Positions 1-41,354 of a DNA stretch of 41,354 nt are shown here, in pieces (position 1 is the first letter of the stretch; the number at the start of each line of letters is the position of its first letter). A program made the position numbers and the translations under genes. The notes under the pieces were generated by a model. It saw nothing but the letters and a program-made list of their open reading frames with translations, made no database searches and was not told where the DNA came from. Source of the stretch: an uncultured Corynebacterium sp. (lineage in GTDB: Bacteria > Actinomycetota > Actinomycetes > Mycobacteriales > Mycobacteriaceae); assembly GCF_945649885.1 (NCBI RefSeq), contig NZ_CALZFS010000008.1, forward strand, positions 1 through 41,354, read 5' to 3'.

Positions 1-1
1 G

Positions 2-442
2 CTCACCGATATCATCGGCCTGGATATCCACAAGGTTCACGATGAGGCATGCCGCTGGGAACACGTGATGAGCGATGAGGTGGAGCGACGTCTGGTCGAG
101 GTTCTCGACGATGTCACTCGCTCCCCCTTCGGCAATCCAATCCCAGGACTCTCCGACATCGGTTTCCAGCAGGACAGCCAGCCGGATTCCGGCATCCGTG
201 CCATCGATCTCCCCTACGGCGAGACCTTCACCGCGCGTATTGTTCAGTTGAATGAAATCCTCCAGGTTGATCAGGAGCAGTTCCAGATTCTCACTGCAGC
301 TGGTGTTAAAACTGGGACCGTTGTAGATATCAGCAATGAGCAGGGCCGGGTGCTCATCACCCACGATGGCAAGGCCATTGAACTGATGGATGATCTCGCC
401 CACGCTGTTCGTGTGGAAAAGGTCGGAGATTCCATCGCATGA
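2..442 (+). CDS. dtxR: DtxR-type iron-dependent repressor, C-terminal part (5' end lies outside window)
   Basis: Frame is open from base 2 ([37 protein letters not shown]...FGNPIPG), typical DtxR dimerisation and SH3-like regions; followed directly by galE as in corynebacteria. Confidence 0.93.
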
Positions 443-1422
443 AACTTCTCGTCACCGGCGGCGCAGGCTATGTAGGTAGTGTCTGCGCAGCAGTCCTTCT
501 CGAGCGCGGACATGATGTCACCATCATTGATAACTTCACCACGGGCAACCGCGAAGCCGTGCCGGCTGGAGCTACCCTCATCGAGGGTGATGTGCGCGAT
601 GTTGCTGCTGAGGTGCTCTCAGGTGCGGATTTCGATGGCGTCATCCACTTCGCAGCCCGCTCACTGGTGGGTGAATCCGTTGCGCAGCCTGCGCAGTACT
701 GGCAACACAACGTCATCACCACGCTGACCCTGCTGGAGGCGATGCGGGACAACGGGGTGAACAACCTGGTGTTCTCCTCCACTGCGGCAACCTATGGCGA
801 ACCTGAGCAGGTCCCCATCACCGAGGACATGGCCACGGTACCCACCAACCCCTATGGTGCGACGAAGCTGGCGATCGACTACGCGATCACCTCCTATGCC
901 GATGCTTACGGACTTGGTGCCACCAGTCTCCGATACTTCAACGTTGCTGGCGCGTATGGCACCATCGGCGAAAACCGCGAAGTGGAAACCCATCTCATTC
1001 CCCTGGTCCTCCAGGTGGCACTGGGCCACCGCGAGAAGATCTCCATGTTTGGCGATGACTGGCCCACCCCGGATGGCACTGCTGTCCGTGACTACATCCA
1101 CATCCTGGACCTTGCCGAAGCCCATGTCCTGGCACTTGAGTCCAACACCGGAGGAAACCACCGGATCTTCAACCTCGGCTCCGGTGATGGATATAGCGTC
1201 AAGCAGGTCGTGGAGATGTGCCGGGAAGTAACCGGCCACCCCATCCCTGCGGAAATTGCACCCCGGCGCGCTGGTGACCCCGCCACACTCATTGCCTCTT
1301 CTGAGAAAGCACAGCGGGAACTTGGGTGGGCACCTGCCCATACTGATCTGAAGACTATTGTCTCCGATGCATGGGCCTTCACCTCCCAGTTGGGCGATCG
1401 CGCCCACAGCGCACAGCGCTGA
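439..1422 (+). CDS. galE: UDP-glucose 4-epimerase
   Basis: N-terminal GGAGYVGS Rossmann motif, YGATK catalytic segment, [12 protein letters not shown]; overlaps the dtxR stop by 4 bp (ATGA). Confidence 0.96.
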
Positions 1423-1445
1423 TCAGGTTGCCTTCTGAGCAGAAA

Positions 1446-2675
1446 TCATGCAGCTTGCACAGGCTCCGCCCCGCCCCCGTCTTCCTCGGGGTCGGGGCTT
1501 TCTACCTTTGCAGTGAGCTCTCCAGCCATGGATGCGGATGAATACTGATTCCGGACCATCTCATTGCCCCGGAGACAGGCGGTGATCATGGAGTCGAATT
1601 GTCCGTCGATAAGCCCATGCCGCAGCAGACCTGAAAAGCTGTGTTCCGGATGGGTGGCAAGGGAGGCATCCAGAGCAGGGATTGCTTTCATACCAAGGTT
1701 CAGTTTGATTGCGGCAAGTGAGTAGAGACAAAGCGCGTTGGAGCGGATGGTGTGGTCGAAGGTTTTTGCCACGGCCAGAAAAAGATCAGCAGCTGTCTCT
1801 GGATGCATGACGCAATAATGCAGGATGGCATCACGCAGGAGCACTGAGGTGAGGAAGGTAGCTGTATCCCGCAGAATATCCGGCCGCTCCTGGAGCGGGT
1901 TGATAGTGTTGTCGGCCCTCACCGCGGCTGCGCTGTGGATGATGCTGTCGAATTTTTCCAGTGCTGCATCAAAGGCAGTGCCGTGAGGATGATGCCTGAT
2001 GGCGTGGAGAATCTCATCACCGCTTGTTTTCGCCTGCAGTGCCAACTCCCAGATGTCCTCCTCATTGAGGCTGTGGTTCCCCCGATCAAAAGCAGCATAG
2101 GCATCCCGGCGGTTGATTTCTGGAAGGTGTCCTTGTTCCAGGAGATTTTTTGTTGCCACCGCCTGGGTGACTGGTGCGATCCTGCCATGTTCCCAATCTG
2201 ACATACCCGTGTAGGTGGTGTTGAGATCATCAGGCTGGGGGCCGAAAGCCAGCTGGTAGCTTTCACCACTGTAGATACCGGTTGTCAGCCAGCAGGCCGT
2301 GATATCAATGACCCCGCTTTCTGCAGTGGTGAAGAGTTTTTCCACCGTCTGCTCAATAGCCACACTGGTGACTTTTTCGGAGATGATGAAGGTGAAGATG
2401 AGGTCAGCTTCAACAGATTGGAGTGCTGTGCCGACATCATCGAGCAGCTCAAGTTCATTGATATCGATCCGGACGACCGGGCCCAGGGTGTAGCGCGTGC
2501 CTTGTCCCTCTTGGAACATGGCTGCGAAGATGATGGATTCAGCAGGAAAGAATCCGAGGATTCCAGGAATATTTGCGATGAGGTCGCCCGGTGTTTCCAG
2601 GTGCGACGTGGACTGTGACGTGTTGTTCTGTGGCATGGACACAGTATGAAACGACCAGGTTGGTTTCGTCATCAC
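1446..2675 (-). CDS. DUF4192-like protein of unknown function
   Basis: Long ORF; IPGILGFFPAESIIFAAM near the N-terminus resembles the DUF4192 start (LIAALPALLGFxPxxSLV). Confidence 0.75.
   Translation of the reverse strand: MMTKPTWSFHTVSMPQNNTSQSTSHLETPGDLIANIPGILGFFPAESIIFAAMFQEGQGTRYTLGPVVRIDINELELLDDVGTALQSVEADLIFTFIISEKVTSVAIEQTVEKLFTTAESGVIDITACWLTTGIYSGESYQLAFGPQPDDLNTTYTGMSDWEHGRIAPVTQAVATKNLLEQGHLPEINRRDAYAAFDRGNHSLNEEDIWELALQAKTSGDEILHAIRHHPHGTAFDAALEKFDSIIHSAAAVRADNTINPLQERPDILRDTATFLTSVLLRDAILHYCVMHPETAADLFLAVAKTFDHTIRSNALCLYSLAAIKLNLGMKAIPALDASLATHPEHSFSGLLRHGLIDGQFDSMITACLRGNEMVRNQYSSASMAGELTAKVESPDPEEDGGGAEPVQAA
1468..1498 (+). terminator. Candidate intrinsic terminator for galE inside the 3' end of the convergent gene
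   Basis: gccccgcccccg / cggggtcggggc, 12-bp stem with one mismatch, 7-nt loop, followed by tttct. Confidence 0.5.
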
Positions 2676-2964
2676 AGCTTCTCAAAAACAGTGAACAAAC
2701 TGTGAACAATTTTTTCTATCCACAGGCTGGTCTCGAAAAACTGATAAACATGCTGGTCAGCGAGGTTCCCACCCATGCTGAAAAGATGGCCGCATCTTCT
2801 GGGAAGAGCTGTTCACCAATGCTTCAGGGACCATAGTCTCTAGGCTAGAATCAGACGATCGGCACAGATATACCACACGGTGTAGATCGAGGGATTAATT
2901 CCTGATGACTTAACGTTGAACGTATAAGAAGCCGCCGATAACAGGATATGGCTGATTATTTTTA

Positions 2965-2991
2965 GCTTGTCAGGCTTGTCAGGCTTGTCAA
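2965..2991 (+). repeat. Three tandem 9-bp units (gcttgtcag gcttgtcag gcttgtcaa)
   Basis: Direct reading of the leader upstream of the PAC2 gene. Confidence 0.9.
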
Positions 2992-3027
2992 AGCTACCGA
3001 TAAACCTAGATTGATTGAGGAGGAATA

Positions 3028-4008
3028 ATGTCGGATAACAAGAAACCCATGTATGAACTTGAATACCCGTCACCTGAGGTGAGTGGAAGTGGCGCGGAAG
3101 GCCCTACCCTCATTGTTGCTCTTCAGGGTTATGCCGATGCAGGTCATGCCGTGGAAGCCAGTTCATCCCACCTCATGGCAGCCCTGGACAACCGGTTGAT
3201 TGCCTCATTCAACAATGATGAACTGATCGATTACCGTTCGCGTCGCCCTGCTGTGGTCATCGAGAATAACGAAGTGTCCGAGATGGAGGAACTCCAGCTG
3301 GGGCTGCACGTCATCCGTGATTCTGATAATAAGCCATTTCTCGTACTTTCCGGCCCTGAACCAGATCTGCGTTGGGGGGCTTTCACCGAGGCGGTCTCAG
3401 ACCTGGTGGATAAGTTCGGTGTGGATCAGACGATCTGTCTGTATGCAGCCCCCATGACTGTTCCTCACACCCGCCCGACGGTGGTGTCTGCCCACGGAAA
3501 TTCAGCAGCCTTGTTGAAGTCCCAGTTCAGCATCGATGCCCGCATCTCTGTCCCCGGTTCTGCTTCTTTGAAACTGGAGAGGCTCCTACACACCCGGGGT
3601 AAAAATGTCGCTGGTTACACCGTGCATGTTCCACACTATGTCGCGGCCTCTCCCTACCCTGCTGCGACGTTGAAGCTGTTGGAATCAGTTGCTGAGACGG
3701 CCCAGCTCAATCTTCCCCTGCTCTCCATTGAACGCGATGCCGAGAAGGTCCAACGTCAGCTGAGTGAGCAGACTGAGAATTCCATGGAGATCCAGCATGT
3801 GGTGGGTGCCCTGGAGAAGCAGTATGACGATGAGATCGAGCGTTACCGCAAGAAGCACCCCCAGGGTGCTCTCCCCGGGGAACCTGTTGTTCCCTCAGGT
3901 GATGAGATCGGTGCAGAATTTGAAAAGTTCCTCGCCAGCCTCAGCGAGAATGATGAGGCTGATTCTTCCGATTCCGCAGAGGAATCTTCGCAGGATTCTG
4001 AGGACTAG
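3028..4008 (+). CDS. PAC2 (proteasome assembly chaperone-like) family protein
   Basis: ALQGYADAGHAVEASSSHLMAAL ... FNNDELIDYRSRRPAV pattern of actinobacterial PAC2 proteins; RBS gaggagg upstream; acidic Ser-rich tail. Confidence 0.88.
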   Translation: MSDNKKPMYELEYPSPEVSGSGAEGPTLIVALQGYADAGHAVEASSSHLMAALDNRLIASFNNDELIDYRSRRPAVVIENNEVSEMEELQLGLHVIRDSDNKPFLVLSGPEPDLRWGAFTEAVSDLVDKFGVDQTICLYAAPMTVPHTRPTVVSAHGNSAALLKSQFSIDARISVPGSASLKLERLLHTRGKNVAGYTVHVPHYVAASPYPAATLKLLESVAETAQLNLPLLSIERDAEKVQRQLSEQTENSMEIQHVVGALEKQYDDEIERYRKKHPQGALPGEPVVPSGDEIGAEFEKFLASLSENDEADSSDSAEESSQDSED

Positions 4009-4028
4009 TCAGTCAGTTTCCGCCTTGT

Positions 4029-4086
4029 AGCTACCGCATCCCCTACCGTGCACGTCAAGTGCACTGCATGAGGGGGTGCGGTAGCT
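4029..4086 (+). terminator. Intrinsic terminator after the PAC2 gene
   Basis: agctaccgcatcccct (4029-4044) pairs with agggggtgcggtagct (4071-4086), followed by cttttag; nested gtgcac repeats in the loop. Confidence 0.75.
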
Positions 4087-4149
4087 CTTTTAGCGGTAGA
4101 GCACGCAGGTTGTCTCGCATGTCCGGTGTGTTGGCTACGCTTGATAGCT

Positions 4150-6690
4150 GTGAACCTTTCTCAGATGCTGCCCGACCTTTCCGATGTCCCTGCCTCACTG
4201 CTGGATGAATCCATCTTTGATTCCTTCCTGGCATGGACCACTGAGCGGGGGATCAGCCTGTACCCCGCTCAGGAAGAGGCATCACTGGCTGTTCTGACCG
4301 GTGACAATGTCATCCTTGCCACACCAACTGGTTCGGGTAAATCCATGGTGGCCATTGCTGCGCACTTCATCGCCATGGCCCGTGGCCAACGCAGTTTCTA
4401 CACGGCTCCGATCAAAGCCCTGGTGAGTGAGAAGTTCTTCTCCCTGTGTGAGATTTTCGGGGCGGAGAATGTTGGCATGATGACCGGTGACGCCACAGTC
4501 AACGGCAGTGCCCCGATCATCTGCGCCACCGCGGAGATTGTGGCCAATATTGCACTGCGTGATGGTGCCTCAGCTGCCATTGATCAGGTGGTCATGGATG
4601 AGTTCCACTATTATTCTGAGCCTGATCGTGGTTGGGCCTGGCAGGTTCCACTGCTTGAGCTGCCCAAAGCCCAGTTCTTGTTAATGTCGGCCACACTCGG
4701 TGACACTGAATGGTTGGAGAAGGACCTCACGGCTCGCACAGCCCGAACCACGAGCTTTGTGGGCAACACTGAGCGCCCTGTCCCCCTAGAATTCTCCTAT
4801 GTATACACACCTGTACACGAGACCATTGAAGGTCTGCTGAAGGATGCCAAGGCGCCGGTCTATGTTGTGCACTTCACCCAGCGTGATGCTATTGAGCGCG
4901 CCCAGGCCATGACCTCCATGACGGTGGTAACCAAGGAAGAAAAGGAAAAGATCGCTGCAGAGATCGGGGATTTCCGCTTCACCACCACCTTCGGCAAAAC
5001 GCTGTCCAAACTGGTGCGCCGTGGCATTGGTGTGCACCATGCCGGCATGCTGCCAAAATACCGCCGGTTGGTGGAGAAACTCTCACAGACAGGTCTGCTC
5101 AAGGTCATCTGTGGCACCGATACCCTGGGCGTGGGCATCAACGTCCCTATCAGGACGGTTCTGATGACCGGCCTGGTGAAATTTGATGGCACCCGTGAGC
5201 GTGTCCTGAAGTCCCGTGAATTCCACCAGATCGCCGGACGCGCGGGACGTGCCGGTTATGACACTGTCGGCCACGTGGTGATCCAGGCACCCGAGCATGA
5301 GATTGAAAACTCCCGCCTGCGGGAAAAGGCTGGCTCTGATCCGAAGAAGCTGAAGAAACTACGTCTGAAGGCAACACGTCCAGGGGAGGTCACCTGGACC
5401 ATGAAAACCTATGAGCGTCTGACCACTGCGGAGCCGGAGCAGCTGACCAGCCAGTTCAAGGTCACCAACTCCATGATCCTCAATGTGGTTGCCCGCCCAG
5501 GCGATGGCTATGACCACTTCAAGCACCTGTTGCGCACCAACCATGACACCCGGGCCAAGCAGAACAAGGATATCCTCACCACCTTGGAACTCTTCCGTGG
5601 TCTGGTTAATGCTCAGATCATTGACAAGGTTATTGATGGTCCTGATGAAACCGGCCGTGTCTATGCTCTGACTGCAGATCTGCAGCGAGACTTCGCTCTC
5701 AACCAACCTCTGGCACCATTTGCCCTGGCTGCACTGACGCTGCTGGATAAGGAATCTGACACCTACAACCTCGATGTGATCAGCATTTTTGAAGCCATCC
5801 TGGATGACCCCCGGCAGATCCTCATTGCACAGCAGAAGGCACGACGCGGTGAGGAGATCGCAGCACTGAAGGCTGAGGGGGTTGACTACAACGACCGCAT
5901 GTCCATCATCGAAGATGTCACCTGGCCAAAACCACTGGAAGAGGAACTCGATCAGGCCTTTGAAACATTCCGTGAGGGACACCCCTGGGCAAAGGAGTTT
6001 GAGCTCAGCCCGAAGTCTGTTGTCCGTGACATGATCGAACACGGCATGACCTTCTCTGACCTGGTGGCTACCTATGGTGTTGCCCGATCAGAGGGTGTGG
6101 CACTGCGTTATCTCACCGATGCTTGGCGTACCCTGCGGCAGACACTGCCGAAGGAGAACTCCACGGAGGAACTGGAAGACATCGTGGAGTGGCTCGGTGA
6201 ACTGATCCGTCAGGTGGATTCCTCCCTGGTGGACGAGTGGGCCCAGATGGCGGATCCGGATGCTCCGATCTCCAAGGAGACCCTGGAACGTGAGCTTGCC
6301 TTCGGCGTGGAGGACCCCACGGCACTCACTGCGAACCGCAGGGCATTTACCATCATGATCCGCAATGCGATGTTCAGATTGGTGGAACTCTTCGCCTACG
6401 AAAAGGAGGATCAGCTGGCCACCATGACGGACTACTTGGATGAGGTACCGGATTTCCCTGCTGCCATGGATGCCTACTTCGATGAATACGCTGATCTGGA
6501 TACCGGCCAGGGTGCCCGTGGTCCTGAGTACTTTACCCTGGATGCCACTGGTCGTTCCTGGACAGTACGACAAACCGTCAAGGATCCTGAAGGAGACAAC
6601 TCCTTTGCTTTTGTCGGTGTTGTTGATCTCGATGCCTCTGATGAAGCTGGAGAGGTTCGCTTCTCCTCCCTGGAGATCTCCCAGAGTTAG
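4150..6690 (+). CDS. DEAD/DEAH-box RNA helicase, Ski2/Mtr4-like, with C-terminal DUF3516-type region
   Basis: Walker A ATPTGSGKS, MDEFHYY (DExH), MSATLGD, HHAGMLPKYRRLVE, HQIAGRAGRAG. GTG start at 4150 preferred over the longest ORF start 4126. Confidence 0.88.
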   Translation: MNLSQMLPDLSDVPASLLDESIFDSFLAWTTERGISLYPAQEEASLAVLTGDNVILATPTGSGKSMVAIAAHFIAMARGQRSFYTAPIKALVSEKFFSLCEIFGAENVGMMTGDATVNGSAPIICATAEIVANIALRDGASAAIDQVVMDEFHYYSEPDRGWAWQVPLLELPKAQFLLMSATLGDTEWLEKDLTARTARTTSFVGNTERPVPLEFSYVYTPVHETIEGLLKDAKAPVYVVHFTQRDAIERAQAMTSMTVVTKEEKEKIAAEIGDFRFTTTFGKTLSKLVRRGIGVHHAGMLPKYRRLVEKLSQTGLLKVICGTDTLGVGINVPIRTVLMTGLVKFDGTRERVLKSREFHQIAGRAGRAGYDTVGHVVIQAPEHEIENSRLREKAGSDPKKLKKLRLKATRPGEVTWTMKTYERLTTAEPEQLTSQFKVTNSMILNVVARPGDGYDHFKHLLRTNHDTRAKQNKDILTTLELFRGLVNAQIIDKVIDGPDETGRVYALTADLQRDFALNQPLAPFALAALTLLDKESDTYNLDVISIFEAILDDPRQILIAQQKARRGEEIAALKAEGVDYNDRMSIIEDVTWPKPLEEELDQAFETFREGHPWAKEFELSPKSVVRDMIEHGMTFSDLVATYGVARSEGVALRYLTDAWRTLRQTLPKENSTEELEDIVEWLGELIRQVDSSLVDEWAQMADPDAPISKETLERELAFGVEDPTALTANRRAFTIMIRNAMFRLVELFAYEKEDQLATMTDYLDEVPDFPAAMDAYFDEYADLDTGQGARGPEYFTLDATGRSWTVRQTVKDPEGDNSFAFVGVVDLDASDEAGEVRFSSLEISQS

Positions 6691-6875
6691 TTAAACGACC
6701 TGCCGGGGCACTCAGTAGGGGCTTTCTCAGCCGGTAGCCCCTTTGAATGCCTCGGATGAAGTTGTTGTCATAACCGCAGCACATTCAGCGGTTTTACCTA
6801 TCTACCCTGCTTAATGGTGATGAAATACTGCACTTTCATTACCAGTTTAGGGAATTACCAGTTATGGTTATAGGT

Positions 6876-7868
6876 ATGAGCAATAAGGAGTACCGGCCCA
6901 CACTCGCACAGCTGCGTACGTTCGCCACGATCGCGGAGTGCAAACATTTTGGCACTGCCGCCACTAAACTATCCATTTCTCAGCCTTCGTTGTCCCAGGC
7001 TCTGGTAGCCTTGGAGACAGGTCTCGGGGTCCAGCTCATCGAGCGTTCCACCCGTAAGGTCATTGTCACCCCGGCAGGCGAAAAGCTCCTTCCCTATGCT
7101 AAATCCACCCTGGATGCGGCAGAGTCCTTCCTCGCCCATGCCCGCGGTGCAAATGGTTCCCTCACCGGTCCCCTGACGGTGGGAATCATCCCCACCATTG
7201 CCCCGTATATCCTGCCGTCGATGCTGTCCATCGTGGATAATGAGTACCCGGATCTGGAGCCTCACATCGTCGAGGATCAGACCAAGCACCTGTTGTCGCT
7301 CCTGCGCGACGGTGCGATCGACGTAGCCATGATGGCGCTGCCCTCTGAGTCTCCGGGGATGAAGGAAATCCCTTTGTATGATGAGGACTTCGTGGTGGTT
7401 GTTCCTGAGGGGCACACCCTTGATGGGCGTCAGGATCTGCAGTTGGCTGCTCTGGATGAGCTGGACCTGCTTCTTCTTGATGATGGCCACTGCCTCCACG
7501 ATCAGATCGTGGATCTGTGCCGTCGGGCAGACATCAACCCAATCAGCTCCACCACTGCTATCACCAGGGCATCCAGCCTCACCACCGTCATGCAGCTGGT
7601 GGTTGCCGGCCTGGGTTCCACCCTGATACCGGTCAGCGCTGTGCCGTGGGAATGCACCCGTTCGGGCCTGTCCACGGCAAACTTCGGTCCTGATGTCACT
7701 GCAAACCGCCGTGTCGGCCTGGTCTATCGTTCCTCATCCTCACGGGCAGAGGAGTTCCAGCAGTTCGCCAAGATTTTACAGCGTGCGTTCATGGAAGCCC
7801 GGACCAAAGCACATGACACCGGTCTGCAGTTGAAGGCCGGCGATTCAATCATTCCGGTCGAGAGCTAG
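6876..7868 (+). CDS. oxyR: LysR-family hydrogen-peroxide sensing regulator OxyR
   Basis: N-terminal LysR HTH (TLAQLRTFATIAECKHFGTAATKLSISQPSLSQALVALE); effector domain with DDGHCLHDQIVDLCR (two Cys) as in OxyR. Alternative ATG at 6864. Confidence 0.88.
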   Translation: MSNKEYRPTLAQLRTFATIAECKHFGTAATKLSISQPSLSQALVALETGLGVQLIERSTRKVIVTPAGEKLLPYAKSTLDAAESFLAHARGANGSLTGPLTVGIIPTIAPYILPSMLSIVDNEYPDLEPHIVEDQTKHLLSLLRDGAIDVAMMALPSESPGMKEIPLYDEDFVVVVPEGHTLDGRQDLQLAALDELDLLLLDDGHCLHDQIVDLCRRADINPISSTTAITRASSLTTVMQLVVAGLGSTLIPVSAVPWECTRSGLSTANFGPDVTANRRVGLVYRSSSSRAEEFQQFAKILQRAFMEARTKAHDTGLQLKAGDSIIPVES

Positions 7869-7921
7869 GTAACTGCCTGAGGGATTTATCCTCACCTGTA
7901 GGGAACGCAACAAAGCAGCAA

Positions 7922-7984
7922 TAAGCCCTCCATCATGTCTTGATTATTTCTCATGGAAATAATCAAGACATGATGGAGGGCTTA
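7922..7984. repeat. Perfect 29-bp inverted repeat with 5-nt loop
   Basis: 7922-7950 taagccctccatcatgtcttgattatttc; loop tcatg; 7956-7984 exact reverse complement. Lies between convergent genes. Confidence 0.95.
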
Positions 7985-8035
7985 ATTATATTGAACGGCC
8001 CTTTCATCTGAAGGTCGCCACAATACCTGTTGAGA

Positions 8036-9238
8036 TTAGTTGCGTACTTCTACAGGAACCTTGCCACCACTCATCTGTCGGTACAGGTGTGTGGAGATGA
8101 GGATACTTGCCGGAAGCAGCACCACAAGGCCAAGCGTCAGAGTAATGATGGTGCCAACAATCGCAACGATTCCAGCGAGGATGCTGTAGGCCAACAGCTT
8201 GAAATAGTTGCGGGCCGCATCAACAAAACCATGACGGATTGCGCCCATGGCATTTTCCCTGCCGTCAGCGGCGTAGTACACCCAGTAACTGTGCAGTGGG
8301 GCCACCAACATGCTGATCACCATGTAGAGCATCAACCGTCCCATGATTGCCTCATCAAGGGTCATCGCAGCGGTGGTTTCGTTCACCTGGATCAGGTCCG
8401 CGGTATCAGACTGGAGAAGCCCTGAGACCACCAATCCGACAACGCCGATGATGACCAGAAGGAGAAGTGTCTGTCCCACGTTGATGGGACGGAAGAAATC
8501 AGCAAGTCGTGCTCTACGACCATCGACTTCCAAGAGTGCGCCACGCATGACACAGATCATCACTGCCCAGCTGAAGATAGCAATCACGATGTTCATGATG
8601 AGGTTGGCCGGTGACAGTATGTCACCGCTCATCACTGCATCAGAGTCAAAAGCCACCATCATGAAGCTCAGAGTGATGGAGAGAAACATGAATGCCACGC
8701 CCAGCACGACGGTGCCCAGGATCCAGATGCCGGGGTTGGCAAAAATGGATTTGAAACCAAACCGTACGGCGCGCATGATGTTGATTTTTCCATCAGACTT
8801 TTCCAGCGCCTCCCCGCCCTGGCCTGATCCGCCACCATCGTAACCATTATTGCCCGGACCATAACCACTATAGGGCTGTCCATAAGACTGGTAGCTGGAA
8901 TCACTGCCTGCACCGGTGCCCGGGTAGGGCTGGTATCCGGAATAGGAGGAGCCGGTTGAACCGGTTGAGCCATACCCGTAGTCCCCACCCGGCGCGCGGT
9001 AGTTCGGGTTGAATCCCCCGGGAGCATCTTCAGGGTGGTTGGTGGGCTGATAGCGCTTGGGGAAGCCTCCGCTCTCATCGCCACGGTCGTTGCCTACACC
9101 CCGCTCATCACCGTCATCGGAACCTGAGGATGATGCGGGTGGTTCTTCAGCAGGCTTTTCCGAATTGAAATCGGAAGGTCCCTCCTGATTGTCATCATCT
9201 CCGGGGTTCAGGTCTGGTCTCTCATCATCGCGACTCAT
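8036..9238 (-). CDS. Multi-pass membrane protein with Tyr/Gly/Ser/Pro-rich cytoplasmic N-terminus
   Basis: About 180 aa of low-complexity acidic then YG-rich sequence, followed by several hydrophobic segments (GIWILGTVVLGVAFMFLSITLSFMMVAF etc.). Confidence 0.8.
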   Translation of the reverse strand: MSRDDERPDLNPGDDDNQEGPSDFNSEKPAEEPPASSSGSDDGDERGVGNDRGDESGGFPKRYQPTNHPEDAPGGFNPNYRAPGGDYGYGSTGSTGSSYSGYQPYPGTGAGSDSSYQSYGQPYSGYGPGNNGYDGGGSGQGGEALEKSDGKINIMRAVRFGFKSIFANPGIWILGTVVLGVAFMFLSITLSFMMVAFDSDAVMSGDILSPANLIMNIVIAIFSWAVMICVMRGALLEVDGRRARLADFFRPINVGQTLLLLVIIGVVGLVVSGLLQSDTADLIQVNETTAAMTLDEAIMGRLMLYMVISMLVAPLHSYWVYYAADGRENAMGAIRHGFVDAARNYFKLLAYSILAGIVAIVGTIITLTLGLVVLLPASILISTHLYRQMSGGKVPVEVRN

Positions 9239-9401
9239 CGTCTTTGGAACTCTCCTTAGATTCTTTTCCCAGTTTCACGCTCTCCGGGGGGAATCGACAA
9301 CCAGACAGTTGCCCACCGGTGAAGCGCGACACATCCAGATACAGGGTACTCGCAACCGGAATCTGAGGAGCATCACGGAGCAAGTAGAATGATCCACTAG
9401 C

Positions 9402-12400
9402 ATGATTACTTCTGAAAACACCCCTACGCGAGCCGAACTGTACGAACTCCTCAGCGGAGTTTCACTCACGGACGAACGCGTCTTCCGCCGACGCCTCCAC
9501 AAGGCACGCTCCCCCAGGGCGTTGACTGCCATCAAGGCGGACATCGCCAAGGCTGCCACGCTTGTCGATGCCCGGGCTGACCGTATCCCGGCCATTACCT
9601 ACCCGGCGACATTGCCGGTGAGCGCCCGTCGTGAGGACATCGCTGAGGCAATCCGTGACAACCAGGTGGTCATCATCGCCGGTGAGACCGGTTCGGGTAA
9701 GACCACCCAGATCCCGAAGATTTGTCTGCAACTGGGTCGGGGTCGCCGTGGGCTCATCGGGCATACCCAGCCACGTCGACTGGCGGCCCGTACTGTTGCC
9801 GAGCGCATTGCAGAGGAACTCGATCAAGAGATTGGTGAAACTGTTGGTTATGCCATCCGTTTCGATGACCGTGTCTCCTCCTCCACCTCAGTGAAGCTGA
9901 TGACTGACGGCATCCTGCTGGCAGAGATGCAGCGTGATCGTTTTCTCAACGCCTATGACACGATCATCATCGATGAGGCCCATGAACGATCCCTCAACAT
10001 CGACTTCCTCCTTGGTTACCTGCGCCAGCTGCTTCCCAGGCGCCCGGATCTCAAGGTCATTATCACTTCAGCCACGATTGATCCAGAACGTTTCGCGGAA
10101 CACTTCTCTGGTCCATCTGGTAAGCCGGCTCCCATCATCGAGGTGTCTGGTCGGACCTTCCCCGTCGAGATCCGTTACCGCCCCCTCGAGGTGATTCAGG
10201 GTGACAAGATCATCGATATTGATCCACTCGATGGTCTCTGCAACGCCCTTGAGGAACTCATGGCTGAGGGCAGGGGCGATATTCTCTGTTTCTTCCCCGG
10301 CGAACGTGACATTCGTGACGCCATGGAAGCCATCGAGGGTCGTAAATGGAAGGGTGTGGAGGTCACTCCCCTGTTTGGTCGACTCTCCAACCAGGAGCAG
10401 CACCGGGTGTTCAGTCCGCATTCCGGGCGTCGCATCGTGTTGTCCACCAACATCGCGGAAACCTCCCTGACGGTGCCCGGTATCCACTACGTGGTGGATA
10501 CCGGAACAGCACGTATCTCGCGGTATTCAGTGCGGACCAAGGTTCAGCGTCTGCCCATCGAGCCGATCTCCCAGGCCAGCGCCAATCAGCGTTCCGGCCG
10601 TTGTGGTCGTGTCGCCGATGGTATTGCCGTCCGTCTCTATTCCGAGGAGGATTTTGAGTCTCGTCCGGAGTTCACTGATCCAGAAATTGTGCGTACCAAT
10701 CTGGCCAGCGTCATTTTGCGGATGGCATCCCTTCGACTGGGCGATATCAATGATTTTCCTTTCCTTCAGGTTCCGGAGCAGCGTTCCATCCGTGATGGAC
10801 TACTCCTCCTACATGAGCTCGGTGCGCTGGCAGAAGAAGCCGCTGAGGATGGCTCCCCGAAGCTGACCCCCACCGGCCGGGATATTGCCAATATTCCTGT
10901 GGATCCACGCATGGCCCGCATGCTTGTGGAGGCACAGAAACTCGGAGCCTTGCACCCGGTGATGGTCATCGTGGCTGCCATGACCATCCAGGATGTTCGC
11001 GAACGTCCTCTGGAGTTCCAGGCGCAGGCAGACCAGGCCCATGCCCGCTTCAAGGATGTCACGAGTGACTTCCTCAGTTTCCTGAAACTGTGGGAATATA
11101 TTAGTGATCAGCGTGACTTAAGCAGTGGTAACGCCTTCCGCAAACAGATGAAGAAAGAGTTCCTCCACTACATGCGTATCCGCGAGTGGTGGGATCTGGT
11201 ACGCCAGCTGGAACAGGTAGGACAGCAATTAGGCTGGTCTGCAAAAGAGAACGTCGCAGGTACTGCAAGTCCTGACATCATCCACCAGTCGCTGCTGTCA
11301 GGTCTGCTCTCCCAGATCGGTTCCCGTGACGGGGAAAGCAGGGAATTCACCGGTTCTCGGGGCACTAAATTCATGGTGTTTCCCGGCTCCTCACTAGCCA
11401 AGAAACCACCACAGTTCGTCATGGCCGGTCAGCTTGTTGAAACCTCCCGTCTGTGGGCCCGTGATGTTGCCAAGATCGAACCGGAGTGGGTAGAAAAACT
11501 TGCCGGTCCCCTGCTTAAACATCAGTATTCTGAGCCGCATTGGTCAACAAAACGTGGTGCCGCGATGGTCCACCAGAAGTCCACGCTCTATGGCGTCACC
11601 ATCATTGCCGACAGAGTTGTTCCCTATCACACGGTGGATCCGGTGGCTGCCCGTGATCTGTTCATCCGTCATGCACTCATTGAAGGTGAATGGACCACCC
11701 ACCACCGTTTCTTCCACGATAATGCTGCCAAACTGGAAGATATTGCTGAACTTGAGGCGAAGGCACGCCGCCGCGACATCATCGTCGATGAGGAAACACT
11801 CTTTGATTTCTATGATGCGAAGCTTCCTGACACAGCAACCACGTCACGGAACTTTGATGCCTGGTGGAAGAAGACCTCCCGTAATCAACCCGACCTCCTT
11901 GATTTTGACCCAGAGGAACTCATCAATGCTGATACTGATGCCATCAGCGAGGAGGCTTTCCCCGATAAGTGGCAGAAAGGTGGTTTGATCTTCGACTTGA
12001 ATTACCACTTCGAACCAGGGCACAAAGATGACGGTGTCACGGTTCTGGTTCCGGTTCCGGTACTCGGCGGCCTGGACACCGAAGGATTCGATTGGTTGGT
12101 GCCCGGTGTACGTCTTGATCTGGTCACCGAACTCATCAGAACACTACCGAAGGCTCTGAGGCGTTCAGTGGTTCCCGCCCCTGAGTTCGCCAAGCGTTCG
12201 ATGCCGCTCCTGCGTCCCTACATGTCACCCCTGGCTACCCAGCTGGCAGAGGCACTGCATTCATTGGGTGGCGCAGGGATCAATGCCTCAGATTTTTCTC
12301 TCCAGAAGCTTCCTGATCATCTGCGCATCACTTACGCCGCCGTGGATAAGCGTGGTGAGATCATCGACCGGGACAAGAGCCTGGACAAGCTCAAGGAGCG

Positions 12401-13310
12401 TCGGGCCAATCAGATTAGGGCTTCAGTGTCACGGGTAGCACGAACCTCTGAGCAGGATGAAGCAACCTCATGGACCCCCGAGACTCTCGGTTCCATCAAT
12501 GAGGAGGTTGACACCACGGTTGATGGTCAGAAGGTCACGGCCTTCCCTGCCCTGGTGGTCTCACCGACAGGGGTCTCAGTCAAGGTCTTTCCCACTCGTG
12601 CCGCCGCTGATGCGTCGATGATCACCTCGACACTGACCCTGTTGATGCGTGAAATCGAGGTTAATCCGAAGCAGATGGTCAAGGGTCTGCCCTTGCAGCA
12701 GCGTGTCGCCGTGGACAATTACCCTCACGGAGGTTCCGAGGGGTTGGTCTCTGATGCCCGCATCGCAGCGATCCGTGATCTCATGTTCGCCAATGGTGGC
12801 GCTGTCCGCACCCCAGAGGAGTTTGAAAAGCTCCTCGCTGTTGTGAAGCCAGCTGCTGCTGGTGAAGTCCGGCGCACCATTGTTGATCTCGCGCCAGCGT
12901 TGGTTCTTTATGCCAATGTCATGTCGGAGCTGGAAGGGTGGACCGGCCCGGCTATTGATGACATGATGTCCCAGCTGGAATTCCTCTTGCCGAAACAGGC
13001 AATCAGTATCCATGGGGCACAACGTCTGCGGCATCTCCCACGGTATCTCCATGCGATGACGATCAGGATGGAGGAGATGAATCGGGACCCCGATCGTGAT
13101 GCGGACCGTCAGGATGAGATCAATGCGGTGAAGGACTACCTAGACACTCGACTGGCTAAGTTGCCGACCAATCGCCGTGCCACCCGGGAAGTGAAGGATA
13201 TCCGCTGGCAGATCCAGGAACTCCGGGTCAGTTTATTTGCACAACGGCTCGGCACTCCCATGCCGGTATCGGTGCAGCGCATCAAGAAGATGGTGGATAA
13301 ACTCCGGTAG
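9402..13310 (+). CDS. hrpA: ATP-dependent RNA helicase HrpA
   Basis: GETGSGKTTQIPKICLQLGRG, DEAHERSLNIDFLLGYL, TSATID, STNIAETSLTVPGIHYVVDTG, QRSGRCGRVADG; 1302 aa DEAH/RHA-type. Confidence 0.95.
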   Translation: MITSENTPTRAELYELLSGVSLTDERVFRRRLHKARSPRALTAIKADIAKAATLVDARADRIPAITYPATLPVSARREDIAEAIRDNQVVIIAGETGSGKTTQIPKICLQLGRGRRGLIGHTQPRRLAARTVAERIAEELDQEIGETVGYAIRFDDRVSSSTSVKLMTDGILLAEMQRDRFLNAYDTIIIDEAHERSLNIDFLLGYLRQLLPRRPDLKVIITSATIDPERFAEHFSGPSGKPAPIIEVSGRTFPVEIRYRPLEVIQGDKIIDIDPLDGLCNALEELMAEGRGDILCFFPGERDIRDAMEAIEGRKWKGVEVTPLFGRLSNQEQHRVFSPHSGRRIVLSTNIAETSLTVPGIHYVVDTGTARISRYSVRTKVQRLPIEPISQASANQRSGRCGRVADGIAVRLYSEEDFESRPEFTDPEIVRTNLASVILRMASLRLGDINDFPFLQVPEQRSIRDGLLLLHELGALAEEAAEDGSPKLTPTGRDIANIPVDPRMARMLVEAQKLGALHPVMVIVAAMTIQDVRERPLEFQAQADQAHARFKDVTSDFLSFLKLWEYISDQRDLSSGNAFRKQMKKEFLHYMRIREWWDLVRQLEQVGQQLGWSAKENVAGTASPDIIHQSLLSGLLSQIGSRDGESREFTGSRGTKFMVFPGSSLAKKPPQFVMAGQLVETSRLWARDVAKIEPEWVEKLAGPLLKHQYSEPHWSTKRGAAMVHQKSTLYGVTIIADRVVPYHTVDPVAARDLFIRHALIEGEWTTHHRFFHDNAAKLEDIAELEAKARRRDIIVDEETLFDFYDAKLPDTATTSRNFDAWWKKTSRNQPDLLDFDPEELINADTDAISEEAFPDKWQKGGLIFDLNYHFEPGHKDDGVTVLVPVPVLGGLDTEGFDWLVPGVRLDLVTELIRTLPKALRRSVVPAPEFAKRSMPLLRPYMSPLATQLAEALHSLGGAGINASDFSLQKLPDHLRITYAAVDKRGEIIDRDKSLDKLKERRANQIRASVSRVARTSEQDEATSWTPETLGSINEEVDTTVDGQKVTAFPALVVSPTGVSVKVFPTRAAADASMITSTLTLLMREIEVNPKQMVKGLPLQQRVAVDNYPHGGSEGLVSDARIAAIRDLMFANGGAVRTPEEFEKLLAVVKPAAAGEVRRTIVDLAPALVLYANVMSELEGWTGPAIDDMMSQLEFLLPKQAISIHGAQRLRHLPRYLHAMTIRMEEMNRDPDRDADRQDEINAVKDYLDTRLAKLPTNRRATREVKDIRWQIQELRVSLFAQRLGTPMPVSVQRIKKMVDKLR

Positions 13311-13321
13311 CTGATAAGCAG

Positions 13322-13362
13322 AAAAAAAGGGGGGCTGACTTGAGATTAGCCCTCTTTTTCCT
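13322..13362 (+). terminator. Intrinsic terminator after hrpA
   Basis: aaaaaaaggggggct ... agccctctttttcctttt hairpin plus T-tract. Confidence 0.65.
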
Positions 13363-13411
13363 TTTGCACATTTTCCCGCTCGCCAACCCGACGGAGGTGT
13401 TGTCACAAGGC

Positions 13412-13867
13412 CTAGTCCTCATCTTTACGTCGGCGCATCAACCGGATTTCCTTTTCAAAATCATCAGCATCCTCAAATGACTTATAAACGGAGGCAAAAC
13501 GCAGATACGCCACCTCGTCAAGTTCGCGGAGAGGGTCCAGGATGGCCAGACCGATGTCATTGGCACGGATCTGGGAACTGCCACTACTGCGGACAGTCTC
13601 CTCCACCTGCTGTGCCAGCCGCTTGAGTGAATCATCGGAGACATCGCGCCCCTGGCAGGCCCGTCGCACACCCGTGACCACCTTTTCCCTGCTGAAAGGT
13701 TCAGTAACACCATTTCTCTTGAGAACCAGTAGAATGGCTTTCTCAATGGTGGTGAATCTACCTTCGCATTCACTGCATTCCCGGCGACGTCGAATGGCAC
13801 TACCTGCCTCGATGACCCGTGAATCTATAACTTTGGAATGTCCGTGCTGACAAAACGGGCAATACAT
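13412..13867 (-). CDS. nrdR: Transcriptional repressor NrdR
   Basis: [17 protein letters not shown]...[12 protein letters not shown] zinc finger and ATP-cone ([14 protein letters not shown]). Confidence 0.97.
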
Positions 13868-13988
13868 GGACCCAGATCCTTCCCTGTAGGGGTGCCCGCC
13901 ATCCTTGTGTGGATAGGGGAAGCTCTGTTCAGCTTAGGCCACACCTTCCATGAACCTCCATCACAGACAGGCCCTGAACCGATGTCCT

Positions 13989-14414
13989 CTAGTCCAGGCT
14001 GACACCCACCCGCTGGGATCCACCATAAGGCTCAATCGGTTCTTCCTGTGCCTCTTGTGAAAGGAGGATTCCGACAAAGATCGCCAGCCCAAAGATTGCC
14101 CCGCCAGCCCACTGTTTAACATTTTCCATAATCGAACGTGGAGACTCTCCAGAGTTTCCCTTTTCCCGCAGGAGGTCTGCAGCCTCTGGCACAGGGCGCG
14201 CAATCCCATAGCCGCTCCCATGGCGTTGAACATGCACGCCATAGGGAGGCGAAAAACGGGTGCGATTCGAACTGTCAAGCGTTCGAACACGTACGGGTCG
14301 GGAGGGAGCAACCCCTTCCCGCCCACCTGCCCAAACAGCGGCGGGGGGAACAGTCAGGTCAGGGACTGGCCGGTCATTACCTAGCCTGCCACCTGCATCA
14401 ATCGACATCGCCAT
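13989..14414 (-). CDS. divS: SOS-induced cell-division suppressor DivS-like (single TM)
   Basis: Divergent from lexA and next to nrdR as in C. glutamicum; one TM segment (WAGGAIFGLAIFVGILL); strong aggagag RBS before ATG at 14414, preferred over ORF start 14462. Confidence 0.75.
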   Translation of the reverse strand: MAMSIDAGGRLGNDRPVPDLTVPPAAVWAGGREGVAPSRPVRVRTLDSSNRTRFSPPYGVHVQRHGSGYGIARPVPEAADLLREKGNSGESPRSIMENVKQWAGGAIFGLAIFVGILLSQEAQEEPIEPYGGSQRVGVSLD

Positions 14415-14477
14415 GGTTCTCTCCTGTTCGTCTGCCTGCATTCTAGGAACAGGCCTGGACACTATCGAACATCATTT

Positions 14478-14493
14478 TCGTTCAGGTGTTCGA
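14478..14493. promoter_or_regulatory. LexA (SOS) box 1
   Basis: TCGTTCAGGTGTTCGA versus actinobacterial consensus TCGAAC-N4-GTTCGA, 10 of 12 defined positions. Confidence 0.75.
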
Positions 14494-14557
14494 CTTTGGC
14501 TTCTTGTTCGATTTATATCACCTTGGGAAAAAGATGTCTAGAATATTCCCGGAAACA

Positions 14558-14573
14558 TCGAACACTCGTACCA
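14558..14573. promoter_or_regulatory. LexA (SOS) box 2
   Basis: TCGAACACTCGTACCA, 10 of 12 defined positions of TCGAAC-N4-GTTCGA. Confidence 0.65.
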
Positions 14574-14749
14574 TTTCCGCAGGCGGGCATGTATGGTTAA
14601 GACTTGAGAAAGAAAAAATGGTTCGAACAGTCCCGAGTGTTGAACCGCTTCTGGAACTACACCGCGCCGGACAGGGTGCAGAGAATGGTCAATATCCCCC
14701 TGACCATCGCCTCACACCATCAGCGCCCAAATGGAAGGACCCCTCCCCC

Positions 14750-15505
14750 ATGTCCACCGAGAAGACCCCCAAGGCCCGCGGCAGTCGTGGCAGCCGCACG
14801 GTGAAGATGCTGCCTAATGGCAAGCCTGATCCCGCCAGCCTGTCTGACAGGCAGCGCAGGATCCTGGAGGTGATTCGAGATGCAGTGGTTCTGCGTGGTT
14901 ACCCACCAAGCATTCGTGAAATCGGCGATGCCGCAGGACTCCAGTCAACGTCATCGGTCGCCTACCAGCTCAAGGAGCTGGAGAAGAAGGGCTTCCTACG
15001 CCGTGACCCCAACAAGCCACGCGCGGTGGATGTCCGACACCTTCCAGACACGGACACCCGCCCCAAGGTCGGACCGAAGTCCAAGTCCAAGAACGCCGCG
15101 CATTCCGCACCAAATGAGGACTTGGCGAGTGCAACCTCATTCATCCCCGTGGTGGGCAAGATTGCTGCAGGTAATCCCATCCTGGCGGAACAAAATATTG
15201 AAGAATACTATCCGCTCCCCGCAGAAATCGTCGGTGATGGTGAGCTGTACATGCTCGAGGTCATTGGTGAGTCCATGCGAGATGCTGGCATCCTCAGCGG
15301 CGATTGGGTGGTTGTCCGCTCACAGCCTGTCGCTGAACAGGGTGAGTTTGTGGCAGCGATGATTGATGGTGAAGCCACCGTCAAGGAGTTCCATAAGGAC
15401 GCGTCCGGCGTCTGGCTCCTGCCGCACAATGATTCCTTCGCCCCCATCTCCGGAGAAAATGCTGAAATCATGGGCAAGGTAGTCTCCGTGATGCGAAAGC
15501 TCTGA
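14750..15505 (+). CDS. lexA: SOS repressor LexA
   Basis: [51 protein letters not shown] wHTH; AAG cleavage context ([10 protein letters not shown]); GESMRDAG Ser and ATVKEF Lys dyad. Start 14750 is inferred; the ORF is open from 14486. Confidence 0.95.
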
Positions 15506-15523
15506 TCGCACCAGCATCCACTG

Positions 15524-15560
15524 CCCCGTTTGTGAGTTCGCCTTGAACATGCAAACGGGG
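15524..15560 (+). terminator. Terminator-like hairpin after lexA
   Basis: ccccgtttg / caaacgggg perfect 9-bp stem followed by ttcctcttt. Confidence 0.6.
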
Positions 15561-15610
15561 TTCCTCTTTGGTGACCACGTTCGGGGGTGAACCCTTATCC
15601 GCATAAACAA

Positions 15611-15643
15611 GGTGTTTCAAAGTGGGTTTATTGTGGGTTTCGC
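15611..15643 (+). repeat. Three imperfect 11-bp tandem units upstream of sugR
   Basis: ggtgtttcaaa / gtgggtttatt / gtgggtttcgc. Confidence 0.7.
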
Positions 15644-15811
15644 AAGGTCTTGTAGCTTTTACAGCATTATCGCTGCCCGATTTATTGAGATTGCGCTGTT
15701 CCTACCCCTGCTACCCATAACTTTTTGTAGGAAACAGCTGTCCAATGGTGCGATAATGGAAACCAATATCGGGCATATATACGAAAATTTCTTTTTGTTT
15801 TAAGGAGTGGC

Positions 15812-16591
15812 ATGTACGCAGAAGAACGACGCCGTCAGATCGCGTCATTGACAGCGGTTGAAGGACGGGTCAATGTCACTGAACTTGCCGGCCGTTTCGA
15901 TGTTACTGCGGAGACCATCCGACGGGACCTGGCCGTGCTCGACCGCGAGGGGATTGTCCACCGCGTCCATGGCGGCGCTGTCGCCACCCAGTCTTTCCAA
16001 ACCACTGAATTGAGCCTTGATACCCGGTTCCGCTCCGCGTCATCGGCCAAATATTCAATCGCCAAGGCTGCCATGCAGTTCCTCCCTCCGGTCAATGGGG
16101 GTATGTTCCTTGATGCCGGAACCACAGTTACTGCGTTGGCTGATCTCATTGCTGAGCACCCCCATGCTAAACAGTGGTCGATTGTCACCAACTGCCTGCC
16201 CATCGCCCTCAGCCTGGCCAACACCGGATTAGATGATGTCCAGCTTCTCGGTGGCAGTGTCCGAGCGATCACCCAGGCAGTCGTTGGGGATACAGCTCTT
16301 CGCACCCTTGCGCTGATGCGTGCGGATGTGGTGTTCATCGGTACGAATGCGCTCACCCTTGATCATGGTCTTTCAACTGCTGATTCCCAGGAAGCCGCCA
16401 TGAAGTCAGCCATGATCACCAACGCCCACAAGGTAGTTGTCCTGTGCGACTCCACCAAGATGGGTACGGACTACCTGGTCAGCTTCGGTTCTATTGATGA
16501 CATTGATGTCGTGGTGACTGATTCCGGTGCGCCTGAGTCCTTCATCCAGCAGCTGAAGGAACATGATGTCGAGGTCGTGATCGCAGAATGA
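15812..16591 (+). CDS. sugR: DeoR-family regulator, SugR orthologue
   Basis: MYAEERRRQIASLTAVEGRVNVTELAGRFDVTAETIRRDLAVLDREGIVHRVHGGAV DeoR HTH; synteny with PTS cluster as in C. glutamicum. Confidence 0.92.
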   Translation: MYAEERRRQIASLTAVEGRVNVTELAGRFDVTAETIRRDLAVLDREGIVHRVHGGAVATQSFQTTELSLDTRFRSASSAKYSIAKAAMQFLPPVNGGMFLDAGTTVTALADLIAEHPHAKQWSIVTNCLPIALSLANTGLDDVQLLGGSVRAITQAVVGDTALRTLALMRADVVFIGTNALTLDHGLSTADSQEAAMKSAMITNAHKVVVLCDSTKMGTDYLVSFGSIDDIDVVVTDSGAPESFIQQLKEHDVEVVIAE

Positions 16592-17553
16592 TTCTGACAG
16601 TTACCGCCAGCCCTTACCTGCTCATCACCAATGACCTGGGTGAAACGATCACCATTGACACCGTCAATACGATGCACGAGGCATCAACCGTTGCCGGCGG
16701 CTTTGGCACCGGTGTGGCCAACACCCTGTTCCTCGGCGGCATGGAGGCTCTGAGCATCTTCCCTGTTCCGGAGATCTCCCACTATCTACGCCGGGTGAAG
16801 GTGTCGGGCCTACCTCATGAGATCATTCCCGTGGCTGGCCCCATCCCGATGCACCTGACCATGCGCGATCCTGAGGGCAATGAAACGGAGTTCAAGGACT
16901 CCCCCATGCCTCTGGATGCATCCCAATTGGCTATGCTGCGTGATCTCGTTGTCCGCCAGGCTGAAAATGCCAGCTGGGTCCTGCTCGGTGGTGAGCTTCC
17001 CGCGATTGCCCCGGCAGCCTGGTACGTCGATGTTGTCCGTTCACTCAGCCTCTATCATCCTGAGGTCAAGATCGCGATTTCTGCCACTGGGGCTCCCTTG
17101 CGGGCAGTCGTCCGACAGCTTGCTGCATCCCAGCCTCATCTATTGGTGCTCACTGGTGCAGATCTTGAGGTCAGTTGCGATATTGAACCTGGGTCACTGA
17201 GGGAGGCCTGGCATTCCGGCGATAGCCAGAAACTGGTCAGTGCCGCCCGGACCCTGATCACCAAGGGTATTTCTGAGCTCCTGGTCACCATCACCCGCAG
17301 TGAAGCTCTGTTGGTCACCGGTGAGGATGCCTATATCTCCAGATTCACAGGCACCCCTGGTAAACAGGGCGTGACCTGGAGGGAATCCTTTGTGGCTGGT
17401 TTTCTCGCTGCTGCAGAACGCGGACGCACACCTGAGGAGCAGTTGACCTACGCCCTGGCATATGCCAATGCGGAAGGAAGTGAGTGGGATGATTTCATCC
17501 CTACACCGGATCTCGTGCTTACCGATCAGGTGAAGACAACTTTTTTCAACTAG
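16588..17553 (+). CDS. PfkB-family (1-phosphofructokinase-like) protein, predicted catalytically degenerate
   Basis: Full-length alignment by eye to FruK in this window; ATGA overlap with sugR; active-site motifs lost (see findings). Confidence 0.85.
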   Translation: MILTVTASPYLLITNDLGETITIDTVNTMHEASTVAGGFGTGVANTLFLGGMEALSIFPVPEISHYLRRVKVSGLPHEIIPVAGPIPMHLTMRDPEGNETEFKDSPMPLDASQLAMLRDLVVRQAENASWVLLGGELPAIAPAAWYVDVVRSLSLYHPEVKIAISATGAPLRAVVRQLAASQPHLLVLTGADLEVSCDIEPGSLREAWHSGDSQKLVSAARTLITKGISELLVTITRSEALLVTGEDAYISRFTGTPGKQGVTWRESFVAGFLAAAERGRTPEEQLTYALAYANAEGSEWDDFIPTPDLVLTDQVKTTFFN

Positions 17554-17559
17554 TGATCA

Positions 17560-17605
17560 AAAACCGTCCAGTTCAGTGAGAGAAACTCCTGAATTGGACG
17601 GTTTT
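17560..17605. terminator. Bidirectional terminator between convergent genes
   Basis: aaaaccgtccagttcag / ctgaattggacggtttt, 17-bp stem with one G-T pair, A-tract and T-tract ends. Confidence 0.85.
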
Positions 17606-17612
17606 GTTGTTG

Positions 17613-19319
17613 CTAGTGGGCTGCTTCTACTAGCGCACGTACCGCGTCCCGGGCTTCAGTGGCACCCGGGGAGTCAAGGGCTGCGTCAGCTGCTTTCTTG
17701 CAGGTGTCAAGATCCACCTCGGCGAGTTGAGCGCCCACGGCTGCCAGGGCAGTTGAGGCCGCGGACAGGGAATCAACACCCAGTCCGGTGAGTACAACAG
17801 CCAGGAGTGGATCCGCGGCGGCCTCGCCACAGATTCCGACCGGTACATCCTGACGTTTTCCTTCATCACAGGTCATCTTGATCAGGCGCAGCACGGCGGG
17901 CTGCCATGGATCCGTGAGGTAGGCCAGCTCAGGGGACATGCGGTCCGCCGCCATGGCGTACTGGGTGAGGTCATTGGTCCCGATGGAGACAAAGTCCAGG
18001 TGCGGCATGATCTTGTCCGCCATCAGCGCTGCCGCCGGCACCTCGATCATGGCACCCGCTACCAGGCCCCGCTCACGGCACATGTCCGCAAACCACTGTG
18101 CCTCATCAGAGGTCGCGACCATGGGAGCCATCACCCAGGTGGGTGCGTTCTCGTCACGACCTAGGTCAGTGGCTGCCTGTGCCACGGCATCAAGCTGGCG
18201 TTCGAGAAGTTCGACATTGCCCCGTGCGATGCGCAGGCCACGCACTCCCAGGGCGGGGTTCATCTCATCGGGCATGGAGGTGAAGGGGACCGGCTTGTCA
18301 GAGCCGGCGTCCAGGGAGCGGACAACCACCTTTGATTCTGGGAAGGCTTCCAGCACCTGCGCGTAGATCGCTGCCTGCTCATCCACCGAGGGTTCTTCCG
18401 TGGCGGAGAGGAAGCACAGTTCCGTGCGGAAGAGGCCGATACCTTCTGCTTCGGTGGTGGCGGCCTTGCGTGAGGTCACACCATCCTGGACGTTGGCAAG
18501 CAGCTGCACCCGGTGGCCGTCACGGGTTTGTGCCGGGCCACGCCATTCGGCGATCTTGGCTGCGCGTGCTGCGGACTCCTCCACCAGGGCGGTGGCTTCC
18601 GCCTCCTCGGCGTTGAGGGTGATGGTTCCGAGGGAGCCGTCGATAAGCACCTTCGTTCCACTCGTGATGGTTTTGATGCCCGTACCGGTGGCTACGATGC
18701 AGGGCACGTTAAGCTGTCGGGCGATGATCGCTGTGTGACTGGTGGGCCCACCCAGTTCTGTCACCAGTCCGACGAAGAGGTCGGTATCCAGTGCAGCGGT
18801 ATCAGCCGGTGAAAGGTCATCAGCAAACAGGATGACCTGACCATCAACTGCCGGCAGTCCCGGTTCGGCTTCACCACGGAGTTCCGCGATGACTCGATCA
18901 CGGATGTCGCGAAGGTCAGTGGTGCGTTCTGCAATGATGCCACCGGCTTTTTCAAACATGTCGATGAATTTCGTGGTGGCTACCACCACGGAATATTCCG
19001 CCGGATGTCCCCCCTTCACCCCCTTGGCAACTGCCTTGCGCCAACCGCGGTCATTGACCATTCCGGCGGTGGCTTTCAGCACTTCGGCAGCGGGCCCGGT
19101 TGCAGCTTCAGAGCGACGCAACAGACGGCCGGACACGGTTTCCGCAGCCGTGTCAAAACGAGCCTGTTCCGCATTCCGACCTTCTTCCGGGATCACTTCC
19201 CCAGCCTGGGGCAGCTCCGGGCGTGGGCTGATCCATACGGCGTCAGCGTAGCGGATTCCCCCGACAACGCCCGTGCCTTTAAATTCAGTGTCATGACTCA
19301 CATCGGCCATGGTAGCCAC
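17613..19319 (-). CDS. ptsI: Phosphoenolpyruvate-protein phosphotransferase, PTS enzyme I
   Basis: GGPTSHTAIIARQLNVPCIV active-site His segment; FRTELCFL; MIEVPAAALMADKI; SIGTNDLTQYAMAADR; GICGEAAADP. Confidence 0.97.
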   Translation of the reverse strand: MATMADVSHDTEFKGTGVVGGIRYADAVWISPRPELPQAGEVIPEEGRNAEQARFDTAAETVSGRLLRRSEAATGPAAEVLKATAGMVNDRGWRKAVAKGVKGGHPAEYSVVVATTKFIDMFEKAGGIIAERTTDLRDIRDRVIAELRGEAEPGLPAVDGQVILFADDLSPADTAALDTDLFVGLVTELGGPTSHTAIIARQLNVPCIVATGTGIKTITSGTKVLIDGSLGTITLNAEEAEATALVEESAARAAKIAEWRGPAQTRDGHRVQLLANVQDGVTSRKAATTEAEGIGLFRTELCFLSATEEPSVDEQAAIYAQVLEAFPESKVVVRSLDAGSDKPVPFTSMPDEMNPALGVRGLRIARGNVELLERQLDAVAQAATDLGRDENAPTWVMAPMVATSDEAQWFADMCRERGLVAGAMIEVPAAALMADKIMPHLDFVSIGTNDLTQYAMAADRMSPELAYLTDPWQPAVLRLIKMTCDEGKRQDVPVGICGEAAADPLLAVVLTGLGVDSLSAASTALAAVGAQLAEVDLDTCKKAADAALDSPGATEARDAVRALVEAAH

Positions 19320-19643
19320 CTATCCTCACATCAGGGATTTTTTCTTCCTAAAGATCATCACAAAATCAACAGTTGTGCAACAAATCCAACATAAACCTAT
19401 TGACAAGCAAACACATAACAACATAAATTGATGATGGAGGGTCACAGAAATCACATTCTGCGATCCACGCCACAAGATTGGACTTCACCTGTCACGCAGG
19501 CGATTTCCCAGTTTCCCAGGACACTTCCATCATAGTGATCCAGGATACATTTAGGGCTGGATAGTGCAGTTGTCCAGCGGAAACATCTGAACCACAGATT
19601 TTTCCACATAGAACTTCCGGTTGTTTCCCTTTCATCAAGCCAC

Positions 19644-20465
19644 ATGACCCCCGCGGAGGTGGACATGGTTTCTGCGCACCACCGTCATCAGGAGATCATT
19701 TCCCTCCTGTCCCCGACAGGACGGGTCGGCGTGGGGATGCTCGCCGAGCATTTCCATGTCACCTCAGAAACCATCCGCCGTGATCTCCGCAGTCTGGAAG
19801 ACCGCGGCTTGGTGGAACGTGTCCATGGAGGTGCCATCCCCCCGCAGAACATCTCCACACGGACAGCGACCGGCCTATCCGGTGGGTCCATCGCGATCCC
19901 TGATCACCCTCCGACGCCGGCCCTGTTGGCACTGGCGCACGCCGCGGCCACCCTCATACAGCCTGGAACCCGGAGTATTTTTCTTGATTCCGGACCTGCC
20001 GCAATCTCCCTGGCGGGGATTCTGGCCTCGATGTATGAGGAGCACAACTGGACGGTGGTCACCACCTCTCCCGGTGCAGGCATCATCCTGGCCCGTGCGG
20101 GAATGCCCCGCATCGGGATGGTTGGTGGGCGTCTTTCCACGCAGAGCCAGTCTTTAACCGGCCCCCGGGCAGTTGCGATGATCACCGCTCTGCGTGCTGA
20201 CATCGCTTTCCTCTGTCCCGACGGGATCATTGAATCTCAGAGTTTGACCAGCATTGATCCTCATGCCGGAGCAACCCGGCGCGCCATGCTCACTCATGCT
20301 GGCACCACCGTGTGTTTAACACCTGCTGCGGGTCTAGACCAGCACAGGGGCACGGTTTTCGGTGATATTGCGGAGGTTGATGTTGTGGTGACTGATTGTG
20401 CTGTCTCTGATCCTGCTTTTATTTTTCTGTCCGCTCACGATCATCTCCAGGTGGTAACCCCTTGA
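19644..20465 (+). CDS. fruR: DeoR-family regulator, FruR-like
   Basis: RHQEIISLLSPTGRVGVGMLAEHFHVTSETIRRDLRSLEDRGLVERVHGGAIPP; upstream of and overlapping fruK. Confidence 0.88.
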   Translation: MTPAEVDMVSAHHRHQEIISLLSPTGRVGVGMLAEHFHVTSETIRRDLRSLEDRGLVERVHGGAIPPQNISTRTATGLSGGSIAIPDHPPTPALLALAHAAATLIQPGTRSIFLDSGPAAISLAGILASMYEEHNWTVVTTSPGAGIILARAGMPRIGMVGGRLSTQSQSLTGPRAVAMITALRADIAFLCPDGIIESQSLTSIDPHAGATRRAMLTHAGTTVCLTPAAGLDQHRGTVFGDIAEVDVVVTDCAVSDPAFIFLSAHDHLQVVTP

Positions 20466-21436
20466 TTGTCACATTAACCCCCAATCCCAGCATCGATTCG
20501 ACCCTTGCGCTGGGTGATAAGTTGACCCGTGGTGCTGTGCAGCGTCTGGATACCGTCACGGCGGTCGCCGGTGGCAAAGGTATCAATGTCGCCCATGCGG
20601 TGTTTCTCGCCGGTGAGGAGACACAGGCTCTTTTTCCGGCTGGTCAGTTGGACCCGTTCGTGCCTTTGGTCAATGAGATCGGTTTCCCAATCACGACGGT
20701 TCGGATCCCGAATAATGTCCGTACCAACACCACTGTAACGGAACCTGATGGTACGACCACCAAGCTCAATGGTCCCGGCGCGCCGTTGAGTCCTGAGCAC
20801 ATTGAAGCCCTGGAAAAGATGCTTATCGACGCCGTGTCCCCCGAAGTCACCTGGGTGGTGCTGGCAGGGTCACTGCCTCCGGGAGTTCCGGTGGACTGGT
20901 ACTCCCAGCTGACTGTGCTTATCCATGAAAAAAGTCCGACCACCCGGGTGGCGGTGGATACCTCCGATGCTCCGCTGCGTGAGGTGGGTCTCCACCTGGA
21001 GAAACCGGGTGCTGCGCCCAACCTGATCAAACCCAATAGTTTGGAGTTGGGGCAGTTGGTCGGTGTGGATGGTCAAGATCTGGAGGAGCGTGCCCGTGGC
21101 GGTGAGTTCGCACCCATCATCACATCAGCTTCCAGGCTGGTGGAACGTGGCATTGAGCAGGTTCTGGTGACTCTGGGTGATGTCGGGGCGGTGTTGGTTA
21201 ACGCTGAGGGTGCCTGGGTGGCATCAACCCCTAAGATCTCAGCGGTGTCGACAGTGGGGGCGGGAGATTGTGCCCTTGCCGGTTTTATTCTTGCCTGCTC
21301 ACGTGGTCTGTCCCCTGCAGATTCCGTGATCCAGGCTGTCTCCTATGGTTCGGCTGCCGCAGCGCTGCCGGGCACCACAATCCCACGTCCTGATCAGGTC
21401 ACCAGTGTTGGTGCGAAGATCAGCAAAGTTGTTTAG
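20462..21436 (+). CDS. fruK: 1-phosphofructokinase
   Basis: TLTPNPSIDSTL, AGGKGINVAHAV, LAGSLPPGVP, KPNSLEL, VGAGDCALAGF; TTG start in a TTGA overlap with fruR. Confidence 0.95.
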   Translation: MIVTLTPNPSIDSTLALGDKLTRGAVQRLDTVTAVAGGKGINVAHAVFLAGEETQALFPAGQLDPFVPLVNEIGFPITTVRIPNNVRTNTTVTEPDGTTTKLNGPGAPLSPEHIEALEKMLIDAVSPEVTWVVLAGSLPPGVPVDWYSQLTVLIHEKSPTTRVAVDTSDAPLREVGLHLEKPGAAPNLIKPNSLELGQLVGVDGQDLEERARGGEFAPIITSASRLVERGIEQVLVTLGDVGAVLVNAEGAWVASTPKISAVSTVGAGDCALAGFILACSRGLSPADSVIQAVSYGSAAAALPGTTIPRPDQVTSVGAKISKVV

Positions 21437-21452
21437 GAAGAGATCCCCAATC

Positions 21453-23513
21453 ATGAATAACGTCATCACTACCGATTTGGTGAGGTTGGATGTTGATTTC
21501 GGTAGCAGCACCACCGAGGTCATTAATAATCTTGCTGCTGTTGTCCATGCTGCCGGCCGTGCCAGTTCCGCAGAGGCCCTGGCGGCAGATGCCCTGGCAC
21601 GTGAGGAGAAATCCGGTACCGGTGTTCCGGGTGGGGTGGCCATTCCCCACTGTCGTTCTGAATCCGTGGAGACAGCCACACTAGCCTTTGCCAGACTGGG
21701 CAATCCGGTTGATTTCAGTGGTCCGGACGGCGATGCCAGCATTGTCTTCCTCATCGCCGCTCCCGCAGGTGGTGGCAAGGAACACCTGAAGATCCTGTCC
21801 AAGCTGGCACGCAATCTGGTGAAGAAGGATTTCATCGAAGCGCTCAACACCGCCCAGACGGAAGAGGAGATCGTTGCACTGGTAGATGCTGTCCTCAATC
21901 CCCCACCCAAGCAGCCGGCACCCACCACTGTGGCTGAGGCTACAACTGGCAGCGAGGCAGCGTCGCAAAGCAGCAGCAACGGTGTCACCCGCATCATTGC
22001 CGTCACCGCCTGCCCCACCGGCATCGCACACACCTACATGGCCGCAGATTCCCTCAAACAGACTGCCGATACCCGCGATGATGTGGTCTTCCATGTGGAA
22101 ACCCAAGGTTCCTCCGCGGTCACCCCCTTGGATCCTGCACTGATTGAGCAGGCTGATGCAGTGATATTCGCCACTGACGTGGGTGTGAAGGACCGTGAAC
22201 GCTTCGCCGGGAAACCCGTGATTGAATCAGGCGTCAAACGAGCCATCAATGAGCCGAAAAAGATGCTCGATGAGGCTGTCGCAGCAGCTCGCAACCCGAA
22301 TGCGCGACAGGTGTCAGGCACCCGAGCAGCAGGCACCACCGAGGATTCCGGCGCCTCCCTGGGCTGGGGCAAACGGATCCAGCAGGCAGTGATGACCGGT
22401 GTGTCCTATATGGTGCCTTTCGTGGCAGCCGGTGGACTCCTGCTGGCCCTGGGTTTCCTCTTCGGCGGCTATGACATGTCCAATGCGTGGTCCGCCATCG
22501 TTGCTGATCACTCACTGACCAACCTGCCGGGCAATTCCATTGAGGTTAATGGCGAAACCATGGAGTTCTCCCGCTCCGGTTTCCTGCTCTACCTCGGTGC
22601 TGTCCTCTTTGCCACCGGCCAGGGAGCCATGGGCTTCATCGTCTCGGCACTGTCTGGATACACGGCCTACGCACTGGCCGGACGTCCGGGCATCGCGCCG
22701 GGTTTTGTCGGCGGTGCCATCTCGGTCACCATCGGCGCAGGCTTCATCGGTGGTCTGGTCACAGGTATCCTGGCCGGCCTGGTGGCGATGTGGATCGGTT
22801 CCTGGAAGGTTCCCCGGGTCGTTCAATCGCTCATGCCCGTGGTCATCATTCCGCTGTTGACTTCCACTGTTGTCGGTCTGGTGATGTTCTTCCTGCTGGG
22901 CCGTCCACTGGCATGGATCATGATCACCCTTCAGGACTGGCTGAGCTCCATGTCTGGGTCCTCCGCGGTGCTGCTTGGTGTGATCCTGGGTCTGATGATG
23001 TGCTTCGACCTCGGCGGGCCTGTGAACAAGGCGGCCTATCTGTTTGGTACTGCAGGTCTATCCACCGGTGATCAGGCATCCATGGAGATCATGGCTGCCA
23101 TCATGGCAGCCGGCATGGTTCCACCGATGGCGATGTCGATTGCCACTCTGCTGCGCAAAAAGCTGTTCACCCCGGCAGAACAGGAAAATGGAAAATCTTC
23201 CTGGCTTCTGGGACTTGCCTTCGTCTCTGAAGGTGCCATCCCCTTCGCCGCCGCTGATCCGCTGCGTGTGATCCCGTCGATGATGCTCGGTGGTGCCACC
23301 ACCGGTGCTATCTCCATGGCATTCGGTGTCGGCTCCCGTGCTCCCCACGGCGGCATCTTCGTGGTCTGGGCAATCGAACCCTGGTGGGGTTGGTTGCTCG
23401 CTCTGATCGCCGGCACGATTGTCTCCACCATCGCGGTGATTGCGCTCAAGCAGTTCTGGCCGAACAAGGCGGTTGAAGCAGCCTCCAAGCAGGAGGTTCC
23501 AGTCACCGTGTAA
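21453..23513 (+). CDS. ptsF: Fructose-specific PTS EIIABC
   Basis: EIIA with AIPHCRSE His site, EIIB ACPTGIAHTYMAAD Cys site, multi-TM EIIC; ATG at 21453 preferred to ORF start 21345 inside fruK. Confidence 0.95.
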   Translation: MNNVITTDLVRLDVDFGSSTTEVINNLAAVVHAAGRASSAEALAADALAREEKSGTGVPGGVAIPHCRSESVETATLAFARLGNPVDFSGPDGDASIVFLIAAPAGGGKEHLKILSKLARNLVKKDFIEALNTAQTEEEIVALVDAVLNPPPKQPAPTTVAEATTGSEAASQSSSNGVTRIIAVTACPTGIAHTYMAADSLKQTADTRDDVVFHVETQGSSAVTPLDPALIEQADAVIFATDVGVKDRERFAGKPVIESGVKRAINEPKKMLDEAVAAARNPNARQVSGTRAAGTTEDSGASLGWGKRIQQAVMTGVSYMVPFVAAGGLLLALGFLFGGYDMSNAWSAIVADHSLTNLPGNSIEVNGETMEFSRSGFLLYLGAVLFATGQGAMGFIVSALSGYTAYALAGRPGIAPGFVGGAISVTIGAGFIGGLVTGILAGLVAMWIGSWKVPRVVQSLMPVVIIPLLTSTVVGLVMFFLLGRPLAWIMITLQDWLSSMSGSSAVLLGVILGLMMCFDLGGPVNKAAYLFGTAGLSTGDQASMEIMAAIMAAGMVPPMAMSIATLLRKKLFTPAEQENGKSSWLLGLAFVSEGAIPFAAADPLRVIPSMMLGGATTGAISMAFGVGSRAPHGGIFVVWAIEPWWGWLLALIAGTIVSTIAVIALKQFWPNKAVEAASKQEVPVTV

Positions 23514-23643
23514 ACCAGTTGTCACTGTTTCTGCTTTAAACACCACCTGCCGTGGCAGCGCAACCCCGACGTCACTAGACTGAAAGACACCAACTCCGAG
23601 GTCCCACCATCCCACAGAATGAGTGCGTGGCCCGACGATAGAA

Positions 23644-23673
23644 TGCCAGAAGATCAATACTGAGATTCTGGCA
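23644..23673 (+). repeat. Inverted repeat in ptsH leader
   Basis: tgccagaa (23644-23651) / ttctggca (23666-23673), just upstream of RBS gaaagg. Confidence 0.7.
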
Positions 23674-23691
23674 CTGCGAAAGGACATTTTC

Positions 23692-23961
23692 ATGGCATCA
23701 AAGACCGTTACCGTCGGTTCCTCCGTAGGCCTGCACGCCCGCCCGGCGTCCCTCATCGCCGAGGCCGCAGCAGAGTTCGATGATGAGATCCTGCTGACCC
23801 TTGTCGGCTCCGATGATGATGAGGAAACCGACGCCTCCTCATCCCTGATGATCATGGCCCTGGGCGCAGAGCACGGTGACCAGGTCACCGTAACCTCTGA
23901 CAATGCCGAAGCAGTGGAGAAGATCGCTTCCATGATCGAGCAGGATCTCGACGCGGAGTAG
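23692..23961 (+). CDS. ptsH: Phosphocarrier protein HPr
   Basis: SVGLHARPASLIAEAA active-site His; 89 aa from ATG 23692. Confidence 0.96.
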   Translation: MASKTVTVGSSVGLHARPASLIAEAAAEFDDEILLTLVGSDDDEETDASSSLMIMALGAEHGDQVTVTSDNAEAVEKIASMIEQDLDAE

Positions 23962-23981
23962 TTTCTTCCCCTCTCAACAAC

Positions 23982-24022
23982 ATATCCCCCGCTCTCCTTC
24001 AAACAAGGAAACCGGGGGATAT
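23982..24022. terminator. Terminator after ptsH
   Basis: atatcccccg / cgggggatat followed by tttt. Confidence 0.75.
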
Positions 24023-24047
24023 TTTCATGCTCTTAACGCGGCGGGCA

Positions 24048-24578
24048 TCACTGCATGGAGTGTTCAGGTGCATGACAGACCTGAACATAGACATCTGTGA
24101 TCAACTCATCCACCGGGGTGGGTAGGGCCGGATCACTCATGAACTCCTCCCAACCGACAGTGTTGGTGGGCAGCTTGCAACCCATGGATTCAATGTCATG
24201 GAAGGCCTTGGTCCAGGTCTGCTCAAGACCTTCATAGGCGCCGGTATGACGGCTGTGGAAGACCTTCATGCCACGGAAGTGGTGAAGCGCGACATCGTCG
24301 ATATCACCGCCGGATTGACTGAGCGCTCCCCGCCTCAGGGTCTCAGCCTGCTCTGGGCCCACAGGAAAGCCAACGAGAATATCCACAGTGTCTGAGATCT
24401 CCCCGAAGTAATAGGCCCGGGCAGTGCCCACCGGCTCAATTCCTTCGACCTTCAACATCTTGAGGATCTCATCACAGCCGCGGTCGTAGAGTTCGGTGAG
24501 TTCCTCCGGATGAAGGATGACCCGGATGCCGACAATGTCATGGGCAGGGATCTTTTCAAACTGGGTATCAGTCAACAA
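24048..24578 (-). CDS. GyrI-like / AraC effector-binding-domain protein (small-molecule binding)
   Basis: Short protein with RAYYFGEISDTVDILVGFPV...FHSRHTGAYEGLEQTWTKAFHDIE pattern typical of GyrI-like domains. Confidence 0.7.
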   Translation of the reverse strand: MLTDTQFEKIPAHDIVGIRVILHPEELTELYDRGCDEILKMLKVEGIEPVGTARAYYFGEISDTVDILVGFPVGPEQAETLRRGALSQSGGDIDDVALHHFRGMKVFHSRHTGAYEGLEQTWTKAFHDIESMGCKLPTNTVGWEEFMSDPALPTPVDELITDVYVQVCHAPEHSMQ

Positions 24579-24808
24579 TGGTGAAATTCCTCAGGTAGAT
24601 GGTGCGTCTGGGGTCTTCTGAACTCTCAATGTGGATTCTATCTATGTACAGACCTCCCCCGCTGTCAGCCGTGTACGGATGAGGGGGTCGGGAAAGCTGT
24701 TGAAAAAGCAGAGTACACCCCTTGGTGCTTCGAATGGAACTGAAATACCACTGAATTTTCACCACAGGAACACCCAAACCCCACCCAAGTACCACTGACC
24801 AGCAGGAT

Positions 24809-26098
24809 CTAATTATAGAATTTTGCGCCCTTGCCCTCACCCATGGTGACATACAGCCACTTCATAACCGGGTAGAGCACCATGATGCCCACTGAGCCCC
24901 AGGCGATACCCTCCAGGGTGACACCGAATACTGACAGGGTCAGGTTCCCGATACCGGCCACCAGTGCAACGGCAGCCATGGTCAGGTTGACCGGGTTGTT
25001 GAAATTGACCTTGTTGTCCTGCCAGATGCGGATACCCAGCATGCCGATGAGGCCGTAGAGAACCAGGGTTGCACCACCCAGCACACCTGCAGGGATGGTG
25101 AAGATCAGAGCACCGAACTTAGGGATGAAGGCCAGTGCGATGGCGGTGAAGGCCGCCACCCAGTAGGCGGCGGTGGAATAGACACGGGTAGCCGCCATGA
25201 CGCCAATATTTTCTGCATAGGTGGTGGTGCCTGAACCACCCAGGCCACCGGCAACAGAGGTTGCCAGACCATCAGCGATCAAGGCATCTCCGGCAAGGTC
25301 ATCAAGATTCTCCCCGGTCATTTCTGACACAGCCTTGACGTGTCCGACGTTTTCCGCGATGAGGACGATGATCACAGGTAGTGTCACCAAGATGGCGGAT
25401 AGTTGGAACTCAGGGGAATGGAACTGTGGCAGTCCAATCCAGGCGGATTCCCGGATGGTGCCCACAGAGCCCTCTGCCAGGTTTCCGGTCACAGCAGCAA
25501 AGACCCAGCCGACAACCACACCGATGAGGATACCCAGGCGGGCGACCATTCCACGGCCGGCGACGGTGGCGATCAGGGTCACCATGAGGGTCACCGTGGC
25601 CACCAGTGGCTGAACCTGGAAGTTGCTGGCAGCGGTGGGTGCCAGGTTCAGGCCGATCAGTGCGACGATGGCACCGGTGACCGTGGGTGGCATGACAGCG
25701 TCAATGACGCGTCGACCGGCTGCCTTCACCAGGAAGCCCACAGCGATGAGCACCAGGCCGGCGACGAGGACACCACCCATCTGCACGCCGATGCCTTGTG
25801 CCTGTGTGGCGGTCAGCGGTGCGATGAAGGCAAAGGAGCTGCCGAGGTAGGAAGGAAGGCGGTTCCTGGTGATGAGCAGGAACATGATTGTTCCCAGGCC
25901 AGAGAACAGCAAGGTGGTGTTGACCGGAAATCCGGTGAGTGTGGGAACCAGCAGCGTTGCGCCGAACATGGCGATAACGTGCTGCATTCCAATGCCGATT
26001 GTACGACCCCAGCTCAGGCGCTCACGTGGAGCAACTACTGCGCCGGGTTCGATCTTTTTACCGTCTCCGTGGACGGTCCATCCCCAAGTTGAAGTCAC
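24809..26098 (-). CDS. Uracil/xanthine permease (NCS2 family)
   Basis: QHVIAMFGATLLVPTLTG, AENVGHVKAVSEMTG, GGLGGSGTTTYAENIGVMAATRVYS. Confidence 0.92.
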   Translation of the reverse strand: MTSTWGWTVHGDGKKIEPGAVVAPRERLSWGRTIGIGMQHVIAMFGATLLVPTLTGFPVNTTLLFSGLGTIMFLLITRNRLPSYLGSSFAFIAPLTATQAQGIGVQMGGVLVAGLVLIAVGFLVKAAGRRVIDAVMPPTVTGAIVALIGLNLAPTAASNFQVQPLVATVTLMVTLIATVAGRGMVARLGILIGVVVGWVFAAVTGNLAEGSVGTIRESAWIGLPQFHSPEFQLSAILVTLPVIIVLIAENVGHVKAVSEMTGENLDDLAGDALIADGLATSVAGGLGGSGTTTYAENIGVMAATRVYSTAAYWVAAFTAIALAFIPKFGALIFTIPAGVLGGATLVLYGLIGMLGIRIWQDNKVNFNNPVNLTMAAVALVAGIGNLTLSVFGVTLEGIAWGSVGIMVLYPVMKWLYVTMGEGKGAKFYN

Positions 26099-26122
26099 GA
26101 ACGTTCATTATCTTTGACTAAG

Positions 26123-26150
26123 GCCCCTCTTGGGAAATCGAGGGGCTTTT
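26123..26150 (+). terminator. Hairpin with plus-strand T-tract, upstream of the permease start
   Basis: gcccctc (26123-26129) / gaggggc (26140-26146) then ttttt. Confidence 0.6.
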
Positions 26151-26214
26151 TGTACGCAGATCGTTATAACCCGATCAGGTCAGTTCGCCCCCGTTGATCC
26201 CAGGAGTTTCGGTG

Positions 26215-27777
26215 TTAACCGGCTGGTTTTTCCTCACCGGTTGACTCTTGGGAAACCTCGTCACGGTCAACTATGAACTGTTTCAGCTCACTGGCCAGCT
26301 GCGCGGGGATGCGCACATCGATGAGGGTTCCATCCTCGGCGTACTCCTCTGACAACACGGTGCCGTGCTCGTGCAGGCGGGAGATGATGTCACCACGGGT
26401 GAAGGGGATCCGCAGCAGCAGGTGGGTGTCCCTGGAGTTGAGGAACAGCTCAATGCGGGCTTCCAGCTCCTTGATCCCCTCCCCTGTCAACGCGGAGACG
26501 AACACCACATCATCAATGGCGTGGCGTAGTTCGGCCAGGGTCAGTGGATCAGCCTGGTCGATCTTGTTCACCACGATGATCTCCGGCGGTGGGGTTTCCC
26601 CGGTGGTGCGAACAATGTCACTGATCACTGTATTCACCGCTTCAATCTGCTTCAGCGGAAAGGGGTCAGACCCATCAACCACATGCAGCATGAGATCAGA
26701 CTCCACCACTTCTTCAAGGGTGGATTTGAAGGCCTCGACCAGTGATGTCGGCAAGTGTCGGATGAAACCGACGGTGTCGGTGAACACCACGTGGCGTCCA
26801 TCGGCAAGTTCTGCCTTACGTGTAGTCGGGTCCAGGGTGGCAAAGAGCGCGTCCTCCACCAGCACACCTGCACCTGTCATGGCATTGATCAGGGAGGATT
26901 TTCCAGCGTTGGTATAACCGGCGATGGAGATCTGCGGAACCAGTGATGCTGAACGCTGTGAGCGTTTGACGCTGCGCGCGGTATCCATGCCGGAGAGTTC
27001 GCGGCGCAGGCGTGCCATGTCGGAGCGCAGACGACGACGGTCCGCCTCGATCTTGGTCTCACCCGGTCCACGAAGACCCACGCCACCATTGGAACCTGCA
27101 CGGCCACCTGCCTGACGCGACAGGCTGCCGCCCCAACCACGCACACGGCTGATCAGATATTCCATCTGTGCCAGCGCCACCTGTGCCTTACCCTCCCGGG
27201 ACTTAGCGTGTTGGGCAAAGATATCCAGAACCAGCATGGTGCGGTCAATGACCTTGATGTTGAGTTCACGTTCCAGTGCCACCAGCTGGGAGGGGCTGAG
27301 TTCACCATCACAGACAACCGTGTCGGCACCGGTGGCTTCCAGGATCTCCTTGAGCTCACGGACCTTGCCGGAACCGATATAGGTGCCTGGATCCGGCTTG
27401 TCACGTTTCTGATAGAGCGAATCAATGACTTCTGCTCCAGCAGTATCGGCAAGGGCAGCCAGTTCCGCCAGGCTCGCATCAATTTCAGCGGTGGTGCCTT
27501 CAGTCCACACACCGACGAGGATGACCCGCTCCAGACGGAGTTTTCGGTATTCAACCTCATAGATATCGGCTGCGTCATCAGAGTGAATGGTGGTTTCACG
27601 GCGCCTGCTGGCATCGCGGTCTTCAAGGTCGAGTTCGCCCACAGAAGGGGCTTCGTCGCTGCGGATCAGTCCGGTGAGGTCAAAACCGGTGGTTTCCGTC
27701 ACTGCCGGCTGCTTCACATGGTCGTGGAAAGCTTCGGCGAGGAGGTCCTCATGATTATTCTTCTTCTTTTCATCCAT
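26215..27777 (-). CDS. hflX: GTPase HflX
   Basis: GWGGSLSRQAGGRAGSNGGVGLRGPGETKIEADRRRLR; GYTNAGKSSLINAMTG; VVNKIDQAD. Start at 27777 (MDEKKK) inferred; ORF starts 27843. Confidence 0.95.
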   Translation of the reverse strand: MDEKKKNNHEDLLAEAFHDHVKQPAVTETTGFDLTGLIRSDEAPSVGELDLEDRDASRRRETTIHSDDAADIYEVEYRKLRLERVILVGVWTEGTTAEIDASLAELAALADTAGAEVIDSLYQKRDKPDPGTYIGSGKVRELKEILEATGADTVVCDGELSPSQLVALERELNIKVIDRTMLVLDIFAQHAKSREGKAQVALAQMEYLISRVRGWGGSLSRQAGGRAGSNGGVGLRGPGETKIEADRRRLRSDMARLRRELSGMDTARSVKRSQRSASLVPQISIAGYTNAGKSSLINAMTGAGVLVEDALFATLDPTTRKAELADGRHVVFTDTVGFIRHLPTSLVEAFKSTLEEVVESDLMLHVVDGSDPFPLKQIEAVNTVISDIVRTTGETPPPEIIVVNKIDQADPLTLAELRHAIDDVVFVSALTGEGIKELEARIELFLNSRDTHLLLRIPFTRGDIISRLHEHGTVLSEEYAEDGTLIDVRIPAQLASELKQFIVDRDEVSQESTGEEKPAG

Positions 27778-27986
27778 TGTCAACCATTGTTCCACGTTCC
27801 TGACCTGGGAAGCCAGAGGTTGAGCAACGCTGCTAGCGATCAAACCTGTCTTCGATCAGCATTCCCATCACAACACTCCCCCTGATTCTGTCTTGAATAT
27901 GCTCTAGAACACTGTCTGGGCACGGTTCCTGTGGATGGGGAAAGTCAACGTGACTCCGGGTTGGCCCTCGGGATAGACTATTGCGC

Positions 27987-28745
27987 ATGACTAATGACCT
28001 GAAGAGTATCGGAATGGACTTCGTCCGCTGGCAGGATGCAGTGGAGGCGGCCATCGCCTCGGAGCGTCTTGAGGTAACGGGCGAGGTCCGTGGTGGCCAG
28101 CTCATCCAGTTCTCTGATGATTCCGGCGCCCAGATCAACATCCTGGCTGTTGAGCCTTTTGCCACCTATGCGGGTTTCACCTCCAGCACGGTGGCCTATG
28201 GCCACGTCAGCATGATCAATGATGTCCTGGCGCTGATCGACATCATCGATCCCTTTGGCAACAATGTCACCACCGTCACCGCCAACCTGGCGCAGGGCCC
28301 TCTCCTGGTTGATGAACCTCTTCAGCGCTGGCAGATGCTGGCTGTCACAGCGCTGGGCATGGACGTGGATATCCACGCCAATGCGGATGAGTACCTCCTC
28401 AATGGTGGTGAGGTTGTCGGCATGCTGGTGTCTGAGGGTGCGCTTCAGGTGTCCAGTGGTAGCGGCGCCAGCATCCCGGATGCCTCCGCAGAGTTCTCCG
28501 CCCGCGTGCTCTCCTCTGAATACCGCATCAATGCATTGACCGGCCAGCGGTTCATCCACGCCACCGTTGACGGCTTCTTCGCCTTCGATCTCTGCCTCCC
28601 GGACGCAGAGGAACTCCCGGCGCGGGATTCCATCATCTCCGGCAAGATCATGCTCACCGCATCGGTGATTCCTCAGGCCGGTGGCGGTGGCTGCGGTGGC
28701 GGTGGTGGTTGCGGCTCCGGTTCCTGTGGCTGCGGTGGACACTAG
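27987..28745 (+). CDS. Uncharacterised protein with C-terminal Gly/Cys/His-rich tail
   Basis: 252-aa ORF from ATG 27987 ending QAGGGGCGGGGGCGSGSCGCGGH; no recognised domain. Confidence 0.8.
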   Translation: MTNDLKSIGMDFVRWQDAVEAAIASERLEVTGEVRGGQLIQFSDDSGAQINILAVEPFATYAGFTSSTVAYGHVSMINDVLALIDIIDPFGNNVTTVTANLAQGPLLVDEPLQRWQMLAVTALGMDVDIHANADEYLLNGGEVVGMLVSEGALQVSSGSGASIPDASAEFSARVLSSEYRINALTGQRFIHATVDGFFAFDLCLPDAEELPARDSIISGKIMLTASVIPQAGGGGCGGGGGCGSGSCGCGGH

Positions 28746-28782
28746 TCCCACCAGCTATGTTTAAGCTTCTCTTTTAGACAGC

Positions 28783-28825
28783 ACCACCCCACAGCATCAG
28801 AATTAATCTGATGTTGTGGGGTGGT
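28783..28825 (+). terminator. Terminator hairpin
   Basis: accaccccacagcatcaga / tctgatgttgtggggtggt, 19-bp stem with one G-T pair, 5-nt loop. Confidence 0.8.
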
Positions 28826-28955
28826 TTGTTATTCATCACGGATTTCTCATGCAAATCTTGCACAACAAGTGCAAAGTTCTTGTGCATCGTTGAAATATCA
28901 CGGTTACTCTGAAGATGACCCCCACATTTTTCCCATTGAAGATCAGGACCAGCCG

Positions 28956-29495
28956 ATGTCAGACCTGACGCCTTTTGAGAATGGTGGCCCACCTGCTTCC
29001 CGGTGGCCACTCGCACTCATCGGATTCTGCTGTCTGATTTTGGTTTTGTGGCTAAAGGTTCCCGGCGTGATCCTGGCGGGCCTGATTGTTGCTACCGTGT
29101 TCTCCTTCACCCGACTTCGCCCCATCTCCCCCGAGGTGTCCTCCCTGATGACCTCGATCCGATTATCCGCTGATGAGATCGCCGAGGTGCAGGAGGAGTG
29201 GGACAACTACATCAATAGCACTGATGCTGATGCCCTGGCGGACCGTACTCTCCACCGCCCGGCACTGGCTGATCCGGACTGTAATGATCCCGCCATTGAA
29301 AAATTCCACTTTGAGCTGTCGAATGCCCATCGCTTTCTCGGACGTCTCAATGTCCGTCTGAATTCCAGTCCCACGGTGCCCCAGTTGGAAGGTCTGTTGC
29401 GGGTTACCGATGAGCGCGCTCTGGAGCTGCGGGAGTCCTGGTTGTCTGCCCGCAAGGCGGCCCACCGCTTGGGCCGTGACTACGGGCTGAACTGA
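28956..29495 (+). CDS. Uncharacterised small membrane-anchored protein
   Basis: MSDLTPFENGG...; hydrophobic hairpin WPLALIGFCCLILVLWLKVPGVILAGLIVATVFSF then soluble helical domain. Start inferred. Confidence 0.7.
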   Translation: MSDLTPFENGGPPASRWPLALIGFCCLILVLWLKVPGVILAGLIVATVFSFTRLRPISPEVSSLMTSIRLSADEIAEVQEEWDNYINSTDADALADRTLHRPALADPDCNDPAIEKFHFELSNAHRFLGRLNVRLNSSPTVPQLEGLLRVTDERALELRESWLSARKAAHRLGRDYGLN

Positions 29496-29525
29496 TACCA
29501 GCACCGTGGCCCCTGCGGGGATCTG

Positions 29526-30431
29526 TCAGAGGTCCAGGGTTTCGAGCGCCTGTGTGGTGACGTCCCCGGCGGCATCCAGCCAGGAGATGCGGTGGTCGCG
29601 GTTGAACCAGGCTCGTTGGCGGCGGACATAACGGCGTGTGCCGGTGACGGTGCGTTCTACAGCCTCATCCCATGTGAGGGTTCCGGCCAGCGCGTCAAGT
29701 ACCTGGGCATAGCCAATGGCACGACCTGCCGTTGAATCTGATATCAACCCCTGGTTCTTGACCAGGCCCTTGACTTCATCAACAAAACCCTGATCAAACA
29801 TCAAGGATGTACGCAGTTCAATGCGGGGGTTCAACCATTCCGAGGTGGTGCGCAGACCCAGGATCTGAGTCCCCCAGCGGGGAGCGGCATTCTTGGGCGG
29901 CTGGCTTGCTTGGAAGGGCTGTCCGGTCAATTCAATGACTTCCAGGGCACGCACGGTGCGTCGGGGGTCGTTGTTTTCAATGATTGCTGCAGCCTGTGGA
30001 TCCTGTGCCTGCAGTTCAGCATGAAGTGCCGTCACACCGATCTGAGCAAGACGGTTTTCCCACCTCGTCCGGACCTCCGGATCTGTGGGTGGGAACTGCC
30101 AGTCATCGACCAGGGACTGCACGTACAGCATGGAGCCACCCACCAGGATCGGCGTTTTGCCGCGTGCCATGATCCCTTCCACATCAGCAACCGCCTCCTG
30201 TTGATAACGGGCCACCGATGCGGTTTCTGTGACCTCGAGGACATCAAGCTGGTGGTGTGGGACACCCTCACGTTCCTCCGGCGTCAGTTTCGCGGTGCCG
30301 ATATTCATACCACGGTAGAGCTGCATGGAATCCACGTTGACCACTTCACCGTCAAGTTTTTTCGCCAGCGCGATGCCCAGGGCTGATTTTCCTGATGCCG
30401 TGGGGCCGACAACGGCAATGGGTGTCACCAT
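29526..30431 (-). CDS. miaA: tRNA dimethylallyltransferase
   Basis: [72 protein letters not shown]. Confidence 0.97.
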
Positions 30432-30432
30432 C

Positions 30433-31077
30433 TTATGATTCCTCTTTTTCTTCCACGTCAATAGTCCATACCGCCACATATCGGCCCACACCGTGCGAGG
30501 TGTCCGCAGCAATCAACTCCGCTGACTCCACCTTTCTCACAAGCTGGGCTAATTCAAGCCACAACCCAGGTTCGCGTACGGCACCGGCAGCCAATTCCTC
30601 TTCACTCATGGAATCCGGCTCTCCCGCCAGCAGGTTGCGGCACCACTGATCAACGTCAGCAGCGCCGGCGACAAGCGATGACGGTGCGCGCGGGGTCAGC
30701 CCGGTAGATCCGTCCAACGCGACCACGGTGAGCGCTCCAGCGCTTATCAACGCCAGATTCTCACCCACCGCACGTACCCGTGGCTCAAGCTCATCGCCCA
30801 GCGCATAACGCTGGATCAGTTCCGGCAGGTGCGAGCCCCCACTTAGTTGGATCTGGGGTGCGCCCCAAGCCCGGAAACTACCTGGATGAGCTGTATGCCA
30901 GGCATCAGCACGTGATCCCACAAGATCAACAGGCAGGTTGTTTCCTGCCAGGTACTGGCCGAAAAGTGATCTGATCTGCTGGAGCAGAGTTGCTCCGACG
31001 GCATCTGCAGGTGCCAACTCACCGACGAGCGCGGGGCTTCCAGGCATGATGATGAGCGTTGTTTTCACAGCTCCCAC
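30433..31077 (-). CDS. Conserved mia-cluster hypothetical protein (Rv2728c-type)
   Basis: ORF directly upstream of miaA; internal [34 protein letters not shown]; position matches Rv2728c / C. glutamicum neighbourhood. Confidence 0.75.
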
Positions 31078-31268
31078 CCTAGCGCGACCTGAGTGTGCAA
31101 CCTGCCCCAGGGCACATCGGAGGTAGCAATGAGGTGGGACTATGCGGGATAGTGCACCCTATACGCCTGACACCCCTGGGTACACACGGTATGTTTGTAT
31201 AACGTAATTCGACTTTCGGCAGCCGTGGCGCGCGGCTACGACAATGCAAGTGATGAGGACCGACGCAC

Positions 31269-32624
31269 ATGACTGAGAACCAGACTTCCAGCTCCACCTC
31301 CGCCCCAAAGCCAGGCCCAAGGCCCGGGCCTCGCCCTGGTGCTCAATCAGCAGTCAAGGGCGCACAGCCCGCTGCGATTGTGACACCGGTACCTGTGTCC
31401 AGGACCAATGACCCTTCCAAGTTTGGTCGTGTGGAAGCAGACGGCTCCGCCTATGTCACCACCTCTGCCGGCGAACGTCTCATCGGTTCCTGGCAGGCCG
31501 GCACTCCGGAGGAGGGCCTGGCCCACTACGGAATCCGTTTTGAGGATCTGGCCACCGAGGTGGAGCTTCTCGAGCAGCGCCTGAGCTCCCACCCGGAGGA
31601 TGCTAACTCCATCCGTGCCAAAGCCGAGGAGATCAAGAACTCCCTGCCCACTGTCGCCGCCATCGGTGACCTGGATGCACTGGATGCCCGCCTGTCCAAG
31701 ATTGTGGACTCCTCAGCGGTAGCCAATGAGCGTGCCAAGGAAGAGAAGGCCAAGCGCCGCGAAGAAGCCGTCGCACGCAAGGAAGCACTGGCCACCGAAG
31801 CCGAGGAGATCGCTGAGAACTCCACCGACTGGAAGGGTGCCGGTGACCGTATCCGCACCATCCTGGATGAATGGAAGTCCATCCATGGCATCGAGCGCAA
31901 GACCGATGACGAGCTGTGGAAGCGTTACTCCCGTGCCCGTGACTCCTTCAACCGTCGCCGTGGAGCCCACTTCGCGGAATTGGACCGTGGCCGTGTCACT
32001 GCCCGCAACCTGAAGGAAAAGCTTGTCGAGCGTGCCGAGGCGCTGAAGGAATCCACTGAGTGGAATGACACCGCCCGCGCATTCCGTGATCTCATGCAGG
32101 AGTGGAAGGCCGCCGGCCGTGCACCACGTGAGATCGATGACAAGCTGTGGGCCGCCTTCAAGGGTGCCCAGGACTTCTTCTTTGACAAGCGCAACGCGGT
32201 GGCCAAGGAACGCGACCAGGAATTTGAAGACAACGCCGCAGCCAAGAACGCCCTGCTGGTCGAGTACGACTCCCAGATTGATCCTTCCAAGAACCTCGCC
32301 GGTGCCCGCTCCAAGCTCCGCGAACTGCAGGAGAAGTGGGAGGAGATCGGCTACGTCCCACGTGGACAGGTCCGCGACTTCGAGGATAAGATCGGCGCCC
32401 TGGAAAAGCGTGTCGCTGAAGCTGAGGAGAGCCAGTGGCGTCGCACCGACCCAGAAGCACAGGCACGTGCTGACCAGTTCACCGCCAAGGCTGATGACTT
32501 CAACGCTCAGGCAGATGTGGCAGAAGCCAAGGGCAACTCCAAGAAGGCTGAGAAGCTGCGTGCCCAGGCGGCACAGTGGTCTGAGTGGGCCAAGACCGCC
32601 CATGAAGCCGTAGATCAGCTCTAA
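31269..32624 (+). CDS. DUF349 domain-containing coiled-coil protein
   Basis: Repeated W..AG..R.....ELW.R...A.D.F..RR.A pattern of DUF349; Pro-rich N-terminus. Confidence 0.9.
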   Translation: MTENQTSSSTSAPKPGPRPGPRPGAQSAVKGAQPAAIVTPVPVSRTNDPSKFGRVEADGSAYVTTSAGERLIGSWQAGTPEEGLAHYGIRFEDLATEVELLEQRLSSHPEDANSIRAKAEEIKNSLPTVAAIGDLDALDARLSKIVDSSAVANERAKEEKAKRREEAVARKEALATEAEEIAENSTDWKGAGDRIRTILDEWKSIHGIERKTDDELWKRYSRARDSFNRRRGAHFAELDRGRVTARNLKEKLVERAEALKESTEWNDTARAFRDLMQEWKAAGRAPREIDDKLWAAFKGAQDFFFDKRNAVAKERDQEFEDNAAAKNALLVEYDSQIDPSKNLAGARSKLRELQEKWEEIGYVPRGQVRDFEDKIGALEKRVAEAEESQWRRTDPEAQARADQFTAKADDFNAQADVAEAKGNSKKAEKLRAQAAQWSEWAKTAHEAVDQL

Positions 32625-32651
32625 GAACCCCTGAGAATCCAGGTTTCACAC

Positions 32652-33740
32652 TTGAAGATCTTAAAAATTGCGGACCCGGTCGCTGGCGAGGAGCCAGCCG
32701 ATCAGGTCCGCGCTTTTGTGTTCATGTCCAATCTCGCCGCTCAGGAAACCTCAGGCAACCGGGATGTGTCCGTTTCTGTGGAACGCATCATCACAGACCT
32801 GGCGGGCTCCACCGAACTTGTCTCACAGCTTCATGTGGCCACCCTTGATGATGAGGTGCCACTCAGAGCCACGCTGCCCCCTGATGTGGATGAGCCCTAT
32901 ATCGAGGCTGAAGGCTGGGTGAAAATCAACCTCCCGCTCATTGATGATCAGCACTCCGCAAGCCTGGAGATCGTCCTGGACGCAGGCCACCAACCCCTCC
33001 CCGGACAGGAGCTCTCTCCGGAGGCTACCGAAGTCATCCAGACCCTCCTCACCCACGGTGAACACACGGCAGCCGACCACCCCTGGCAGCGTCGTATCTT
33101 CCACACCGCCCACATGCACCCGTCAGGTGAAGTGACAGACTGTGACTATTGTGCCCTGCTGGCACATGCCAGGTATATCAAGGCGCATGAAGAGATCCAA
33201 CAGGTTCTGGAGCTAGCTGAGTGCCCACAGGAAAGACAATCAGTGGAAGTCCTGGGACTGAGGGAGCATCAGATCCTCGGTACAGACTTCCCGGATTCCC
33301 TCATCGGAGGAATTGTCGAACTTCAGGATATCGCCGCCACCGACGTCCCCCACGGTGCTCTGACCACCAATCCCACGCAGTGGTCACCGCGCAGGTTGGC
33401 ACAACAGTCTGAGAGGATCAGGAAAACCGGTGCCCAGCTGGTGACCGCGGTCTTCAGCGATGACGAGGGGGTGGTGGCCTTTTCCACCGCATCCCTACCG
33501 CCCGGTTCCAATCCAGATGCTGCGGAACAGGGATTGACCATCGTGCATCCCCGGGCACGGGGCCGCAATCTGGGACGGTCCGTGAAACTTGCCTGCCTGG
33601 ATTTATTGCAGGCTCAGCACCCACAGGTGCTACGTGTGGCAACGTCAAACGCGGTTGACAACCAGGCAATGCTGGCGATCAACCGCGCTCTCGGCGCCCG
33701 GGAGATGTCCCGGACAACCCTGTGGGAGAAGAAGCTCTAG
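32652..33740 (+). CDS. GNAT-family N-acetyltransferase-like protein
   Basis: C-terminal TIVHPRARGRNLGRSVKLACLDLL...VATSNAVDNQAMLAINRALGAREM; TTG start. Confidence 0.8.
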   Translation: MKILKIADPVAGEEPADQVRAFVFMSNLAAQETSGNRDVSVSVERIITDLAGSTELVSQLHVATLDDEVPLRATLPPDVDEPYIEAEGWVKINLPLIDDQHSASLEIVLDAGHQPLPGQELSPEATEVIQTLLTHGEHTAADHPWQRRIFHTAHMHPSGEVTDCDYCALLAHARYIKAHEEIQQVLELAECPQERQSVEVLGLREHQILGTDFPDSLIGGIVELQDIAATDVPHGALTTNPTQWSPRRLAQQSERIRKTGAQLVTAVFSDDEGVVAFSTASLPPGSNPDAAEQGLTIVHPRARGRNLGRSVKLACLDLLQAQHPQVLRVATSNAVDNQAMLAINRALGAREMSRTTLWEKKL

Positions 33741-34432
33741 GAGCTCTCCTCCCCTGAGGTCTTTTCCGGTGTGTCCTGCTCACCGCGAGTTGCTTCACGA
33801 CGGCGGGTCACGCGGGCACGGCGGTCGTCGATAAGCAGCGGGTTGTTCTCCGGATCGTTCTGCTGCTGGCGCAGCAGGTCACGCTGTGTCGCAGCGACAC
33901 TGTCAACATCTTCGTGTGCAGCGCGCATTTCCACCAGCTCCCACTGTCGCTCACTGCGTGCGAGGATGGTGTTGGACAGGCCCCACACAGCAGCGATCGC
34001 AGCGACCGTGGCCACCATCATTCCGACGTTGACGAAAGTATTGTCGGTGTTGGTGGTTGTCTGACGCATCCAAATCGCAAGCACGGCATACACCAAGGTG
34101 ACACATGAGAAGAACCAGGCAACCCACGCCATCCAGGTACGTTTCAGGGTGACGGTGCCCAGGCTGAAGAGGAAGACACCGATCGCGCCCAGGATGTAGA
34201 ACACATACTCAGCAAGTCGGATGCCGGCATCAGAGGCGGTGTCGGTGAGGAAGAGCACCTGCCAGCCCGCAACACCACGGACATGTGGCAGTGCCAGCGA
34301 CACCACATACAAGGCGACCGCCGCAATCAGGTACCATTTTTTGCTGCCCAGCTCCAGAGTCTTGGCAGCGTCCTTCTCCATGGCGGCCAGCTCTTTAGCA
34401 CTCAGCTTCTGTTCACTCACTTGACTGTTCAT
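33737..34432 (-). CDS. Conserved membrane protein (Rv2732c-type)
   Basis: Four hydrophobic segments; position beside miaB matches Rv2732c. Confidence 0.75.
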   Translation of the reverse strand: MNSQVSEQKLSAKELAAMEKDAAKTLELGSKKWYLIAAVALYVVSLALPHVRGVAGWQVLFLTDTASDAGIRLAEYVFYILGAIGVFLFSLGTVTLKRTWMAWVAWFFSCVTLVYAVLAIWMRQTTTNTDNTFVNVGMMVATVAAIAAVWGLSNTILARSERQWELVEMRAAHEDVDSVAATQRDLLRQQQNDPENNPLLIDDRRARVTRRREATRGEQDTPEKTSGEESS

Positions 34433-34612
34433 CTCCTCGTTGGCTTCGGTAATTCATCGTAGTCCGTTTAATCTGACCTGCTCCACTTGGTGGCACTGCC
34501 CACATGCTCCCGCCACACAACTATCCCCGCGCTCCCCTGCACTCATCCCTGCCTTCAAGGATCAGAGAAGTAAGTGGGGGAGACACGGGGATATCACAGC
34601 AGCCGGTTGCTA

Positions 34613-36244
34613 TCAGATGCCGCAGGCATTTTCCGGGGCCGAGGTCATAGCCGGCGCACCGATCTGCGGCAGACCCAAACCGACACCGATCGGTGCGGTC
34701 GTGGGCACCTGACCAACAGCGGAATTATCCCCGGCCCGGGTGCGTCGGTGGGTGAGCACACCGGAATCAGCGATCAGGAAGAATGGCTTAGCTTCAGTGA
34801 CATCAACGGTGATGACATCGCCTGGACGGACCTCGCCATCGATATTGCCCTCTGGGGCGAAGTGGACAAGGCGACCATCGCGAGCGCGGCCACTCATGCG
34901 CTTGGTGGCATCATTCTTACGTCCACCACCTGCCTGAACGAGCAGTTCCACAGTCTGACCGAGGAAGGCTTGATTCTCCTCTTCGCAGATGCGCTCCTGG
35001 AGTACCATCAGTCGCTCATAGCGTTCCTGAACCACTTCTTTGGGGACCTGATCCTCATATTCCGCAGCAGGAGTACCTGGCCGTGGGCTGTACTGGAAGG
35101 TGTAGGCAGAGGTGAAACGCGCCTTCTCCACCACATCCAGGGTCGCCTGGAAATCCTCCTCAGTCTCACCCGGGAAACCGACAATGATGTCAGTGGTGAT
35201 GGAGGCATGCGGAATCTTGTCGCGGACCTCATCAAGAATGGCGAGGAACTTGGTGGAACGGTAAGAGCGACGCATCTCCTTGAGCACCTTGTCCGAACCT
35301 GACTGCAGCGGCATGTGCAGCTGCGGGCAGATATTCGGGGTCTCTGCCATCGCGTCGATGACATCGGAGGTGAACTCAGCCGGGTGAGGGCTGGTGAAAC
35401 GAACACGCTCCAGCCCCTCGATATCACCACAGGCACGCAACAACTTGGAGAAGGCCGAGCGGTCCCGCTCCAATTCCGGATCCACGAAGTTCACGCCATA
35501 GGCGTTGACGTTCTGGCCCAGCAGAGTCACCTCGGAGACACCCTGGTCAACCAGGGCCTGCACCTCCGCAAGGATGTCACCTGGACGACGGTCCTGTTCC
35601 TTACCGCGCAGCGCCGGGACGATGCAGAAGGTACAGGTGTTGTTGCAGCCGACAGAGACAGAGACCCAACCGGCATAGGCGGATTCGCGTTTGGCGGGAA
35701 GAACTGAGGGGAACTGCTCGAGAGAATCGACAATTTCCACCTCTGCCCTGCTGTTGTGGGCGGCACGGTTGAGCAGCGTTGGCAGGGACCCGATGTTGTG
35801 GGTGCCGAAAACAACATCCACCCAGGGAGCCTTCTTGACTACGGTGTCCTTATCCTTCTGCGCTAGGCAGCCACCCACTGCAATCTGCATGCCCGGATTC
35901 TCATCCTTGACCGCACGCAGATTGCCCAGGGTTCCATAGAGACGCTTATCCGCGTTCTCACGGACCGCGCAGGTGTTGAAGACGATGAGATCCGGGGTCT
36001 TCTCCACGTCGACTGAAACATAGCCGGCCTCTTCCAAAAGGCCGGAGAGACGTTCAGAGTCATGCACATTCATCTGGCATCCGAAGGTTCGGACCTCATA
36101 GGTACGCGCAGCAGTGCTGCCCGCCCCGCCTGCACCATCAGCCGTGAGGGTCAGTGCTCCGGAGTCTGTTGTGGAGCCCGTTTCAACATTTCCTGGCTGG
36201 ATGGTGTTCTGGCTGGGATTGGTGTTTGTCTGCTGGGTATTCAT
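34613..36244 (-). CDS. miaB: tRNA-2-methylthio-N6-dimethylallyladenosine synthase
   Basis: [51 protein letters not shown] radical-SAM motif; C-terminal TRAM. Start 36244 or 36292. Confidence 0.96.
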
Positions 36245-36516
36245 CTGCTGCGTCACGGGTGCATATTGTATCGGGCAGGCGTCAACTGACATAAACGGCT
36301 GTTCGAAGAGTGTTGGATTTGGGACAGCGGTGGCTCATCATCTCGAAAATGCCCATGTTCCATATGATCAACCGGTAGTTTCTCCCCATACTAAATATTG
36401 ACCATCCCCACAGTCATCCCTCCCCCTGATGAGATATCGATTGCGCCGACCACACTCTCACACCACCCCGAAATCAGGCATGGCACACATAACATGCACC
36501 CTTAGCAGACATTTAC

Positions 36517-36530
36517 CTATTGAGCGATAG
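36517..36530. promoter_or_regulatory. AmtR-type nitrogen-control box upstream of gluA
   Basis: CTAT-TGAGCG-ATAG, full match to the CTAT-N6-ATAG core. Confidence 0.7.
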
Positions 36531-36705
36531 ATAATTATATCGGACAGAAACGGGGAAAGTCCCCCCATTTACCCCCTGAATGAGCTGGGAAAACCCACAT
36601 ATCATCACAAAACAGATTTCAAAATGGACTCATTCACAGAATACGCACCCACATGAGCCAACACTGCCCTATGCTATTGCTATGACGCAGACCACAAACC
36701 ATCAG

Positions 36706-37434
36706 ATGATCAAGATGACGGGAGTGCAGAAGTTCTTTGATGACTTCCAAGCACTCACGGACATCAATCTTGAGGTTCCTGCAGGGCAGGTTGTTGTCGT
36801 ACTAGGCCCATCCGGTTCAGGAAAATCCACCTTGTGCCGCACAATCAACCGCCTCGAAACCATCGAGGAGGGCACCATCGAAATCGATGGTGAGATTGTT
36901 CCAGAGGAAGGCAAGGGGCTGGCCAAGCTCCGGGCTGACGTGGGGATGGTTTTCCAGTCCTTCAACCTGTTTCCGCACCTGACCATCAAAGACAATGTCA
37001 CCCTGGGCCCCATCAAGGTGCGCAAGATGAAGAAGTCCGAGGCCTCCGACCTCGCGATGAAGTTGTTGGAACGCGTCGGCATCGCCAACCAGGCGGAAAA
37101 ATACCCGGCACAGCTGTCCGGTGGACAGCAACAGCGCGTGGCGATCGCCCGCGCACTGGCGATGAACCCGAAGATCATGCTTTTTGACGAACCAACCTCC
37201 GCCCTCGACCCTGAGATGGTCAATGAGGTCCTGGACGTCATGGCCAGCCTGGCCAAGGAAGGCATGACCATGGTGTGCGTCACCCACGAGATGGGATTCG
37301 CACGTAAAGCCGCTGACCGTGTGCTTTTCATGTCCGACGGCGCCATCGTGGAGGACTCCAACCCGGAATCCTTCTTCACCAACCCCCAGACCGATCGAGC
37401 CAAGGACTTCCTGGGCAAGATCCTCGCCCACTAA
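36706..37434 (+). CDS. gluA: Glutamate ABC transporter ATP-binding protein
   Basis: [53 protein letters not shown]. Start at MIKMTG (36706) inferred; ORF open from 36580. Confidence 0.95.
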
Positions 37435-37510
37435 TTCCCTTTTCCTTCCTTGAACGTCATCCTCACCACCGCTGGCCTTAAATCAGCGATCACACACATC
37501 AGGAGCAACC

Positions 37511-38398
37511 ATGTCGAATAAGCGCATGATCACTCGAATCGCCGCTATTGCCAGCGCAGCTGCACTCACCGGCGTCACCCTCACCGCCTGTGGTGATTCC
37601 AGCGACGGTGGCGAAGGCCTGCTTTCAGCCATTGAAAACGGAAATGTCACGCTCGGCACCAAGTATGACCAGCCGGGCCTCGGCCTCCGCAACCCGGACA
37701 ACTCCATGAGCGGCCTGGATGTTGATGTCGCCCAGTACGTGGTTAACTCCATCGCTGATGAAAACGGCTGGGACCACCCATCCGTTGAGTGGCGTGAAAC
37801 CCCATCCGCCCAGCGTGAAACCCTCATTCAGAATGGCGAGGTGGACCTGATCTCCGCGACCTACTCCATCAACCCGGGCCGTTCCGAGTCCGTGAACTTC
37901 GGTGGACCCTACCTGCTCACCCACCAGGCACTGCTGGTCCGCGAAGACGATGACCGCATCGAGACCCTCGAAGACCTCGAAGATGGCCTCATCCTCTGCT
38001 CCGTCACCGGCTCCACCCCTGCGCAGAAGGTCAAGGACGTCCTTCCCGGAGTCCAGCTCCAGGAATATGACACCTATTCCTCCTGTGTGGAGGCACTGAA
38101 CCAGGGCAACGTCGATGCCATGACCACCGACGCCACCATCCTCTTCGGCTACTCCCAGCAGTATGAAGGCGAGTTCCGCGTGGTGGAGATGGAGCAGGAT
38201 GGCGAGCCATTCACCAACGAGTACTACGGCATCGGCCTGACCAAGGACGACACCGAGGCAACCGATGCTGTCAACGCAGCACTCGAGCGCATGTACGCCG
38301 ACGGCTCCTTCCAGCGCTTCCTCACCGAGAACCTCGGCCAGGATTCCGTGGTGGTTGAAGAGGGCACCCCTGGTGACCTCTCCTTCCTCGATGACTGA
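37511..38398 (+). CDS. gluB: Glutamate-binding lipoprotein
   Basis: Signal peptide with lipobox LTAC; SBP family 3 features; follows gluA. Confidence 0.94.
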   Translation: MSNKRMITRIAAIASAAALTGVTLTACGDSSDGGEGLLSAIENGNVTLGTKYDQPGLGLRNPDNSMSGLDVDVAQYVVNSIADENGWDHPSVEWRETPSAQRETLIQNGEVDLISATYSINPGRSESVNFGGPYLLTHQALLVREDDDRIETLEDLEDGLILCSVTGSTPAQKVKDVLPGVQLQEYDTYSSCVEALNQGNVDAMTTDATILFGYSQQYEGEFRVVEMEQDGEPFTNEYYGIGLTKDDTEATDAVNAALERMYADGSFQRFLTENLGQDSVVVEEGTPGDLSFLDD

Positions 38399-38428
38399 CC
38401 CGCAGGGGCTAGACGCCTGATACCAATG

Positions 38429-38461
38429 CGTGGCGCTCCTGAAACCCCCAGGGGCGCCACG
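38429..38461 (+). terminator. Intercistronic hairpin between gluB and gluC
   Basis: cgtggcgctcctg / caggggcgccacg 13-bp stem with one G-T pair, followed by ctatttctttct. Confidence 0.7.
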
Positions 38462-38505
38462 CTATTTCTTTCTAGACCTCATTCCTTAGCGAGGAGAACT
38501 TTCCC

Positions 38506-39192
38506 ATGAGTACATTGTGGGCGGATCTGGGTCCGTCGCTTCTTCCAGCATTCTGGGTGACCATCAAACTCACCTTCTACTCCGCCATCGGAGCAGTGAT
38601 TCTTGGCACCATCCTCACCGCGATGAGAGTGTCACCGGTGAAGATTCTGCGCACCCTGTCCACGGCATATATCAATACCGTTCGAAACACCCCTCTGACT
38701 CTGGTAATCCTGTTCTGTTCCTTCGGTCTGTATCAGAACCTGGGTATGTCGCTTGCCTCACGCGACAGCTCAACCTTCCTGACGGACAATAATTTCAGGC
38801 TGGCAGTACTGGGTTTCATCCTCTACACCTCATCCTTTGTTGCTGAATCACTGCGTTCAGGCATCAACACGGTGCACTTTGGTCAGGCAGAAGCCGCCCG
38901 CTCCCTCGGACTGGGTTTCACCGACATCTTCCGCCAGATCATCTTCCCGCAAGCTGTTCGTGCGGCAATTGTCCCGCTCGGCAACACCCTGATCGCCTTG
39001 ACCAAGAACACCACCATCGCCTCGGTGATTGGTGTGGGTGAGGCCTCCCTGCTGATGAAATCCACCATTGAGAACCACGCCAACATGCTCTTCGTGGTGT
39101 TCGCGATCTTCGCGCTCGGATTCATGGTCCTCACCCTGCCCATGGGTCTGGGGCTTGGCAAACTCGCAGAGAAGATGGCGGTACAGAAATAA
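38506..39192 (+). CDS. gluC: Glutamate ABC transporter permease
   Basis: His/Glu/Gln permease with [28 protein letters not shown] (EAA loop). Confidence 0.94.
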
Positions 39193-40142
39193 TGTCTAGT
39201 TCCGCACGCGCAACAGTTCTCTATGACGCCCCCGGCCCCAAGGGACGCCGACTCAACCTCATCATCACCGCCACCACCATCATCCTGGCGTTTCTCATCC
39301 TGTTTTGGGCAGGCAGCATCCTGCTGGAAAATGGCCAGCTTGATGCAGCCAAGTGGAGTCCATTCACCAACTCCCAGACATGGACCACCTACATCCTCCC
39401 CGGCCTCTGGGGCACCTTAAAGTCTGCAGTCTTCTCCGTGATCCTGGCACTTGTCATGGGTACACTCCTGGGACTGGGCAGAATCTCCGAGCTGCGGGTG
39501 TTGCGCTGGTTCTGCGCCATCATTGTGGAAACCTTCCGCGCGATCCCCGTGCTGATCCTCATGATTTTCGCTTACCAGATGTTTGCCCGCTACAACATGG
39601 TGCCCTCAAGCCAGTTGGCTTTCGCGGCTGTGGTCTTCGGCCTGACCATGTACAACGGCTCCGTCATCGCTGAAATCCTCCGCTCGGGAATCGCATCACT
39701 GCCCAGGGGACAGCGGGAAGCATCAATCGCACTGGGCCTGTCTGCCCGTCAGACCACCTGGTCAATCCTTCTCCCCCAGGCTGTAGCCGCGATGCTCCCG
39801 GCACTGATCGCGCAGATGGTCATTGCCCTGAAGGACTCCGCACTGGGCTACCAGATCGGCTACATCGAAGTTGTCCGCTCCGGTATCCAGTCCGCTTCTG
39901 TCAACCGCAACTATCTCGCGGCCTTGGCCGTGGTTGCCGTCATCATGATCCTCATCAACTTCGGTCTGACTGCACTGGCTCAGCGCATCGAGCGCCAGCT
40001 ACGTGCAGGTCGTGCCCGTAAGAACATCATCGCGAAGGTTCCAGAACAGCCCGACCAAGGCTTGGACACCAAGGACAATGTCAATGTTGATTGGCGCGAC
40101 CCTGATTACAAGGAAGTCAAGTACCCTGGCCCACCGATGTAG
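39192..40142 (+). CDS. gluD: Glutamate ABC transporter permease
   Basis: [36 protein letters not shown] loop; TAATG junction with gluC. Confidence 0.94.
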
Positions 40143-40166
40143 ACAACGGTGATGAATCAGGGCTTC

Positions 40167-40208
40167 CCGGCCACTGCCCCTTCATGGTGGGCAGTGGCCG
40201 GATTTTTC
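40167..40208 (+). terminator. Intrinsic terminator after gluD
   Basis: ccggccactgccc / gggcagtggccgg perfect 13-bp stem then atttttctt. Confidence 0.9.
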
Positions 40209-40227
40209 TTCTGACCAGAACTTCTGG

Positions 40228-40866
40228 CTAGTTGCTTTCCAGGTCTGCAATACGGTTGTCCAGAGCCTGGCGTGAAAGCTCCATCGACAGTCCTGCAGGA
40301 AAACCTCGACGAGCAAGGGCACCGATGATTCTCCTGAGTGCCTTGTCATAATCCGCACGGTCCTCTGGGATCCGTGATTCACTGCGGGCTTTCTTCTCCG
40401 CCACGGCACGAGCGGTTTCCTGCTCATCATCAGAATCAATCTGTTCCAATGCCAGCGCACGTGTCTGGGAATCCACCCCTTTATCACGGAGCTCCATGTC
40501 TAGAGCCCGGACAGATTTCCCCCGACGCTGTGCCCGCTGGCGGACCCACTCCCGGGCAAAAGCTTCATCATCAATAAGTTTTGCCCGGGTGAGATCTCCC
40601 AGGACCTCATTGATGATTTCCTCTTCGAAGTCCAGCGCAAGCAGACGTTTATGTAGCTCACTGCGGGAGCGGGCTCGTTGATCAAGAAGCAAGAGGGCAC
40701 GACGTCTGACTGTCGCCTTCTTTTCCTCTGCCTCATGGTCAAAGAATCCACTGGTTTCCCCTGCATTCTGACGCTCGGTGAATTCTTCCAGGGCAATACG
40801 TAACTTCTCTAACTTCTGTGCCTGTAGTTCTTCTCTGTGCACGGTGCGATCATGATCCCTGGTCAT
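40228..40866 (-). CDS. recX: Regulatory protein RecX
   Basis: [62 protein letters not shown]; adjacent to recA. Start 40866 preferred over 40941, which lies in a hairpin. Confidence 0.92.
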
Positions 40867-40902
40867 GGGAAGTGGGGCCCTCCTGTGGTGGCAGAAATTC
40901 CA

Positions 40903-40950
40903 CTGCAGGCGGTGTGCCAGGGAGGATTGTCCTCGGCACACCGCCTGCAG
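40903..40950 (-). terminator. recA-recX intercistronic hairpin
   Basis: ctgcaggcggtgtgcc / ggcacaccgcctgcag perfect 16-bp stem. Confidence 0.7.
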
Positions 40951-41000
40951 ATGGTAGGTTCTTACAGTGTTATCGTCTGTGACATACGCCCTGCTGTTTC

Positions 41001-41354
41001 TTAGTTTGCAGGGGACCCGCCATCATCATCGTCTTCATCATCGAAATCAACATTCGGAATGAGTTCCACTGGATCATCGCTCAGGTCGTCAGTAGCGTTT
41101 GCATACTTTCCAACACCGAGCTTCTTGAAGATTTTCTCTTCGATCTCGTCTGTGAGTTCTTGGTTTTCCTTGAGAAACAGGCGTGCCTTTTCCTTACCCT
41201 GTCCCAGCTGCTCACCTTCATAGGTGAACCAGGAACCGGACTTCTTGGCAATGCCATTGTCCACTGCAAGGTCAATAACGGAGGACTCACGGGAGATGCC
41301 CTCGCCATAGATGATGTCGAACTCCGCAATCTTGAATGGTGGGGAGACCTTGTT
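41001..41354 (-). CDS. recA: Recombinase A, C-terminal part (5' end outside window)
   Basis: [61 protein letters not shown], acidic DDEDDDD tail. Confidence 0.97.

Follow-up and report, generated by a model that had tools for sequence, protein, structure and literature searches.

Loss of dapF between miaA and hflX in an uncultured Corynebacterium that very probably relies on the Ddh route to meso-DAP

Introduction

In these bacteria meso-diaminopimelate (meso-DAP) is needed for both lysine and peptidoglycan. The dehydrogenase Ddh forms meso-DAP from tetrahydrodipicolinate, ammonia and NADPH in a single reaction that avoids the succinylase branch with its enzymes DapD, DapC, DapE and DapF. In Mycobacterium tuberculosis the gene for the last of these, dapF, encoding diaminopimelate epimerase, lies between miaA and hflX (Rv2727c–Rv2725c). 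Corynebacterium glutamicum has both the succinylase and the dehydrogenase routes. Of its succinylase branch, the dapD and dapF steps are reported to be indispensable and the dapC and dapE steps dispensable; a strain deleted for dapD produces lysine via Ddh alone (PMC8396482). C. ulceribovis has been reported to be without dapE and dapF and was assigned the dehydrogenase route (PMC4572677).

Here we describe a locus in a 41,354-nucleotide window (the whole stretch of DNA analyzed) from an uncultured Corynebacterium sp. whose genome assembly (hereafter G000) is a draft of 2.83 Mb in 207 contigs, 96% complete. Its HflX is 84–91% identical to those of nine relatives from the C. glutamicum clade, and by this protein the genome is placed as a member of that clade. 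It shares with C. glutamicum the gene order around miaA and hflX and a Ddh closely related to the enzyme of the 1dap structure, but differs in having a succinylase branch that is broken at both its first and its last step. The loss of dapF alongside a dehydrogenase route has already been reported from C. ulceribovis, where that route was likewise proposed for meso-DAP and dapC is still present; G000 differs in the genes that remain, as C. ulceribovis was reported to be without dapE and with dapD, whereas G000 keeps dapE and has no canonical dapD.

Results

The dapF site between hflX and miaA

The left boundary of the interval is the GTPase gene hflX (26215–27843, minus strand; Pfam GTP-bdg_N, GTP-bdg_M and HflX_C) and the right boundary is the tRNA dimethylallyltransferase gene miaA (29526–30512, minus strand; Pfam IPPT, PF01715, 1.5e-82), whose homology to its relatives starts near 30437. 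These are the flanks named in the initial annotation, which had delimited the interval as 27779–29525; the right end stands, but the left end overlaps the 5′ end of hflX, the gap proper being 27844–29525. As that annotation had also described, the interval holds only two uncharacterized genes, both on the plus strand and both without matches in Pfam or NCBIfam: g1 (27987–28745; 252 aa), whose position is shared by genomes with and without dapF, and g2 (28956–29495; 179 aa), for which most relatives, dapF-positive or not, have a syntenic homolog. The tail of g1 (28665–28745) encodes a Gly/Cys-rich C-terminus, GGGGCGGGGGCGSGSCGCGGH.

The order in the relatives is miaA-dapF-g2-g1-hflX. In all nine of the nearest ones dapF lies between miaA and g1, and in eight of these g2 lies between dapF and g1 (it was not detected in G023). 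Some relatives carry an extra 2.4–4.9 kb between hflX and g1 (loci L119, L120, L121, L124, L126, L132 and L137). Where the relatives, among them G046, G057, G042 and G065, have a minus-strand dapF of about 840 bases, the window has only the 30 bases from the g2 stop to the miaA stop (29496–29525), with no DapF ORF between miaA and g2. Searches of the interval by tblastn with the DapF proteins of four relatives returned nothing above chance (best E 0.85), so that a frameshifted remnant, which would have pointed to decay, is not detectable. An apparent 50% DapF match at 29581–29712 proved to be artefactual: the query had run upstream into miaA, and the match was gone once this part was trimmed off. 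Replacement of dapF by g1 or g2 was also considered and rejected: both occur beside dapF in the relatives and are thus ancestral neighbors rather than substitutes.

The adjacency of dapF and miaA, which the initial annotation had named for C. glutamicum, holds at every dapF-positive Corynebacterium locus examined, with no relocation seen, and the miaA-dapF adjacency of M. tuberculosis matches this ancestral corynebacterial state; corynebacteria differ from M. tuberculosis in the g2 and g1 genes that separate dapF from hflX, and G000 also in its loss of dapF. In dapF-negative genomes with a detectable g2, the match to g2 ends just 2–69 bases from the match to miaA, indicating that the losses are clean. 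The initial annotation had left it undecided whether dapF had moved or been lost; a profile search found no match to the DAP epimerase family (PF01678) anywhere in the 96%-complete G000 assembly, whereas the nine control genomes, C. glutamicum among them, all gave one.

Other DAP-pathway genes of this genome

The search for ddh that had been suggested alongside the absence of dapF recovered its C-terminal half (TIGR01921 residues 160–324, E 7.2e-78). The fragment stops one base short of the end of contig C74, beyond which the N-terminal half lies, and aligns to residues 158–320 of the solved C. glutamicum DAPDH (1dap). It keeps T169, R195, H244 and N270, which we take to be ligand positions in that structure, and its dN/dS of about 0.05 against G046 shows that the visible part of the gene is under purifying selection. 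The clade relative G023 has the reciprocal state, with dapF present and ddh not over the cut-off.

The gene dapB is present (contig C57), and the succinylase branch is incomplete. On contig C72 (locus L104) dapC (7195–8307) and dapE (343–1443) are intact; beside dapE lies a DapD paralog, DapD2 (1509–2516). DapD2 is the sole DapD_actino match in G000; its score of 285 bits falls short of the 441.5-bit cut-off, and no canonical dapD was found in the assembly. The position of dapD is occupied by a gene for an MFS transporter (4009–5229), next to a gene (5262–6539) whose relatives adjoin dapD in G065, G214, G034 and G023. This site is well inside the contig and at a locus separate from that of dapF. 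With dapF and canonical dapD both absent, the branch is without its first and its last step.

Decay of dapE was considered and found no support: the gene is full length, its metal-ligand motifs are in place by eye and its outgroup distance equals that of G042. DapE is only about 72% identical to those of G042 and G057, while its neighbors are 84–90% identical; these identities would fit a replacement of dapE in one of the lineages. A match in the DapD2 range persists in many genomes without dapE and dapF, including ddh-positive ones, which argues that the paralog does not track the succinylase branch and may have another role.

dapF loss and ddh across Corynebacterium

When the interval was compared across the genus, as had also been proposed, dapF loss proved recurrent. 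A PF01678 match is absent from 27 of 242 Corynebacterium genomes, and ddh (TIGR01921) is above cut-off in 64 of the 242. By a tally of the listed rows ddh is present in 24/27 dapF-negative and 40/215 dapF-positive genomes, a strong association (Fisher p = 5e-13, kinship ignored). Only weak dapE matches occur in 23 of the 27 dapF-negative genomes, and 21 are without a strong canonical dapD match; dapF is the one gene missing in G076 and G170. By comparison dapC is kept in 26 of the 27, being lost only in G056, and in 241/242 overall, a near-universal retention that suggests a second function. G200, a draft with 7% contamination, keeps dapF and ddh with no dapD and a weak dapE match.

A tree of HflX, MiaA, a permease and a DUF349 protein (88 rows) requires dapF to change state 13 times, with no fewer than 12 of the changes on well-supported branches; given that dapF beside miaA is the general state, we read these changes as separate losses. 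Since dapF-positive genomes are undersampled in the tree and those chosen are mostly ddh-positive, the number is provisional, and the tree does not serve as an independent test of the link with ddh. An independent-pairs test of ddh against dapF on it likewise had no power, there being too little contrast in a sample enriched for ddh-positives. By this reading, some dozen independent losses of dapF have occurred in the genus, almost always in the presence of ddh.

The dapF-negative genomes without ddh are G190 (53% complete), G158 and G228. The latter two, which have dapB and lie near G227 (a single-contig genome), gave no credible ddh match in their assemblies even at an E limit of 1, and make the association imperfect. 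In G227 two identical 75-base sequences enclose ddh, and the stretches flanking this site in G158 and G228 fall at contig ends (loci L174, L178, L183 and L184); the missing ddh is either an assembly gap or a true loss.

Discussion

We consider it highly probable that dapF was cleanly deleted between g2 and miaA in this lineage and that the loss was tolerated because Ddh supplies meso-DAP. Under this proposal a deletion would have closed the g2-miaA gap to 30 bases. From the known pathway chemistry, DapB would make tetrahydrodipicolinate, which Ddh would aminate and reduce straight to meso-DAP, so that DapF would not be needed; Ddh would be active and now the sole meso-DAP source. The absence of dapF elsewhere, the presence of ddh, the broken dapD step and the genus-wide association all favor this alternative, which the initial annotation had offered, and as far as the gene content can tell this Corynebacterium very probably relies on Ddh in place of the DapF route. 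The intact dapC and dapE would be unexpected had the succinylase branch died long ago, and they count against the proposal, as do the kept DapD paralog and a ddh that is assembled only in its C-terminal half, which leaves an intact gene probable rather than proven. The retention of dapC, dapE and DapD2 could mean either that the branch was lost recently or that these genes have second functions.

Other accounts of the missing gene appear much less credible. A fragmented draft could in principle have collapsed dapF out of the contig, but the interval lies inside a contig between intact flanking genes and the same closed-up arrangement recurs in single-contig genomes of other species (such as G036, G068, G085 and G142), making such an artefact the most improbable account. 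Relocation of dapF to an unassembled part of the genome, for which 207 contigs at 96% completeness leave some room, is very unlikely given that dapF has stayed beside miaA at all the positive loci and that dapD has been lost too, at a site inside a contig. There is an equally slight chance that LL-DAP is still made via DapD2, DapC and DapE, with an unrelated epimerase in place of DapF. The intact dapC and dapE would fit this, as would the resemblance of DapD2 to DapD (among solved structures it is best matched by a tetrahydrodipicolinate N-succinyltransferase); however, DapD2 falls far under the DapD_actino cut-off, its range of matches is kept in ddh-positive genomes that have neither dapE nor dapF, no candidate for such an epimerase turned up, and with Ddh none is needed.

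A wider reading of the genus, which we hold to be unlikely though less so than these, is that ddh repeatedly permits loss of the succinylase branch, with dapF as its most constant casualty and dapC and the DapD paralog kept for a second role, while a few lineages (G158 and G228) might have given up both dapF and ddh and would then obtain meso-DAP by another route.

In the literature searched, a limited part of the whole, we found nothing directly relevant on dapD2 or on the comparative genomics of ddh, and no report of genus-wide recurrence of dapF loss. Among the present findings, this repeated loss and the almost universal presence of dapC are of greater interest. Returning to clean deletion of dapF with Ddh as the sole meso-DAP source, ddh should then be essential and growth sensitive to low ammonium. 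The dozen or so separate losses, nearly all in ddh-positive genomes, form a natural series showing a biosynthetic step given up when a backup exists. They predict species with an essential Ddh in which DapF inhibitors would be useless, and would permit testing whether low-ammonium habitats keep the succinylase route.
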